Shown: positions 1 to 64,000 of the stretch, piece by piece
Position numbering within the stretch: position 1 is the stretch's first letter
Layout: each line of letters starts with the position of its first letter
Source of the DNA: Pseudooceanicola marinus
GTDB lineage: Bacteria > Pseudomonadota > Alphaproteobacteria > Rhodobacterales > Rhodobacteraceae
Assembly: GCF_002786295.1 (NCBI RefSeq)
Contig: NZ_PGTC01000024.1
Coordinates: forward strand, 62,001-126,000
Direction: 5' to 3'
DNA: 64,000 bases
The notes under the pieces: generated by a model
What the model was told of the DNA's origin: nothing
Seen by the model: the letters and a program-made list of their open reading frames with translations, nothing else
The model's database searches: none
Program-made: the position numbers and the translations under genes

Positions 1-1675
1 AGAGCGTGTCGCGGTCCACCTGGATGCCGTGCATCTCCATCGTCGCCAGAACCGGCGACAGGGGGCGTTCCAGCGTCTCGTAGACGGTCGTCACCTGTTC
101 GCGGTGCAGGCGCGGCTTCAGGGTCTGCCACAGGCGCAGGGTGATGTCGGCGTCCTCGGCGGCATAGCGCGTGGCCTTGTCGATCGGCACCCGGTCGAAG
201 GTGATCTGGCTTTTGCCTGTGCCGATGATCTCCTTGATCGGGATGGGCGTGTGGCCGAGGTAGCGGTCCGACAGGGCATCCATGCCGTGACCATGCAGAC
301 CCGCGTGCAGCGCGTAGGAGATCAGCATCGTGTCGTCGAAGGGCGCGACGCGGATCCCGTAGCGGCGCAGGATCTTGGCGTCGTATTTCATGTTCTGACC
401 GATCTTGAGGATGCTGTCATCCTCCAGCACCGGCTTCAGCAGATCGAGCGCCTCGGCCAGGGGCATCTGCCCCGGCGCTAGATCGTCGTTGCCGAACAGC
501 CCGCCCGACTCGCCCTCGGCCTTGTGGGCCAGGGGGATGTAGCAGGCGGTGCCGGCATCGACACACAGGCAGATGCCCACCAGGTCCACCACCATCTCGT
601 CGAGGCCCGTGGTCTCCGTGTCCACGGCCACGTAGCCGCGTTCGCGGATGCGGTCGATCCAGCCCGCCAGCGCCTCGGCATCGGTGACGGTCTCATACTT
701 GTCCGGGTCGATGGGCGGCGCGTCGGGGGCGGCTTCCTCGGGGGCTTCGGCACCCGGCTGGGGCGTGTCGTCGATTTCCGGCGCCTCTGCGCCCAGGCGG
801 TCGGCGATCCTCTTGGTCAGGCTGCGGAATTCCATCTTGGCGAGGAAGGGCAGCAGGACATCGGGGTCGGGGTCCTTCACCTCCAGGTCATCCAGGGTGA
901 AGTCGAGAGGCGTGTTGCAGTCCAGCGTGACCAGCTTCTTCGACAGTTCGATCTGCTCGCGCTTCTCGATCAGGGTCTGGCGGCGCTTGGGCTGCTTGAT
1001 CTCCTCGGCGCGGTCCAGCAGCGTTTCCAGATCCCCGAATTCATTGATCAGCAGGGCGGCGGTCTTGATGCCGATGCCGGGGGCGCCGGGCACGTTGTCC
1101 ACCGAATCGCCCGCCAGGGCCTGCACGTCGACCACGCGGTCGGGGCCGACACCGAACTTCGCCTCGACGCCCTCGACGCCAATGCGGATGTTCTTCATCG
1201 CGTCCAGCATCTCGACCCCGTCGCCGACCAGCTGCATCAGGTCCTTGTCCGAGGAGATGATGGTGACACGCCCCCCCGCCTCGCGCGCCTGGCACGACAG
1301 GGTGGCGATGATGTCGTCGGCCTCATAGCCCTCGATCTCCTCGCAGGCGATGTTGAAGGCCTTCGTCGCCTCGCGGGTCAGCGGCATCTGCGGGCGCAGA
1401 TCCTCAGGCATCGCCTCTCGGTTGGCCTTGTAGAGGTCGTAGAGGTCGTTGCGGAAGGTGTGGCTGCCCTTGTCGAAGATCACGGCGACATGGGTCGGCG
1501 CGTCGGGGCCGGTGTTCCCCTCCACGTAGCGGTGCAGCATGTTGCAGAAGCCCGAGACCGCCCCGATCGGCGCCCCGTCGGATTTCCGGGTGAGCGGCGG
1601 CAGCGCGTGGTAGGCGCGGAAGATGAAGGCCGATCCGTCGATCAGGTGAAGGTGGCAGCCCTTGCCGAAACTCAT
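1..1675 (-). CDS. polA: DNA polymerase I, 5' part of gene (3' end outside window)
   Basis: Replication and repair polymerase that removes RNA primers and fills gaps. Reading leftward from the ATG at 1675, the first ~290 residues form the 5' nuclease (flap) domain, with LIDGSAFIFRAYHALPP near the start and a helix-hairpin-helix stretch (GVPGAPGIGIKTA-like). A low-complexity Glu/Ala/Pro linker follows, then the 3'-5' exonuclease domain with VAVDTETTGL near residue 350. The D-x-E pair is present, so proofreading looks intact, unlike the degenerate exonuclease of Taq-type enzymes. The window edge cuts at about residue 558, where the polymerase domain begins, so polymerase motifs cannot be checked. 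The family is usually ~930 residues. No other start fits better. Confidence 0.95.
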   Translation of the reverse strand, partial: MSFGKGCHLHLIDGSAFIFRAYHALPPLTRKSDGAPIGAVSGFCNMLHRYVEGNTGPDAPTHVAVIFDKGSHTFRNDLYDLYKANREAMPEDLRPQMPLTREATKAFNIACEEIEGYEADDIIATLSCQAREAGGRVTIISSDKDLMQLVGDGVEMLDAMKNIRIGVEGVEAKFGVGPDRVVDVQALAGDSVDNVPGAPGIGIKTAALLINEFGDLETLLDRAEEIKQPKRRQTLIEKREQIELSKKLVTLDCNTPLDFTLDDLEVKDPDPDVLLPFLAKMEFRSLTKRIADRLGAEAPEIDDTPQPGAEAPEEAAPDAPPIDPDKYETVTDAEALAGWIDRIRERGYVAVDTETTGLDEMVVDLVGICLCVDAGTACYIPLAHKAEGESGGLFGNDDLAPGQMPLAEALDLLKPVLEDDSILKIGQNMKYDAKILRRYGIRVAPFDDTMLISYALHAGLHGHGMDALSDRYLGHTPIPIKEIIGTGKSQITFDRVPIDKATRYAAEDADITLRLWQTLKPRLHREQVTTVYETLERPLSPVLATMEMHGIQVDRDTL

Positions 1676-1921
1676 GATGAAACCCCTGTGCTCGTCTGGG
1701 GGTCAGATGTGCCATGAAGCGGGGGCGGGGGGAAGAGCGGAGGACAGGCGCGCGCCGAGCGGGGGCTTTGCCCCGCTTGAGCCTGCGGCAACTCCCCCCC
1801 GGGATACTCTCGGCAAAGAGAAGACAGCGGCGCGGCAGGCTGGCCCGGGCCAGCGCGCAGGGGCCATCATCCGGGACGCCCTGTCGGGCGCCGGGCGGCA
1901 TGGCCGGTCTGTCGAGGTGGA
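1676..1921. other. Non-coding gap between polA and the zinc-finger gene
   Basis: No credible gene is visible. The central part (about 1756-1825) is one copy of the two-hairpin intergenic repeat listed separately. The stretch 1830-1900 is GC-rich and without a recognisable site. A promoter for polA (leftward) should lie in the part nearest 1676, but I cannot point to convincing -35/-10 boxes. Confidence 0.5.
1756..1825 (+). repeat. Two-hairpin intergenic repeat, copy 1
   Basis: Contains the stem AGCGGGG (758-764 of the 1,000-1,999 block, i.e. 1758-1764) pairing with CCCCGCT (1771-1777), then a short variable segment, then a C-run leading into CCCGGGATACT. The same order (GGGGGC-type hairpin, variable hairpin, C-run plus GRGTATTT or GGATATTT) occurs at 11549-11629 (reverse), 34941-35010, 39027-39090 and 57645-57713. 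It lies between same-strand genes and could act as a terminator, but its tail has no clean U-run. Confidence 0.7.
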
Positions 1922-2113
1922 TCAGGCGGCGGAGCCGGTGTCGGCGGGGCCGCCTTTCAGGATGTATTTCGCGTCGCAGTAGCCACATTCGATGAAGCCG
2001 GTCTCTTCGGGAATGTGCAGCCAGACGCGCGGATGGCCCAGGGCGCCTTCGCCGCCGTCGCAGGCGATCTTGGCGGTTTCCACGATCTTGGTTTCCGGGG
2101 CTTCGAACGACAT
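1922..2113 (-). CDS. Zinc-finger (zf-CHCC, NDUFS6-like) small protein
   Basis: A 63-residue protein with a C-x(8-9)-H ... C-x2-C pattern: IACDGGEGALGHPRV in the middle and IECGYCDAKY near the C-terminus. This is the layout of the zf-CHCC family, whose mitochondrial relative is complex I accessory subunit NDUFS6. Alphaproteobacterial members are small stand-alone proteins, and a role in complex I assembly or stability is likely but not shown here. The ATG at 2113 has a good Shine-Dalgarno sequence (GAGGAA, 6 nt upstream). It ends 246 bp before polA on the same strand. Confidence 0.85.
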   Translation of the reverse strand: MSFEAPETKIVETAKIACDGGEGALGHPRVWLHIPEETGFIECGYCDAKYILKGGPADTGSAA

Positions 2114-2215
2114 GGGGTTCCTCGCGACTGCGTTTGCCTGAAGGGGAAATAGCGTGAAAGGGCGGGCGCGCGCAAGGCGCGCCGCGCCGCAGCCATCACG
2201 CGCCGTCGGCGGCGA

Positions 2216-2596
2216 TCAGATCGCCGCGTCCAGCATCCGGCCCAGCGGGCGGCCACCCAGGACGTGCATGTGGAAATGCGGCACCTCCTGCACGCCATGC
2301 TCGCCCGCGTTGGAGATGAAACGGCAGCCCGCGCCGCTGGCGGCGTCGATGCCGGCCTCGGCCACGACCTTGGCCAGGACTCGGTGGAAATCGACGATCT
2401 CGGCCTCCGACGCGCGGGCGGCGAAATCGTCATAGGTCACGTAGGCGCCCTTGGGGATCACCAGCACATGCACCGGCGCCTGGGGGCGGATGTCCTCGAA
2501 GGCGAGGGTATGGTCGGTCTCGACCACGGTCTTGTTGGGGATCTCGCCGCGCAGGATCTTGGCGAAGATGTTCTGGTCATCATAGGCATAGGCCAT
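2216..2596 (-). CDS. HIT-family (HinT-like) nucleotide hydrolase
   Basis: A 126-residue protein of standard HinT length. The histidine triad is visible as VPHFHMHVLGGRPLG near the C-terminus. The N-terminal part (IFAKILRGEIPNKTV) and ENxxxAFEDIRPQAPVHVLV-like strand order match the PKCI/HinT group, which hydrolyses adenosine phosphoramidates and aminoacyl-AMP by-products. I chose the ATG at 2596, with AAAAGGG just upstream, because the family starts there; an in-frame upstream extension is unlikely. It lies 25 bp downstream of the glycosyltransferase gene on the same strand, so the two may be co-transcribed. Confidence 0.93.
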   Translation of the reverse strand: MAYAYDDQNIFAKILRGEIPNKTVVETDHTLAFEDIRPQAPVHVLVIPKGAYVTYDDFAARASEAEIVDFHRVLAKVVAEAGIDAASGAGCRFISNAGEHGVQEVPHFHMHVLGGRPLGRMLDAAI

Positions 2597-2621
2597 GGGC
2601 ACACCCTTTTCGGTCTGTCGG

Positions 2622-4199
2622 TCAGTCGGTGAAGAGATGGGGCAGAGAGAGGATCTTCTCCGCCGTCGCCGCATCTACGGAGAGGAAATCGGCCAGGGCC
2701 ACGGCGTTCTGGGCCGGGGTCTGGCCTTCGCGGATACGGCCAAGATGTTCGAAATCACTGTCCCGTATGCGGTCGCTTTCATAGGCGATGTCGTGGCGGA
2801 TCGTCGGCAGCAGCCGTTCCAGCGTGTCCCGCGCGGTCTGTTCGCCCGCCAGGCCGACGCGCTTGGCATGGCCCACGAGATAATCGTCGGTGAAATCGCA
2901 TTCGATTTCCAGCAGCCGGGTGCGGGACCGGTCGCCGCAGAAATCCTGCATCAGGTCGAGGCCCGACGGATCCATGCAGACGATCATCCGATCCGTCTGG
3001 TGGTAATCGAACAGCATCCGCATCAGCGCGCGCCGGTGGCGGGTGCGTTTCTCCAGCGTCGACTGGATTCCACCCAAGTCCGGCAGGGGCGTCGTCGCCT
3101 CGTGGAAGAGATACTCGATGGCATGAATGCCGGTCTCCTCGACGATCCGTTCCACCAGCCGCTTGGCCACGTGCCATTTCTTGCAGATCACGATCATCAG
3201 CTCGCGTTCGCGCCCCAGCGAGCTTTCGGTTTCCCAGAACCGTGTGGCGAAACGACGCCCGATGCGGCCCCGCCCGGTCAGGAACTTGTAAAGCGACCGC
3301 CCCTCGTTGGAGATCTGGAAGTCGACCCCGCGGGCCGCATAGAGTTGCCCGAGGCGGCGTTTGACCTCATGCGCCTCCGGCGAGAGTTTCCGTGCAAAGA
3401 GGAAATCCTGCGCCAGAAGCAGGTCGTAGTGGTCGTTGTAGAAGGTCACCGGCATGCCGTAGTCGGTGAACATCAGGAAGGTCAGGGTGCGCGAGCGGAT
3501 CTCCTTCGCCGGCACCAGATGACGCACCAGGGTCTGGAAGAAGGTCTCATCCGGGATCCAGGTGGTGCGGAAGAATCGCATCACGTCGCGGCGCGTCTTG
3601 GTGAAGTCCAGGATCGCCTCGATCGTGCGCCGACGCAGGCACCACCACTGCGAGCCGATCATGATTTGCAGATCCTCCGGAATCTCGCGCGTCAGGCCCA
3701 GCTTCTTCTGCCATTCCAGCGACTTGTAGAACCAGAACTTGTGCTTCCGCTCATTCAGGTAGTGGCGGTAGATCAGCCGCTCTTCCTTGATGCCGGTCTT
3801 GATCCAGCCCGAGGTGTGGAAGTCGAAGCTCTCGCAATAATCCACCTCCTCGCGGTCGAGGAAATCATGGGCGTATTCGGCGGTCTTGATCGCCATGCAG
3901 TCGCCCGAGAGCATGTAGAAATGGGTGGCGCGGGGGAAGGCGTCGATCGCGGCCTCAACCGCGTTCAGCGTGGCCTCCACCAGGGACCACTCCCCCCAGC
4001 CGCATTTGCACCGCTTGCGGGCGAAGGTGACGCGGGGGTTGTCCTTCAGCGCGGCGCGGATCTGGTCATAATCGGCGGGGTTGGCGCGGGCGTCGAAATG
4101 GATCGCCATGTAATCGCCCACGGCAGTGAGCCGGTTCGCCTGGTCAATGATCCCCTGAGGGTCCTTGTGACACAGCAATATGAACGCGATCGTCGCCAT
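2622..4199 (-). CDS. Core-2/I-branching (GT14-like) glycosyltransferase with DUF5928-type C-terminal half
   Basis: A 525-residue protein. The first ~290 residues look like a Branch/GT14 domain: IAFILLCHKDPQGI at the N-terminus, a conserved FYMLSGDCMAIKT block, and WWCLRRRTIEAIL. Members transfer beta-1,6-linked GlcNAc or xylose. The C-terminal ~230 residues (from about RGVDFQISNEGR) form a second domain seen with this enzyme in Rhodobacterales (DUF5928, from memory). Its VICKKWHVAKRLVERI and HEATTPLPD segments are nucleotide/sulfate-transferase-like in flavour, but I cannot assign a reaction. It faces a sulfotransferase gene across 172 bp, which suggests joint surface-glycan synthesis and sulfation (inference). 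Confidence 0.75.
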   Translation of the reverse strand: MATIAFILLCHKDPQGIIDQANRLTAVGDYMAIHFDARANPADYDQIRAALKDNPRVTFARKRCKCGWGEWSLVEATLNAVEAAIDAFPRATHFYMLSGDCMAIKTAEYAHDFLDREEVDYCESFDFHTSGWIKTGIKEERLIYRHYLNERKHKFWFYKSLEWQKKLGLTREIPEDLQIMIGSQWWCLRRRTIEAILDFTKTRRDVMRFFRTTWIPDETFFQTLVRHLVPAKEIRSRTLTFLMFTDYGMPVTFYNDHYDLLLAQDFLFARKLSPEAHEVKRRLGQLYAARGVDFQISNEGRSLYKFLTGRGRIGRRFATRFWETESSLGRERELMIVICKKWHVAKRLVERIVEETGIHAIEYLFHEATTPLPDLGGIQSTLEKRTRHRRALMRMLFDYHQTDRMIVCMDPSGLDLMQDFCGDRSRTRLLEIECDFTDDYLVGHAKRVGLAGEQTARDTLERLLPTIRHDIAYESDRIRDSDFEHLGRIREGQTPAQNAVALADFLSVDAATAEKILSLPHLFTD

Positions 4200-4371
4200 A
4201 TGCGTCAGCGCAGCCCTTCAGCATCCGGAGGTTTGCCCAGTGATACGCGTCAAGGCGGATTGATAAAACAGGGTTTCTTTGCTTTTTTAAGCCAGACACG
4301 CGCCGGGTTTGGGGACAGGCGCCAAAAACAGGCGCCAGGGCAGACGAGCGCAATGCAAAGGGACAGGCATA
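4200..4371. promoter_or_regulatory. Divergent promoter region, glycosyltransferase / sulfotransferase
   Basis: A 172-bp gap between divergent starts. It holds a locally AT-rich segment (4255-4290, TTGATAAAACAGGG... TTTCTTTGCTTTTTT) that stands out from the GC-rich surroundings and probably contains one or both promoters. Exact boxes are not clear. Confidence 0.4.
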
Positions 4372-5190
4372 ATGGGGTTTCCAGGCACCTGGATGACGGA
4401 AAGCGAGAGCGTGGTCTATCGCGTGGTGCCGAAATGCGCCTGCTCCACCATCGGACAGATCATGTTCTACTCGGACCATGGCCGGTTCTTCGACGGTGAC
4501 ATCCACGATTCGACCGACGGGCTGCACAAGTGGTCGCAGGACCATAGCCAGCCCCTGATCGAGGCGAACGTGCAGGGGCACAAATCCTATGCCTTCACCT
4601 GCGTGCGCAATCCCTACACCCGCATCCTGTCGTCCTTCTTCGACAAGATCTGCGGCATCCAGCGCAACGGGCGCCGCTATCGCGGCAATCTGGTGCCGCT
4701 GCTGATCCAGAAATACGGGATCGAGGTCGGCGGCGAGGACGGCCAGGACGACTTCGACCAGATCGCCAGCTTCCGCCGCTTCCTGCTGTTTGCCCGCGAC
4801 ACCATCCGCTGGCGCCGCCCGATGGAACCCGACATCCACTGGTCCGCCATGGCGGGGCATGTGTCGACCTTCATCGTCAACGGCGGGCGCTACGACAAGA
4901 TATTCTGGACGGAACAGTTCAACGACGGGATGCAGCAGGTGCTGGACGCCATCGAGACGCCCCATGCGGTGGACCTGGGCCAGATCCCGCGTTTCAACGA
5001 AAGCGAGGGCCACGGGCCGAAGCGGGCGCATCCGGTCGAGGATTACTTCGACGACCTGTCGATGCATCTGGTCTACGAGATCTACAAGCGCGACTTCGAC
5101 CTGTTCAAATACGATGTCGCCAACCCGGCCAACAAGATGCCCGTGGGGGAGATCGACCTGGACGAGGTGCACGCCAAGCTGGGCGAGTGA
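4372..5190 (+). CDS. Sulfotransferase family 2-like protein
   Basis: A 272-residue protein. The N-terminal VVYRVVPKCACSTIGQIMFY corresponds to the 5'-phosphosulfate-binding loop of PAPS-dependent carbohydrate sulfotransferases (P-K-x-x-C/G-S/T-T). FTCVRNPYTRILSSFFDK corresponds to the 3'-phosphate-binding segment (R-N/D-P-x-x-R-x-x-S). The ATG at 4372 has AAAGGGA about 8 nt upstream and gives the family's N-terminus; a further 21 in-frame codons upstream are ignored. It is transcribed away from the GT14-like gene. Likely role: sulfation of an extracellular polysaccharide or glycan. Confidence 0.82.
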   Translation: MGFPGTWMTESESVVYRVVPKCACSTIGQIMFYSDHGRFFDGDIHDSTDGLHKWSQDHSQPLIEANVQGHKSYAFTCVRNPYTRILSSFFDKICGIQRNGRRYRGNLVPLLIQKYGIEVGGEDGQDDFDQIASFRRFLLFARDTIRWRRPMEPDIHWSAMAGHVSTFIVNGGRYDKIFWTEQFNDGMQQVLDAIETPHAVDLGQIPRFNESEGHGPKRAHPVEDYFDDLSMHLVYEIYKRDFDLFKYDVANPANKMPVGEIDLDEVHAKLGE

Positions 5191-5790
5191 TCACACCCCG
5201 AGGTAGCCGCGCGCCGCGCGTTCCAGCCGGGGCAGGATCGCGTCCACGTCCCGCTCTCCTGCCAGGCAGGCCGCATCGGCCATGGCATTTGTCATCGCGG
5301 CCAGGTCGCGCGCGGCCAGCTCGGGCTCGGGCACGTCATGGGCACGCAGCACGGCGATGACCATCGCTGCGATTTCGGCCTTCAGGGCCTGAGTCTCGGC
5401 ATCCAGCGGCAGGTGACGCTCTGCCTCCTCGATGGCAGCGGCGCGGGCCGGGTCGGCGCGGTGGTGCTCCAGCGAGGCCGCCAGCAGCAAGTGGATCGCA
5501 CGGGTGATGTGCTGGCCCTCGCAGGCGCGCGCGGCGCGGCGCAGGTCTTCCAGCATCTCGGCGCGCATGGCACGAACCAGTTCAGCCAAGATGGCCTCCT
5601 TGCCGGGATAGTACTGGTAGAGCGAGCCGATGGAGACCCCCGCCAGCTCTGCCACCGCATTGGTGCTGACCGCCGCCACCCCGCCGCGCTGCAAAATACG
5701 AGCCGCCGCCTCCTGCACCGCCTCGCAGGTCGCCCGCGCCCGCGCCTGTCGCGGAGATTTCCTAAGCTTGACAGGGGGGTCTCTAGTCAT
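5191..5790 (-). CDS. TetR family transcriptional regulator
   Basis: A 199-residue protein with the N-terminal TetR helix-turn-helix (GVAAVSTNAVAELAGVSIG followed by SLYQYYPGKEAILAEL, residues ~30-65) and an all-alpha C-terminal ligand domain. The ATG at 5790 was chosen because it precedes the basic N-terminal arm; the open frame continues further upstream but would run through the promoter of the divergent genes. It probably represses itself and the darcynin-like/SDR pair to its right. It converges on the sulfotransferase gene with no gap. Confidence 0.92.
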   Translation of the reverse strand: MTRDPPVKLRKSPRQARARATCEAVQEAAARILQRGGVAAVSTNAVAELAGVSIGSLYQYYPGKEAILAELVRAMRAEMLEDLRRAARACEGQHITRAIHLLLAASLEHHRADPARAAAIEEAERHLPLDAETQALKAEIAAMVIAVLRAHDVPEPELAARDLAAMTNAMADAACLAGERDVDAILPRLERAARGYLGV

Positions 5791-5874
5791 CTGCGGGGCA
5801 CCTCGGTATGCGAGTATGAAACATGAGCCTTTGCTCGGATTCTGCATGTGTCCGCTTTTCCTGCAAGGTGCCCC
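5791..5874. promoter_or_regulatory. Divergent promoter/operator, tetR and darcynin-SDR pair
   Basis: An 84-bp divergent gap. It contains GTATGCGAGTATGAAACATG followed by GAGCCTTTGCTCGG; GAGC...GCTC forms a short inverted repeat near 5825-5838. TetR proteins usually bind such palindromes in the gap they share with their target, but this one is short and the assignment is tentative. Confidence 0.35.
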
Positions 5875-6186
5875 ATGACCCAAACCTACTTCCTGCTTCT
5901 CACCGCCCTGCCCGCCTTCCTGCAGATTCCCCGCGCCGAGCGCGATACCCGCGCCGCCGAGGCGCTGGCGCAGGCCGGCCTGTCGCAGATGCGCTTCTTC
6001 GATGCCGAGGCCTTTTCGGCGCAATGCTCGGATATTGCCATGGTCGAAGGGATGTCCCCGACGGCCTTCCACCGCGCCATGGAGGTGCTGCGGGACGGTC
6101 CGGTCTTCAGCACCCCCTGGTTCAGGCTCGAGGCGGTGATCCCGACGCTCGAGAACGGCCACCACATGATGCGGGAGGGCGCGTGA
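5875..6186 (+). CDS. Darcynin-family protein
   Basis: A 103-residue protein. The pattern TYFLLLTALPAFLQIPRAER, then MRFFDAEAFSAQCSDIAM and a C-terminal FSTPWFRLEAVIPTLENGH, matches my memory of the darcynin family, small alpha/beta-barrel proteins of unknown function related to ferredoxin-like monooxygenases. The ATG at 5875 directly follows a CAAGGTG Shine-Dalgarno. The stop overlaps the ATG of the next gene by one base (TGATG), so translation is probably coupled with the SDR oxidoreductase. The pair may form a small detoxification or aromatic-compound operon under the adjacent TetR. Confidence 0.65.
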   Translation: MTQTYFLLLTALPAFLQIPRAERDTRAAEALAQAGLSQMRFFDAEAFSAQCSDIAMVEGMSPTAFHRAMEVLRDGPVFSTPWFRLEAVIPTLENGHHMMREGA

Positions 6187-6893
6187 TGGCCCGGACCGTG
6201 CTTGTCACAGGTGCCACGCGGGGCGTCGGCCGGGCGCTGGCGCTGCAACTGCAATCGACGGGCTGCCAGGTGATCTCGGTGGCGCGGTCTCTCGACGCCC
6301 TGCCCGAGGGCGTCGAAGGGCTGGCGCTGGATCTCGCCGCCCCCGATGCCGCCACGCGCATCGCAAGCTGGGTGCGCGCCGAGCATCCGCGCTGCGCCGG
6401 GTTGATCAACAATGCCGCCATCATGGTGCATGCACTGCTGACCGAGGACCCGCAGCCCGCCGAAGTGGCGCGCGAGATCGCCATCAACCTCGTGACGCCG
6501 ATGCAGCTTTCGGCGCAGCTGCTCCCGGTGATCGCGGCACAGGAGGGATTTGTCTGCAATATCACCTCGGGCCTCGCGCTGGCTCCGAAGCGAGATGCGG
6601 CGGTCTACTCGGCCTCGAAATCCGGACTGCGCGCCTTCAGCCGCGCGCTGCGCGACCAGGTGCGCCTGGCGGCGCTGCCGGTGCAGGTGCATGAAGCCCT
6701 GTTGCCGCTGGTCGACACCAGCCTTTCACAGGGGGCGCCCGAGGGGAAGATGCCGCCCGAGGAGGCGGCGCGGCAGATCCTTGCCGGCATCCGCAGCGGC
6801 GAGGACGAGATCGACGTGGGCAAGGTCCGGCTGCTGCGGCTGCTGCTCCGGCTCTCGCCGGCGCTGGCCTATGGGATCATCCGGCGGTCATGA
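6186..6893 (+). CDS. Short-chain dehydrogenase/reductase (DltE-like)
   Basis: A 235-residue classical SDR: TGATRGVGRALALQL nucleotide-binding motif at residues ~8-22, NNAA at ~76, catalytic Ser in NITSGLALAPK and YSASKSGLRAFS (YxxxK) at ~145. The arginine after the first beta strand region suggests NADP(H) preference. Substrate is unknown. It is co-transcribed with the darcynin-like gene and overlaps it by one base. Confidence 0.88.
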   Translation: MARTVLVTGATRGVGRALALQLQSTGCQVISVARSLDALPEGVEGLALDLAAPDAATRIASWVRAEHPRCAGLINNAAIMVHALLTEDPQPAEVAREIAINLVTPMQLSAQLLPVIAAQEGFVCNITSGLALAPKRDAAVYSASKSGLRAFSRALRDQVRLAALPVQVHEALLPLVDTSLSQGAPEGKMPPEEAARQILAGIRSGEDEIDVGKVRLLRLLLRLSPALAYGIIRRS

Positions 6894-6894
6894 G

Positions 6895-6926
6895 ATGCAA
6901 AAAGCCCCGCCGCAAGCGGCAGGGCA
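6895..6926 (-). terminator. Terminator downstream of ccrM
   Basis: On the minus strand, GCCC-T-GCCGC / GCGGC-G-GGGC (6904-6913 with 6916-6925, one mismatch, AA loop) is followed by TTTTTGCAT. It lies between the convergent SDR and ccrM genes and could serve both. The TTTTGCAT tail recurs in the terminators at 8880-8915 and 35157-35186. Confidence 0.8.
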
Positions 6927-6989
6927 AGGTGGTGGCGCCGCGTCCCCCAGGATGCGGCGCCGGCGGCTATCGGTTGCAGGCCCCGGGCC

Positions 6990-8190
<1,201 letters not shown>

Positions 8191-8817
8191 TTAGTTTTCG
8201 CCTCGACACAATATATTGCGCACAGGTGTGAAGGAACGTCTATGATGTGGGGTCACACCGAGATTTTGTAGTCCCGCCTGATGAACCTTCGTCGGGTAGC
8301 CCGCATTCGATTCCCAGCCGTAGCCGGGATACTGTTGCGCCAAATCCACCATGATCGCGTCGCGGGCGATCTTTGCCAGGATCGAGGCCGCGGCGATGGA
8401 CAGTGACTTGGCGTCCCCCTTCACCACCGCCGTCGCGGGCAGCGTCAGCGCCCTGGGCAGGCGGTTGCCGTCGACCAGCACGTGATCGGGCCGGACCGGC
8501 AGCCCGTCGATGGCGCGGCACATGGCCAGGTGGCTGGCCTGCAGGATGTTGATCTCGTCGATCTCCTCCACGCTGGCATGGGCCACGCAGACATGGGCGC
8601 TGTCGTGCAGTGCGGCCAGCAGGGCCTCGCGCCGCTTCGCCGACAGCTTCTTCGAATCGTTGATCCCCTCGGGGATGGCAGCCGGGTCAAGGATAACGGC
8701 AGCGGCGGTCACGGGGCCGGCCAGCGGGCCACGCCCGACCTCGTCCACGCCGGCCACCAGGCGCGCGCCACGGGCGAACAGGGCTTCTTCGAGCGAAAAA
8801 TCCGGTAGTGTCTTCAT
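8191..8817 (-). CDS. rnhB: Ribonuclease HII
   Basis: A 208-residue enzyme that removes ribonucleotides and RNA primers from DNA duplexes. [17 protein letters not shown] holds the first catalytic Asp and Glu. [12 protein letters not shown], the second Asp in [11 protein letters not shown], and [12 protein letters not shown] follow in family order, as does [16 protein letters not shown] chose ATG 8817 ([14 protein letters not shown]); an in-frame extension of 14 residues upstream lacks family support. It precedes ccrM on the same strand, a neighbourhood also common in Rhodobacterales. Confidence 0.96.
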
Positions 8818-8879
8818 CCCCGCGTTTGAGCAGGCCCGCCCCCGCCTGGCAAGGGCCAAGCGGCGCGGGCGCGACCGGG

Positions 8880-8915
8880 ATGCAAAAGGCCCCGCCCGGG
8901 CGAACCGGACGGGGC
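8880..8915 (-). terminator. Terminator downstream of the secreted Gly/Asn/His protein
   Basis: Minus-strand stem GCCCCGtCCGG / CCGGgCGGGGC (8889-8899 with 8905-8915, one mismatch), loop about 5 nt, followed by CCTTTTGCAT. It sits 34 bp beyond the stop codon of the gene at 8949-9473. It shares the TTTTGCAT tail with two other terminators in the window. Confidence 0.85.
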
Positions 8916-8948
8916 AAGGTGCTGCTCTGGTTTATCGTCGGGTCGGGG

Positions 8949-9473
8949 TCAGGTCGTGACCCAGCCACGCTTCTGCATGCAAACCTTGCGGTAGATGACC
9001 TTCGGGCCCTGGACACCTTTCGGGATGTCGGTGCGCTGGCGGCAGGCCTGAGGCAGCTGTTGCGGACGCGAGGCGGTCTTCTGCGCGCAGGCGGCACGGT
9101 ATCCGATGGCGCGGTAGCCGTTCACCCAGGTGCGCACCTCGCAGCGCGATGCGATGGTCTTGCGTGCCGGACGGGGCCGGGGGTTGTGGTTCCAGCCTCC
9201 GTTGTTGTGGCCGCCGTTGTTCCAGCCACCGTTATGGCCGCCATTGTTCCAGCCGCCCCGATTCCAGTCCCGATCCTCATGCTTGCGATCATTGGCGCGG
9301 CTTTCGTTGGCGATGGCCGTGCCGATGATGGCAATGGCACCGATGCCAAGCAGCGCCTTGGCCAGGTCGTCATTGCCGGCGCTGGCGGGCGTCGCGGTGA
9401 TCGAGGTCGCGGCCACTGCGGCGGCGATGGTGGAAAGCACGGCCTTGCGGGTCATACGGAAGAAACGGGTCAT
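8949..9473 (-). CDS. Secreted hypothetical protein with Gly/Asn/His-rich segment
   Basis: A 174-residue protein of unknown function. Residues 1-32 are a clear Sec signal peptide (basic start, Ala/Ile-rich core, TPASAG cleavage site). A short hydrophobic segment (ALLGIGAIAIIGTAIA) follows, then a low-complexity stretch of about 30 residues built from GGWNNGGHN units (three to four imperfect repeats). The C-terminal ~70 residues contain four Cys (SRCEVRTW, AACAQ, QACRQ, KVCMQKR), probably two disulfides. The His/Asn-rich part could bind metal, which is a guess. RNA-like acidic residues are absent. The gene is monocistronic with its own terminator. Confidence 0.75.
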   Translation of the reverse strand: MTRFFRMTRKAVLSTIAAAVAATSITATPASAGNDDLAKALLGIGAIAIIGTAIANESRANDRKHEDRDWNRGGWNNGGHNGGWNNGGHNNGGWNHNPRPRPARKTIASRCEVRTWVNGYRAIGYRAACAQKTASRPQQLPQACRQRTDIPKGVQGPKVIYRKVCMQKRGWVTT

Positions 9474-9800
9474 GGGTCTGTCCTTTCGGCGGGGGCCTTG
9501 CGGCCGGTTGGGTGTGTCTTTGGATCTGTCTGGGCGGCGGGGCCACCTGGCGTGATGGGTTACGTTGATCTCCCGGGGGCCCGTCGCGGCCTTGGCCCGG
9601 AAGCGATGAGATGAACCTGGCCCCGCCCCCTCCTGCCGGGCAATATCACCGCCGGGCTATCCGATAGCCCCCGATGACAGCCCCCCGATATCGGATAACA
9701 GGCCCATGAAAGTTGCGCGGGATCAGCTGGTTATCCGATAACGGCGGCGCATGGCCGCTCGGTCATTGAATAGCGGCAATGAATGGCCGACAGTGGCGCC
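9474..9800. promoter_or_regulatory. 327-bp divergent region with three phased palindromes
   Basis: No gene is visible. GGGCTATC-C-GATAGCCC (9654-9670) and GTTATC-C-GATAAC (9730-9742) are perfect palindromes, and ATATCGGATAA (9688-9698) is a near-perfect copy. The centres (9662, 9693, 9736) are 31 and 43 bp apart, close to three and four helical turns. They lie 59-147 bp before the rightward operon, which makes them likely operators for a dimeric or multimeric regulator. Confidence 0.65.
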
Positions 9801-10100
9801 ATGACCCGGAAAACAGCCTCTCTCATGCTGGCGCTCGCCACCGTCGCCCTGACCACGGCCCTGCCCGTGTCGGCACAGGCGGCCTGCTATGCCGACTACA
9901 AGGCGAAGCGCGACCAGCCCTACGAACTGCACTACGGCGTGCTGCAGGTTTCCGCCTGCGACACGTCCACCGCGACCCAGGAAGCGCGTCAAAGGCTTGC
10001 ACAGGCGGGCTGGGAGCTGCTCAATGTCGTCTCCGTCTTCGACGACAGCGGGCTGGCAGACAGGAAGGCCAATGCAGGACCCTATTATCTTCGCTTCTGA
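9801..10100 (+). CDS. Small exported hypothetical protein
   Basis: A 99-residue product when started at ATG 9801; ATG 9783 gives six more residues. The signal peptide (MTRKTASLMLALATVALTT ... PVSAQA) is clear. The mature part, about 72 residues, has two Cys (AACYADY and VSACDTS), likely a disulfide, and ends in YYLRF. No domain is recognised; the ARQRLAQAGWELLNVVSVFD region looks like a DUF4177-type fold found in small bacterial proteins (uncertain). The last 29 bp overlap the next gene. Confidence 0.65.
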   Translation: MTRKTASLMLALATVALTTALPVSAQAACYADYKAKRDQPYELHYGVLQVSACDTSTATQEARQRLAQAGWELLNVVSVFDDSGLADRKANAGPYYLRF

Positions 10101-10773
10101 CATCCGGAAATCGGGCACGCGCACCGTCGCCCTGGGACTGGGCGCCGTGGTGGCGATCCTGGCCCTGGCGGCGGTATTCCTGTTCCTGAACCTGCCCGAT
10201 GCCAATGCCTTCAACCACCGGGTCGAACGGATCTTCGTGGAAAACGACCTGACCTCCCAGTCGGAGGTGCAGCTACTGAACATCCTGGCGCTGTCGGGCA
10301 CGGCCTTTTCGGAAACGCTGACCTCCTACCGGATGGTCATCTTCGTGCTGCTGATCTTCTCCGCCGCGCTGCTGCTGGCGGCCCTCGGGTCACTGGTCAT
10401 GCTGGTGACGCTGAACCGGCGCATGGCGGCGATCGAACGCGCCGGGATCGAGGTGAACAGCCTCATGATCTCCCGCGATGAGAAGATGGTCTACCTCAAC
10501 AACCTCGGGTTCAAGCTGACCGATGCGGCGATCGAGACGCTGTCGGTGCTGGCCGAGGCGCGGATGGACGACGACGTGCTGTCGGGGGCGCAGATCGAGG
10601 CGATGATCTCCGGCCGGGCCGAGGCCGATTGCGAGGAGGCCGCCGGCGCCACCCGGATCAAGCGGCTGCGCGATACCCTGGGCAACCAGATCGTCAGCGA
10701 ACTGTTGATCAAGAACATCGCGCGGCGCGGCTACGTGCTTTCCGTGGGCAAGGATGTTATCCGGGTGCTCTGA
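10072..10773 (+). CDS. Two-TM membrane protein with C-terminal winged-helix-like domain
   Basis: A 233-residue protein of unrecognised family. TM1 lies at about residues 18-40 (LGLGAVVAILALAAVFLFL) and TM2 at about 85-110 (MVIFVLLIFSAALLLAALG), with a ~45-residue loop between them that should be periplasmic. The C-terminal ~90 residues read KLTDAAIETLSVLAEAR, then TRIKRLRDTLGNQIVSELLI and KNIARRGYVLSVG. That resembles the OmpR/PhoB winged helix (recognition helix xRIKRLRxxLG, then the wing RGYxLS). This is the reverse order of ToxR/CadC, where the winged helix is N-terminal. ATG 10072 was chosen to exclude the upstream out-of-family residues. It overlaps its neighbour by 29 bp and is 16 bp before pxpA. 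Confidence 0.6.
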   Translation: MQDPIIFASDIRKSGTRTVALGLGAVVAILALAAVFLFLNLPDANAFNHRVERIFVENDLTSQSEVQLLNILALSGTAFSETLTSYRMVIFVLLIFSAALLLAALGSLVMLVTLNRRMAAIERAGIEVNSLMISRDEKMVYLNNLGFKLTDAAIETLSVLAEARMDDDVLSGAQIEAMISGRAEADCEEAAGATRIKRLRDTLGNQIVSELLIKNIARRGYVLSVGKDVIRVL

Positions 10774-10789
10774 CCACAGGAGGCCCCGC

Positions 10790-11545
10790 ATGACCCGGAC
10801 AATCGACATCAACTCCGACCTGGGCGAGGCCTACGGCCCCTGGAAGATGGGCGATGACGCCGCGATGATGGGCGTGGTCAGCTCGGCCAACGTGGCCTGC
10901 GGTGGCCATGCCTCGGATCCCGAAACCATGTACCGCACGCTGCGGCTGTGCCGCGAGGCGGGCGTCACCGCCGGCGCCCACCCGGGCTACGCAGACCGCG
11001 AAGGGTTTGGCCGTCGCATCATCCCCATGACCGGCGAGGAGATCACCCGCCTGGTCGCGGCGCAGATCGGCGCGCTGCAGGGCGTGGCGTCCCTGGCCGA
11101 TTGCCCGGTCACCTTCGTCAAACCCCATGGCGCGCTGAACAACCTTGCCTCCGCCGATCGCGCCGTAGCCGATGCCATCGCAGTGGCGGTGAAGGCCTCC
11201 GGCCTGGCCATGCTGGCCATTTCCGGCACCGAGCTGGAGGCCGCCTCCCGCGCCGCCGGGATCCCCACGATCTCGGAAATCTTCGCCGACCGCGGCTATC
11301 AGGACAACGGGCTGCTGGTCCCCCGCGGCCAGCCCGGGGCGATGATCCACGATGCCAGCGCCGCGGCCGAGCGTATCCTGCACCTGCTGGACACCGGCCG
11401 GATGCAGACCGTCTCCGGCGCCGAGATTCCGCAGGCCGCCGAAAGCATCTGCGTGCATAGCGATGAACCCTCCGCCGTCGCCCTGGCGACCGAGCTGCGC
11501 GCCCGGCTGGAAGCCGAGGGCGTCACCATCGCCCCCTTCGCCTGA
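10790..11545 (+). CDS. pxpA: 5-oxoprolinase subunit A (LamB/YcsF family)
   Basis: A 251-residue protein, the family's usual length. The N-terminal TRTIDINSDLGEAYGPWKMG, then ANVACGGHASDP, AGAHPGYADREGFGRR and VKPHGALNN are the signature blocks; the conserved His and Asp residues probably bind metal. Together with PxpB and PxpC it opens 5-oxoproline with ATP. pxpB/C are not in this window, so the complex must be completed elsewhere or the gene acts alone. AGGAGG lies 6-7 nt before ATG 10790. It is probably the last gene of the operon that starts at 9801. Confidence 0.9.
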   Translation: MTRTIDINSDLGEAYGPWKMGDDAAMMGVVSSANVACGGHASDPETMYRTLRLCREAGVTAGAHPGYADREGFGRRIIPMTGEEITRLVAAQIGALQGVASLADCPVTFVKPHGALNNLASADRAVADAIAVAVKASGLAMLAISGTELEAASRAAGIPTISEIFADRGYQDNGLLVPRGQPGAMIHDASAAAERILHLLDTGRMQTVSGAEIPQAAESICVHSDEPSAVALATELRARLEAEGVTIAPFA

Positions 11546-11548
11546 CCC

Positions 11549-11629
11549 TGCTGTTATCCGACAGCTAAAAATACTCCGGGGATGAATTGCGTTGCCCCGC
11601 AACGCAAGAAGGGGGCCAGCGGCCCCCTT
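11549..11629 (-). repeat. Two-hairpin intergenic repeat, copy 5 (reverse), also a bidirectional terminator
   Basis: Hairpin A is AAGGGGGCC (11609-11617) with GGCCCCCTT (11621-11629), and it is followed on the plus strand by CCCTTTTT. Hairpin B is TTGCGTTGC (11587-11595) with GCAACGCAA (11599-11607). Read on the minus strand they are followed by ATCCCCGGAGTATTTTT and AGCTGTCGGAT. The GCTGTCGGAT tail is shared with copy 4 at 57645-57713. It lies between convergent pxpA and the ABC permease gene and probably terminates both. Confidence 0.8.
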
Positions 11630-11656
11630 CCCTTTTTCCAAGACTGACAGCCCGGA

Positions 11657-12835
11657 TCAGCTGGGCGACATGCCCCGCAGCCGTTCCGACCGGCGGCGCA
11701 GCAGTTCCACCGTCGCCAGCAGGCAGATCGAGATGCCCACCAGGATCGTCGCCACCGCCAGGATGGTGGGCGAGATCTGTTCGCGCAGACCGATGAACAT
11801 CTGCCAGGGCAGCGTCTTCTGCCCCGCCGAACCGACGAACAGCACCACGACCACCTCGTCGAAGGAGGTGATGAAGGCAAACAGCCCGCCGGAGATCACG
11901 CCGGGCAGGATCAGCGGCATCTGAACCCGAAAGAAGGTGGTCACCGGATCCGCGCCCATGTTGGCCGCCGCCCGGGTCAGCGACCGGTCGAAGCCAACGA
12001 GCGTCGCCGTCACCGTGATGATGACGAAGGGAATACCCAGAGCCGCGTGGGCCAGCACCACGCCCAGATAGGTCCCCTGCAGCCCGATGCGCGAATAGAA
12101 GAAGTACATCCCCGCCGCCGAGATGATCAGCGGAACGATCATCGGCGAGATCAGAATCGCCATGATCGCCTGGCGGAAGGGAACGTGCGGCTGGCTGAGG
12201 CCGATCGCGGCCAGCGTGCCGAAGCCCACGGCCAGGATCGTCGACACCGGCGCGATCCGCACCGAGTTCCACAGCGCCCCCTGCCAGTCGGAGTTGGTGA
12301 AGAAGTCGCGGTAGTGCTTCAGCGAGTAGCCCTCCGGGTCGAAGGCCAGCATCTCGGGGGTGAAGGTGAAGAAGTCCTCGGCGTTGAAGGACAGCGGCAT
12401 CACGACCAGGATCGGCGTGATCAGGAAGACCAGGATCAGCCCGGCGATGATGCGGAAGGCATAGTGCCACAGCACCTGGCGCGGGGTGGCATAGGGCGGG
12501 ATCCCGGTCCGGTAACGGCCCGAGGCGACGAAGAAGATCAGCCAGCCGAAGAACACCCCGAAGATCGCGCCGGTCACGACCCCCGGCAGCCCCGCGAAGA
12601 GGAAGCCCGCCACGATGAAGATCACCGCCAGGCCCCAGCGGGCCGCCTTCTGCTGCTCCCGCATGAAGCTGGCCAGCACCCAGGACAGGGCGAAGATCAC
12701 CGCGCCGCCGGCCACGAAGCCCAGCAGGCCCGAGCCCTGGGCGGTGCCGGCGAAGATCCCGAAGAAGGCGCCGAAAACGGCGGCCACTCCGGCGGCGAAG
12801 ATGGCGGATGTGGGTTTTGCGATTGTCAGTGCCAT
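11657..12835 (-). CDS. ABC transporter permease, PotC-like, with ~110-residue N-terminal membrane extension
   Basis: Inner-membrane permease of a polyamine/opine-type importer. The C-terminal ~265 residues hold the usual six TM segments and the EAA-type loop (TRAAANMGADPVTTFFRVQM). The N-terminus adds about 110 residues with three or four further hydrophobic segments (AAGVAAVFGAFFGIF, GFVAGGAVIFALSWVL, WGLAVIFIVAGFLFAG, GAIFGVFFGWLIFFV). The total of 392 residues is well above the usual ~265. It lies 13 bp after the other permease. The substrate cannot be read from sequence. Confidence 0.85.
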   Translation of the reverse strand: MALTIAKPTSAIFAAGVAAVFGAFFGIFAGTAQGSGLLGFVAGGAVIFALSWVLASFMREQQKAARWGLAVIFIVAGFLFAGLPGVVTGAIFGVFFGWLIFFVASGRYRTGIPPYATPRQVLWHYAFRIIAGLILVFLITPILVVMPLSFNAEDFFTFTPEMLAFDPEGYSLKHYRDFFTNSDWQGALWNSVRIAPVSTILAVGFGTLAAIGLSQPHVPFRQAIMAILISPMIVPLIISAAGMYFFYSRIGLQGTYLGVVLAHAALGIPFVIITVTATLVGFDRSLTRAAANMGADPVTTFFRVQMPLILPGVISGGLFAFITSFDEVVVVLFVGSAGQKTLPWQMFIGLREQISPTILAVATILVGISICLLATVELLRRRSERLRGMSPS

Positions 12836-12848
12836 TGTCTCGCCCTCC

Positions 12849-14510
12849 TCAGCCCAGTTTCACGTTGTCGATGCCGACGATCCGGTCGTAGGCCCAGTAG
12901 AGCAACAGCACCACCGCCAGCAGGATCGCCCCGAGTGCGGCCGCAAGGCCCCAGTTGAGCGAGGTGGAAATGTGGTAGGCGATCCGGTTCGAGATGAAGG
13001 TCCCCGTCCGGCCACCGACGATTTCCGGCGTGATGTAGTAGCCGATCGCCAGGATGAAGACGAGGATCGACCCCGCCCCGATGCCGGGCACCGACTGCGG
13101 GAAGTACACCCGCCAGAAGGCCGTCCAGTTGGTCGCGCCCAGGGATTTCGCCGCGCGCAGGTAGCTGGGCGGAATGCCCTGCATCACCGAGTAGAGCGGC
13201 AGGATCATGAAGGGCAGCAGGATGTGGGTCATCGCCACGATCGTGCCGAACTGGTTGTTGATCATCACCAGGCGGGCGGCGTCATCCACCAGCCCCAGCC
13301 AGACCAGCACGTCGTTGATGACGCCCTGTTGTTGCAACATCACCTTCCAGGCCGAGGTTCGCACCAGCAGCGAGGTCCAGAAGGGCAGCAGCACCAGGAT
13401 CATCAGCAGGTTGGCCTTGGACGCCGGCAGGTTGGCCAACAGCCAGGCCACCGGGTAGCCCAGCAGGATGCAGGACAGGGTGATGGTCAGCGACATGAAC
13501 AGCGTCCGCTGGAACAGCACCATGTAGAGGCGCTGGCCGTCGGGGCGCATCTCGATCCCGTCGGGGGTCAGCTGCATGTCCACGGCATTGAGGAAATAGC
13601 CGCCGGTGTAGGTGGAGGAGTAGGTCTGGATGGTGGCCCAGATATCCGGGCTCACCCAGTCCTTGTCCTCGCTTTCGAAGAAGGCGGTGTAGTTGATCGG
13701 CTCGGCCTGCTCCGCCAGCGTCTGCTGCGCGGCGACCAGCGCCTCGGCGCCGGGTCCGTCGTAGCCGGACAGATCCGCCGTCTCCAGATCCTGCGCCAGG
13801 CCGGCGTAGACGCCTTCCCAGGGATCCTCCTCGGCCACCACGTCCTCGTCCATCAGCGCGGTAAAGACGGCAAAATCGGTATAGGCGAAGGTGGTCTGCG
13901 GCAGCAGTTCCTTGATCTCGACGGAGGGGGCAAAGCCCACGTCGCCGGTCAGACGCGCGTTTTCCAGCGCCTGCAGCCGCGCGCGGTGTTCCCGCACCAG
14001 GCGCGCATCCGTGTCGCCGGTGCCGGTCATCAGCTCGTACCAGAAGGCACCCTCGCCCCAGCGGTCGTCGGCGTCTTCCAGGATGTCCTGGTATTCTTCA
14101 CCGAGGTCCTCCAGCCCGCGCCCCGTAGAGCGGAAGAGCGAGGACACGCCGGTGTATTCGTAGTTCAGGCGCGTGCCCAGGCGGGTATGCGCGCGGGCCT
14201 CGGCAGCCAGGTAGAGATCGTAGTAGAGCGCCTGGTAGACCTCCTCGCCCGGCGGGGCGCCGGTGGTGTGGTCCCAATCTTCCAGCACCTCGGTCGCCGT
14301 GGGCAGCGTGTCGGAAACGATCTGGTTCTCGACGGAGCGGAACAGCATGTCCGCGATCGGCGCGATGAACGTCACCAGGACGAAGATCAGCAGCGGTGCG
14401 ATCAGCATCAGCGCCCGCAATTTCTGGCGGCGAAGAGCACGGTTGAGACTGCGCTTCAGAGGCGTGCCGTCGGCGGCCAGCATGGGGCCGTTCTGGGTCG
14501 TATCGCTCAT
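12849..14510 (-). CDS. ABC transporter permease, PotB-like, with ~280-residue periplasmic insertion
   Basis: A 553-residue permease; typical PotB proteins are ~285-300. TM1 lies at about residues 35-53 (LMLIAPLLIFVLVTFIAPI). A hydrophilic, acidic, helix-forming stretch of about 280 residues follows before TM2 (MSLTITLSCILLGYPVAW). The rest is standard, with the EAA loop LRAAKSLGATNWTAFWRVYF. The insertion is rich in Glu/Asp/Ala and has predicted coiled helices. It lies on the periplasmic side by topology, so it may contact the binding protein. It is co-transcribed with its neighbours. Confidence 0.85.
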   Translation of the reverse strand: MSDTTQNGPMLAADGTPLKRSLNRALRRQKLRALMLIAPLLIFVLVTFIAPIADMLFRSVENQIVSDTLPTATEVLEDWDHTTGAPPGEEVYQALYYDLYLAAEARAHTRLGTRLNYEYTGVSSLFRSTGRGLEDLGEEYQDILEDADDRWGEGAFWYELMTGTGDTDARLVREHRARLQALENARLTGDVGFAPSVEIKELLPQTTFAYTDFAVFTALMDEDVVAEEDPWEGVYAGLAQDLETADLSGYDGPGAEALVAAQQTLAEQAEPINYTAFFESEDKDWVSPDIWATIQTYSSTYTGGYFLNAVDMQLTPDGIEMRPDGQRLYMVLFQRTLFMSLTITLSCILLGYPVAWLLANLPASKANLLMILVLLPFWTSLLVRTSAWKVMLQQQGVINDVLVWLGLVDDAARLVMINNQFGTIVAMTHILLPFMILPLYSVMQGIPPSYLRAAKSLGATNWTAFWRVYFPQSVPGIGAGSILVFILAIGYYITPEIVGGRTGTFISNRIAYHISTSLNWGLAAALGAILLAVVLLLYWAYDRIVGIDNVKLG

Positions 14511-14564
14511 GTCGTCCCTGTCGGTTTGATAGCCCGGCTCACTTGCGGAGCCTTTTCGGGGAGT

Positions 14565-14598
14565 GGACGGGCCGCCGTCCGTTCGGCGCGGCCCGTCC
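14565..14598 (-). promoter_or_regulatory. Intercistronic stem-loop between binding-protein and permease genes
   Basis: A perfect 11-bp stem, GGACGGGCCGC (14565-14575) with GCGGCCCGTCC (14588-14598), with a 12-nt loop and no U-run. Such hairpins after the binding-protein gene commonly protect its mRNA end or attenuate downstream transcription, giving more binding protein than permease. Placement in the 113-bp gap fits that role. Confidence 0.65.
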
Positions 14599-14623
14599 TG
14601 TTCGTCATGCCATCAGGCGCGAA

Positions 14624-15724
14624 TTACTGGGCCAGCCAGGCCTGGAATTTCGCGTCGATGTCGTCACGGTAGTCAGCCCAGAACTCGTAGTTGTAGAGCA
14701 GGGTGTTCTCGGCGTTTTCCGGGTTGGTCGGCATGTGCGGCGCCATGTCGATGCCCAGTTCGGCGTGCTCACCAACCAGCGGAGCCGAGGACTGACGCGC
14801 CGGACCGTAGGAGATGTAGGCAGCCTGATCCGCCAGACGCTGGGTGTCGGTGGCGAAGTAGACGAAGTCCTTGACGGCTTCGAGCTTCTCGTCGCTCAGG
14901 CCGGTCGGGATGATCCAGCCGTCCAGGTCGAAGACCTGCATGTCCCACATCATCGCAACGGGCTGATCCTGCTCGACGATGACCGAGAACAGGCGACCGT
15001 TGTAGGTGGAGCCCATGAAGATCTCACCGTCAGCCAGCAGCTGCGGCGTGTCGGCGCCGGCGGTCCACCAGATCACGTCGTCCTTGATGGTGTCGAGCTT
15101 GGCCAGAGCCTGGTCCTGACCTTCGGGGGTTGCCAGGACATCGTAGATCTCGTCCTTGGCCACGCCGTCACAGTACAGCGCCCATTCCATGTTGTTGATC
15201 GGGCGGCGTTCCAGCGAACGACGGCCGGGATAGGTTTCCAGGTCGAAGATCGAGCAGATGTCGGAGGGGGCGTCGACGCCCTCGGGCACCATGTCGGTGC
15301 GGTAGCCGAAGGTGGTGGAATAGGCGATCTGCGGAATGAAGCAGTCGGAGACGATCATGTCGCCGAAGTCATCCTCGGCCGAGGTGCCGTCGTCGGCCGG
15401 GGCCAGCATGTCCTCGGGATCGTATTCCATCGCCAGGCCTTCGTCGCAAAGGCGGATGGCGTCAGCAGCCACGACATCGACCAGGTCCCAGGTGATGTTG
15501 CCGGCTTCGTTCATGGCACGCAGACGCGCCACCGCTTCGGCCGAGCTTTCGTCCCAGGTGATGGAGACGCCGGGATTGGCTTCGACATAGGGCTCAACGT
15601 AGGCCTTCTGCTGGGACATCTGGTAGGCGCCGCCCCAGGAGACGAAGGTCATGTCCTGCGCGGAGGCGGTGCCGGCGACCAGCGCCAGTGCCGTACCGGC
15701 CAGGAGGGATTGAGTGAGTTTCAT
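14624..15724 (-). CDS. Periplasmic solute-binding protein, PotD/F-like (extracellular solute-binding family 1/8)
   Basis: A 366-residue protein. The signal peptide MKLTQSLLAGTALALVAGT ... ASA precedes QDMTFVSWGGAYQMSQQKAY. SWGGxxxxxQ and later DVVAADAIRLCDEGLAMEYD, WTAGADTPQLLADGE and YNGRLFSVI are typical of polyamine/opine binding proteins. One paired Cys set (CDEG, DCFIP, DICSIF, YCDGVA) suggests disulfides. It captures the substrate for the two permeases downstream. Exact ligand unknown: a polyamine, opine or amino acid derivative is likely. Confidence 0.88.
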   Translation of the reverse strand: MKLTQSLLAGTALALVAGTASAQDMTFVSWGGAYQMSQQKAYVEPYVEANPGVSITWDESSAEAVARLRAMNEAGNITWDLVDVVAADAIRLCDEGLAMEYDPEDMLAPADDGTSAEDDFGDMIVSDCFIPQIAYSTTFGYRTDMVPEGVDAPSDICSIFDLETYPGRRSLERRPINNMEWALYCDGVAKDEIYDVLATPEGQDQALAKLDTIKDDVIWWTAGADTPQLLADGEIFMGSTYNGRLFSVIVEQDQPVAMMWDMQVFDLDGWIIPTGLSDEKLEAVKDFVYFATDTQRLADQAAYISYGPARQSSAPLVGEHAELGIDMAPHMPTNPENAENTLLYNYEFWADYRDDIDAKFQAWLAQ

Positions 15725-15845
15725 GTCATAACTCCCATTTTCAACCCGTTATGTTTCATTCATGGATCCGCGGCTACGGGTGAAACGCGCGGTATCTCAA
15801 CAGGCCGCAGCCGCGCCGGAACGCGACCGCGGGTGCAACGTGCGA
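15725..15845. other. Non-coding gap between ATPase and binding-protein genes
   Basis: 121 bp. AACGGG / CCCGTT-type repeats and a GCGGCTACGG...CCGCAGCCGCG region could form weak structure. GGGAGTTATGACATG provides the Shine-Dalgarno (GGGAG) for the binding-protein gene. No gene and no clear terminator. Confidence 0.4.
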
Positions 15846-16982
<1,137 letters not shown>

Positions 16983-17350
16983 GCAGGGCCCGCGTTAGGG
17001 TTGGGCGAAACCTTGCCACCGGCAAGGGACGCTGTATCGGCCAATCCGGGTCTCCCCGAAGATCGGATCCCGCGAAACCTCGCGAACTGATGCAGCGCAG
17101 ACGTTTCTTCTCACCCATGAACGTCGTTCAATTTCATTCTTTAGTCACCCTCGATGTGAATTCATATCCCGCTTGGCCGAGTTTCCAGCGCAAAACGGGC
17201 TGTCGCACCGTGATTTATCCGCAAGCCTACGCATATGCACAGTGATTAGGCAAGCCCCACGACGGGCAGGAAGGCGCCTGACTTTCGTAGTGCCTCACTT
17301 GCGAGCGTCTTCGGACTTGAATAACGTTCATCTTTAGGAAAGGCGACGAG
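16983..17350. promoter_or_regulatory. 368-bp divergent region with two operator-like boxes
   Basis: TGAACG-T-CGTTCA (17118-17130) is a perfect 13-bp palindrome. TGAATAACGTTCA (17318-17330) is a second copy with the same length and outer arms. The second ends 20 bp before the tetR ATG, where it would cover the promoter; the first lies about 135 bp before the ATPase gene. Around 17140-17230 the sequence is AT-rich and probably holds the importer promoter. No gene is visible. Confidence 0.65.
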
Positions 17351-18028
17351 ATGACCGAAACGGCAGCAAACAAGGCGAAGGAAGGGCGCGTGGCGCGGCG
17401 GCAGCGGCGCAACCGTCAGGCCCTGATTCGCGCTGCCAGTGCCGTAATGAGCGACAAGGGCATCGACGCCGCCACCATGCTGGAGATCGCCGATCGCGCC
17501 GACGTGGGCGCGGGCACGGTCTACAACTACTTCAAATCGAAGGATGATCTGGCCGTCGCCGTGCTGGAGGAGATCATGCAGGGCCTAGCCCTGCGGGTCG
17601 AAAGCGCCACGGCGGGCCTGGACGACCCGGCCCAGATTTACGCGATCGCCCTGATGACGGTGCTGGAAACGGCCACCGAGGATCAGCGGTGGCGGCAGTT
17701 GCTGAACCGCGCGGGCATCGTCTCGGACGTGATGTATCGCCGGATCGGCCCCTTCACCATCGACCTGCTGGCCAAGGCCGAGGCCTCGGGCCGGTTGACG
17801 CCGGGCGACCCGGCGCTTGCCTGGAAACTCAGTACCCATGCCATCGTCGGCTTCGCTTTGGCGATCTCGCGGCACGAGGTCGCCCCGGTGACGATCCCCA
17901 CGGCCGCCGCGCGGCTGCTGTGCCTGGCCGGGCTGGACGCCAGGGAGGCCGAGGAGATGGTGGCCCGGCCCCGCCCGATGCTGCCGCCCGAACAGCACCT
18001 GCACGACCTCAGCCCACAGGAGGGCTGA
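17351..18028 (+). CDS. TetR family transcriptional regulator
   Basis: A 225-residue protein. The N-terminal arm is highly basic (VARRQRRNRQALIRAAS), then the helix-turn-helix ATMLEIADRADVGAGTVYNY and FKSKDDLAVAVLEEI (residues ~40-75). The C-terminal domain is alpha-helical. It is divergent from the importer operon and converges with hglS (ends adjacent, 18028/18029). The paired TGAA...TTCA boxes in its promoter are its likely operators. Confidence 0.93.
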   Translation: MTETAANKAKEGRVARRQRRNRQALIRAASAVMSDKGIDAATMLEIADRADVGAGTVYNYFKSKDDLAVAVLEEIMQGLALRVESATAGLDDPAQIYAIALMTVLETATEDQRWRQLLNRAGIVSDVMYRRIGPFTIDLLAKAEASGRLTPGDPALAWKLSTHAIVGFALAISRHEVAPVTIPTAAARLLCLAGLDAREAEEMVARPRPMLPPEQHLHDLSPQEG

Positions 18029-19417
18029 TCAGCCCGCGCCGCCGGCCAGTGCGGCCAGGGCCTCGGTCAGGCTGGTTTCTTCGACATCGCGATAGAGCGC
18101 CGTTTCCGAGGTGACGGCACAGCCGAGCGCCGTCTCGAAGACGTCCTGGTTGGCGGTCTCGTCGAAGTTGGACTGCGCATCGGTGCCGAGGTTCGACTGG
18201 AAGATCCCAGCCGCCGAGACCGGCAGGAAATCCTCGTAGGTCTGCGGATCGGCGACCAGCGCGCCGGCGGCCAGCAGGTCCTCGACCGCCTCCGCGACAG
18301 GCTCCACGCCCTCGGGCAGTGGCCCTGCCACACGGTAGCGGAAGAAGGCCAGCCCCTCGCGGCGCAGCCTGTCGGCATCGTCCGGAAACCCGGTGAAGGC
18401 CGCGGCCAGCGCGTCCATGTAGTCTTCGGCCCCCTCGCCCGTCGCCCCAACCGCGGCGCGGCTGCGCGCCTCGGCCAGGCAGCGGTCATAGAGGTCGCGC
18501 CCCCTGGGTGTCAGGGCCACGCCGCGCTGCTCTATCTCACCAAAGCGGGCGGTGTGGGTGCCTTCCTCGCCGTTCGATCCGCCCTCGCCGGGGAACAGGA
18601 TCGGCTCCTCCAGCGCCTTGAAGGAGGTCTGGCGCAGCAGGATGTCGACGGCGCGGCGCGGCGGGCCTTCGATCACCGCCTTGGGGGCGATGCCCCGCTC
18701 GGGCATGCGCGCCTGCACCGCGTCGATGTCCAGGGTGCGCGGCGTCAGATGGTTGATATGCGGCCCGCGGAAACAGACCACGTCGGCGATCAGCCGGTGT
18801 TCGGCGGCCAGGCGGGCATAGGTGCCAGCCGTCACCGTCGCATCGGAATGCCAGCGGAAGGTTTCCAGCGCCTCGGCCACGAATTCCTCCGCCTGCGCCC
18901 GGGTCAGCCCGCCCTGGGCCTCGCCCTCGGCGATCAGCTCCAGGCAGCGGGGCGTGACGATGGCGCGGCGCGACAGGATCTCCTCCGCCTCCGCCGCCAG
19001 GGCACGATCTTCCAGCAATTCCAGTCGGATGAGCGAGGTGAAGACACGGAAGGGATTGCGCGACAGGGCCTCGGTCGTCGTGGGGCGGAAGGCCGTGGAA
19101 TGCACCGGCAGCCCGGCCACCGACAGGTCGTAGTAGCCCACGGGCGCCATGCCCATGGTGGCGAACATGCGGCGGATGTTGAACAGCTCCTCCGCCGTGC
19201 CCAGCCGAATCGCCCCGTGGCGTTCGACATCCAGGCGCGACAGCTCATCCGCCGCCTCCAGCCGGGCCTTCAGCGCCGGGTCGGCCGACATGACCTCCTC
19301 ATTCACGTCGCGCACCAGCTCGATCAGGTTGCCGTATTGCGGCACCTCCTGGCGGTACATCTCGGACATGGCCTGGGAAAAGAGCGTGCGGATCTCGTCC
19401 GCGGGCAGATGGGTCAT
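18029..19417 (-). CDS. hglS: 2-oxoadipate dioxygenase/decarboxylase (DUF1338, VOC fold)
   Basis: A 462-residue protein. In lysine catabolism HglS converts 2-oxoadipate to D-2-hydroxyglutarate with loss of CO2. The conserved metal and substrate residues can be placed: His67 and Arg71 in VERHGAIRLG, His220/His223 in CFRGPHINHLTPR, and Glu294 in RFGEIEQRG. FATMGMAPVGYYDL and PVHSTAFRP also match. It is the last gene of the amaB-amaA-hglS set (25 bp after amaA) and this context supports the lysine role over the anonymous DUF1338 label. Confidence 0.88.
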   Translation of the reverse strand: MTHLPADEIRTLFSQAMSEMYRQEVPQYGNLIELVRDVNEEVMSADPALKARLEAADELSRLDVERHGAIRLGTAEELFNIRRMFATMGMAPVGYYDLSVAGLPVHSTAFRPTTTEALSRNPFRVFTSLIRLELLEDRALAAEAEEILSRRAIVTPRCLELIAEGEAQGGLTRAQAEEFVAEALETFRWHSDATVTAGTYARLAAEHRLIADVVCFRGPHINHLTPRTLDIDAVQARMPERGIAPKAVIEGPPRRAVDILLRQTSFKALEEPILFPGEGGSNGEEGTHTARFGEIEQRGVALTPRGRDLYDRCLAEARSRAAVGATGEGAEDYMDALAAAFTGFPDDADRLRREGLAFFRYRVAGPLPEGVEPVAEAVEDLLAAGALVADPQTYEDFLPVSAAGIFQSNLGTDAQSNFDETANQDVFETALGCAVTSETALYRDVEETSLTEALAALAGGAG

Positions 19418-19442
19418 GGGGTCCTCCTCGGGTCGCGCATCG

Positions 19443-20723
19443 TCAGGCCCCGGCCCGGCCGCGCATCATGGCGTGGGTCAGGGTGGCGCCGAATTCGTAG
19501 TAGGCCTCGTGCAGGCCGCGCAGATGTTCCTTGTAGCCCTTGAGCACCGGCAACGGAAAGGCCTCCGGCGCGTCGTTCAGAAGGGCCTGGGCCGCGGCGG
19601 CGCCAAAGACCGTGCCGGGCGAGATGCCACGCCCGGAATAGCCGAAGACGGCATAGGCGGAGGGGCCGAAGTTGACCACCTTGGGGATGTGGTCGCGAGT
19701 CATGGCGATCTTGCCCCGCCAGTGGTGTTCAAAGGGAATGTCGCCCAGATCCGGGTAAAGCGCGCGCAGCTTGCGCCGCGCCCAGCCGGCATGAATCGCC
19801 CCGCCCAGTCCATCGGCATTGCCCATGCCGCCGACGATCAACCGCCCCGCCGCATCCACGCGGACCGAGGACATGACCAGCGCCGTGTCCCAGCATCCCT
19901 CGCCGCCCGGCAGCACCTTGGCCTGCGCCTCCGGCGGCAGGGGCGCGGTGGCGAACTGGCTGTAGTTCACCACGACGAACTGGGGCGCAAAGGCGCCGGC
20001 GATCCCCTCGTGGTAGGCATTGGTGGCCAGAAGCAGCTTCGGCGCCCGCACGCTGTGACCATTGGCACTGACCGTCCAGAGACCCTCCGTATGGGCAATC
20101 GCGGTGACGGCGGAGCCTTCGTGGATCTGCGCGCCCAGCTCCTGCGCCGCGCGGGCCAGCCCGGTGCAATAGGCCAGCGGCTGCACCGTGCCCGCCCGAG
20201 GGTCCAGCAGCGCCCCGTGGAAGGCATCGCTGCCGGTGCGCCGGGCGGTTTCCGCTGCGTCCAGAAGTTGAAGCGGCGCGCCATGGCGGTTGCCCTGGCG
20301 GAACCGGTCCTGCAGGTCCTCGAACCCCTTCGCGGAATGGGCCAGGTGCAGGGTGCCGTGGCGCGTGGCCTCGCAGGCGATGCCGTGCTCTGCCACCCGA
20401 TCGAAGACCATCTGCGGCCCCTGCCCCAGGGCCTCGACCAGCCGTGTGCCATCATCCTCGCCCATCTGGGCCAGCACCTCGTCCGGGGGCAGCCAGAGGC
20501 CAGCGTTGACCAGCCCCACGTTCCGCCCCGACCCGCCGTGGGCGACGGTGTTCGCCTCCAGCACCACGACCGAGGCGCCCTGTTTCGCCACCTCCAGCGC
20601 GCAGGCCAGGCCGGTGAAGCCCGCGCCGATGACCACCACCTCGGCCCGGGCGTCCGCCGCCAGGGGCGTGGTGGTCAGCCGCTCGGCGCTGCTGGCCCGC
20701 CAGAGGGTGCCGTCAGATGTCAA
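19443..20723 (-). CDS. amaA: FAD-dependent amine oxidase, likely L-pipecolate oxidase
   Basis: A 426-residue DAO-family flavoprotein. The Rossmann motif is VVVIGAGFTGLACALEVA near residue 30, with E at the end of strand 2 (VVLEANTVAHGGSGRN) and a C-terminal FAD motif VFGYSGRGISPGTVFG. It resembles PuuB/pipecolate oxidases. Between an antiquitin-type dehydrogenase and HglS, oxidation of L-pipecolate to piperideine-6-carboxylate is the best reading; gamma-glutamylputrescine oxidase is the alternative. Its start overlaps the amaB stop by 11 bp, so the two are translationally coupled. Confidence 0.78.
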   Translation of the reverse strand: MTSDGTLWRASSAERLTTTPLAADARAEVVVIGAGFTGLACALEVAKQGASVVVLEANTVAHGGSGRNVGLVNAGLWLPPDEVLAQMGEDDGTRLVEALGQGPQMVFDRVAEHGIACEATRHGTLHLAHSAKGFEDLQDRFRQGNRHGAPLQLLDAAETARRTGSDAFHGALLDPRAGTVQPLAYCTGLARAAQELGAQIHEGSAVTAIAHTEGLWTVSANGHSVRAPKLLLATNAYHEGIAGAFAPQFVVVNYSQFATAPLPPEAQAKVLPGGEGCWDTALVMSSVRVDAAGRLIVGGMGNADGLGGAIHAGWARRKLRALYPDLGDIPFEHHWRGKIAMTRDHIPKVVNFGPSAYAVFGYSGRGISPGTVFGAAAAQALLNDAPEAFPLPVLKGYKEHLRGLHEAYYEFGATLTHAMMRGRAGA

Positions 20724-22212
20724 ATTTCACCCCCTGCGCCAGGGGCAGCTCGGCCGAGTAGTTCACCGTCGAGGTCTGCCGCCGCATGTAGCCCTTCCAG
20801 GCGTCCGACCCGCTTTCGCGCCCGCCGCCGGTATCCTTCTCGCCGCCGAAGGCACCGCCGATCTCGGCCCCCGAGGGGCCGATGTTGACGTTGGCGATGC
20901 CGCAGTCCGATCCCACCGCCGAGAGGAAGGTTTCCGCCTCGCGCACATTCAGAGTGAAGATACAGGAGGACAGGCCCTGCGGCACGTCGTTCTGCATCGC
21001 GATCGCCTCCTCCAGCGTCTCGTAGCCCATGACGTAGAGGATCGGGGCGAAGGTTTCGGTGCGCACGATGTCGGTCTGGGCGGGCATCTCGACCAGCGCG
21101 GGCGCGGCATAGGCGCCCCCCGCGACCGCGTCGACGGGGGTGCCGCCGTGGATGGTGCCGCCCTGGGCCTTGGCCGCCGACAGCGCCGCCTGCATCCCGT
21201 CCAGCGCGCCCTGGTCGATCAGCGGGCCGACCAGCGTGCCGTCCTCGCGCGGATCACCGATGGTCAGCGAGCCGTAGGCCTGGCGCAGCTTCGCCACCAG
21301 ATCCTCGCGGATCGAGTTGTGCACGATCAGCCGCCGCAGGGAGGTGCAGCGTTGCCCGGCCGTGCCCACGGCGGAGAAGACGATGGCGCGCACCGCCATG
21401 TCCAGGTCGGCCGAGGGCGCCACGATCATCGCGTTGTTGCCGCCCAGCTCCAGGATGGAGCGGCCGAAGCGCGCGGCGACCTTCGGCCCCACGGCGGCCC
21501 CCATGCGGGTCGATCCGGTGGCCGACAGGATCGGCACGTCGCGGGAGGTCACCAGCGCCTCGCCCACATCGACGCCGCCCACGACGACCTGCAAAAGCCC
21601 CTCCGGCGCTTCATCCCCGAACCGCGCCACGGCGCGGTCGAAGATCACCTTGGTGGCCAGCGCGCACAGGGGCGTCTTTTCCGACGGCTTCCAGATCACC
21701 GGATCGCCGCAGACCAGCGCCAGGGCGGCGTTCCAGGCCCAGGGGGCGACGGGGAAGTTGAAGGCGGTGATGACCCCGCAGGGGCCCATCGGATGCCAGG
21801 TTTCGGTCATCCGGTGGCCGGGGCGTTCAGAGGCGATGGTCAGCCCATACAGCTGGCGCGACAGGCCGACGGCGAAATCGCAGATGTCGATCATCTCCTG
21901 CACCTCGCCCAGGCCTTCGGAGGTGATCTTGCCGGCCTCCAGCGTGACCACGGCGCCCAGCTCCGCCTTTGCGGCGCGCAGCTCTTCACCCAGCAGGCGC
22001 ACCAGCTCGCCCCGGCGCGGCGCGGGCACCTGGCGCCAGGCGGCGAAGGCCCCCTGTGCCCGGGCGATCACGGCGGGCATGTCCGCCAGGGATGTCTCGG
22101 CCAGCTGCGCGACCTCCGCCCCGTCGAGGGGCGAGCGCACGGTCAGGCTGCCGCCGATCAGGTCGGTTTCACTCAGCCCGGCGGCGGCGAGGGTTTCAGC
22201 GTGAGAGGGCAT
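20713..22212 (-). CDS. amaB: L-piperidine-6-carboxylate / aminoadipate-semialdehyde dehydrogenase (ALDH7, antiquitin type)
   Basis: A 499-residue aldehyde dehydrogenase that oxidises aminoadipate semialdehyde to 2-aminoadipate in lysine degradation. Catalytic Glu is in RSILELGGNNAM and Cys in GTAGQRCTSLRRL. The C-terminal IGPSGAEIGGAFGGEKDTGG and RESGSDAWKGYMRR are hallmark antiquitin (ALDH7) blocks. It is first in the operon and divergent from a LysR gene. Next steps, aminoadipate transamination and 2-hydroxyglutarate oxidation, are not encoded in this window. Confidence 0.92.
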   Translation of the reverse strand: MPSHAETLAAAGLSETDLIGGSLTVRSPLDGAEVAQLAETSLADMPAVIARAQGAFAAWRQVPAPRRGELVRLLGEELRAAKAELGAVVTLEAGKITSEGLGEVQEMIDICDFAVGLSRQLYGLTIASERPGHRMTETWHPMGPCGVITAFNFPVAPWAWNAALALVCGDPVIWKPSEKTPLCALATKVIFDRAVARFGDEAPEGLLQVVVGGVDVGEALVTSRDVPILSATGSTRMGAAVGPKVAARFGRSILELGGNNAMIVAPSADLDMAVRAIVFSAVGTAGQRCTSLRRLIVHNSIREDLVAKLRQAYGSLTIGDPREDGTLVGPLIDQGALDGMQAALSAAKAQGGTIHGGTPVDAVAGGAYAAPALVEMPAQTDIVRTETFAPILYVMGYETLEEAIAMQNDVPQGLSSCIFTLNVREAETFLSAVGSDCGIANVNIGPSGAEIGGAFGGEKDTGGGRESGSDAWKGYMRRQTSTVNYSAELPLAQGVKFDI

Positions 22213-22376
22213 GGCGGGGCTCCTTCAGGGTCATGGGCAGGGTCTCGGGCGTGGCGCTACTGCTGGATCCGGCGGGGAACCGGCCGACGCAGGTAACGGG
22301 CCCTTTGCGACAGGCTAGCCGCTGACACAGCCTGCCAGAAGCGATAGAAATTCCCAAACCCTGGAGAAAACCTCAC
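22213..22376. promoter_or_regulatory. Divergent control region, lysine operon / lysR
   Basis: 164 bp between divergent starts, where a LysR protein normally binds. The half nearest lysR is less GC-rich (GAAGCGATAGAAATTCCC). I see no strong T-N11-A palindrome that I would name as the LysR box. Confidence 0.4.
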
Positions 22377-23288
22377 ATGATCGCCCCGCGCCGATTCCTG
22401 CCCTCGATCCCCTCGCTACTGGCGCTGGAGGCGGTGGACCGGCTGGGATCGGCCACTGCCGCGGGCCAGGAGCTGTCGCTGACCCACTCCGCCGTGTCGC
22501 GCCAGCTGAAGTTGCTGGAGGGGCAATTGGGCGTCACCCTGCTGGTGCGCGAAGGCAAGGGGCTGACGCTGACCGCTGCCGGGGCCAGCTATGCCCGCTC
22601 TGTCCGCGACTGCCTGCAGGACCTCGCCCAGGCCAGCCTGCGCCTGCGCGCCAGCGGCCCGCGCGACAGTCTCAGCCTGGCCTTGCCGCCCAGTTTCGGC
22701 CTCTACTGGATGGGGCCGCGCCTGCATGCCTTCCTGCGCGCCCACCCCGAGATCCTGGTCAACCAGAGCACCCGCAGCGCCCGCTTCGACTTCGCCCGGG
22801 AGAAGTTCGATGCCGCCGTCCACTACGGACCGGAGGACTGGCCCGGGGTGCATTATCTGCCGCTGACCCGCGACCGGGTGATTCCCATGGCCGCCCCCGG
22901 CCTGCTGGCGGGCGGGCCGCTGACGGCGGAGGCGATCCGGGGTCGGCCGCTTCTGCACCTCGACAGCCGCCCCGGCGCCTGGGAGGAATGGTTCACCCAG
23001 CACGGGGTCGAGGCCGGGCAGCTGCGCGGGATGCTCTTCGACCAGTTCAGTCCCATGGCCGAGGCCGCCGCGGCGGGGTTCGGCCTGGCCCTGCTGCCGG
23101 ATTTCCTGGCCGAGGCCGAACGGGCACGCGGGCGGCTGGTCCCGGCCTTTCCCGACTACCTGGAGATGGACCGCAGCTATGCCCTGGTCTGGCCCCGCAA
23201 TGCGGAACCGAAACCGGCGCTGGATCTGCTGATTGCCTGGCTGAAGACCTCGGAGGCGCTGCCCCTCCAGCGGCGCAGGCCCCTTTAA
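22377..23288 (+). CDS. LysR family transcriptional regulator
   Basis: A 303-residue protein. The N-terminal helix-turn-helix reads ALEAVDRLGSATAAGQELSL and THSAVSRQLKLLEGQLGV (residues ~15-55), GcvA/AmpR-like. The rest is a periplasmic-binding-like effector domain. It is divergent from amaB, so it probably activates or represses the lysine genes in response to a pathway intermediate (inference). Its TAA overlaps the opposing esterase TAA by two bases (TTAA at 23285-23288). Confidence 0.9.
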   Translation: MIAPRRFLPSIPSLLALEAVDRLGSATAAGQELSLTHSAVSRQLKLLEGQLGVTLLVREGKGLTLTAAGASYARSVRDCLQDLAQASLRLRASGPRDSLSLALPPSFGLYWMGPRLHAFLRAHPEILVNQSTRSARFDFAREKFDAAVHYGPEDWPGVHYLPLTRDRVIPMAAPGLLAGGPLTAEAIRGRPLLHLDSRPGAWEEWFTQHGVEAGQLRGMLFDQFSPMAEAAAAGFGLALLPDFLAEAERARGRLVPAFPDYLEMDRSYALVWPRNAEPKPALDLLIAWLKTSEALPLQRRRPL

Positions 23289-24109
23289 CAGCGCAGGAAA
23301 GCGTGGGCGGCGCCCAGAAAGCCCGGGATCACGGCGCCATGCCCGACCCCGTCGAAGGTCCGGAACGTGGCGCCCGCCTGCTGCGCGAACCGGCGGGCAT
23401 GGCCCGTCATGTCCCGCGTCCGCAGGCGCGCGATGCGGTCGACGGGCTCTCCGGCGGCCTCTGCGGCCCCGGGATCTTCCAACGCCCCGACGGTGATCAG
23501 AAGCTTGCCCCCAGCACGACGGGCGCCCGCGTGGATCCCCTCCGGATCGGTCCAGATCGAGGGGCTGCCGGTGGCCACGTGGGAGAAGAGACCGGGACAC
23601 AGGGCGCGGGCCTGCAGAGCGAAGGCGCCACCGAAGGAGTGGCCAAGGATCATCCGGTGCGCGGGATCGACCGGCAGCGCCGCCTCGACCCGGGGGATCA
23701 CCTGCCCGGCCAGCAGCGCCAGGGTGGCCGCCCGGCTGGCCCCTCTTGCCGCCTGCCCCACCAGGTCCGCCCCGCGACGGTCAAAGTCGATCAGGCTGTC
23801 CGTTGGCCAGCCGAGGCCCACGATCACCGCCGGCAGATCCCGGGCGCCGCTACGGCTCTTGTCGCAAAGCCGCTCCAGGTCGCAGAGCGTGCCGAAGGTC
23901 CAGCCCGCATCCATGGCGTAGAGGATCCCGTAGCCCCCGGGCGGCGCCGGGGCCTCGGGCCGGGCCACCAGGACGCGGAACCCGCCCCCGTCCGAGGGCA
24001 GGTCGAAAGAGGTCACGCCCGGTCTGGACCAGGGCGTTCCAAGGCCCATGGGCGCCGGTTGGTCCGCCCTGGCCCCGGGATCGGTGGCGGGTGTCGAAGG
24101 GGCTGGCAT
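23285..24109 (-). CDS. Alpha/beta hydrolase, likely ferri-siderophore esterase (Fes/IroE type)
   Basis: A 274-residue protein. The nucleophile elbow MILGHSFGGAFALQA supplies the catalytic Ser near residue 155. ILYAMDAGWTFGTL at the N-terminus, the GLGWPTD block and FDGVGHGAVIP near the C-terminus (catalytic His) match the esterase D/IroE family. The 28-bp gap to the upstream TonB receptor gene and the AraC regulator indicate siderophore release after uptake. No signal peptide is evident, so it probably acts in the cytoplasm. Confidence 0.78.
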   Translation of the reverse strand: MPAPSTPATDPGARADQPAPMGLGTPWSRPGVTSFDLPSDGGGFRVLVARPEAPAPPGGYGILYAMDAGWTFGTLCDLERLCDKSRSGARDLPAVIVGLGWPTDSLIDFDRRGADLVGQAARGASRAATLALLAGQVIPRVEAALPVDPAHRMILGHSFGGAFALQARALCPGLFSHVATGSPSIWTDPEGIHAGARRAGGKLLITVGALEDPGAAEAAGEPVDRIARLRTRDMTGHARRFAQQAGATFRTFDGVGHGAVIPGFLGAAHAFLRC

Positions 24110-24137
24110 CAGGCTGGCTCCGGGTCGTGCGGCCGCG

Positions 24138-26261
24138 TCAGAACGACTTGGTCAGCGACATGTTGAAGGTGCGCGGCGCACCACGGAAGTTGAAGACGAC
24201 GTTGCTGCCGACGCGCGAGTAGTAGTCTTCGTCGAAGGCGTTATCGACGCCCAGGCGCAGCACGGTGTCCCGGCCCAGATCCTTCGCCGCCATCAGGTCG
24301 ACCACATTGTAGGCAGGCGCCGTGATCCCGCGCGAGGAGAACTCGGACATCGAGGTCAGCCGCCCGCCAAAGCTCCAGCCCTGCATCATCCCTTCGGTCA
24401 CATCGTAAAGCGCGGTCAGCTTCAGCATGTGCTCGGGCGTGTAGGTCGAGAAGACGGCGCCGGCATCCGGCCCCTCCAGGTACTCGGTTTCCGTGTAGGT
24501 GTAGCCCGCCGACAGGTGCAGGTTCGGGATCACCTCGCCCGAAACCTCGGTCTCGAACCCGCGCGAGCGCACGTCGCCCTCGGGTTCGGCGTAGTCGGTG
24601 CCGCGCACGGCGACCGAGCGGTTCACCTGGCGCAGATCGAAGAGCGCGGCGGAGTAGTTCAGCCCGTAGGCCAGTTCGCCCTTCACGCCCAACTCGTACT
24701 GGCGGCCTTCCAGCGGGTCCAGCGTGTCACCGTTCACGTCCAGCTCGAACTGCGGGATGAAGATCTCGGAATAGCTGGCATAGAGGGTGGCGGCCGGCGA
24801 CAGCTCGTAGGTCAGCCCGGCGAAGGGGGTGACCTTGGCGTCGATGTCGGTGCTGTCCAGGTCGCGGGCGGTGCCGATGGTGCCGGAGGTGATGTCACCA
24901 TCGTACCAGCTGACGCGGGCGCCGCCGATCAGGGTCAGCTGGTCGGAGGGCTTCACGCGAAGCTGGGCATAGAGCCCGGTCGAGGTGATGTCGCGCTCTT
25001 CCAGCGTGGTGTAGTCCTCTGCCGGGCGCGGCAGGCTGGCGGTGTCGTCGGTGTCCAGATCCCAGCTGCCATCTTCCGACCCGCGCAGCCCGTAGGTGGA
25101 ACTGTCCAGCTTTTGCCAGTCGGCGCCCAGGATCAGGTTGCTGTCCATGTTGCCCATCAGGAAGGGCATCTCGACATGGGCGTCGAGGGCCAGGCTGTCC
25201 TGCTCCCAGTCCTGACCCAGCCAGGACATCGTGGTGATGACGTTGTCGGCGTCCGCCGACGAGCCGCCGTAAGCGTAGAGGAAATTCGCCTCCTGGTGCG
25301 AGGCGCGCAGCGAGGCCTTGGCGCGGACGCCGTTGGCGAAGTGGTGTTCGAGCGCCAGCACGGCGTCGGTGGTGGCATTCTCGAAATAGTTCCAGTCGGC
25401 GCCGGTCGACGTGCTTTCGTCCAGCCACATCAGGGCCCCGTCTGCATAGGTCGGCAGGCCGTTGAAGGGCGCAATGTCCCGTTCCATGTGGGCCAGCGAG
25501 AAGGTCAGCGTGGTGTCGGGCGTGATGTCCCAGGCGACCGTGCCATAGGCCGACAGCACCCCGTTTTCCTGCCGGTCGACGAAGCCGTCGCCATCGGCAT
25601 AGGCCAGCACCGCGCGGCCGCGGATCGTGCCCTCCTCGTTCAGGGCGCTGCTGTAGTCCAGCTCGGTCCGGGTGTGGCCGTTGGAATCGACCGAGGCACT
25701 GGCGTAGCCCTTGGGATCGACCGAGGTGGCCTGCTTCAGCCGCATGTTGATCGACCCGGCCGGTTCGCCGGTGCCGATGAACAGGCCCGCCGGCCCCTTC
25801 AGCACCTCCACGTGGTCGACGATCGACAGGTCCGGCTGGGTGCCATAGATCGAGCTGACCGGCGCGGGCAGGCCGTCGAAGTAGAGGTAGTCGAATTCAT
25901 ACCCGCGCGAGTAGATGGACGAGCGGCCCGAGTCGTTGCTGAGGATCATGATGCCGGGCGTGTCGGCCAGCGCCTCCTCCAGCGCGCCATAGCCGCCATC
26001 CTCGATCTGCTTGCGGGTCACGACGGAGGTCGACTGCGGCACCTCGCGGGGCGTCATCGCGGCCTTCTCGCCCACCGAGATCAGGTTGGAGGTGTAGGAG
26101 TTCGTCCCCTCGGTCTCATAGCTGGATCCCTCGACATTGATCGGCTCCAGCTCGATCACGTCCTGGGCCAGGGCGGGCGTGACCAGGGCCGGGGTGGTCA
26201 GTGTGGTGCTGGCCAGCAGGGCCAGATGCAGCGCGCGGCGCGGCAGGAGGGGGCGCGTCAT
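24138..26261 (-). CDS. TonB-dependent siderophore receptor
   Basis: A 707-residue outer-membrane receptor. The signal peptide ends about residue 32 (TPALA-QD). A TonB box-like stretch VIELEPINVEGSS precedes the plug domain (TPREVPQSTSVVTRKQIED and the EVLKGPAGLFIGTGEPAG plug motif). The C-terminal barrel has typical Gly/aromatic strands and ends in SLTKSF with the terminal Phe used by BamA. The ferrichrome/catecholate-type plug supports siderophore uptake; the exact siderophore cannot be named. It is divergent from the AraC gene, which probably regulates it. Confidence 0.92.
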   Translation of the reverse strand: MTRPLLPRRALHLALLASTTLTTPALVTPALAQDVIELEPINVEGSSYETEGTNSYTSNLISVGEKAAMTPREVPQSTSVVTRKQIEDGGYGALEEALADTPGIMILSNDSGRSSIYSRGYEFDYLYFDGLPAPVSSIYGTQPDLSIVDHVEVLKGPAGLFIGTGEPAGSINMRLKQATSVDPKGYASASVDSNGHTRTELDYSSALNEEGTIRGRAVLAYADGDGFVDRQENGVLSAYGTVAWDITPDTTLTFSLAHMERDIAPFNGLPTYADGALMWLDESTSTGADWNYFENATTDAVLALEHHFANGVRAKASLRASHQEANFLYAYGGSSADADNVITTMSWLGQDWEQDSLALDAHVEMPFLMGNMDSNLILGADWQKLDSSTYGLRGSEDGSWDLDTDDTASLPRPAEDYTTLEERDITSTGLYAQLRVKPSDQLTLIGGARVSWYDGDITSGTIGTARDLDSTDIDAKVTPFAGLTYELSPAATLYASYSEIFIPQFELDVNGDTLDPLEGRQYELGVKGELAYGLNYSAALFDLRQVNRSVAVRGTDYAEPEGDVRSRGFETEVSGEVIPNLHLSAGYTYTETEYLEGPDAGAVFSTYTPEHMLKLTALYDVTEGMMQGWSFGGRLTSMSEFSSRGITAPAYNVVDLMAAKDLGRDTVLRLGVDNAFDEDYYSRVGSNVVFNFRGAPRTFNMSLTKSF

Positions 26262-26350
26262 GAGGGGCTCCTTGATATCCGAGTGTTTTACTCGTTAATA
26301 CGGAGGGGAACAGGGCTTCAGCCAGATGGGGATCTTCGCGCCAGAGCCAG
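26262..26350. promoter_or_regulatory. Divergent promoter/operator, TonB receptor / araC
   Basis: 89 bp. It contains CGAGTGTTTTACTCG, an inverted repeat with 5-bp arms (26280-26294), in an AT-rich patch (TTTTACTCGTTAATACGG). This is a plausible site for the AraC regulator or for Fur, but a classical Fur box is not evident. Confidence 0.5.
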
Positions 26351-27355
26351 ATGTCTTCGCGAAACCGCCAGAGAGGCCGCGCGCCCATGTCCTCGCAGAT
26401 CCGCCCAGACCAGATCCGCCCGGATCAGATCCGCCTGTCCGAGATCGCGCAGAGCGTCGCAATGACCGGCCGGCGCCTGCGCGCCAGCCTGCCCGAGGGG
26501 CGCGTGGTCCTGCGGGGCACGCGCGACGGTGTCGAAAGCGCCTCTGGGCTGACGATCAACGCCCATGACGCCTGCGCCGAGGAGGATTTCGAGGTGCGGG
26601 TCACCCGCGCACCCGGTGTGGTGCTGCACCTTGTGCTGGCCGGCCGGGTCGAGGCCGTGCTGGGCGGCCTCCCGATGGGGCTGGAGCGGCGCCCGGGCGC
26701 GCCGGTGCCGATCATCTTCAGCGCGCTGGACACGCCGCAGGAGTTTCACCGCCAGTCGCGGCGCGGCGAGGTGCTGCGCAAGCTGACCCTGCGGATGAGC
26801 TGGGACTGGCTGGAGCGGCGCGGCATTTCCCGGGCAGAGATCCTGCAGGGCAACGCCCGTCGCGATGCCCGGTGGAGCGCGGGCCCCGAGGACATCGCCG
26901 ACGCCGAGGCGCTGATGCAGCCCGCCGCCAGCTTGGGCAGGCCGCTGTCGCTGCTGCGCGAGGCACATTCCGCGGCGCTGGTCGGGCGCGCATTCGAACA
27001 GCTCTGGCAGGCCGAAAAGCTCGTCGCACCGGCGGACCGCGACCGGCTGAACCGGATGGAACACCTGGGCTGTGCCCCCGGCCCCGTGGCGGCGATGGAG
27101 GCGATCGCCCGTGCCGGCGGCATGAGCCTCAGCTCCGCCCGGCGGCTGTTTCACCGCGCCTACGGGCAGAGCATGCTGGCCCGGCTGCGCGAGCTGCGCC
27201 TGCGCCGCGCCCATGACGCGCTGCGCCATGGCGCCAGCGTCGGCACAGCCGCCTGGGACGCGGGGTATGACAACCCCTCGGCCTTCTCCACGGCCTTCCG
27301 CCGCTGGTGCGGGCAGACCCCGTCGCAGGTCCGTCAGGGCGGCCTGCCGCGCTAG
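26351..27355 (+). CDS. AraC family regulator (PchR-like, siderophore)
   Basis: A 334-residue protein; a start at 26387 is also possible. The N-terminal ~230 residues form the sensor, with VLHLVLAGRVEAVLGG reminiscent of PchR. The C-terminal ~100 residues contain two helix-turn-helix motifs: AMEAIARAGGMSLSSARRLF and GTAAWDAGYDNPSAFSTAFR, then RRWCGQTPSQVRQ. The N-terminus holds an odd imperfect repeat, QIRPDQIRPDQIRLSE, encoded by a 15-bp unit repeated about 2.5 times. Divergent from the TonB receptor, it likely activates it. Confidence 0.85.
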   Translation: MSSRNRQRGRAPMSSQIRPDQIRPDQIRLSEIAQSVAMTGRRLRASLPEGRVVLRGTRDGVESASGLTINAHDACAEEDFEVRVTRAPGVVLHLVLAGRVEAVLGGLPMGLERRPGAPVPIIFSALDTPQEFHRQSRRGEVLRKLTLRMSWDWLERRGISRAEILQGNARRDARWSAGPEDIADAEALMQPAASLGRPLSLLREAHSAALVGRAFEQLWQAEKLVAPADRDRLNRMEHLGCAPGPVAAMEAIARAGGMSLSSARRLFHRAYGQSMLARLRELRLRRAHDALRHGASVGTAAWDAGYDNPSAFSTAFRRWCGQTPSQVRQGGLPR

Positions 27356-27658
27356 GCCCCGGCCAGCGCGGATCCTCCCGGCCCGGAAGAATTGCTGCAT
27401 TGCAGAGCAATTTTCCCTTTATTCCATAGGCTTTCGCCTCGATTGATCGGCAGTTCCTTGCCAATGCAGCATCGACGCCTAAGTTGTAGATCAAGGATCC
27501 GTGCGGCGGATCCCCCGGCGTCATGACGATGACCCACCCCGCGCGCAGCGAGCCACTCCGCTTGCTCCTGCTCCCTGCCGCACCGCCCTTTGAGGCCGGA
27601 TGGAGCGCGCCAGATCAAAATGACGAAACCCGGAACGGACACCTGAAAGGAGTTCGCC
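27356..27658. promoter_or_regulatory. 303-bp region upstream of the glucosylglycerol operon
   Basis: AATTGCT (27390-27396) and AGCAATT (27406-27412) form an inverted repeat with a 9-bp spacer, followed by TTTTCCCTTT. It could be the araC terminator or an operator. The stretch 27410-27500 is AT-rich and is the best place for the operon promoter. A 57-codon open frame (from about 27522 to 27694) is GC-poor in codon pattern and I do not call it a gene. AAAGGAG at 27646-27652 precedes gpsA. Confidence 0.45.
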
Positions 27659-28780
27659 ATCAAGGATGCTGTATCCAATCCCGCTGGCCCCTATGACCGG
27701 ATCGCCGTGCTCGGCGCCGGGAGCTGGGGCACCGCCCTGGCCACCGTGCTGGCCCGGAACGGTCACGACGTGCGCCTGTGGTCGCGTCGCCCCGACCAGG
27801 CGCAGCGGATCAACGACACCGGCGAGAACGCCGATTACCTGCCCGATGTGACCCTGCCCCGGGGCATCACCGCCACGGCGGATCTGGGCCAGGCGCTCGA
27901 TGGCGCCGAGGCGGTGCTGATGGTCACCCCCTCCGCGACGTTGAGGCCCATGTGCCAGGCCATCGCCCCCGTGCTGCCCGAGGGCATCCCGATCGCCCTG
28001 GCCTGCAAGGGGGTGGAACGGCGCACTGGCTACCTTCTGTCGGAAGTGGTGGCAGAGGAACTGCCCGGCCATGTGGTCGGCGCGGTCAACGGGCCGACCT
28101 TCGCCCGCGAGACGGCGCTGGATCATCCCACCGCCGCCACCGTCGCCTTCCCCTTCTCCTATTCCGACCGTCTGAACCCCGAAACCAGTCCGGCCGCGCG
28201 GCTGGCGCTGTCGCTGTCAGGCGGGGGCTTCCGCGCCTATGTCTCGGACGACCTGGTGGGCGTCGAGGTGGGCGGTGCGGTGAAGAACGTGATCGCCATC
28301 GCCTGCGGGATGATGTCCGGCGCGGGCTTTGCCGAGAACACCCGCGCGGCCCTCATCACCCGGGGCATCGACGAGATGAAACAGCTGGCCCAGGCCCTGG
28401 GTGGCCGGCGCGAGACGGTCACCGGCCTGTCGGGCGCGGGCGACCTGACCCTGACCTGTTCCTCGACCACCTCGCGCAACATGTCGCTGGGCTACCAGCT
28501 GGGCCAGGGCATCCCGCGCCCGTCGTGCTTCGAGGGCCGCCCCGTCGTCGTCGAGGGCGAGGTGAACGCCGTGTCGGTCACCGACCTGGCCAAGCGCATC
28601 AACGTCCCCATGCCGATCTGCGAGACCGTGCAGGCCATCCTGCACGAGGGCGCCGACCTGCAGGAGGCCTTCACCGCGCTCTGGGCCCGCCCCATCGAGG
28701 CCGAACCGCAGACGATGCAAATGTCCCTCGAACACCCGTCCCCCGACCTTCCGCTGCAATTCGGAGCTTCTGACCAGTGA
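27659..28780 (+). CDS. gpsA: Glycerol-3-phosphate dehydrogenase (NAD(P)+), apparent ATC start
   Basis: Reduces dihydroxyacetone phosphate to sn-glycerol-3-phosphate. The Rossmann motif IAVLGAGSWGTALA, MVTPSATLRP, NGPTFARETA, GGAVKNVIAIACG and TGLSGAGDLTLTC are all present. No ATG, GTG or TTG lies in frame between the preceding stop (TGA at 27644-27646) and residue 17; GTG 27707 would cut away strand 1. AAAGGAG ends 6 nt before ATC at 27659, so I use that start (373 residues, 20 before the motif). The alternative is that the true start is GTG 27707, or that one base differs from ATG. In an operon with ggpS, it would supply its substrate. Confidence 0.85.
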   Translation: MKDAVSNPAGPYDRIAVLGAGSWGTALATVLARNGHDVRLWSRRPDQAQRINDTGENADYLPDVTLPRGITATADLGQALDGAEAVLMVTPSATLRPMCQAIAPVLPEGIPIALACKGVERRTGYLLSEVVAEELPGHVVGAVNGPTFARETALDHPTAATVAFPFSYSDRLNPETSPAARLALSLSGGGFRAYVSDDLVGVEVGGAVKNVIAIACGMMSGAGFAENTRAALITRGIDEMKQLAQALGGRRETVTGLSGAGDLTLTCSSTTSRNMSLGYQLGQGIPRPSCFEGRPVVVEGEVNAVSVTDLAKRINVPMPICETVQAILHEGADLQEAFTALWARPIEAEPQTMQMSLEHPSPDLPLQFGASDQ

Positions 28781-29559
28781 CCGTTCACGCCGCCCCCCGT
28801 CCCGACATCTCCCAACGCCGCTTCACGCTGGCCACAGACCTCGACGGCACCTTCCTCGGCGGAACCGACGAAGACCGCGCCACGCTCTACCAGTGGATCG
28901 AGGCCAACCGCGACACCGTCGGCCTGATCTTCGTCACCGGCCGCGACCCCGAGTTCATCATGCAGATGTGCCGTGAACAGGGCCTGCCCTGGCCGGAATA
29001 CGTGGTCGGCGACGTGGGCACCACCATCGCCGAGGTCGCCCCCGACGGGTCGGTCGTGCCGATCGAACCGCTGGAGGAAGACATCGCCGCGCGCTGGAAC
29101 GATGCAGGCGAGGGCGTGCGCGCCCTGCTGGACGGCCACCCCGGCCTGACCCTGCAACCCACGCGCTTCCGTTACCGGGTCAGCTATGACCTGAGCCCGG
29201 CCGATTTCGATCCGCGCGCGCAGGACCTGATCGAGGAGCTGGGCCTGGACTGGCTGATCTCCGACAACCGCTATTTCGACGTGCTGCCGCGCGGCGTGTC
29301 CAAGGGCCCCTCGATCCGCCGCCTGATCGACCACCTGGAGATCCCGGAACACCGCGTCCTCTGCGCCGGGGACACCCTGAACGACTTGTCGATGCTGGCC
29401 TCCGGCCTGCCCGCCGTGGCCGTCGGCAATTCCGAAACCGCGCTGACCGACCGTCTGAACGGGCTGGACAGCGTGCATCACGCCCACGCCCACGGGGCTG
29501 CGGGCATCCTGGAGGCCATCGCGGCCTTCGACCTTCACGACATCCCGGAGAATGCCTGA
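28777..29559 (+). CDS. HAD-IIB sugar phosphatase, likely glucosylglycerol-phosphate phosphatase
   Basis: A 260-residue protein starting at GTG 28777, which overlaps the gpsA stop (GTGA). ATDLDGTFLGG supplies the HAD nucleophile Asp and general acid; RVLCAGDTLNDLSML supplies motif IV. The family is sucrose-phosphatase-like. Placement between gpsA and ggpS indicates removal of phosphate from glucosylglycerol-phosphate. In some bacteria this domain is fused to GgpS; here they are separate, and the cyanobacterial counterpart is encoded apart. Confidence 0.85.
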   Translation: MTVHAAPRPDISQRRFTLATDLDGTFLGGTDEDRATLYQWIEANRDTVGLIFVTGRDPEFIMQMCREQGLPWPEYVVGDVGTTIAEVAPDGSVVPIEPLEEDIAARWNDAGEGVRALLDGHPGLTLQPTRFRYRVSYDLSPADFDPRAQDLIEELGLDWLISDNRYFDVLPRGVSKGPSIRRLIDHLEIPEHRVLCAGDTLNDLSMLASGLPAVAVGNSETALTDRLNGLDSVHHAHAHGAAGILEAIAAFDLHDIPENA

Positions 29560-29560
29560 C

Positions 29561-31075
29561 ATGTCTTCCAATCTCGTCATCGTCTACCACCGCCAGCCCT
29601 ATGAGGAAGTCGAGGTGGACGGGAAAATCGAATACCACGAGAACAAGAGTCCGAACGGCATCGTCCCCACCCTCAAGAGCTTCTTCGGGCGCTTCGAGAA
29701 AGGCGCCTGGGTGGCCTGGAAACATGCCGAGGACCCCGCCAACCCCGACTTCGAGCGGGTGATTGAGATCGACGATCACTACGGCAAGTACACCGTGTCG
29801 CGCCTGCCGCTGACGCCGGAACAGGTGACCAGCTTCTACCACGTGTCGTCCAAAGAAGCCTTCTGGCCGATCCTTCACGGGTTCAAGGAACGCTACAACT
29901 ACGACCCGGTCGACTGGCCGACCTTCCGCGAGGTGAACTGGGCCTTTGCCGAGGCCGCCGCCGCGGAGGCCGCCGAAGGCGCCGTGGTCTGGGTGCATGA
30001 CTACAACCTGTGGCTGGTGCCGGGCTACCTGCGCACCCTGCGCCCCGACGTGAAGATCAGCTTCTTCCACCACACGCCCTTCCCCAATGCCGACATCTTC
30101 AACGTGCTGCCCTGGCGCAAGGAGATCCTGGAAAGCCTGCTGTGCTGCGACGTGGTGGGCTTCCACATCCCGCGCTACGTCAACAACTTCGTCTCCGCCG
30201 CCCGCTCGCTGCTGGAGGTCGACACGATCAAGCGCGAGAAGGTGAAGCCCGAGATGAAGGCCGAGACCACGGCCCTGTCGGAGCAGTCGGTGGTGACCGA
30301 ACTGGAATACGAAGGCCGCCGCCTTCGCCTTCAGGCCAGCCCCGTGGGGGTCGATGTCGAATACATCGAAAGCGTCGTGGCCCGGCCCGAAACCGCCCTG
30401 CGCGTCGAGAAGATTCGCGAGGAGCTGGGCGAGGGCCGTCTGATCCTGTCGGTCGGGCGCACCGACTACACCAAGGGCGGTATCGAACAGCTGCAGAGCT
30501 TTGAACGGCTGCTGGAAAGCCGTCCCGACCTGCGCGGCAAGGTGCGGCTGATGCATGTCTCGGTCGCCGCCAATGCCAACATGACCGCCTATGAAGAGAT
30601 CCAGCACGACCTGGAACAGCTGGCCGGGCAGATCAACGGGCGCTACGGCAGCTTCGAATGGCAGCCCGTGGCGCTGATCTCGCGCCCCGTGGCCTTCACC
30701 GACCTGGTGGCCTACTACCGCGCCGCCGACGTGGCCTGGATCACGCCGCTGGCGGACGGGATGAACCTGGTGTGCAAGGAATTCTGCGCCGCGCGCACGG
30801 ACGAGGACGGAGTGCTGGTCCTGTCGGAGTTCGCCGGCGCGGCGGTGGAGCTGGGGGCGATCGTGCCCACCAACCCCTTCTCGCACAAGTCGATGGACAG
30901 CGCGATCCAGTACGCCCTGGACATGCCCGCAGACGACCGGCGCGGCCGCATGCGCGCCAACCGCGCCATGGTGGTGAAACAGGACATCCGATTCTGGGCC
31001 GAGGACCAGATGCAGGCCTTCAACGACGACGTGCTTCCCGACGAGCAGGCCCAGGACACCGTCCCTGCTGAGTGA
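29561..31075 (+). CDS. ggpS: Glucosylglycerol-phosphate synthase (GT20)
   Basis: A 504-residue OtsA-type enzyme that joins ADP-glucose and glycerol-3-phosphate, the first step of the osmolyte glucosylglycerol. The N-terminal SNLVIVYHRQPYEEVEVDGK and KSPNGIVPTLKSFF match GgpS rather than trehalose-phosphate synthase (TPS lacks the YHRxPYEE block). VWVHDYNLWLVPGYLR, HHTPFPNADIFNVLPWR, SVGRTDYTKGG and ADVAWITPLADGMNLVCKE are GT20 signatures. I chose ATG 29561, with GGAG ten nt upstream, over the overlapping ATG 29552. Confidence 0.92.
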   Translation: MSSNLVIVYHRQPYEEVEVDGKIEYHENKSPNGIVPTLKSFFGRFEKGAWVAWKHAEDPANPDFERVIEIDDHYGKYTVSRLPLTPEQVTSFYHVSSKEAFWPILHGFKERYNYDPVDWPTFREVNWAFAEAAAAEAAEGAVVWVHDYNLWLVPGYLRTLRPDVKISFFHHTPFPNADIFNVLPWRKEILESLLCCDVVGFHIPRYVNNFVSAARSLLEVDTIKREKVKPEMKAETTALSEQSVVTELEYEGRRLRLQASPVGVDVEYIESVVARPETALRVEKIREELGEGRLILSVGRTDYTKGGIEQLQSFERLLESRPDLRGKVRLMHVSVAANANMTAYEEIQHDLEQLAGQINGRYGSFEWQPVALISRPVAFTDLVAYYRAADVAWITPLADGMNLVCKEFCAARTDEDGVLVLSEFAGAAVELGAIVPTNPFSHKSMDSAIQYALDMPADDRRGRMRANRAMVVKQDIRFWAEDQMQAFNDDVLPDEQAQDTVPAE

Positions 31076-31103
31076 GCGGCCGGATCCTGACCGCGCCCCT
31101 GAG

Positions 31104-31131
31104 ACGCCGCAGCCCCGCGCTGCGGCGTTTT
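31104..31131 (+). terminator. Rho-independent terminator after ggpS
   Basis: Perfect 10-bp stem ACGCCGCAGC (31104-31113) with GCTGCGGCGT (31119-31128), loop CCCGC, then TTTT-like tail (TTTTGCG). It lies 28 bp beyond the ggpS stop. Confidence 0.9.
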
Positions 31132-31173
31132 GCGTTGCGGCGCAGCTTCGGCAGAATCAGATCCCAAAACGAG

Positions 31174-31218
31174 AAATGCCCCGCATTTTCAGTAATCTAC
31201 TGAAAGCACGAGGCATTT
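31174..31218 (-). terminator. Long imperfect hairpin downstream of tRNA-Lys
   Basis: The minus strand reads AAATGCC (31212-31218) ... CTTTCAGTA, three-base loop, TACTGAAA, ... GGCATTT (31174-31180). It lies 11 bp beyond the tRNA 3' end. It may be the tRNA transcript's terminator or a processing element. The A/T-rich ends and the CTCG-TTTTGG tail support termination only weakly. Confidence 0.55.
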
Positions 31219-31229
31219 TCTGGTGGTAG

Positions 31230-31305
31230 TGGTGAGCCGTGAAGGATTCGAACCTTCGACCCACTGATTAAAAGTCAGTTGCTCTACCAACTGAGCTAAC
31301 GGCCC
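31230..31305 (-). tRNA. tRNA-Lys (anticodon UUU)
   Basis: A 76-nt gene on the minus strand with the 3' CCA encoded. Acceptor stem GGGCCGT pairs with ACGGCTC; D arm GCTC..GAGC; anticodon arm CTGACTTTTAATCAG with UUU; T arm GGTTCGAATCC. This is a complete cloverleaf. Its promoter lies to the right, between 31306 and dapF. Confidence 0.97.
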
Positions 31306-31444
31306 ACTGTGGGCGCGTCTCTAAAAGGGGGGGCAGGGATGGTCAAGCGGGAATCCGAAAAAACATAACAGAAATGTTTCATCCGCAGGGCCCGCCGCGC
31401 CGCGGCGCCTTTTCAACAAGGGGTTCAGGGTCTATATCGCCGCA

Positions 31445-32296
31445 ATGACCCAACCCCGTCCTCATACCCCCGCCGCCGACGGCCTGCCCTTCATGAAGAT
31501 GCACGGGCTGGGCAACGACTTCGTCGTGCTCGATTCGCGCGGGCAGCCGGCGCGCACCACGCCCGCCCTCGCGCGGGCACTTGGCGACCGGCACCGGGGC
31601 GTGGGCTTCGACCAGCTGGCCGAGATTCGCGATGGCGACGGGTCGGACATCTGCCTGGACTTCTGGAACAGCGACGGCACCCGCGCCGGAGCCTGCGGCA
31701 ATGCCACCCGCTGCGTCGCCGCCCATGTGATGGGGGAAACCGGCGCCGACACCCTGTCGATCCGCACCGCGCGCGGCCTGCTCCAGGCCGCCACGGTCGA
31801 CGGCGTGACCTGGGTCAACATGGGCCCGCCGCAGCTGAGCTGGGACGAGGTGCCCCTGGCGCGCGAGATGGAGGTCACCGCCCTGCCGCTGGCGGGCGAT
31901 CCGGTGGCCGTGGGCATGGGCAATCCGCACTGCGTCTTCCTGGTGGAGGACGCCGAGGCGGTGCCGGTGACGGAAACCGGCCCGAAGATCGAACATGACC
32001 CGCTCTTCCCCGAACGCTGCAACGTGGAATTCGCCGAAGCGCGCGCCCGCGACGAGATCCGCATGCGGGTCTGGGAACGCGGCACCGGGGTGACGCTGGC
32101 CTGCGGCTCGGGCGCCTGCGCCACGCTGGTGGCCTGTGTCCTGCGCGATGCCACCGACCGCCGCGTCCGGATGGAGCTGGACGGCGGCTGGCTGAGCCTC
32201 GACTGGCGCGAGGACGGCGTCTGGATGGGCGGACCGACTTCGCTGGTCTTCTCCGCCACGCTCAGCCCGGCCTTCCTGGCCGAAGTGGAGGCGTAA
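31445..32296 (+). CDS. dapF: Diaminopimelate epimerase
   Basis: A 283-residue enzyme that interconverts LL- and meso-diaminopimelate for lysine and peptidoglycan. Both catalytic Cys lie in their blocks: [12 protein letters not shown] (first) and [13 protein letters not shown] (second). [16 protein letters not shown] is the standard N-terminus. The ATG of mtaB follows the stop directly, so the two are one operon. Confidence 0.96.
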
Positions 32297-33556
32297 ATGA
32301 CCGCCGCACCGCCGAAATTCGCGACACTGGGCTGTCGCCTGAACGCCTATGAAACCGAGGCGATGAAGGCGCTGGCGGCCGAACATGGCGTGGAAAACGC
32401 CGTGGTGGTCAACACCTGCGCCGTCACCGCCGAGGCCGTGCGCAAAGCACGCCAGGACATCCGCCGCCTGCGGCGCGAGAATCCGGGCGCGAAGCTGATC
32501 GTCACCGGCTGCGCCGCGCAGACGGAGCCTGCCACCTTCTCCGCCATGGAGGAGGTCGATCTGGTGATCGGCAACTCCGAGAAGATGCAGCCCGAAACAT
32601 GGGCCGCCATGGGCCCCGATTTCATCGGCCAGACCGAGCGCGTGCAGGTCGACGACATCATGTCGGTGACCGAAACGGCCGGCCATCTGATCGACGGTTT
32701 CGGCACCCGCAGTCGCGCCTACGTGCAGGTGCAGAACGGCTGCGATCACCGCTGTACCTTCTGCATTATCCCCTATGGCCGGGGCAATTCGCGCTCTGTC
32801 CCCGCCGGGGTGGTCGTGGATCAGATCAAGCGGCTGGTGCAGCAGGGCTATAACGAGGTGGTGCTGACCGGGGTCGACCTGACCTCCTGGGGCGCCGACC
32901 TGCCGGCCGAACCGCGCCTGGGCGACCTGGTGATGCGCATCCTGCGGCTGACAGACGTGCCGCGCCTGCGGATCTCCTCGATCGATTCGATCGAGGCCGA
33001 CGAGGCGCTGATGGAGGCGATCGCGACCGAGCCGCGCCTGATGCCGCACCTGCACCTGTCGCTGCAGGCGGGCGACGACATGATCCTGAAACGGATGAAG
33101 CGCCGCCACCTGCGCGACGACGCCATCCGATTCTGCGAGGAGGCGCGCAAGCTGCGCCCCGACATGACCTATGGCGCCGACATCATCGCGGGCTTCCCCA
33201 CCGAGACCGAGGAGATGTTCGCCAACTCCCTGAAGCTGGTGGAGGAGTGCGACCTGACCTGGCTGCATGTCTTCCCCTACTCCAAACGCGAGGGGACGCC
33301 GGCGGCGAAGATCCCCAGCCAGATCAACGGCAAGATCATCAAGGATCGTGCGGCCCGCCTGCGCGCCGCCGGGGACGCCCAGGTGGCCCGCCACCTCGCC
33401 GCCCAGCAGGGCCGGGCGCATCGTGTGCTGATGGAAAGCCCCCGCATGGGCCGGACCGAACAGTTCACCGAAGTGAGCTTCGAGACCGACCAGACCGAGG
33501 GGCAGATCGTCGACACGGTGATCCGCGGCCAGCAGCGGCATCAGCTTCTGGGCTGA
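32297..33556 (+). CDS. mtaB: tRNA t6A37 methylthiotransferase MtaB
   Basis: A 419-residue radical-SAM enzyme making ms2t6A37 in tRNA. The first Cys set is in FATLGCRLNAYETEAM, NTCAVTAEAV and VTGCAAQ (the UPF0004 cluster). The radical SAM motif is CDHRCTFCIIPYGRG (CxxxCxxC). A C-terminal TRAM-like segment is visible (GRTEQFTEVSF). ATG 32297 abuts the dapF stop. Confidence 0.95.
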   Translation: MTAAPPKFATLGCRLNAYETEAMKALAAEHGVENAVVVNTCAVTAEAVRKARQDIRRLRRENPGAKLIVTGCAAQTEPATFSAMEEVDLVIGNSEKMQPETWAAMGPDFIGQTERVQVDDIMSVTETAGHLIDGFGTRSRAYVQVQNGCDHRCTFCIIPYGRGNSRSVPAGVVVDQIKRLVQQGYNEVVLTGVDLTSWGADLPAEPRLGDLVMRILRLTDVPRLRISSIDSIEADEALMEAIATEPRLMPHLHLSLQAGDDMILKRMKRRHLRDDAIRFCEEARKLRPDMTYGADIIAGFPTETEEMFANSLKLVEECDLTWLHVFPYSKREGTPAAKIPSQINGKIIKDRAARLRAAGDAQVARHLAAQQGRAHRVLMESPRMGRTEQFTEVSFETDQTEGQIVDTVIRGQQRHQLLG

Positions 33557-33629
33557 TCGCCCCGTCGCACCGCTTGCACCTCCCGCATCGTCACCGCATC
33601 CTGCACCCGACCGCAGGAGATCAGCGCCG

Positions 33630-34238
33630 ATGCATCCGAACCCCACCTTTCGCAAGGCCAGTGATGCCCAGAACCTGGCCCTGGCCGCCGAGATCGGCGC
33701 CGGCCTTCTGACGCTTTCCTCCGAGGGCGCGCCCCTGGCCGCCCAGGTGCCCTTCGCGATCCGCGACGGGGCGGTCTGGCTGCACCTCGTGCGCTCCAAC
33801 CCCGTGGCCCGCGCCGCGCCCGGCCCCGCCCGACTGATCGTCGCGGGGCCGCAGGGCTATATCTCGCCCGACTGGTACGGGCTGGAGGACCAGGTGCCGA
33901 CCTGGAACTACGTCTCGGTTCACCTGCTGGGCCCGCTGGAGCCGCTGCCGCAGAGCGAGATGCGCGCGGTGCTGGATCTGCTGTCGGAGGAATTCGAGGC
34001 GCGGCTGGCGCCGAAGCCCGCCTGGACCGCCGACAAGATGCCCGAAGAGACGCTGGCGCGGATGATGCGGATGATCCAGCCCTTCCGCATGCCCATCGAA
34101 GCGGTCGAGGGCACCTGGAAGCTGGCCCAGAACAAGCCCGAGACGGCGCGCCTTGCCGCCGCCGAGGGGCTGACGGCGGCCCCTGCGGGGCCAGACCTTG
34201 CACAGCTGGCCGCCTGGATGCGCGAGCCGCCGGCCTGA
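33630..34238 (+). CDS. FMN-binding PaiB-like protein
   Basis: A 202-residue protein in the PaiB (FMN-binding negative regulator) family. Blocks PFAIRDGAVWLHLVRSNP, AGPQGYISPDWYG and VPTWNYVSVHLLGP fit. The Bacillus member affects protease and sporulation, but in proteobacteria the function is unclear; an FMN-split barrel is likely. It is 73 bp after mtaB. Confidence 0.85.
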   Translation: MHPNPTFRKASDAQNLALAAEIGAGLLTLSSEGAPLAAQVPFAIRDGAVWLHLVRSNPVARAAPGPARLIVAGPQGYISPDWYGLEDQVPTWNYVSVHLLGPLEPLPQSEMRAVLDLLSEEFEARLAPKPAWTADKMPEETLARMMRMIQPFRMPIEAVEGTWKLAQNKPETARLAAAEGLTAAPAGPDLAQLAAWMREPPA

Positions 34239-34319
34239 TCGCCCCCGCGGGACGCTGGACAGTCGGCGCGGCGCGGCCCTAGGCTCGCGCCGAACACAGA
34301 TCCAGGCGGAGCTTGCCCG

Positions 34320-34928
34320 ATGACACTGACCCTCTTTTCCTCGCCCACCTCTCCCTACGTGCGCAAGGTGCGCGTGCTGATCGCCGAGGCCGGGCTGGCG
34401 GACCGGGTGACCGAGAAGGTGGTGGCAACCACCGCCTTCGACACCAACCCCGAGCTGGCCGCGGTGAACCCGCTGGGCCGCATCCCGGCACTGGTGCGCG
34501 AAGACGGGCCGCTGATCTGCGACAGCCGGGTGATCTGCCGCTACCTGGACGACCTGTCGGGCGCAGGTTTCTATCCCGCCGACCGGCTGTGGGAGGTGCT
34601 GACGCTGGAGGCCCTGGCCGAAGGCATCCTCGATAGCGCGGTCAACATGGCCTACGAGGTCCGGCTGCGACCCGAGGACATGGTCTTCGACAAATGGCTG
34701 GAGGCACAATGGGCCAAGATCGCCCGCACCCTCGACGCCATCGAGGCGGACTGGAACGAGGCCTTGGCCGCGCCGCTGGACGCCGCGCAGATCGCCCTGG
34801 CCTCGGGGCTGGGCTACCTCGACTTTCGCCATGACGCCCGCAGCTGGCGCGACGGGCATCCGAAGATCGCCGCCTGGTACGAGGCGATCACCGCGCGCCC
34901 GTCTTTCACCGCAACCCTGCCGGGCTGA
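34320..34928 (+). CDS. Glutathione S-transferase family protein
   Basis: A 202-residue protein. The N-terminal thioredoxin-like domain begins TLFSSPTSPYVRKVRVLI with the likely catalytic Ser; LAAVNPLGRIPALV and ICDSRVICRYLDD hold the cis-Pro and SxxI glutathione-binding site. The C-terminal helical domain follows (GLGYLDFRHDARSW). Substrate unknown. Confidence 0.9.
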   Translation: MTLTLFSSPTSPYVRKVRVLIAEAGLADRVTEKVVATTAFDTNPELAAVNPLGRIPALVREDGPLICDSRVICRYLDDLSGAGFYPADRLWEVLTLEALAEGILDSAVNMAYEVRLRPEDMVFDKWLEAQWAKIARTLDAIEADWNEALAAPLDAAQIALASGLGYLDFRHDARSWRDGHPKIAAWYEAITARPSFTATLPG

Positions 34929-34940
34929 GCGGACGGCGAC

Positions 34941-35010
34941 GGGGGCGGGGGCTCTGCCCCCCTTGCGCCTTCGGCTCAATTCCCCCCGGAGTATTTCCGA
35001 CGACGTGAAG
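34941..35010 (+). repeat. Two-hairpin intergenic repeat, copy 2
   Basis: GGGGGC-TCT-GCCCCC (34947-34961), then TTGCGCC-TTC-GGCTCAA, then TTCCCCCCGGAGTATTT. It follows the GST stop by 13 bp. It is the best-preserved copy of the family and could also terminate the GST transcript. Confidence 0.8.
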
Positions 35011-35156
35011 AGGTTGGGGTCGAGCGGTTGAGGCCGCCGCCGCGCTCTTGGGCTGGGGACTCACGCGCAGGCAGGCGAAAGTCGGGCGCCCGGGCGGGGC
35101 GCCGTCCCGCTGCCTTCTCCTTGCGGGGAGTATCCGGGCGCTACGCCCTCGCCACC

Positions 35157-35186
35157 ATGCAAAAGGCCCGCCTCGGGAGGCGGGCC
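35157..35186 (-). terminator. Terminator after the outer-membrane protein gene
   Basis: Minus-strand stem GGCCCGCCTC / GAGGCGGGCC (35165-35174 with 35177-35186, 10 bp, short loop) followed by TTTTGCAT. The outer-membrane gene stops at 35215, 29 bp before it. Confidence 0.9.
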
Positions 35187-35214
35187 GTGTCAGGTCGCAG
35201 CCTGCGGGCGGGGC

Positions 35215-35907
35215 TCAGAACTTGAACCCGACGCCCACGTTCAGCGCGTTGGTATAGAGCGTGGTGTCCAGCGAGCCGCCCCCGTCCAGGTCGGCGGAGT
35301 TGTCGGACCAGGTGAACTGGTACTCGGTGAAGACCGACCAGCGGTCGGTCAGCGGGTAGTTCACCCCGGCGGTCAGTCGGGCGGCGGGGCCGGTCACCTG
35401 GTAGCCGTAGGTATGTTCGCCGCCGACCGGCTGCACGTCCACGTGGGGCATGGCGATGCCCAGACCGGCGGAGACATAGGGCGTCGCCGCCCCCCAGCCC
35501 TCGATCCAGCGCCGCGAGACGTTGGCGGTGATGATGTTGTGCCCATCGGTGAACTCCAGCCGCTCGAAGCCCGCCTCGGCCATCTCGTCGTCCGGCGCAT
35601 AGGCCTTGTCGTGGGAGAACTCGATGCCGAAGCCCCAGGCCTCGTTACGCCACCAGGTCGCGCGGATGCCGTAGTAGGGCGGCATATCAAAGCTCTTGCC
35701 GTCCCAGCCGATCAGCTCATCGAAGCTGGCACCGGCGTTGACGCCGGAGCCGTAGTCGCCCTTCACCCGGGAATGGGGCGAGGTCTGCCAGCCGCCGTAG
35801 AAGCTCAGCTCGACTTCGGCCGCAGCGGGGGCGGCGAAGGTGCCGGCAGCCAGGGCGATGACAGAGGCGCGCAGGAGGGCGCGGCGCGGGGCGGTCATGG
35901 GAATCAT
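35215..35907 (-). CDS. Outer-membrane beta-barrel protein, possibly lipid A oxidase-like
   Basis: A 230-residue protein. A basic N-terminus and signal peptide end at AAPAAAEVE. The mature part starts ELSFYGGWQTSPHSRVKGDY and has alternating hydrophobic/aromatic strands, ending NVGVGFKF with the terminal Phe for BamA. My memory of Roseobacter proteins with this start is an annotation as lipid A oxidase (LpxQ type), but no catalytic motif is visible to me, so the general barrel call is safer. ATG 35907 has GGAG 7 nt upstream; ATG 35898 is possible. Confidence 0.7.
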   Translation of the reverse strand: MIPMTAPRRALLRASVIALAAGTFAAPAAAEVELSFYGGWQTSPHSRVKGDYGSGVNAGASFDELIGWDGKSFDMPPYYGIRATWWRNEAWGFGIEFSHDKAYAPDDEMAEAGFERLEFTDGHNIITANVSRRWIEGWGAATPYVSAGLGIAMPHVDVQPVGGEHTYGYQVTGPAARLTAGVNYPLTDRWSVFTEYQFTWSDNSADLDGGGSLDTTLYTNALNVGVGFKF

Positions 35908-36141
35908 GGGCGGTCTCCGGGCCGGACGGGCCGGCAAGGTGAAAGGATCATTGACCGTATAGCCGTCCCGCTGCCGCGTCTCAAGCGCGACACATGCGCA
36001 CCCTCTCTGCGCATGCATGAACGAATGCTGGACCTGTGCAATTTCGGAAGCTAAACAACCGCACGGTAACGGTTGTGTGTAAAGCGCGACCCAGACACAT
36101 ATCGCGACTGCCCAGGCGGGCCTAGGAATGGAGCTAAGTTC
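35908..36141. promoter_or_regulatory. Divergent control region, outer-membrane protein / petABC
   Basis: 234 bp. It includes AT-rich stretches (36045-36075, with GGTAACGGTTGTGTG) where the petABC promoter most likely lies. No other gene is visible. Confidence 0.45.
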
Positions 36142-36723
36142 GTGTCCCACGCAGAAGATCACGAAGGCACCCGGAGGGACTTCCTCTATTACGCCACGGC
36201 CGGCGCCGGTGCTGTTGCGGCCGGTGCGGCCGTCTGGCCGCTCGTCAACCAGATGAACCCCTCCGCAGACGTCCAGGCGCTGAGCTCGATCCGCGTCGAC
36301 ATCGCCGGCGTCGAGGAAGGCACCCAGCTGACCGTGAAATGGCGCGGCAAGCCGGTCTTCATCCGTCGTCGGACCCAGGAGGAGATCGACGCCGCCAACG
36401 AGGTCGATCCGGCCACCCTGCCCGACCCGCTGGCGCGCAACGAGAACATCGGCGCCGATGCCCCCGCCACCGACGGCAACCGTGCCCTGGCCCCCGAGGG
36501 TGCCGAAGGCAAGGCCGCCGAGGAATGGCTGGTGATGATGGGCGTCTGCACCCACCTGGGCTGCGTGCCCCTGGGCGAGGCCGGTGACTTCGGCGGCTGG
36601 TTCTGTCCTTGCCACGGCTCGCACTACGACACCGCCGGCCGCATCCGTCGTGGCCCGGCCCCGGAAAACCTGCCTGTCCCCGTCGCGACCTTCGATGGTC
36701 CGACCGAGATCATCCTGGGCTGA
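36142..36723 (+). CDS. petA: Ubiquinol-cytochrome c reductase, Rieske iron-sulfur subunit
   Basis: A 193-residue protein starting at GTG 36142; an in-frame ATG upstream (36073) is rejected because the family begins SHAEDHxGTRRDF and GGAG lies 8 nt before the [23 protein letters not shown] is an uncleaved Tat signal-anchor. The 2Fe-2S ligands are in VCTHLGC and CPCHGSHYD. It transfers electrons from ubiquinol to cytochrome c1 in the bc1 complex; petB starts 14 bp later. Confidence 0.97.
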
Positions 36724-36737
36724 GGGAGGAGACCAAA

Positions 36738-38063
36738 ATGTCCGGCATTCCGCACGATCATTACGAACCGAAGACCGGTGGCGAGAAGTGGATCCACTCT
36801 CGTCTGCCGATCGTGGGCCTGATCTACGACACGATCATGATCCCCACGCCCAAGAACCTGAACTGGATGTGGATCTGGGGCATCGTCCTGGCCTTCTGCC
36901 TGGCGCTGCAGATCGTCACCGGCATCGTCCTGGTGATGCACTACACCCCGCATGTCGACATGGCCTTCGCCTCCGTCGAGCACATCATGCGTGACGTGAA
37001 CGGTGGCCACTTCCTGCGCTACCTGCACATGAACGGCGCCTCGCTGTTCTTCTTCGCCGTCTACCTGCACATCTTCCGTGGTCTCTACTACGGCTCCTAC
37101 AAGGCCCCGCGCGAGATCACCTGGATCATCGGCATGATCATCTACCTGCTGATGATGGCCACCGGCTTCATGGGCTACGTCCTGCCCTGGGGTCAGATGT
37201 CCTTCTGGGGGGCGACTGTGATCACCGGCCTGTTCGGCGCGATCCCCTTCATCGGGGAAAGCCTGCAGGCCTGGCTGCTGGGTGGACCGGCGGTGGCCAA
37301 CGCCACGCTGAACCGCTTCTTCTCGCTGCACTACCTGCTGCCCTTCGTCATCGCGGGCCTGGTCATCGTGCACATCTGGGCGTTCCACAACACCGGCAAC
37401 AACAACCCGACCGGCGTCGACGTGCGCAAGTCGTCCAAGGCGGAAGCCGAGAAGGACACCCTGCCCTTCTGGCCCTACTTCGTCATCAAGGACTTCTTCG
37501 CCCTCGCCGTCGTGCTGGCCGTCTTCTTCGCCATCGTCGGCTTCATGCCCAACTACCTGGGTCACCCCGACAACTACATCGAGGCGAACCCGCTGGCGAC
37601 ACCCGCGCACATCGTGCCGGAATGGTACTTCCTGCCCTTCTACGCCATCCTGCGCGCCTTCACCGCGGATGTCTGGGTGGTGATGTTCGCCAACTGGATC
37701 ACCGGCGGCATCGTCGATGCGAAGTTCTTCGGCGTGCTGGCCATGTTCGGCGCCATCGTCGCCATGGCCCTGGTGCCCTGGCTGGACACCTCCAAGGTGC
37801 GCTCGGGCCGCTACCGTCCGATGTTCAAGTGGTGGTTCGCGCTGCTGTGCATCGACTTCATCGTGCTGATGTGGGCCGGCGCCATGCCCGCCGAACCGCC
37901 CTATTCCACCATCTCGCTGATCGGGGCCACCTACTGGTTCGCCTACTTCTTCGTCATCCTGCCCCTGCTGGGCGTGATCGAACCGGCGCCCAAGAACATG
38001 CCGGCCACGATCGAGGAAGATTTCGACGCCCATTACGGCAAGCCGACAGAACCGGCCGAGTAA
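36738..38063 (+). CDS. petB: Cytochrome b subunit of bc1 complex
   Basis: A 441-residue membrane protein with eight helices, close to the ~445 of Rhodobacter. Heme ligand pairs are visible ([14 protein letters not shown] and [12 protein letters not shown] in the first set; [17 protein letters not shown] in the second), and the Qo-site PEWY sits in [17 protein letters not shown] precedes the ATG at 36738. Confidence 0.97.
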
Positions 38064-38080
38064 GCGAAAGGACAGAGACC

Positions 38081-38920
38081 ATGTTCAAGAAACTCTCTAT
38101 CTCTGCCCTGGCAGCCCTGACGCTCGGCGTGGGCAGCATGGGCACGGCCGCCCTGGCGGCCGAAGGCGGCGGCCATCACGAGGACATCGCCTTCTCCTTC
38201 GAAGGGCCCTTCGGCAAGTACGACGAGAACCAGCTGCAGCGCGGGCTGAAGATCTACACCCAGGTCTGCTCCTCCTGCCACGGGCTGAAGTTCGTGCCGA
38301 TCCGCACCCTGGCGGATGAAGGCGGTCCGAACATGCCCGAGGACGAGGTCCGCGCCTATGCGGCCGAGTTCATGGTGGCCGACGAGGCCTCCAACATGCA
38401 CCTCTATGACTACGACGAAGGTGCCGCCCGTCAGTTGACCGAGAATGACTTCTTCCCGGCCAACGAAAGCCAGAACGCCCCGGACCTCAGCCTGATGGCC
38501 AAGGCCCGTGCCGCGTTCCACGGCCCCGCGGGCACCGGCATCAACCAGTTCTTCAAGGGCATTGGCGGGCCTGAGCACATCTACAACATCCTGACCGGTT
38601 ACACCGGTGAGGAACGTGTGCAGGCCGGCGTGACCTACTATGAGAACACCGCCTTCGACGGCGGCTGGATCGCCATGGCACCGCCGCTTTACGGCGAGGA
38701 CGTGGAGTTCGATGACGGCCACGCCAACTCGCTGCATCACGAGGCCGAGGATGTCGCGGCCTTCCTGATGTGGACCGCGGAGCCGAAGCTGATGGCGCGC
38801 AAGCACGCGGGCTTTGTCGGCGTGATCTTCCTGGTGCTGCTGAGCTCGCTTCTGTACCTGACCAACAAGCGTCTGTGGAAGCCGGTGAAGAAAGCCGCCA
38901 AGGAGAAGGCCCAGGCCTGA
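38081..38920 (+). CDS. petC: Cytochrome c1 subunit of bc1 complex
   Basis: A 279-residue protein. The signal peptide ends at TAALAAEGG. The heme motif CSSCH is followed by [12 protein letters not shown]; the Met ligand lies in a [13 protein letters not shown] block. A C-terminal TM ([13 protein letters not shown]) anchors it. It follows petB by 17 bp and completes the bc1 operon. Confidence 0.97.
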
Positions 38921-38944
38921 TCCCGCCCCCCGGATGAAACTCAG

Positions 38945-38974
38945 CCCCCGGTCGGAAACGACCGGGGGTTTTCC
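38945..38974 (+). terminator. Terminator of petABC
   Basis: Perfect 10-bp stem CCCCCGGTCG / CGACCGGGGG (38945-38954 with 38959-38968), GAAA tetraloop, then TTTTCC. It is 25 bp beyond the petC stop. Confidence 0.96.
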
Positions 38975-39026
38975 TTTGGCTGGCCGGGGCGGCGCCGGTC
39001 CCCGCCACGAGGGCGCAGACCGGCAC

Positions 39027-39090
39027 CTGGGGGGCTCTGCCCCCGTCGCGCGATGCGCGCCCCCGGGATATTTGTCGGCCAACAAATGGG
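39027..39090 (+). repeat. Two-hairpin intergenic repeat, copy 3
   Basis: GGGGGC-TCT-GCCCCC (39029-39044), then a GCGC...GCGC stem, then CCCCCGGGATATTT. It sits between convergent petC and pbpC, beyond the petABC terminator. Confidence 0.8.
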
Positions 39091-39180
39091 AAGGGATCCC
39101 CGCGCCCCTGTCCCGTGTTCCCGCCCCAATATCCGCGCCGGCGGCATCAGCCAGCAAGGATCAGGGCAGAGATCAGGATA

Positions 39181-41298
39181 TCAGTTCAGGCGAATCGTGG
39201 TGCGGGCGGACCGGCCCATGGCGTCGATGACAGTGACATCGGTGAACCCCTGACCAAGGGACGGCAGCAGGGCCTCGCCCCGGCGCTGTCCGGTCAGAAC
39301 GGGGGCGCCGTTGATCAGCCAGGTGAAGGGTGGCGTGCCGCGCTCCACCCGCACCGGCAGGCCGTCGCCGGACAGGGCCAGCCGGGCGCCGTCGGGCGGG
39401 AAGGCCAGGCGGGGGGCTTGGGGGTCAGGCCCGGTGCCGCCCCGGCGACGGAAGTGGCGCAGGGGCACCGGCAGGGCGTCATTGGTGACCAGCAACGTGC
39501 CGCGCGGCGGCGCGGGCAGCTCCACCGGCTCCGGCGCAAGGCGCTGGAACGCCTGGAACAGCAGGGGCGCGGCCAGATCCCCCCCGAAGGCGCCGGGCAC
39601 CGGGGTGCCGTCGGGCCGCCCGATCCAGACGCCAACCACATGCGCCCCGTCCCAGCCAAGCGCCCAGGCATCGCGGTGACCGTAGGAGGTGCCGGTCTTC
39701 CAGGAGATGCGCCCGCGCGGGCCACCTTCGGGGGGCACCAGGTCCGCCAGGATGTGGCCCACCTGCCAGGCCGCCGGGGCGGACACCAGGCGCGCGCCCG
39801 CGCCTTCCGCCGCCCCCTGGCGCCAATACAGCGGGCGCGCCGTGCCGCCCTCGGCCAGGCCTGCGTAGAGGGTCACCAGGTCATCCAGCGTCACCCCGAG
39901 GCCGCCCAGAGAGATCGCCAGTCCCGGCGCGCCACCGGGCAACTCCGCCGCCACCCCGGCGCGGCGGAGGGTGGACAGGACTCGGGCCGGGCCAAGCGCC
40001 TCGGTCAACGCCACCACCGGCAGGTTCAGCGACAGTTGCAGCGCCTCGCGCACAGGGATCGGGCCACGGAAGGCGCCGTCGAAGTTGACCGGCCGGTAGC
40101 CGGCGAAATCCGTCGGCACATCGTCGATCAGCGTCTCGGGATGCGCCAGGCCCGCGTCGAAGGCCATGGCGTAGATCAGCGGCTTCAGCGTCGATCCGGG
40201 CGAGCGCAGGGCCCGTGTCATGTCGACGAAGCCATGGCCCTGCGCCGCGAAGCCGCGCGAGCCGACGGAGGCCAGGATCCGCCCGTCACGGTGATCCGCC
40301 ACCAGAATCGCCACCGACAGGTCCGGTTGCATCCCCTGCAGCGCCGTGGCCGCCAGCTGCTCCAGCGCCGCCTGCAGGGGCACGTCGAGGGTCAGGTCGT
40401 GGCGCGCCAGCTCGGGCAGCTCCGCCCGGGCCCGGTCGGTCAGATGCGGGGCGAGTTGCGGGAAGGGCCGGCGGGTGCGGGGGACGCTGTCACGGCGGGC
40501 CGCACGGGCCGTCTCAAAATCGATCACGCCTTCGGCGACCATCCGAGCCAACACCCGGTTGCGGGCGTCTTCGGCCGCCAGCGGATCCCGGTCTGGCCGG
40601 CGTGCCTCGGGCGCCTGCGGCAGGGCCACCAGCAACGCCGCCTGCGCCGGGGTCAGCCGGGTGGGTTCCTTGCCGAAATAGGCCAGGGCGGCCGCCCGCA
40701 CCCCTTCGAGGTTCCCGCCCATGGGCGCCAGCGCAAGGTAGAGGGCCAGCACCTGATCTTTCGTCAGCCGCCGTTCCAATGCCAGCGCCAGCCGCGCCTG
40801 GCGCAGCTTCCCCGCCCAGAGACCCGTGCCGGAGTTTTCCAGCAGCCGCGCCACCTGCATCGTCAGGGTCGAACCTCCCGACACCACCTCCCCCTCCCGC
40901 AGGGCCTGCCAGGCGGCGCGCAGGACGGCATGGGGATCGACGCCCGCATGGTCATCGAACCGGCGATCCTCGTAGGCTTTCAGCATCGCCAGATAGAGCG
41001 GGTCGACCTGATCCGGTGTCAGCCCCATGCGCCAGCGGCCATCGTCGACCATATAGGCCCGCAGCAGCGCCCCGTCGGCCCCGTGCATTTCGACCGAAAG
41101 CTGGGGCGCGAGCGGCGGCAGCTGCGTGGCGTCGATCCAGTCATCGACCCGGTCACGGGCCAGGCCACCGGCCCAGAGGAGCGCGGCGAGGGCCAGAAAG
41201 GGCAGAGCACGGCGGCGGGACCGGGCACGCGGCGCGCGCCCAGCGGGACGGGTGTCCGCCCGCCCCGCGCAGGTCCCAGGCCCGCCGCCCGGCCTCAT
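39181..41298 (-). CDS. pbpC: Penicillin-binding protein 1C
   Basis: A 705-residue bifunctional peptidoglycan synthase. A single TM lies near residues 28-48. The glycosyltransferase (GT51) domain has EDRRFDDHAGVDPHA, QVARLLENS and related blocks (residues ~90-240). The transpeptidase has SPGSTLKPLIYAM (SxxK), SLNLP (SxN) and KTGTSYGHRDAW (KTG). A C-terminal BiPBP_C-like domain follows. It overlaps the alpha-2-macroglobulin gene by 4 bp, a pairing known for pbpC, and the macroglobulin may defend the envelope when the wall is breached. Confidence 0.94.
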   Translation of the reverse strand: MRPGGGPGTCAGRADTRPAGRAPRARSRRRALPFLALAALLWAGGLARDRVDDWIDATQLPPLAPQLSVEMHGADGALLRAYMVDDGRWRMGLTPDQVDPLYLAMLKAYEDRRFDDHAGVDPHAVLRAAWQALREGEVVSGGSTLTMQVARLLENSGTGLWAGKLRQARLALALERRLTKDQVLALYLALAPMGGNLEGVRAAALAYFGKEPTRLTPAQAALLVALPQAPEARRPDRDPLAAEDARNRVLARMVAEGVIDFETARAARRDSVPRTRRPFPQLAPHLTDRARAELPELARHDLTLDVPLQAALEQLAATALQGMQPDLSVAILVADHRDGRILASVGSRGFAAQGHGFVDMTRALRSPGSTLKPLIYAMAFDAGLAHPETLIDDVPTDFAGYRPVNFDGAFRGPIPVREALQLSLNLPVVALTEALGPARVLSTLRRAGVAAELPGGAPGLAISLGGLGVTLDDLVTLYAGLAEGGTARPLYWRQGAAEGAGARLVSAPAAWQVGHILADLVPPEGGPRGRISWKTGTSYGHRDAWALGWDGAHVVGVWIGRPDGTPVPGAFGGDLAAPLLFQAFQRLAPEPVELPAPPRGTLLVTNDALPVPLRHFRRRGGTGPDPQAPRLAFPPDGARLALSGDGLPVRVERGTPPFTWLINGAPVLTGQRRGEALLPSLGQGFTDVTVIDAMGRSARTTIRLN

Positions 41299-44200
41299 GG
41301 CCTGACCGTGATCCGCGTCTCGCCGGTGTTGGCGCGGTAGCTGGGGCGGTACATGTCCTCGACCGAGGCGGCGGGCGCCAGATAGTCGCCCGGGCTGACC
41401 GCCCGCACCATGTAGGCCAGCGAGAGCGCCTCATCCCCGCGCCAGTCCAGCGCCGCGAGGAAGCGGTCGGACCGGAATTCGGTCATCTGGGTCGGCGCCA
41501 CCTCAAGCCAGTCCAGCGCGTCGATATCGCCCGAGCGCAGAAGGCGCGGGTTGTCGATCTCGAAGCCCGCCGGCAGGGGGTCGTTGACCATCAGCCGGGC
41601 GCCGGTCTCCTCGAAGGGCGTCACGGTCAGGACCACCACCAGGCGGGTGCCGCTGGCCACCGTCTCGGGCGACACGCGCTCCCCCTCGGGGGTATAGTAG
41701 GCGCGGTCGATCCCGTAGCCGTAGCCACCGGCGGCCAGCGGCCCCTCTGGCACGCCGAGGGTGGTCAGCGTCAGATCCGTCGGGCTGCTGCCCTCGTTGC
41801 GGATCGCCACGGGCTCGGGCGCCGTGCCCGGCAGGGTCCGCACCAGCGGCCCGGTCAGCCGCGCGCCATCCACCGACAGCGCCGGCGCCGCCGGGTCCTC
41901 CAGAAGGGCCGAGGCCGCCATCAGGGTCCAGGCGCTTTCCTGGGTGGACAGCGGCCCCTCGACCTCTGCCAGGCGGTCCAGCAGGGCCTGGCGGTCCACC
42001 ACCTCGGATCCCGCTTCGGCGGCCAGGGTCAGCAGGCCCGAAATGTCACGCATTCGGGTGCCGAAGTCGTTGCGGATGCGGATCTCTTCCGCCGTGCCGC
42101 GCGGGGCGATCTTCTTCTGTGCCCGGGCGAACATGGCATCGGCGCGCGGCTGATCGCCGTACATCGCCAGGGCGGCCCCCAGTTGCGCCGCGGCCAGGGG
42201 CGTGGCGAACTCGCCGCCTTTCACGTCGGCGTAGTAGCGCAGATCGCCCATGGCGGCCTCGCCCTCGCGCGCCAGCACCATCAGCTGATAGGCCAGCGCC
42301 TCGCCGCCGCCATTCGTATCAGCCTCGAAATCGGGGGCGAAGTTGACCAGGTTGCGCAGGTTGTCGAGCGCCCGGGTAAAGGCGGCGTCGGGCACCTCGT
42401 GGCCCGCGAGGCGCGCGCGCGACAGGAAGTCGGTCACGTAGGCATCCAGCCAGGAGGTGCCATCGGAGCCCGCCCAGAGGCGGAAGGATCCGCTGGCGGT
42501 CTGGCGCGCCAGGACCTTCTCGATGGCGCCCGCCACGCGTTCGTCCACGCGAGTCTGCGTGGCCAGCCCCAGCAGGTCGGCCACGGGGGCCAACGACAGC
42601 AGCGGCAGGGCCTTCGACGTCACCTGTTCCGTGCAGCCGTAGGGATATTGATCCAGCAGGGACAGCACGCCCGGCACGTCGAGTCGCGCCAGAGGCCCGG
42701 CGGACAGAACCGCATGGGCCGTGTCCGCATCGAAGCCCGCGAAGGCGTTCTCATCCAGGGTGAAGGTCGCGCCGGCGGCCAGGTCGAACCGCTGCGTGCG
42801 CGACACTTCGGGCGTGTTGCGCCGCACCGGCAGGGTCAGCGTCTTGGTCATCACATCCCCTGCCAGCGTCGCCAACGATACGGTGATCGCGTAGTCGCCC
42901 ACGGTTTCCGCCGACAGGGGGACCCGGAAGCTCTGCTTCTCGCCCTCCTCCAGCGTGACGGTGGCCGGCAGATCGCCCAGCGTCATGCCGGGGGCGGAGA
43001 CCGACAGGGCCATTTCCCCCGCCGGGCCGGTGGCATGGACCAGTTCCAGCAGCAGCGACGACCGGTCACCGGGCGCCAGGAAGTTCGGCGTCGAGGTGGT
43101 GACCACCACCGGGTCGCGCACCAACACGTCCTGTTCCGCCGCGCCCACGCCCGTCTCGGACCAGGCCACGGCCATCAGCCGCAGGGTGCCGTTGAAGGCG
43201 GGGATGTCGAAGCGCGCCTCGACCGTGCCATCCGCGCGGACGGGCAGCGGGCCGGAGAACCAGGTCACCAGATCCTCGGTCGGCGGCGGCGAGGCAAAGC
43301 GGGAGCTGGCGGCGGCATCACCGCCCGAGCGGATGCGCCCCATCTCTCCCTGGGTCGGGTCGATCAGGCGGCCGTAGAGGTCGCGGATCTCCACCCCCAG
43401 GCGCCGCTGGCCGAAGTAGTGGCCCTGCGGGTCAGGGCTGTCGAAGCCGGTGAGGTTGAGAATACCCAGATCAACCGCCGCCAGCGTCACATAGGCCTGA
43501 TCGCCCTGTGCCACGCCGTCGACCTGCATCTGCGCGGTGTAGCCCCCGCGCGGATCGGCCTCCGGCGCGGAGGTGAAGGTGACATCCAGCGCCTTGTCGC
43601 CCGGCGCGACCGAGGCGTAGTCGAGGCCCAGGGCCCGGGCCGGGTTATGCCCCTGGTCCAGATCCATCGGCCGCAGCACCGTGGCGGTGACATAGGCCCC
43701 CGCGCCCCAGTCCTCGGTCACCGGCAGGGGAATCAGGTTCTCCCCCTCCGTGACCTCGACCACCTGCATGTCGATCAGCCGGTTCGACATCACCGAGACC
43801 AGCGCCGTGCCCGCATAGCGCGGCACCAGACGCAGACGCGCCTCGTCACCGGGCGTGTAGCTCTCGGCGTCCAGCGACAGCTCCAGCGTGTCGGGCGTGG
43901 TCGTCGTGTCAGCGGGCACGTACCAGCCGGCGTAGAAGTCGACCGAGGCGGCGGTGCGATCATCCGTGGTGCTTTCCACCACCAGCTCATATCGGCCCCA
44001 ATCCACAGGAGCGGCGACCTCCACCGGGTCGGTGCCCAGGGTCGCGGTGCCCGAGGTGACCTCGTCCCGGGTGGTGAAGCTCTCCCACTCCCAATTGCCG
44101 TAAAGGTTGTACCACTGGTAGCGCGTGGTGACGCGGTTGAGGGTCCAGGTCACCTCCATCTCCGCCGGATCCAGCTGATCGTCCAGCGCGATCAGGCGGA

Positions 44201-46742
44201 AGGCGGCCTCGGTGCCTTCGGGAACCACATCGTCGAACGCGGGCCGGATGCCGATGAAGGGCTCGGCGGGCAGGACAAGCTGCGTCAGCCGCCGTTCGAT
44301 CGGCCGGCCGGAGCCTTCGAAGATGTCGGCATAGACCGTGGCCTCCGCCGGCATGGGCGTTTCCGGGGCGAAGCCGTCGAAGGCCAGCGGCAGGGTCGCG
44401 CGACCCTGGGCATCCGTGGTGGTGCTGTCGAAATAGAAACGTTCGCGCGTGGTTTCCGCGTCATGGCGCCCGAAGCGGTAGCCGGGGAAGGCCTCGAGCG
44501 TGTCGATGGTGGCCAGCATGGTGCTGCCCGAGACGGTCAGATCGCCCGCAGGCGCCCCGAAAAGGTAGCGCGCCTCGACCGACAGGTCGCGGGTGGCGGC
44601 AAGGGGCATCGGGCCCTCGCCCGCCAGCGACAGGGTGGCGTCGATGCGTTCGGGCAGGAAATCCTCCACCAGCACGGTGGTCTGGGCCAGCGCGGGCGCG
44701 TCGAGGTCGGATTTCAGCGCCAGCCGCCAGGAGCCACGCGGCACCGTCGCCCCCACGGGGAAGGAGAAGACATAACCGCCGGCCTGCCCGTCGGCTCGCG
44801 CCTGGCGGGCGTATTCCACCCCGTCGGGACGGGTCAGGATCGCCGTCACCGGCAGCCCGTCCAGCGCGCGGGCGGTGCCGTCGCGGGCCAGTGCCGTGGC
44901 GTGGATCGTCTCGCCAGCGCGGTAGGCGCCGCGGTCGGTGGTCAGGAACATGTCGATGGCGCCGGCCGGTTCGCGCCCCGCCACGCCCCGGTCGGTCAGG
45001 TCAAAGGCCGGGTCCTTCAGCGACAGGAAGGCCATGTCGTCCTCGCCCGCCCGCGCCAGCAGCAGCGCGGGGGCCGCGCCACCCGTGCCGCGCAGCAGGC
45101 CGGGGGCGAAGCTGGCCACGCCCTGATCGTCAGTTTCGGCCTCGCCCAGCACGGCGTTGGCGTTGGACAGCAGCGTGAGGGTCACACCCTCCTTCGCCCC
45201 GGCATCGCCAAGGCCCCGCACGACCGCGTGCAGCCCGTCGGCGCCGGTCCAGGTGGTCAGTCCCAGGTCGGTCAGCACGAACCACTGGGTCGCGGCGGGG
45301 GTTTCATATTCGTCCCGGCCCGGGGCGCGGGCGCGCAGGGCGTAGACGCCGGGCGCCTGCCCCTCCAGCGCCGCGTCCAGCGGCAGGCGGGTGGTCACGT
45401 CGGTGTTGCGCTCCTTGCGGACCTCGCCTTCGCCCGTCCAGATCTCGGTCGCCATGTCCTCGGCGAATTCCTCCACCTCCCACTCGCCGATCTGGCGGTT
45501 GAACAGCTGGCGTTGAATCGTGCGGATCAGCCCCCGGTCGGTGACCTTGAACAGCCGCAGGTCCACCCGGTCGAGGTTCACCGTGTCGATCGGCAGGGCA
45601 GCGCCCGCGCCCTTCGCCAGAACGTAGCCCCGACCGGGGAAGCGCAGCGTCGGCGCCCGGTCGGGGATGGCGACGCGGAAGGTGGCGTCGGCGGCCAGCG
45701 CCTCGCCACTGCGCGACGACAGCCCGGCACGCAGGGTGTAGCTGTAGCTCTGCCCATGGGCGCCGCCCTCGATGCACAGGCGATTGCCCTCTGCCTCCAC
45801 CGCCATGGTGCTGTCGGGCAGTTGCACGTAGTCGCCGTAATCGACGCCGGTCTTGGCAAGCGGATCGGTGAAGGCCATGCAGACCCGCGGCAGGGCGGCA
45901 TCGGCCTGCACCTCGTAATCCTCCACCCGGAAGCCATAGAGGGAGACGGCGCGCTCCTGCAGCTCTGCGATGTCGCGGCGGTTGGACAGGCGGCTGGCCA
46001 GGCGCAGGGCAGGCACCATGGCGGGGCCCTCCTCGACCGCCTCGAAGGCCTGCGCCAGGAGATAGAGCGCCTGGGCCGCCTCGCCGTCGGATCCGGCCCG
46101 CAGGTAGGCGTTCAGCGCCGCCGGCACGGCGCGGCGATGGTAGGTCCCGGTCTGCCCGGTATCGTCGAGCGTCACCTGCCGCAGCATGTCGGAATAAAGC
46201 GCCCAGTCGGCACTGGCGTCGCTGGTCGCCGTCGCCGCCCCGGCATAGCGCAGGGCACGCAGCAGGTCGCCCGCGCGCACGGCGCTGTTGGCCGTGTCAC
46301 GCAGCGTGCCCGCATCGCTGTCGCCGGCCGAATGGAACCAGGAGATTCGCAGCGCCAGATCCCGCGCGGCCTCCAACCGGGCCGGTGTGGCCACGTCCGG
46401 CAGGTCCGCGGCACGCATCCGGCCGAGGTCCTGCGCGCGACTTGTCACCGGGATCACGCGGGCGGAATAGGCCCCGTCATAGGCGTTCTGCCCGGTGACC
46501 GTGGCCTTGGGGAAGCAGGAGTTGTTGCGGCTGTTGAAGGTGACGGCCGTGCAGTCTGCGTCGTTCAGGCAGGCGGTGCGACAGGCCTGCAATGTAGTGT
46601 CGAACAGCTGCCCCAGGTCGCGCCCGGCGAAATCCGTGTTGGGAAAGACCAGCATCCGCTTCTCGGGCAGCGGCGCCTCCTGCGCCTGGACGGGACCGAG
46701 GGCCGTAAGGCCCAGAGCGAGGGCTGCGAGAATGCGTTTCAT
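41295..46742 (-). CDS. Alpha-2-macroglobulin family protein (YfhM-like) with N-terminal PAN/apple-like domain
   Basis: An 1815-residue periplasmic protease trap. The signal peptide ends about residue 20 (GPVQA-QEA); there is no lipobox, unlike E. coli YfhM. Residues ~30-95 carry a Cys-rich apple/PAN-like unit (LQACRTACLNDADCTAVTF, NSCFPK). Macroglobulin domains follow, and the thioester motif YGCTEQVTSKALPLL is at about residue 1370 with Cys, Glu and Gln all present, so covalent trapping should work. TED and receptor-like domains follow. The open frame on the opposite strand over this gene is a compositional artefact. Confidence 0.93.
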   Translation of the reverse strand: MKRILAALALGLTALGPVQAQEAPLPEKRMLVFPNTDFAGRDLGQLFDTTLQACRTACLNDADCTAVTFNSRNNSCFPKATVTGQNAYDGAYSARVIPVTSRAQDLGRMRAADLPDVATPARLEAARDLALRISWFHSAGDSDAGTLRDTANSAVRAGDLLRALRYAGAATATSDASADWALYSDMLRQVTLDDTGQTGTYHRRAVPAALNAYLRAGSDGEAAQALYLLAQAFEAVEEGPAMVPALRLASRLSNRRDIAELQERAVSLYGFRVEDYEVQADAALPRVCMAFTDPLAKTGVDYGDYVQLPDSTMAVEAEGNRLCIEGGAHGQSYSYTLRAGLSSRSGEALAADATFRVAIPDRAPTLRFPGRGYVLAKGAGAALPIDTVNLDRVDLRLFKVTDRGLIRTIQRQLFNRQIGEWEVEEFAEDMATEIWTGEGEVRKERNTDVTTRLPLDAALEGQAPGVYALRARAPGRDEYETPAATQWFVLTDLGLTTWTGADGLHAVVRGLGDAGAKEGVTLTLLSNANAVLGEAETDDQGVASFAPGLLRGTGGAAPALLLARAGEDDMAFLSLKDPAFDLTDRGVAGREPAGAIDMFLTTDRGAYRAGETIHATALARDGTARALDGLPVTAILTRPDGVEYARQARADGQAGGYVFSFPVGATVPRGSWRLALKSDLDAPALAQTTVLVEDFLPERIDATLSLAGEGPMPLAATRDLSVEARYLFGAPAGDLTVSGSTMLATIDTLEAFPGYRFGRHDAETTRERFYFDSTTTDAQGRATLPLAFDGFAPETPMPAEATVYADIFEGSGRPIERRLTQLVLPAEPFIGIRPAFDDVVPEGTEAAFRLIALDDQLDPAEMEVTWTLNRVTTRYQWYNLYGNWEWESFTTRDEVTSGTATLGTDPVEVAAPVDWGRYELVVESTTDDRTAASVDFYAGWYVPADTTTTPDTLELSLDAESYTPGDEARLRLVPRYAGTALVSVMSNRLIDMQVVEVTEGENLIPLPVTEDWGAGAYVTATVLRPMDLDQGHNPARALGLDYASVAPGDKALDVTFTSAPEADPRGGYTAQMQVDGVAQGDQAYVTLAAVDLGILNLTGFDSPDPQGHYFGQRRLGVEIRDLYGRLIDPTQGEMGRIRSGGDAAASSRFASPPPTEDLVTWFSGPLPVRADGTVEARFDIPAFNGTLRLMAVAWSETGVGAAEQDVLVRDPVVVTTSTPNFLAPGDRSSLLLELVHATGPAGEMALSVSAPGMTLGDLPATVTLEEGEKQSFRVPLSAETVGDYAITVSLATLAGDVMTKTLTLPVRRNTPEVSRTQRFDLAAGATFTLDENAFAGFDADTAHAVLSAGPLARLDVPGVLSLLDQYPYGCTEQVTSKALPLLSLAPVADLLGLATQTRVDERVAGAIEKVLARQTASGSFRLWAGSDGTSWLDAYVTDFLSRARLAGHEVPDAAFTRALDNLRNLVNFAPDFEADTNGGGEALAYQLMVLAREGEAAMGDLRYYADVKGGEFATPLAAAQLGAALAMYGDQPRADAMFARAQKKIAPRGTAEEIRIRNDFGTRMRDISGLLTLAAEAGSEVVDRQALLDRLAEVEGPLSTQESAWTLMAASALLEDPAAPALSVDGARLTGPLVRTLPGTAPEPVAIRNEGSSPTDLTLTTLGVPEGPLAAGGYGYGIDRAYYTPEGERVSPETVASGTRLVVVLTVTPFEETGARLMVNDPLPAGFEIDNPRLLRSGDIDALDWLEVAPTQMTEFRSDRFLAALDWRGDEALSLAYMVRAVSPGDYLAPAASVEDMYRPSYRANTGETRITVRP

Positions 46743-46893
46743 GGGAAATCTCCTGCCAATATGTCCGGGAACCTGCCCCTCCCGCCCGGCACGGGCAAGG
46801 ATTCTGTGCCGATGCCGACAAAGCTAAACGGTTTTTTTATACTCCGGCCGCAGGGTGATCCCGCCCCCGAGGGGCCCAAACGGAGAACCGGCG
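46743..46893. promoter_or_regulatory. Divergent region, macroglobulin / hybrid kinase
   Basis: 151 bp. Includes AAACGGTTTTTTTATACTCC, a likely promoter/terminator patch. CCGGAGTATAAA on the minus strand (46836-46850) may be a decayed sixth copy of the intergenic repeat, but the hairpins are not clear. Confidence 0.4.
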
Positions 46894-49272
46894 ATGAGCC
46901 TGGCGAGCAAACTGGCGGAGGAGCGCCGCGCGCGCCTTGCGGCGGAGCGCCTGCTGGAGCTGAAGCAGGCGGAGCTTCATGCCGCCAACAGGAAACTGGG
47001 GCGGCACGCAAAGCTGCTGTCGGACCAGATCCATGAGAAGCGCGCCGAGGTTGAGGCCGTGCTGGGCGCCCACGAGAAGGTGAAGTCGGACCTCGACGTG
47101 GCGCATCAGCGCATCGCGGTGGCCGAACGGCGGCTGTGGCTGTCCATCGAGACGATTCCCGACGGTTTCGCCTTCTGGGACGCCGAGGGCCGGATGATCG
47201 CCGCGAACCGCGCCTGGTGCATGGTCTTCGACGGGCTGGAGGAGGTGACCCCGGGCCTCAGCTACATGCGCATGCTGCAACTGGCCACGGACGAGGGGGT
47301 GATCGACATCGGCGACACGGCCCCGGCGGACTGGCGCCACCAGATGATGATGCGCTGGCAGGCCCCCGTGCCCGAGGCGACGGTGATCCGCCTGTGGAAC
47401 GGCCAGTACGTGAAGCTGCTGGATCAGCGCGGCCACGAGGGCGACGTGGTGAGCCTGGCGCTGAACATCACTTCAACCGTGCGGTATGAACGTCGCCTGC
47501 GCGAGGCCCGCCAGCGGGCCGAGGCCGCCAATCGCGCGAAATCCACCTTCCTGGCGAACATGAGCCATGAGATCCGCACGCCCATGAACGGCGTCGTGGG
47601 CATGGCCGACCTTTTGGCGGATACCGAGTTGACCGAGGAACAGCGCCTTTACGTCGACACCATCCGCAACTCGGGTGAGGCGCTGCTGGTCATCATCAAT
47701 GACGTGCTGGACTATTCCAAGATCGAGGCCGAGCGGCTGGAGTTGCACCCCGTGCCCTTCGACCTGGAACGCTGCATCCACGAGGTCGTGCTGCTGGCCC
47801 GGCCCACGGCGCGCGAGAAAGGGCTGTCGCTGGTCATCGACTACGACCTGTTCACCCCGACCGCCTTCGTGGGCGATCCCGGCCGCATCCGCCAGGTGCT
47901 GACCAACCTGATCGGCAACGCGGTGAAATTCACCGCCCATGGTCACGTGCTGATCCGGGTCGTCGGCCTGCCCGCCTCCGACGGGCGCGTCGACGTGACC
48001 GTGACGGTCGAGGACACGGGCATCGGCATCGCGCCGGAGAAGGCCGGGCTGATCTTCGGGGAGTTCAACCAGATCGACAGCGACACCGCCCGCCAGTTTG
48101 AGGGCACCGGGCTGGGCTTGGCGATCTCGGAAAAGCTGGTGAAGCTGATGCAGGGGCGGATCTGGGTGGACAGCGCCCTGGGCGAGGGATCTGCCTTCGG
48201 GTTCCGCATCGCCCTGCCGCTGACCGACGGCGCGGCGGCACAGACGAGCCCCGCCCCGGTGCCCGACCTGGGCCGCGTCGTGCTGGTGGACGACAACGAG
48301 CTGCAACGCGAGATCCTGGAGAAACAGCTGTCGGTGCTGGGCGCGGAGGTCGTGGGCTGCACCAGCGGCGCCGAGGCGCTGGAGCGTCTGGAGGGCGCCG
48401 ACCTGGTGGTCACCGATCACAACATGGCGGGCATGGACGGGATGGAACTGGCCGAGGCGATCCGCGCCACCGGATCCGAGGTGCCGATCATCCTCTTCAC
48501 CCCGGCGGTGCATTTCGCCGAACTGGACCCGGCCCGGCGGCATCTGCACGCGGTCCTGCAAAGCCCCTGCCTGCGCGACGCCTTCTTTGCCGAACTGCGC
48601 AGGCTGGGAGGCCCGGCAGAGGCCTCTCCCGCGCCGCAGCCAACCTCCGGGACCGAGGGCGCGCCGCCCGACCCCGCCGTCTCGGGCGCCGCCTCGCGCC
48701 GGGCGGCGCGCGTCCTGGCGGCGGAAGACAACAAGACCAACCGGCTGGTCTTCGGCAAATTGCTGGCCCAGACCGACATCGAGCTGCGCTTTGCCGAGAA
48801 CGGCGCCGAAGCGGTGGAGATGTTCCACACCTTCGCCCCCGACCTGATCTTCATGGACGTGTCGATGCCGACCATGGACGGGCTGGAGGCCACGCGCCGC
48901 ATTCGTGCCGCCGAGGCCGAGGCCGAGGCGGGCGCCAGGCGCCACGTGCCGATCGTGGCGATGACGGCGCATGCGCTGGATGGCGACGAGGATCGGTTCC
49001 TCGCGGATGGCATGGACCACTACCTGTCGAAACCCCTGCGCAAGGCCGCCGTGCTGGACAAGCTGGCGGAGCTGACCCCCGCAGAGCTGCGCCCGCCCTA
49101 CCTGCCGCCACCGGAGGCGAGACAGGCCACCGCCCCGATGACGGCAGAAGGGGAAGCCGCTGAGCCCCATACCACCGAGCCCCATACCACCGAGCCCTGC
49201 GCCGCACCGCTGCCCGAGACCGAAGAGGCATGGCCCCAGCCCGAGACGGAGGATCGCTCGGAAGCGGGGTAG
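46894..49272 (+). CDS. Hybrid sensor histidine kinase with two receiver domains
   Basis: A 792-residue protein. The N-terminal ~100 residues form a coiled coil, followed by a PAS-like domain (SIETIPDGFAFWDAEGRMI, residues ~95-215). The H box is NMSHEIRTPMNGVVGMAD, and N, G1 and G2 boxes follow (NLIGNAVKFTAHGH, DTGIGIAPE, GTGLGLAISEKL). Receiver 1 has VVLVDDNELQREI with the phospho-Asp in VVTDHNMAGMDG. Receiver 2 has AAEDNKTNRLVF, MDVSMPTMDG and SKPL. No TM, so cytosolic. A short duplicated EPHTTEPHTTEP tract is near the C-terminus. Signal and partner regulator unknown. Confidence 0.93.
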   Translation: MSLASKLAEERRARLAAERLLELKQAELHAANRKLGRHAKLLSDQIHEKRAEVEAVLGAHEKVKSDLDVAHQRIAVAERRLWLSIETIPDGFAFWDAEGRMIAANRAWCMVFDGLEEVTPGLSYMRMLQLATDEGVIDIGDTAPADWRHQMMMRWQAPVPEATVIRLWNGQYVKLLDQRGHEGDVVSLALNITSTVRYERRLREARQRAEAANRAKSTFLANMSHEIRTPMNGVVGMADLLADTELTEEQRLYVDTIRNSGEALLVIINDVLDYSKIEAERLELHPVPFDLERCIHEVVLLARPTAREKGLSLVIDYDLFTPTAFVGDPGRIRQVLTNLIGNAVKFTAHGHVLIRVVGLPASDGRVDVTVTVEDTGIGIAPEKAGLIFGEFNQIDSDTARQFEGTGLGLAISEKLVKLMQGRIWVDSALGEGSAFGFRIALPLTDGAAAQTSPAPVPDLGRVVLVDDNELQREILEKQLSVLGAEVVGCTSGAEALERLEGADLVVTDHNMAGMDGMELAEAIRATGSEVPIILFTPAVHFAELDPARRHLHAVLQSPCLRDAFFAELRRLGGPAEASPAPQPTSGTEGAPPDPAVSGAASRRAARVLAAEDNKTNRLVFGKLLAQTDIELRFAENGAEAVEMFHTFAPDLIFMDVSMPTMDGLEATRRIRAAEAEAEAGARRHVPIVAMTAHALDGDEDRFLADGMDHYLSKPLRKAAVLDKLAELTPAELRPPYLPPPEARQATAPMTAEGEAAEPHTTEPHTTEPCAAPLPETEEAWPQPETEDRSEAG

Positions 49273-49358
49273 GACCGGGGCGGAGCAAGGGCGATTGAAG
49301 GGCGCAGGCCGGGGCCGGGGCGACCCATATTTGGCCGCTCGGCACTCGTGCGGGCGGG

Positions 49359-50138
49359 TCAGGCTGCCATGGCTTCGGCGTTGCGCAGGAAGACGGGTTC
49401 GGTCGGGGTCGAACGGTCGGCCTGGTAGGCGTAGCCGCCCAGATCGAAATCCGCGAGGCCGGCGGGGTCGGTCAGGCGGCGGGTGATGACAAAACGCGCC
49501 ATGGCACCGCGGGCGCGCTTGGCATTGAAGGAGATCACCTTCTCCACCCCGTTCTTCACGTCGAGGAAGGTCGGAGTGATGACTGTCAGGCCCAGGGCAT
49601 CGAGATCCACCGCGCCGAAATATTCTTGGCTGGCACAGTTCACCAGAACGTCGGTGCCCAGGCTGTCGGCCTGCGCTTTCAGCGCCTTGGCGATCTTGTC
49701 GCCCCAGAACTGGTAAAGGTTGGTGCCCCGGTCGGTCTTCAGCCGGGTGCCCATTTCCAGCCGGTAGGGCTGCATCCCGTCGAAGGGGCGCAGCACGCCA
49801 TAGAGGCCAGACAGAATCCGCAGGCGGTCCTGGGCGAAGGCCAGCTCCTCGGCATCGAGAGAGGCGGCGTCGAGCCCCTGATAGGTATCCCCCGCGAAGG
49901 CGAAAAGCGCCGGGCGCAGGGCCTCAGGCGCGGGATCGGTCGCATAGTCGAGGTAGCGGTCGTAGTTCAGCTTCGCCAGCTTGTCCGACAGCGACATCAG
50001 CTTGGCGATCTCCTCGACCGGCTTGCCGCGCATCACCTCGATCAGCTCGGCACTGTCCCCGGGAAAGGGCGGCGTGGTCAGCTCCGCCTCGCGGGCGGTC
50101 CAGTCGAGTTTCTTGGCCGGTGACACGACGATCAGCAT
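49359..50138 (-). CDS. yaaA: Peroxide stress protein YaaA
   Basis: A 259-residue YaaA (DUF328). Blocks MLIVVSPAKKLDWT, ALFAFAGDTYQGLDA, RILSGLYGVLRPFDGMQPYR, INLYQFWG and VNCASQEYF, then FNAKRARGAMARFVI match. It limits free iron and protects DNA under hydrogen peroxide. It converges on the hybrid kinase gene. Confidence 0.94.
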   Translation of the reverse strand: MLIVVSPAKKLDWTAREAELTTPPFPGDSAELIEVMRGKPVEEIAKLMSLSDKLAKLNYDRYLDYATDPAPEALRPALFAFAGDTYQGLDAASLDAEELAFAQDRLRILSGLYGVLRPFDGMQPYRLEMGTRLKTDRGTNLYQFWGDKIAKALKAQADSLGTDVLVNCASQEYFGAVDLDALGLTVITPTFLDVKNGVEKVISFNAKRARGAMARFVITRRLTDPAGLADFDLGGYAYQADRSTPTEPVFLRNAEAMAA

Positions 50139-50213
50139 GGTCTTCCCCTTTGTCCGTTCCGTCCCAGATAAGCGATCACGCGGCGAGGTCCAGCCCCTGC
50201 GACCCTTTGCGCC

Positions 50214-52259
50214 TCAGGCCTCTTCGCGCAAGGCATCGAGGAAGGCGGCGCCGAAACGTTCGGCCCGGCGCTCGCCCAGGATGCGCGCCAGCTGCGCCTC
50301 GTCGCGCGGGCGCGTCTCGGCCACGCGGGCGATGAGCGAGGCCGAGCAGGAGAGCGGTTTTTCCGTGCCGTCCACCCCGCGCGACAGGTCCGTCTGCAGC
50401 TGCATCAACCGGTCGTAGAGGCTTCCCGCCTCACGCCCCGCCAACCGCGCACGCTTGGGATGCAGCTGTTCGACGGTGCCTGTGATGACTTCCAGGAAGG
50501 TGACGCCATAGGCCGAGAGCTTCTTGGCGCCGACGCCGCTGATGCCGGCCATGTCGTCCATGGTGGCGGGCTTCGCCTCGGCCATCTCGATCAGGGTGCG
50601 GTCGTTGAAGATGACGTAGGCCGGCACCCGGGCCTCCTCCGCCAGGGCGCGGCGCTTGGCCTTCAGCGCCGACAGCAGCGGTTCGTCCTCTTCCGAGACC
50701 AGCGTCTTCGCCGCCGGGCGGCGGTTGGCCTTGGCCGCTGTGATGCTGTCGCGGCGCAGGCGGATCGTGTCCTCGCCCCGCAGGATGGGTCGCGCGGCCT
50801 CGGTCATGAAGAGCGCGCCGTGGCGGTCGCCATTGGGGCGGATCAGGTCATGGCCCTGCATCTGCCGGAAGATCGCCTGCCATTCGCCCTTCTTGAACTC
50901 CTGCCCCACGCCGAAGGTGGGCAGGCTGTCGTGGCCGCGTTCGCGCACCTTGTCGGTGACAGTGCCCGTCAGGATGTCGATCAGGTGCCCCGCGCCGAAC
51001 CATTCCTCGGTCCGCAGGATCGCCGACAGCGCCTTGCGCACCGCCTCGGTGCCGTCGAAGGTTTCCGGCGGACGGTCACAGAGATCGCAGTTGCCGCAGC
51101 TTTCACAGGTCTCGCCGAAGTATTTCAGCAGGGTGGTACGGCGGCATTCCAGCGCCTCCGCCAGGCCCAGAAGGGCGTTCAGGCGGGCGTGGTCCGCGGC
51201 GCGGCGTTCCGGGGGGGCCAGGCCCTCGTCGATCTGACTGCGGCGCAGACGGATGTCGTCGGGACCAAAGAGGGTCAGTGTTTCGGCCGGCGCCCCGTCG
51301 CGACCGGCGCGGCCGATCTCCTGGTAATAGGCCTCGATCGACTTCGGCAGGTCGGAATGGGCCACCCAGCGAATGTCGGGCTTGTCCACGCCCATGCCGA
51401 AGGCGACGGTGGCCACGACGATCAACCCGTCGTCCTGCTGGAACTGCAGCTCGGCGGCGCGGCGGGCGTCAGGCTCCATCCCGCCGTGGTAATGGATGGC
51501 CGCCAGCCCCGCCTCGCGCAGGGCGCCGGCGATGCTTTCGGTACGGGCGCGGGTGCCGCAGTAGACGATGCCGGACTGGCCCCGGCGGGCTGTGGCGAAA
51601 TCCAGGATCTGGCGGCGGGGGGAGTTCTTGGCGGCGAAGGCCAGGTGGATGTTGGGCCGGTCGAAGCCGCGCAGGAAGGTCTGGGGTTGCTGGCCATCGA
51701 ACAGGCGGCGGACGATCTCGGCCCGGGTTTCCTCGTCCGCGGTGGCGGTGAAGGCGGCCAGGGGCACGTCCAGCGCCTCGCGCAGCTCGCCGATGCGCAG
51801 GTAATCGGGACGGAAATCATGGCCCCACTGGCTGACGCAATGGGCCTCGTCCACGGCGATCAGCGAGACGTTGATGCGGTGCAGCATGTCGCGCGCGCCG
51901 GAGGAGGCCAGCCGTTCGGGCGCGAGGTAGAGGAGTTTCAGCCTGCCGGCGTCCAGCGCGGCCCAGACGGCATCCGTCTCTTCCTCGGTATTGCCGGAGG
52001 TCAGCGCGCCGGCCTCCACCCCTGCCTCGCGCAGGGCGCGGACCTGGTCGCGCATCAGCGCGATCAACGGCGAAATGACCACGGTCACCCCGTGGCGAAG
52101 CAGCGCCGGCAGCTGGTAGCAGAGGGATTTGCCGCCGCCCGTGGGCATGATGGCGAGGGTATTCTGGCCCGAGGCCACGGCCTCGACGATCTCTCCCTGG
52201 CCGGGGCGGAAGGCGTCGAACCCGAATACCTCGCGCAGCAGCGCCTCTGCCTCTGGCAT
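50214..52259 (-). CDS. recQ: ATP-dependent DNA helicase RecQ
   Basis: A 681-residue helicase. Walker A TGGGKSLCYQLPAL, DEAH VDEAHCVSQWGHDFRPDY, FGMGVDKPDIRWVAHSDLP, and EIGRAGRDGAPAET (motif VI) are present. The zinc-binding RQC part has CRRTTLLKYFGETCESCGN and CDLC. A single HRDC domain lies at the C-terminus. Confidence 0.96.
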   Translation of the reverse strand: MPEAEALLREVFGFDAFRPGQGEIVEAVASGQNTLAIMPTGGGKSLCYQLPALLRHGVTVVISPLIALMRDQVRALREAGVEAGALTSGNTEEETDAVWAALDAGRLKLLYLAPERLASSGARDMLHRINVSLIAVDEAHCVSQWGHDFRPDYLRIGELREALDVPLAAFTATADEETRAEIVRRLFDGQQPQTFLRGFDRPNIHLAFAAKNSPRRQILDFATARRGQSGIVYCGTRARTESIAGALREAGLAAIHYHGGMEPDARRAAELQFQQDDGLIVVATVAFGMGVDKPDIRWVAHSDLPKSIEAYYQEIGRAGRDGAPAETLTLFGPDDIRLRRSQIDEGLAPPERRAADHARLNALLGLAEALECRRTTLLKYFGETCESCGNCDLCDRPPETFDGTEAVRKALSAILRTEEWFGAGHLIDILTGTVTDKVRERGHDSLPTFGVGQEFKKGEWQAIFRQMQGHDLIRPNGDRHGALFMTEAARPILRGEDTIRLRRDSITAAKANRRPAAKTLVSEEDEPLLSALKAKRRALAEEARVPAYVIFNDRTLIEMAEAKPATMDDMAGISGVGAKKLSAYGVTFLEVITGTVEQLHPKRARLAGREAGSLYDRLMQLQTDLSRGVDGTEKPLSCSASLIARVAETRPRDEAQLARILGERRAERFGAAFLDALREEA

Positions 52260-52382
52260 GTCCTGTCCCCGTTGGTGAAAGCGAGGGATACCATCCCATA
52301 TTCGCCATGGGGGGACAAGGCGACGCCCCGGGACCCCAGGCGCATCAGCCCCTGCGGTGAGGGGCAGATGCAGCGGTCAGGG

Positions 52383-52670
52383 TCAGTACATGTACCCGAT
52401 GTTGTTGGAGACCACGATGCGGATCGCCATGATCGCCAGCAGCGCGACCAGCGGCGCCAGGTCCAGGCCGCCCATGGGCGGCAGGATGCGGCGGATCGGC
52501 GCGTAAAGCGGTTCCAGGATGCGGTTCAGACCATACCAGATCTGGCCCACGAATTGCTGGCGCACGTTCAGCACCTGGAAGGAAATCAGCCAGGACATGA
52601 TGACATGGGCGATGATGAAGAACCAGACGACGCTGAGCACGAGGTCGAGGATCATCAGCAGGGACTGCAT
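52383..52670 (-). CDS. YggT family membrane protein
   Basis: A 95-residue two-TM protein (MQSLLMILDLVLSVVWF, then a second helix near the C-terminus), with LNRILEPLYAPIRRILPPMG typical of YggT/Ycf19 proteins, which are linked to membrane/division functions. Two adjacent ATGs exist; ATG 52670 fits the GGAG seven nt upstream, while ATG 52676 is almost on the Shine-Dalgarno. Confidence 0.9.
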   Translation of the reverse strand: MQSLLMILDLVLSVVWFFIIAHVIMSWLISFQVLNVRQQFVGQIWYGLNRILEPLYAPIRRILPPMGGLDLAPLVALLAIMAIRIVVSNNIGYMY

Positions 52671-52798
52671 GGGCATTCTCCGGGATTAAGGACCGCACAC
52701 AGGTAAGCAGACCGGACCCAAAGAACAAGCATAGACGCAGGGTTCCGGTTGACGCCGCCGTTTCGGCACCGCAGCAGGGGCGCGAAGAAGGAGTTCCC

Positions 52799-53329
52799 AT
52801 GTACCCCTACATCCGTCTTGCGAAGGAATACCTGAAGTTCCGCAACGCCCCGAAGCTGCGCCCGGGGGAGACCCACGTGTCGCATCACATCGTCTGGCCC
52901 TGGGACATCGACCCCTGGATGGAGCTGAACAACGGTCGCACCCTGACCATCTTCGACCTGGGCCGCATTCCCTATGCCGCGCGCAGCGGGTTGTTCGAGG
53001 TGATGAAGCGCGAGAAATGGGGGCTGACGGTGGCCGGGACCGCCATCCGCTACCGCAAGCGCCTGACCGCCTTCACCCGGGTGGAGATGCGCACCCGCTT
53101 GATGGGCATCGACAAACGGTTCATCTACATCGAGCAGAGCATGTGGTCCGGCGGCGAATGTGCCAACCACGCCACCCTGCGCACGGGCGTGATCCGCAAC
53201 CGCAAGCTGGTTCCGACCGAGGAGGTCGCTCGCGCCCTTGGCCCCGAGATCGCCCTGCCGGAGCTGCCCGCCTGGGCCGAAACCCTTTTCGCCGCCGAGA
53301 ACGACCGCCCCTGGCCGCCGCAGATGTAG
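52799..53329 (+). CDS. Acyl-CoA thioesterase-like protein (4HBT hot-dog)
   Basis: A 176-residue protein. WPWDIDPWMELNNGRTLTIF with FDLGRIPYAARSG fits the D-x-NNGR hot-dog thioesterase motif. Likely hydrolyses an acyl-CoA in fatty-acid metabolism; substrate unknown. GAAGGAG precedes ATG 52799. Confidence 0.85.
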   Translation: MYPYIRLAKEYLKFRNAPKLRPGETHVSHHIVWPWDIDPWMELNNGRTLTIFDLGRIPYAARSGLFEVMKREKWGLTVAGTAIRYRKRLTAFTRVEMRTRLMGIDKRFIYIEQSMWSGGECANHATLRTGVIRNRKLVPTEEVARALGPEIALPELPAWAETLFAAENDRPWPPQM

Positions 53330-53491
53330 GCGGCGCGCGCCGGACCGGCAGGCGACTCAGGGGCCATCTGACGCAAGGGGAACACGGGCGGCCACCTTTC
53401 TGCACCCGTGGGCAATTTGTCATGAAGGATTGCCTTGCCCTGCCCCTGCGGGAGGGATCATATCGCCGCATTCACAAGAACGGGGCGGGCC

Positions 53492-54826
53492 ATGACGGCG
53501 ATATTGCGCAAGCGCATCTGGGGGTGGTTCTTCTTCGACTGGGCCAGCCAGCCCTACAACACCCTGCTGATCACCTTCATCTTCGGCCCCTACGTGAAGG
53601 AACTGATGGGCGACGGCACCGCCGCGCAGTCGGCCTGGGGGTTCGGCATCGGGGCGGCGGGGATCATCATCGCCCTGCTGGCGCCAGTGCTGGGCGCGAT
53701 TTCCGACGTGTCGGGGCACCGGCTGCGCTGGATCTGGGGCTTCTCGGTCCTCTACGTGCTGGGCGCCTGGATGCTGTGGTACGCCGCGCCGGGTGATTTC
53801 AACCTGCTGACGACGCTGTTCTTCTTCGCCATCGGCATGATCGGGATGGAATTCGCCACGATCTTCACCAACTCGATGCTGCCGGACCTGGGCAGCAAGG
53901 AGGAGATCGGGCGCATTTCCGGCAACGGCTGGGCCTTCGGCTATCTCGGCGGGCTGGTGGCGCTGGTCCTCATGCTGACCCTGCTGGCCGAGGATGCCGA
54001 CAGCGGCAAGACCCTGATCGGCCTGGACCCGATCCTGGGTCTGGATGCGCAAACGCGCGAGGGCACGCGCGCCGTCGGGCCGCTGACGGCGATCTGGTAC
54101 GCGGTCTTCATGGTGCCCTTCTTCCTCTACGTGCGGGATCCGAAACCGCCCAAGGCGCCCCGCGGCGCGATCTGCGCCGCCCTGCGCAACCTGCGCCAGA
54201 CCCTGAGGGACCTGCCGGCGACACCCTCGCTCTTTGCCTACCTCGCCTCCTCGCTGTGCTACCGGGACGCGCTGAACGGGATCTACTTCTTCGGCGGGAT
54301 CTATGCCTCCGGCGTGCTGGGCTGGTCGGTGACGCAGATCGGGATCTTCGGCATCATCGCCATCATCTCCGGCGCGATCTTCGCCGTGATCGGGGGCCGC
54401 GCCGATGAACGCTTCGGGCCGAAGCCGGTCATCACCACCTGCATCCTGGCGCTGATTGCCGTGACGCTGGTGGCCGTGTCGATCTCGCGCAGCTCCGTCC
54501 TGGGCCTGCCGGTCGGAGCGGACAGCGCCCTGCCCGACATTGCCTTCTTCGTCCTGGGTGCGGTGATCGGCGCGGCCGGCGGCGTGATCCAGGCCGCCAG
54601 CCGCACGATGATGGTGCGCCAGGCCCGCCCCGACCGCATGGCCGAGGGCTTCGGCCTCTACGCTCTGGCGGGCAAGGCCACCGCCTTCATCGCGCCGACG
54701 GCCATCGGCCTGGCCACCACCGTCAGCGGATCACAGCAGATCGGCATCCTGCCCCTGGTTTTCCTTTTCCTGATCGGTGCCGCGCTGCTACGCTGGGTCA
54801 AACCGGACGGAGACCCCACCCCCTGA
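53492..54826 (+). CDS. MFS transporter, UMF1/Atg22-like
   Basis: A 444-residue 12-TM protein. ILRKRIWGWFFFDWASQPYN at the N-terminus (F-D-W-A-x-Q/S-P-Y) is the UMF1/Atg22 hallmark. The yeast member exports amino acids from vacuoles; bacterial substrates are unknown. Its TGA overlaps mepA by one base. ATG 53492 was chosen over an upstream start in a GC-rich region. Confidence 0.86.
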   Translation: MTAILRKRIWGWFFFDWASQPYNTLLITFIFGPYVKELMGDGTAAQSAWGFGIGAAGIIIALLAPVLGAISDVSGHRLRWIWGFSVLYVLGAWMLWYAAPGDFNLLTTLFFFAIGMIGMEFATIFTNSMLPDLGSKEEIGRISGNGWAFGYLGGLVALVLMLTLLAEDADSGKTLIGLDPILGLDAQTREGTRAVGPLTAIWYAVFMVPFFLYVRDPKPPKAPRGAICAALRNLRQTLRDLPATPSLFAYLASSLCYRDALNGIYFFGGIYASGVLGWSVTQIGIFGIIAIISGAIFAVIGGRADERFGPKPVITTCILALIAVTLVAVSISRSSVLGLPVGADSALPDIAFFVLGAVIGAAGGVIQAASRTMMVRQARPDRMAEGFGLYALAGKATAFIAPTAIGLATTVSGSQQIGILPLVFLFLIGAALLRWVKPDGDPTP

Positions 54827-55758
54827 TGCGCCTTCCCCATATCCTGCTGAGTCTGCTTCTGATTTCCGCCACGGCGGGTTGTATCCGCGAGGATACCGCG
54901 ACCCGATCCGGCGCCCCGGCGGCCTCTGCCGCGTTGCCGATCCCCGCCGGGATGGCGGGCAATCCCGCGAAGCTCTACTTCGCGGCCCGCACCACACCGT
55001 CACAGCAGGCCCCGGCCTCCTACGGCAGCTACGCCAAGGGCTGTCAGGCAGGGGCCGTCGCCATGCCGGAAACCGGCCCGACCTGGCAGGCGATGCGGCT
55101 GAGCCGGAACCGCAACTGGGGCCAGCCGGAGTTGGTGGACTACCTGCAGGACCTCAGCCGCAAGGCCGCGCGGATCCCCGGCTGGAACGGCATCTACGTG
55201 GGCGACATGTCCCAGCCGCGTGGCGGCCCGATGTCCTCGGGCCACGCCAGCCACCAGATCGGCCTGGATGCCGATGTCTGGCTGCGCCCCGCAGATAACC
55301 TCGGCCTGAGCCGGGCGGAACGCGAAAGCCTGTCGTCCATCGGCACCCGCCGCGCGGGCGGCGCCTATGTGAACGACAACTGGACGCCCGAGCACATGGC
55401 CCTGCTGAAGGCGGCGGCCAGCGATGACCGCGTGGCCCGTATCTTCCTCTTCCCCGGCGCCAAGGTCTGGATGTGCGAGAACGCTACCGGCAACCGCGAC
55501 TGGCTGCGCAAGGTGCGGCCCTGGTGGGGCCATTACTACCACTTCCACGTCCGGCTGAGCTGCCCGGACGGCATGGCCGGCTGTGTCGACCAGGCGCCGC
55601 CGCCGCCCGGTGACGGCTGCGCCGAGGCGCGCGAATGGGTGTCGAACATCCTCAATCCGCCGGCGCCCGATCCCGACGCCCCGCCGCCTAAACCGCGCCC
55701 CGAGCTGACCCTGGCTGACCTGCCGCGCCAATGCGTCTCCGTTCTTCAGGACGGCTAG
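54826..55758 (+). CDS. mepA: Penicillin-insensitive murein endopeptidase, lipoprotein
   Basis: A 310-residue LAS-type peptidase. SLLLISATAGCIRED is a lipobox (Cys19) so the enzyme is probably lipidated, unlike E. coli MepA. GGPMSSGHASHQIGLDADVW holds the Zn ligands His and Asp, and WWGHYYHFHVRLSCP holds the third. It cleaves D-Ala-mDAP cross-links. It overlaps the MFS gene by 1 bp and the next gene by 28 bp. Confidence 0.94.
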   Translation: MRLPHILLSLLLISATAGCIREDTATRSGAPAASAALPIPAGMAGNPAKLYFAARTTPSQQAPASYGSYAKGCQAGAVAMPETGPTWQAMRLSRNRNWGQPELVDYLQDLSRKAARIPGWNGIYVGDMSQPRGGPMSSGHASHQIGLDADVWLRPADNLGLSRAERESLSSIGTRRAGGAYVNDNWTPEHMALLKAAASDDRVARIFLFPGAKVWMCENATGNRDWLRKVRPWWGHYYHFHVRLSCPDGMAGCVDQAPPPPGDGCAEAREWVSNILNPPAPDPDAPPPKPRPELTLADLPRQCVSVLQDG

Positions 55759-56684
55759 GCGCCGCTCTCCTGGCCCTCCTTCCGGTGCTGGCCCTTCCGG
55801 CGTGCAACCAGGAGGCCCCCGACCTGTCAGTGCCCCCGGCCAGCCAGGCCACCGCCCGCATTCCGATCGAGGATGATGCGCCCGGCTTCGGGGGCTTCTC
55901 GGCGCTGGAGGTGCTGGAGGACGGGCGGCGCTTCGTTGCCCTCTCCGACGGCGGGCTTCTGGTGCAGGGAGACCTGCAACGCAATGCCCGGGGGCAGCTG
56001 ACCGGGGTCCGAGTAACCTCCCGCCACTGGCTGGTTCATCCCGAAGGCCACCGGGTGCGCCAGAAGGGACAGGACCCGGAAGGGCTGACCCTGCTGCCAG
56101 ATGGCCGCCTGATCGTGTCCTTCGAACACTACACACCGCCATGGATCTACGAGGGCGCGATCGGGCATCCCGACGGCACCCGCCTTCCCGCCCCCGAGGC
56201 GCTGGAAAACCCACCGGATTCTCCCATCCTAGGCGCCAACACGGCCTATGAGACGGCGGCGGTGGATGCGCAGGGGCGGCTGATCCTGATCCCCGAACGA
56301 CCTGCCGGCGGCGGCCCCCTCCACCCCATCTGGCGGCTGGATGAAGACGGCTGGGCCCGTGTCGCGGACTGGCCGCGCGACTCAGGTTTCCTGCCGGTCG
56401 GTGCGGACCTCGGACCGGATGGACAGCTCTACGTCCTGGAACGCGCCTTCGGACTGGGCTTTTCGGGGCGCATCCGGCGGATCGACTTGGCGCAGCCGGA
56501 CCGCGCACCGCAACTGGTCGCCCTCCTGCCCCGGGACCGGCGCAGCAACTACGAAGGCCTGTCGGCCTGGGCGGACGATAACGGGACGCTGCGGTTGACG
56601 ATGATCTCCGACAACAACTTCACAGGCCTGCTGAACCAGCAAATACTGGAAATTTCGCTTGCCGGATCGCCGGACAGCGGATAA
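55731..56684 (+). CDS. Lipoprotein of the esterase-like activity of phytase family
   Basis: A 317-residue protein. LLALLPVLALPACNQEAP is a lipobox. Beta-propeller-like features: DDAPGFGGFSALEVLEDGRRF, DPEGLTLLPDGRLIVSFEHY and SNYEGLSAWADDNG (phytase-like acidic Ca2+ sites). Function unknown; the family has weak esterase activity. Its overlap with mepA suggests a joint cell-envelope role. Confidence 0.82.
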   Translation: MRLRSSGRLGAALLALLPVLALPACNQEAPDLSVPPASQATARIPIEDDAPGFGGFSALEVLEDGRRFVALSDGGLLVQGDLQRNARGQLTGVRVTSRHWLVHPEGHRVRQKGQDPEGLTLLPDGRLIVSFEHYTPPWIYEGAIGHPDGTRLPAPEALENPPDSPILGANTAYETAAVDAQGRLILIPERPAGGGPLHPIWRLDEDGWARVADWPRDSGFLPVGADLGPDGQLYVLERAFGLGFSGRIRRIDLAQPDRAPQLVALLPRDRRSNYEGLSAWADDNGTLRLTMISDNNFTGLLNQQILEISLAGSPDSG

Positions 56685-56756
56685 AGCCCGCCAATCCCGT
56701 GGCCCCGCGCCCGGGGCAACAAGTCGCCGCGACCTTGTCTAAAAAACGGAAACGAC

Positions 56757-57401
56757 ATGCAACGTACCCATATCCCTGGCATTCTTGCCATGGCCGCGAT
56801 CGTCGTGGCCTCCAATATCCTGGTTCAGTTCCTGATCCTCGACGGCCTCCTGACCTGGGGTGCCTTCACCTATCCCTTCGCCTTTCTCGTCACCGACGTG
56901 ATGAACCGCCTCTACGGCCCGGCCGCCGCGCGGCGGGTGATCCTGGCCGGTTTCATCGCCGGAATCCTCTGTTCCCTGATCGGCACGCAGATCATGCTGC
57001 AGGGCGACGGCTACACCTACGCCGCCGTGGCGCTGCGCGTGGCCGTGGGCTCGGCCCTGGCCTTCCTGGTGGCGCAACTGGTCGACGTGGCCGTCTTCGA
57101 CCGCCTGCGCCAGGGCAACTGGTGGCGCGCGCCTCTGGTCAGCTCGATCATCGGATCTGCCCTGGACACCACCATCTTCTTCACCGTCGGCTTCGCGCAG
57201 GTCATCACGATCTTCGGTGCGAACGCCGATGCGGAGATCTCCTGGGCCTGGGAAAGCGTGCCCTTCATGACCATCGGCCCCGCCGTGCCGCTGTGGGTCT
57301 CTCTGGCCGTGGCCGACTGGGGGGTGAAACTGGCGCTGGTGCTGGTCGCCCTGCTGCCTTTCCGGGCGCTGACGGGCAAAAAATCCGCAAGCCCTGCATA
57401 A
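56757..57401 (+). CDS. yhhQ: Queuosine precursor transporter (YhhQ/VUT family)
   Basis: A 214-residue membrane protein with five to six TM helices. TYPFAFLVTDVMNRLYGPAAAR and ALDTTIFFTVGFAQV are the family signatures. It imports preQ0/preQ1 for queuosine in tRNA. I looked for a preQ1 riboswitch in the 72-bp gap before it and did not find one. A candidate regulatory RNA lies just downstream. Confidence 0.92.
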   Translation: MQRTHIPGILAMAAIVVASNILVQFLILDGLLTWGAFTYPFAFLVTDVMNRLYGPAAARRVILAGFIAGILCSLIGTQIMLQGDGYTYAAVALRVAVGSALAFLVAQLVDVAVFDRLRQGNWWRAPLVSSIIGSALDTTIFFTVGFAQVITIFGANADAEISWAWESVPFMTIGPAVPLWVSLAVADWGVKLALVLVALLPFRALTGKKSASPA

Positions 57402-57471
57402 AGTGTTTTGTTGTTAACGAGTTCCGTGCCACCCTTTCTGTATCGGAAACAAGCAGAAAGGAGGTGCTCTA

Positions 57472-57528
57472 GTGTCTATTGAGGTATTGGAGAAAGGGTT
57501 CGGAACAGTCTGGAGGGTGAACGTCTGA
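57472..57528 (+). CDS. 18-residue small ORF with extended Shine-Dalgarno
   Basis: GTG 57472 reads MSIEVLEKGFGTVWRVNV then TGA. AGAAAGGAGGTG upstream matches the 16S rRNA 3' end over 12 nt, far longer than usual, and the GGAGG-to-start spacing is 7 nt. This argues that the ORF is translated, or that the site serves as a regulatory ribosome-binding site. Homologues were not checked. Confidence 0.5.
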   Translation: MSIEVLEKGFGTVWRVNV

Positions 57529-57593
57529 GGCAGCCCTCGGGCGTTGAAACTCCGGGTTGGTTCGCCTAACCGAACCACCTCCTGATCTCGAGA

Positions 57594-57624
57594 GGGCCGT
57601 TCCTGCCGAAGGAGCGGCCCTTTT
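57594..57624 (+). terminator. Terminator after the small ORF
   Basis: GGGCCGTTCC (57594-57603) with GGAGCGGCCC (57611-57620), 10 bp with one G-U, loop TGCCGAA, then TTTT. Strong Rho-independent form. Confidence 0.93.
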
Positions 57625-57644
57625 CCGTTGCGGTCAGGCGCGGG

Positions 57645-57713
57645 GGTTGGGGGCCTTGCCCCCCTTGGACCGTACCGGCCCAATTCCCCCCAGAGTATTT
57701 CGGGCTGTCGGAT
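57645..57713 (+). repeat. Two-hairpin intergenic repeat, copy 4
   Basis: GGGGGC-CTT-GCCCCC (57649-57663), a TTGG...CCAA stem, then TTCCCCCCAGAGTATTT and GGGCTGTCGGAT. The GCTGTCGGAT tail is shared with copy 5. Confidence 0.8.
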
Positions 57714-57793
57714 GAGAGGGGCGCCGGTTTGAGCTTCGGCCGGATCGTGCCATATGAAAGCGGGGCGCCATCGGGGCGCGAAGAGGTTTGGCA

Positions 57794-58207
57794 ATGCTGC
57801 GGATCACGGATCAGATCGCGATTGAGGACTGGGAGCTGGTGGAGCAATTCATCCGCGCCTCGGGTCCCGGCGGCCAGAACGTGAACAAGGTCTCCACCGC
57901 AGTCGAGCTGCGTTTCGAGGCGGAGCGGTCGCCCAATCTGCCCGAGCCGGTCAAACGTCGGCTGCGGCGGCTGGCCGGGCGGCGTTGGACCAAGGACGGC
58001 GCGGTGGTGATCCAGGTCTCGGAGGAGCGCAGCCAGGCCCGCAACCGCGACTTGGCGCGGGAACGGCTGGCGGAGCTGGTGCGCAAAGCGACGGTGGTGC
58101 CGAAACGCCGGATCCCGACGAAGGTGTCGAAGAACCAAAAGCGCAAGCGCGTGGAGGCGAAGAAGGCGCGGAGCGAGGTGAAGGAAGGGAGGGGGTGGGA
58201 GAGGTGA
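57794..58207 (+). CDS. arfB: Alternative ribosome-rescue factor ArfB (peptidyl-tRNA hydrolase)
   Basis: A 137-residue YaeJ/ArfB protein. The GGQ catalytic motif is SGPGGQNVNKVSTAV near residue 28. The C-terminal basic tail (KRRIPTKVSKNQKRKRV...) enters the mRNA channel of stalled ribosomes. It releases peptides from ribosomes without stop codons. ATG 57794; an upstream TTG is not needed. Confidence 0.94.
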   Translation: MLRITDQIAIEDWELVEQFIRASGPGGQNVNKVSTAVELRFEAERSPNLPEPVKRRLRRLAGRRWTKDGAVVIQVSEERSQARNRDLARERLAELVRKATVVPKRRIPTKVSKNQKRKRVEAKKARSEVKEGRGWER

Positions 58208-58411
58208 GTTTCCCCTCACGAGGGAAAGCTTGCGCCTAGGGTGAGTGAAATCCACCATTCGGTGGACACCCCGGAACGAAGAATTGACACCTACTCTAAG
58301 GAATGCGATGAGAAGTTCTTCTACCGCCATGAGCAATAGAATACGCTAGACAGCCAGACACGAGCACAGTCTGAGACTGCCACGATAAGCTAATAAGCTG
58401 CTCCGTATATC
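58208..58411. other. Low-GC, non-coding gap between arfB and pncB
   Basis: 204 bp of markedly lower GC than the neighbours (by eye ~50%). The segment around 58246-58290 (GAAATCCACCATTCGGTGGA, then ACACCCCGG and TTGACACC) includes the inverted repeat TCCACC-ATTC-GGTGGA. It might be a remnant of an inserted element, but no transposase or terminal repeats are visible. Confidence 0.45.
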
Positions 58412-59704
58412 CTAAACCACAACCTCGAACCGCTGCTGCTCCCCAACCCCGAACACCCGCTTGTACCGGGCGATCTCGCTCTCCGGCCCCATGGCCTTCT
58501 CGGGGTTGTCCGACAGCTTCACCGTCGGGTGGCCGTCCGCCGCAATCGCCTTGCAGACCAGCGAAAACGGCGCCAGGGCATCGTTCGGCGCCAGGCCGCG
58601 GAAATCATTGGTCAGCAGGGTGCCCCAGCCGAAGCTGGCCTTCACGCGGCCGTGGAACTGGTGCGAGAGTTCCTCGATCTTCTCCACGTCCAGCCCGTCG
58701 GAGAAGATGACCAGCTTCTCGGTCGGGTCCTCGCCGCGGCTTTTCCACCAGTCGATGGCCGTCTCGGCCCCCGTCGCCGGGTCGCCGCTGTCGATGCGGA
58801 TGCCGGTCCAGCCGGCCAGCCAGTCGGGGGCGTTCTTCAGGAAACCCGCCGTGCCGTAGGTGTCGGGCAGGATGATGCGCAGGTTACCGGAATGCTCCTC
58901 GTGCCAGTCAGCCAGCACGTCATAGGGGGCACGCGCCAGCGCCGCATCGTCGGGGGCGAGGGCCGAATAGACCATGGGCAGCTCATGGGCGTTGGTGCCC
59001 ACGGCCTCCAGGTCGCGCTTCATGGCGATCAGGCAGTTGGAGGTGCCGATGAAGGCCTCGCCCAGCCCCTCGGTCATCGCCTGCACGCACCAGTCCTGCC
59101 AGAGATAGCTGTGCCGCCGGCGGGTGCCGAAATCGGCGATCTTCAGATCCGGCAGGTCGCGCAGCCGCTCGATCTTCTCCCAGAGCTTCGCCATGGCGCG
59201 GGCATAGAGGACCTCCAGCTCGAACTTGCCCATCTGGTGCAGCACGGCGCGGCCGCGCAGCTCCATGAGGATGGCGAGCGCCGGGATCTCCCACAGCATG
59301 ACCTCGTGCCACTTGCCCTCGAAGGTCAGCTCGTACTGGTCGCCGCGCCGTTCCAGCGTGTAGGGCGGCAGGCGCATGCCCTCGAACCACTCCATGAAAT
59401 CGGAGCGGAACATCTGGCGCTTGCCGTAGAAGGTGTTGCCGCGCAGCCAGGTGCTCTCCCCGCGGGTCAGCGAGAGGGAGCGCACGTGGTCGAGCTGTTC
59501 GCGCAGTTCGCCCTCGTCGATCATCTTGGCCAGGGGCACGTCGGCCGAGCGGTTGATAAGAGAGAAGGTGACGGTCGTGTCGGGCTTGTTGCGGAAGACC
59601 GACTGGCACATCAACAGCTTGTAGAAATCCGTGTCGATCAGGGACCGGACGATCGGGTCGATCTTCCATTTGTGATTGTGGACGCGGGTTGCGATGTCGA
59701 CCAT
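58412..59704 (-). CDS. pncB: Nicotinate phosphoribosyltransferase
   Basis: A 430-residue NAD-salvage enzyme forming nicotinate mononucleotide. LIDTDFYKLLMCQSVF at the N-terminus, IADFGTRRRHSY, FIGTSNCLIAMK, GIRIDSGDPATG and the phosphoribosyl site FSDGLDVEKIEEL (near the C-terminus) are typical. I chose ATG 59704 (MVDIATRVHNHKWKIDPIVR) with AGGGAGG upstream. The longer in-frame extension upstream is low-complexity and not family-like. pncA, one gene away, supplies its nicotinate. Confidence 0.94.
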   Translation of the reverse strand: MVDIATRVHNHKWKIDPIVRSLIDTDFYKLLMCQSVFRNKPDTTVTFSLINRSADVPLAKMIDEGELREQLDHVRSLSLTRGESTWLRGNTFYGKRQMFRSDFMEWFEGMRLPPYTLERRGDQYELTFEGKWHEVMLWEIPALAILMELRGRAVLHQMGKFELEVLYARAMAKLWEKIERLRDLPDLKIADFGTRRRHSYLWQDWCVQAMTEGLGEAFIGTSNCLIAMKRDLEAVGTNAHELPMVYSALAPDDAALARAPYDVLADWHEEHSGNLRIILPDTYGTAGFLKNAPDWLAGWTGIRIDSGDPATGAETAIDWWKSRGEDPTEKLVIFSDGLDVEKIEELSHQFHGRVKASFGWGTLLTNDFRGLAPNDALAPFSLVCKAIAADGHPTVKLSDNPEKAMGPESEIARYKRVFGVGEQQRFEVVV

Positions 59705-60033
59705 GGGGCCCTCCCTGGATATCGGGACGATAAAGCAGGGGAGGGGGTTGGAATGCAAGGGTGGCGGGACGGCGGATCGCCCGGCGCGTCCGGGCCGTTC
59801 CGGGGCTTGACCTCCGACAGCGGGTCCGTCCCCCGCCGCACTCCCGCCCGATTTCCGCCCAAACCCGGCCCGCAACCCGCCGCCAAACGGCCCCGCACCG
59901 GCCCCGGTCGTGTCCCGGGGTTGCCGCAATTCTACCGGACAAGGGGATCACAGTTAATAGCACGTTATTTCCAGTGGTGGTCCAAGACACAGCTTCAGAC
60001 CTGTTCCGACCTGGCGCCGAGGGGATGCCCCCG
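59705..60033. promoter_or_regulatory. 329-bp divergent region, pncB / hypothetical gene
   Basis: Very GC-rich with Pro/Arg-like triplets on the left, then an AT-rich patch at 59945-59980 (CACAGTTAATAGCACGTTAT) that probably holds the promoter for the rightward hypothetical gene. No gene is seen. Confidence 0.45.
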
Positions 60034-60732
60034 ATGAACTATGATTTCGACATGCATTCGGTTCTGCCGCTGGCCGCGCAGAGGAAGGCCCGTACCGAGG
60101 GCCGCAAGGGCGATCTGTCGGGACAACAGATCGCCCTTTTCCGCGACCGGCGCGTCGCCGACGCCCTTCGAGCGGCGGATCGCGAAGTGCAGGAGCTGTT
60201 CCTGGAATCCGGTTTCGGCCTGACCAGCTGGGTCAGCGACCTGCCACCGGGACGCTTCCGCGCCATCGACGAAGAGGCCCGCAACGCCGCCATCGCCCGG
60301 TTCGCCGCCAACCTGCGCGCCTCGCGCGGGCGGCTGCGGACCAGCAACTGGGGCGGCTTCTCGATCAGCGATTTCACCGATGGCTACCTGAATGCCAGCC
60401 CGTTGCCGCAGCCGGTCGGGATCCTCGCCGGCAGGACCTCCGACCCCGTGCCGCCCACGCCGGACATGTCGCCGGACCTGGTCCCGCCGAGTGAGCTGGC
60501 CATGCGGACCCGGGCGCGCCTGCGCCGCCGTCGACGCAACGGCCTTCGCCAGCTGTCCCTCCGGACCGGCGCGCAACTGGCCCGGCTGAGCCCGCTGCAG
60601 AAGGTCTGCGCCCTGGGGGCCGGCCTGGTCGCCTGGATGCTGGCGCTGACGATCTGGCACATTCTGGACAACGGCCTGGGCGTGGAAATCGCCCATGCCA
60701 TGGCGCGGATCACGGCCCGGCTGGGCCCCTGA
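60034..60732 (+). CDS. Hypothetical protein with C-terminal TM segment
   Basis: A 232-residue protein with no recognised domain. The N-terminal half is charged (FRDRRVADALRAADREVQEL and RFRAIDEEARNAAIARFAA). A proline-rich linker (ILAGRTSDPVPPTPDMSPDL) follows, then a basic stretch (RARLRRRRRNGLRQL), and one TM near residues 195-212 (GAGLVAWMLALTIWHIL). Topology predicts a cytoplasmic N-terminus. ATG 60034 was chosen for GAGGGG 9 nt upstream. It lies between pncB and pncA on the opposite strand. Confidence 0.65.
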   Translation: MNYDFDMHSVLPLAAQRKARTEGRKGDLSGQQIALFRDRRVADALRAADREVQELFLESGFGLTSWVSDLPPGRFRAIDEEARNAAIARFAANLRASRGRLRTSNWGGFSISDFTDGYLNASPLPQPVGILAGRTSDPVPPTPDMSPDLVPPSELAMRTRARLRRRRRNGLRQLSLRTGAQLARLSPLQKVCALGAGLVAWMLALTIWHILDNGLGVEIAHAMARITARLGP

Positions 60733-60805
60733 CCGCCACCGAGACCCGCTTGCCGCCCTTATGGGACCCCCGTTTCACGGGGAAGGGCGGCGCGGAGCCG
60801 CGGGA

Positions 60806-61402
60806 TCAGGCGAGGATGACGCCCGCCTCTGCCATGGCCGTTTCGGCCGCGGCAAGCGAGCCGTCCATGTCGATCCCGCGGCACAGCTCCCGCCGCACCG
60901 TCACCTTGAACCCCAGTTTCGCCGCATCCACCGCGCTGTAGTTGACGCAGAAATCGGTGGCGAGGCCGACCATCACCAGATCGGTGATGCCGCGGCTGCG
61001 CAGGTAGCCTTCCAGCCCCGTGGGCGTGACGTGGTCATTTTCGAAGAAGGCGGAATAGCTGTCGATCGCCGGGTTGAACCCCTTGCGGATGATCAGGTCG
61101 GCCCGATCCACGGTCAGATCCGGATGAAATTTCGCCCCGTCGGAGCCCTGGATGCAGTGATCGGGCCAGAGGACCTGCGGGCCATAGGGCATCTCGGTCA
61201 TCGACATCACCTCGGCCCCTGGGTGGGTGGAGGCAAAGGAGGAATGGCCCGCCGGGTGCCAGTCCTGGGTCAGCACCACCACCGGGCTTTCGACCATCAG
61301 CGCGTTGATGCCGGGGACGATCTGATCGCCCTCAGCCACGGCCAGGGCACCGCCCGGGCAGAAGTCCTTCTGCACGTCGATCACGATGAGGGCCTCGGTC
61401 AT
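60806..61402 (-). CDS. pncA: Nicotinamidase
   Basis: A 198-residue isochorismatase-type amidase converting nicotinamide to nicotinate. LIVIDVQKDFCPGG holds the catalytic Asp; LTQDWHPAGHSSFAS supplies metal-binding Asp/His; Lys lies in LIIRKGFNP; the nucleophile Cys lies in ATDFCVNYSAVD. ATG 61402. Together with pncB it forms NAD salvage. Confidence 0.95.
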   Translation of the reverse strand: MTEALIVIDVQKDFCPGGALAVAEGDQIVPGINALMVESPVVVLTQDWHPAGHSSFASTHPGAEVMSMTEMPYGPQVLWPDHCIQGSDGAKFHPDLTVDRADLIIRKGFNPAIDSYSAFFENDHVTPTGLEGYLRSRGITDLVMVGLATDFCVNYSAVDAAKLGFKVTVRRELCRGIDMDGSLAAAETAMAEAGVILA

Positions 61403-61605
61403 GGGATATCTCCTTCTGCGGCGCGGGCAGCCCCGCGATCTCGCGCGCAGCTTCGCCCCTGACCCGGCGGGGGTCAATCAGGTCACGCAGCCCATAGGTC
61501 AGCACCCGGCAGGGCGCTGCCGCCCCTGCCCGTGAAACGGGCGCTATTGCCGCAGGGGCGCCAGGGGCCTTGCCCGACAGGCGGCGGGGCGCTAATCCGC
61601 GCCTC
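61403..61605. other. Divergent gap, pncA / trhO
   Basis: 203 bp of GC-rich sequence. It includes short GC-rich inverted repeats (GGGGCGCCAGGGGCC). Promoters are not visible. No gene. Confidence 0.35.
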
Positions 61606-62517
61606 ATGTTCACCGTCTGCGCCCTCTATCACTTCACCCGTTTCGATGATCCGGCTGCGATCCGCGGCCCCCTGCTGGCGCTTTGCGAGCGCGAGAAGAT
61701 CTGCGGCTCGCTGCTGCTGGCGCGGGAAGGGGTCAATGGCACCATCGCCGGCTCCGCGGCCGGCATCGACGCCGTTCTGGCCCATATCCGCGCCCTGCCC
61801 GGCTGTGCCGACCTGGAATGGAAACTCTCCACCGCCAGCGAGCGCCCCTTTGCCCGCATGAAGGTGCGGCTGAAGAAAGAGATCGTCACCATGGGCCAGC
61901 CGGATGTCGATCCGCTGGCCGCCGTCGGACACTATGTCGAACCGGCGGAGTGGAACCAGCTGATCCGCAGCCCCGACGTCGCCGTCATCGACACCCGCAA
62001 CGACTACGAGGTGGCCATCGGCACCTTTGAAGGAGCGGTGGATCCGCAGACCGTCAGCTTCCGCGAGTTCCCCGCCTGGTGGGAAGAAAACAAGGACCGG
62101 TTCCACAACAAGCGCATCGCCATGTTCTGCACCGGCGGCATCCGCTGCGAGAAGTCGACAAACTTCCTGATGGGTCAGGGAATAGAGGATGTGTACCACC
62201 TGAAGGGCGGCATCCTGAAATACCTCGAAGAGGTGCCGGCGGAGGACAGTGCCTGGCAGGGCGAGTGTTTCGTCTTCGACCGGCGCGTCTCCGTGGGGCA
62301 CGGGCTGACCGAAGGGCCGCATATCCTGTGCCATGCCTGCCGCCGCCCGATCCTGCCCGAGGACCGCGCCCGGCCCGAGTACGAGGAAGGCGTGTCCTGC
62401 CACCTGTGCATCGACGAGACGACCGAGGCCGACAAGGCCCGGTTCCGCGAACGGCAAAAGCAGATCGCCCTGGCCAAGGCGCGTGGCGAGAAGCACCTGA
62501 CCGAGTTGGACGACTAG
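61606..62517 (+). CDS. trhO: tRNA uridine hydroxylase TrhO (rhodanese-related)
   Basis: A 303-residue protein of the YceA/TrhO type, which hydroxylates U34 (ho5U) of tRNA. The N-terminal half has [17 protein letters not shown]. The rhodanese domain has [16 protein letters not shown] and catalytic Cys in [15 protein letters not shown]. The C-terminal zinc-like Cys set is in [10 protein letters not shown] and CHLCIDE. A CPT-like gene follows 4 bp later. Confidence 0.94.
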
Positions 62518-62521
62518 GACC

Positions 62522-63073
62522 ATGGCCCGGGTGATCTTCCTGCATGGCGCGTCCAGCGCGGGGAAATCCACCCTGGCCCGGGCCCTGCAACAGGCCCTTC
62601 CCGACCCCTGGTGGCATGTCTCGATCGACAAGCTGCGTGATGCGGGGGTGCTGCCGCTGGCCCGTTTCGCCACCGGCGAGTTTGACTGGACGGCGGCGCG
62701 GGCGCCCTTCTTCGATGGGTTCCACGCCAGCTTGGGCGCCTATGCGGCGGCGGGCAACGATCTGATCCTGGAGCACATCCTGGACACACCCGGTTGGCTG
62801 GCCGATCTGACACGGATCCTGGCCGGGCACGACGTGCTTTTCGTCGCGCTGCATTGCCCGCTGGAGGTGCTGGAAGCCCGCGAAGCCGCCCGGGGCGACC
62901 GCCCGGTCGGCAGCGCGGCGCAGGATTTCCGCACTATCCACACCGGGCTGACCTATGACCTGGAGTTGCAGAGCCTAGACGGTGTCGACGTCAACGTGAC
63001 CCGGGTGATCGCCGCCCTGGCCGAGGCACCGCGCCGTTCGGTCTTCGCGCGCGGGGGCGCTCCCCGGCCCTGA
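62522..63073 (+). CDS. Chloramphenicol phosphotransferase-like P-loop kinase
   Basis: A 183-residue protein. Walker A FLHGASSAGKSTLARAL; REAARGDRPVGSAAQDFRTI and HTGLTYDLELQSLD match the CPT family (O-phosphotransferase from Streptomyces). In non-producers this family is broad and substrate unknown. ATG 62522 lies four bases after the trhO stop, so co-translation is likely. Confidence 0.8.
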   Translation: MARVIFLHGASSAGKSTLARALQQALPDPWWHVSIDKLRDAGVLPLARFATGEFDWTAARAPFFDGFHASLGAYAAAGNDLILEHILDTPGWLADLTRILAGHDVLFVALHCPLEVLEAREAARGDRPVGSAAQDFRTIHTGLTYDLELQSLDGVDVNVTRVIAALAEAPRRSVFARGGAPRP

Positions 63074-63245
63074 CGGCCGCTTCGCCCAAGCAGGGCACTG
63101 GGGGTCGCCGGTGTGAGATCCGTCTTCCGTTTGCCACCCAGCGGCAGTGAATGTGCGCCGCCTTTCCCACCCGTCCCGGATCAGCCCCCGCGCGGTCCGG
63201 CGCATAGGGGACCGGACGCGGGGTTACGCTCCACCATGCCGACGC

Positions 63246-64000
63246 TCAGCCATAGCTGCGCACCAGGCTGGAGGCCAGCAGTGTCCAGCCATCGGCGATG
63301 ACGAAGAAGGACAGTTTGAAGGGCAGCGACACGATCGCCGGGGGCACCATCATCATCCCCATCGACATCAGCACCGCCGCCACCACCAGGTCGATGATCA
63401 GGAAGGGCAGGAACAGCAGGAAACCGATCTGGAAGGCGCGGGCGATCTCGGACAGCATGAACGACGGGATCAGGACCGACAGCGGCGCCTCCGGCCCGGT
63501 CTCGATCTGGTCGGCATCGGGGCGCAGGGCGGCCATGGCCTCGAAGGTGTCCACATCCATGCGGTTGGCCATGAAGCCGCGGAAGGGATCGACGGCGCGC
63601 GGCAGGGCCTCTTCGACTGTCAGCCGTTCCTCGATCAGAGGGGAGATGCCCGCCGACCAGCTTTCGGTCATCACCGGCTCCATGATGAACCAGGTCAGGA
63701 ACAGCGCCAGCGAGACGATCAGCATGTTGGGCGGCGCCTGTTGCAGCCCGAGCGCCTGGCGCAGGATCGACAGGACGGTGACGAGGAAGGGGAAGCAGGT
63801 GATGGTGATCAGGATGCCTGGCGCCAGGCTGAGCACCGTGATCAGCAGGATCATCTGGATCCCGCGCGCCGAAAGCGAGCTGCCCTCACCCAGGTCCAGC
63901 GTCAGATCCTGGGCTCCGGCCGGGCCACCCATGACCAGCAGGGCCAGCAGCAGAGGCAGGCAGGCGAAGCCTGGGGACAAGATCGGGCGACGCGCCGGGC
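63246..64000 (-). CDS. fliP: Flagellar type III export protein FliP, start outside window or TTG
   Basis: At least 244 residues of FliP. A hydrophobic signal peptide-like N-terminus (LPLLLALLVMGGPAGAQDLT) is followed by ILITVLSLAPGILITITCFP, FPFLVTVLSILRQALGLQQA and PPNMLIVSLALFLTWFIM. The C-terminal helices are ILIPSFMLSEIARAFQIGFL, FLIIDLVVAAVLMSMGMM and KLSFFVIADGWTLL. It forms the export gate with FliQ/FliR. The reading frame stays open to the window edge with TTG at 63980 as the only candidate start, so the true start is probably just outside. Confidence 0.93.
   Translation of the reverse strand, partial: PARRPILSPGFACLPLLLALLVMGGPAGAQDLTLDLGEGSSLSARGIQMILLITVLSLAPGILITITCFPFLVTVLSILRQALGLQQAPPNMLIVSLALFLTWFIMEPVMTESWSAGISPLIEERLTVEEALPRAVDPFRGFMANRMDVDTFEAMAALRPDADQIETGPEAPLSVLIPSFMLSEIARAFQIGFLLFLPFLIIDLVVAAVLMSMGMMMVPPAIVSLPFKLSFFVIADGWTLLASSLVRSYG

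Follow-up and report, generated by a model that had tools for sequence, protein, structure and literature searches.

The full-length mRNAs of type I toxins such as hok are silenced by long-range pairing. The element described here resembles them in having a full-length RNA that is predicted to be silent and differs from them in having no selected peptide. Two RNAs of S. meliloti also invite comparison. In the DUF1127 uORF leader the ribosome-binding site (RBS) has been proposed to monitor ribosome availability; like our element, for which both traits are predicted, this leader has an RBS that pairs with other RNA segments and a translated short frame; in the leader the second half of the frame could be scrambled (PMC12218461). 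Unlike our element, which has no evident controlled gene, the leader as described there precedes a gene and is subject to premature termination. The rnTrpL/peTrpL RNA is likewise small, with a translated 14-codon frame, but this frame is leaderless and the RNA is attenuator-derived and lies in the trpE leader, according to the text devoted to it (PMC10117765).

By homology the element belongs with the Caulobacter sRNA CC2171 (RF01867), which has no stated function in the Rfam rows. Within the portions of the literature that were searched, only two papers could be recognised as treating it. In the Rfam 15 paper, as far as the text concerned goes, RF01867 is mentioned solely as one entry of a table that lists R-scape-revised structures (PMC11701678). 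An sRNA screen in Mesorhizobium huakuii lists a member of RF01867 as MH_s33, and the relevant part of that report gives RNA-seq products for 34 of 35 non-riboswitch candidates with MH_s6 as the sole exception, so that MH_s33 was presumably seen in RNA-seq (PMC5596092).

In the window, the whole 64,000-nucleotide stretch of DNA that was analysed, the element lies between queT (56757-57401) and arfB (TTG at 57788 or ATG at 57794), all three on the + strand; the two gene names are labels of the earlier note, taken over as given. An Rfam scan of the window matched RF01867 at 57448-57620 with 38.4 bits, under the gathering score of 75 bits. When the genome of the window was searched, the match extended over the full length of the model (positions 1-159, E 2.4e-6) and was the sole strong one (next best 0.016). 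At E<=0.01, 53 of 61 family genomes hold a homologue, none above the gathering score, and two of 14 control genomes gave a match (Caulobacter, over the cut-off, and Deinobacterium). RF01867 is thus wider than its curated threshold. Among 19 supplied loci, five passed the gathering score, from Brevundimonas, Methylobacterium, Bosea, a Pseudolabrys MAG and genome G128.

The window branch shares with CC2171 the 5' Shine-Dalgarno (SD)/start block GAAAGGAGGUGAUCC-NUGUC, an existence as a gene of its own, a terminator, and a long-range helix from the early codons to a segment before the terminator. It differs in scoring 38 bits, in its 18-codon frame and in a downstream anti-SD predicted to hide the SD. 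We regard the homology as firm, and on sequence grounds the element is a divergent branch of an alphaproteobacterial group that includes CC2171. The RF01867 family would carry a frame with a selected start and stop and an unselected peptide.

The SD/start-block pattern with at most two mismatches was found in 38 of 60 relatives, in 195 of the 246 genomes from the family and in 91 of the 385 from the class. These are upper figures, as some matches arise by chance or belong to ordinary genes whose SD is alike. When at most one mismatch was allowed, 44 of the 249 phylum genomes matched, and by a hand count these are 44 of 79 class members versus none of 170 others. We take the family to be Rhodobacteraceae because the same type with the same neighbour occurs in named contigs including Defluviimonas, Gemmobacter and Salipiger. 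Among the matches listed, named contigs elsewhere are of Bradyrhizobium, Bosea, Methylobacterium, Brevundimonas, Phenylobacterium and Acetobacteraceae. Three further matches (L070, L125, L181) come from MAGs whose contigs bear the labels Gemmatimonadetes, Nitrospinota and Acidobacteriaceae and may reflect mis-binning, transfer or chance; the one at L181 opens a long ORF. One class member (G047) has two elements (L241 and L242), one of a 24-codon CC2171-like type and the other of an 18-codon MSHGSA type. At seven loci (L043, L046, L065, L108, L134, L143, L254) an identical or nearly identical SD block precedes proteins of 55-59 aa with signal-peptide-like starts, and these look like ordinary small genes. 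In four element-like loci (L264, L265, L266, L269) the SD block reads GGAAGG where the others have GGAGG.

The 12-nt SD AGAAAGGAGGTG, which the earlier note had described as complementary to the 3' end of 16S rRNA, is present at 57455-57466 and occurs once in the assembly. The other segments named there likewise have the letters given for them: CACCCTTTCTG at 57430-57440, CACCTCCT at 57576-57583, an 18-codon ORF at 57472-57528 (GTG start, TGA stop) and a terminator at 57594-57624. The assembly lacks a 16S 3' end and the 16S tail was taken from family relatives, where it was recovered in four of the 19 genomes searched and read GGATCACCTCCTTTCT in all four. With this tail the SD is predicted to form a duplex of -23.0 kcal/mol, compared with a mean of -7.0 and a best of -15.9 for 91 mechanically called ORFs of >=200 aa in the window. 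As a conserved feature, the extended 16S pairing is weakened: GGAGGTG is followed by A, G or C in the family, and G366, G570, G571 and G529, with 16S tails TTTCT, differ in the first base of the element.

Upstream of the SD we predict a promoter at 57408-57435 on the + strand, with -35 TTGTTG (57408-57413), a 16-nt spacer and -10 CACCCT (57430-57435), from which the RNA is expected to start near 57442; the RF01867 model match itself starts at 57448. The pattern TTGNNN-N16..18-NANNNT stands upstream in 78 of 79 family loci at varying distance, a loose pattern counted without a shuffled control, and the TTG columns are conserved in the family alignment. These data bear on the proposal of two competing anti-SD segments. 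The downstream one was borne out by family-wide pairing (93.5% of cells in 67 sequences). The upstream one, CACCCTTTCTG, shares bases with the predicted -10 box. Perfect complementarity to the SD within the stretch from -45 to -6 runs to no more than 3-6 nt in 78 of the 79 family loci, the window's included, and to 7 in one. Because of this overlap and non-conservation, segment 57430-57440 is probably promoter DNA outside the RNA. A toggle between the upstream and the downstream anti-SD, as the earlier note had it, was rejected on the same grounds.

The suggestion of a structured RNA held up. Region 57421-57630 folds at -100.2, with z -6.4 and none of 200 shuffles as low. Averaging the predicted pairing over 81 family sequences brought out four helices: P1, which pairs the SD (5' strand 57459-57466) with CACCUCC (3' strand 57576-57583); P2, a start-codon hairpin at 57468-57491 (57468-57476 with 57483-57491); P5, a stop-codon hairpin at 57522-57543 (57522-57530 with 57535-57543); and the intrinsic terminator at 57592-57624 (-25.4 kcal/mol). 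A helix of 57506-57513 with 57552-57559 is also visible. A fifth helix used in the comparison, P1', pairs the P2 loop (57479-57482) with a segment immediately 5' of the terminator (57588-57591), in the window extendable to 57485 with 57585. P1', which the Rfam model contains as its long-range helix, crosses P1, and the two form either a pseudoknot or alternatives.

For covariation we aligned the window with 66 others of the 81 distinct family sequences, leaving out four odd ones (L015, L151, L189, L203), four by hand (L080, L161, L194, L204) and six more. Across this alignment, in which helix columns were set by hand and those of P1' chosen after viewing it, 92.7% of 2544 cells in the five helices are paired. 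Cells changed on both sides number 232, versus 71 +/- 10.6 in shuffled alignments and 17-73 when the helices are slid, so the relatives do show the covariation that the earlier note had proposed as a check. The terminator stem (99.6% of cells paired, seven of eight pairs changed on both sides), P5 (82.3%, seven of nine) and P1' (94.0%, four of four) contribute such changes. P2 is paired in 95.9% of cells with one of nine pairs changed on both sides. P1 has none of eight so changed: its partner varies from C to U and from A to G opposite an unchanging SD, one-sided variation only, and it lacks compensatory proof because the SD does not change. In a covariation scan, the top two column pairs are not base pairs, the next are terminator and P5 pairs, and the P1' pair 57481:57589 is sixth (GC 60, AT 16, GT 5). 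On this comparative evidence a conserved fold of the element is firm.

P1' was followed beyond the family by permutation. Over 182 elements its strands pair at -12.9 kcal/mol within and -8.9 kcal/mol between elements, a difference reached in none of 5000 permutations, though related elements account for part of it. Taken group by group, an EQPL type (z -4.4, n=19) and a mixed 'other' set (z -10.7, n=80) give a clear signal, the Rhodobacteraceae-type family gives a weak one (13 of 2000 permutations, n=73; 47 of 5000 when refined, n=64, eight family loci being unparsed), and the Bradyrhizobium type gives none (884 of 2000, n=10). In pairing energy the P2 5' strand hardly beats shuffles in the family (mean z -0.35, n=79) but does so among the CC2171-like elements (mean z -1.42, n=64). 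Seven loci with ORFs of more than 45 codons, which have the look of ordinary genes, were left out of the fold, neighbour and P1' tests, and L049, L065, L070, L125 and L181 also out of the P1' permutations.

Masking of the SD by the downstream segment at 57576-57583 (CACCTCCT, CACCUCCU) agrees with model folds of most family loci. In family relatives the partner CACCUCC lies about 110 nt downstream, and in about 90% of 79 family loci the SD is predicted to be hidden (>0.8) by a partner at least 84 nt away. For comparison, 183 mechanically called ORFs of >=120 aa that have GGAGG were drawn from these loci and from the window, and 8.7% of them are masked. The proportion over 0.8 is 42% of 19 loci in the EQPL type; in the Bradyrhizobium type the SD is masked in all 10 loci by a near partner; and in the mixed set, which holds the CC2171 type, it is 19% of 90 loci versus 26% of controls. 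Masking as a class-wide trait was rejected, the mixed set not exceeding its controls. We consider a self-locking SD probable, on model folds, in the Rhodobacteraceae-type family. In this branch the completed transcript is predicted to have its SD covered, which speaks against the suggested ribosome titration by that form.

A model of the nascent RNA places this locking late in transcription. The SD is predicted to be open to about 115-125 nt, 2-10% open afterwards and closed from 135 nt; its mean openness before closure is 0.49-0.72, and the element of the window stays at 0.77-0.96 until the transcript reaches 115 nt past GAAAGG. The start codon is mostly paired already in this model (about 13% open).

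We lean towards reading the element as an independent RNA gene in which the passage of a ribosome matters rather than the peptide, and which is translatable only until its 3' part has been made. Such a gene would carry its own promoter and terminator. During transcription the SD would lie open, and a ribosome could load and run the short frame. When CACCUCC and the pre-terminator segment emerge, P1 would cover the SD and P1' would fasten the loop of the start hairpin to the 3' end, in either of the arrangements named above. The finished RNA would be silent in the family branch, and ribosome transit within the brief open period, not the peptide, would determine how the RNA folds or what becomes of it. 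The element is thereby a candidate reporter of ribosome availability or of transcription-translation coupling. Should the signal be ribosome transit, it would be a translation sensor that stands alone, with no gene downstream. Against a translated frame counts a report from ribosome profiling that Caulobacter ncRNA regions are untranslated, in passages that do not name CC2171 (Schrader et al., PMC4117421). Possible, if doubtful, is a broader reading, in which throughout the class ribosome passage would set the finished fold of a stand-alone sensor of free ribosomes with an output in trans, to which the family would have added the SD:anti-SD lock and the crossing helix.

The same folds can be read differently. 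CACCUCC, freed by a ribosome on the element's own SD, could block the SDs of other mRNAs, making the element a trans-acting sRNA. Access to the anti-SD does rise in the model from 0.05 to 0.25 once SD and start are occupied, and sRNAs with anti-SD loops, SmelA075 and RS0680a, are described from alphaproteobacteria in the text concerned (PMC3927594). The gain in access is modest, however, and by eye the downstream segment was not seen in the listed loci of other groups, and we hold this reading to be unlikely.

The short frame itself is conserved, as the earlier note had required of it. Among 82 family loci, a set mostly picked by ORF length, 80 have a frame of 18 codons and two a frame of 20. 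We repeated the stop test on queT-neighbour loci with any ORF length and found a stop at codon 19 in 75 of 77 (TGA 34, TAG 25, TAA 16, TGG 0) and two codons later in the other two (Fisher p 4e-9 for 72 distinct ORFs, uncorrected for relatedness). On a tree built from upstream DNA, the second and third bases of the stop codon changed 21 and 17 times, in a count restricted to 18-codon ORFs from which TGG is excluded by construction. The first base of the start codon, over 237 loci, is G in 181, A in 52, T in four and C in none; this set keeps a few ordinary genes, and the search patterns specified G at this base, though they tolerated mismatches. Within codons 2-18, changes are spread evenly over codon positions 1, 2 and 3 (223/231/230 in the family), and no third-position excess was found in the family or in the 23-, 24- and 25-codon sets of other groups (n=16, 16 and 23, picked by length). 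Conservation of start and stop without selection on the peptide is firm in these comparisons. Because start and stop are kept while changes by codon position are flat, translation of the frame seems to be selected and the peptide not; on a translated frame of the kind that a dual-function sRNA has, the comparisons give codon-level conservation. Three family loci without queT (L016, L208, L213, family f1) have 26-codon frames and are another type. Elements of the Bradyrhizobium type (L089, L095, L099, L100, L112, L122, L124, L138, L153, L154, L249) have a 14-codon frame with DNA nearly invariant from codon 5, ending in TAG (6), TGA (3) or TAA (2).

Kept start and stop codons and a very strong SD would also suit a small mRNA with a micropeptide as its product and RNA structure serving ordinary translational control. 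A precedent is SEP1 of S. meliloti, a 23-aa protein of pI 4.18 that tops translation efficiency among 54 Ribo-seq candidates in the data described (PMC10117765). Element forms in family f174 (Rhizobiaceae, at a guess) have 23 codons; the computed pI at 11 such loci is 5.4-6.5 in eight of one genus and 4.4-5.9 in three of another. The micropeptide is nevertheless improbable, given the flat codon-position counts and a frame length that ranges between groups from 14 to 35 codons.

Conversely, an unselected peptide and strong covariation are what would be expected of a plain noncoding sRNA whose frame is an accident of structure. This account fits poorly with a start whose first base is never C and with a stop that never became TGG despite its many second- and third-base changes, and we give it little credence. 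The preferred reading, in which ribosome passage is what counts, is consistent with both the kept frame and the free peptide.

The gene's independence is supported by neighbours that vary and a terminator stem that stays constant. queT accompanies 74 and arfB 70 of the 79 family loci, where the family type required 18 codons and CC2171-type loci were counted under the mixed set. With three unclassified family loci set apart, 126 loci remain; queT is found at none of these and arfB at two, both divergent, and no shared neighbour family recurs in more than three of 36 sampled loci of other groups, so no downstream gene is conserved across groups as in a ribosome-dependent attenuator. From sequence, a link to ribosome rescue through arfB thus appears to be synteny within one family. 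Over 81 sequences in a folding model, the terminator stem forms with probability 0.997, 0.997 and 0.996 with the SD free, the SD occupied and a ribosome on the stop, and in these thermodynamic terms does not depend on the ribosome. A cis attenuator or leader for arfB, suggested earlier and in keeping with the family synteny, is very improbable because the modelled terminator forms regardless of the SD and neighbours differ elsewhere, arfB itself being divergent where it recurs. Both of these recurrences (L093, L136) are in contigs labelled Hyphomonadaceae, with arfB upstream of an element of another type.
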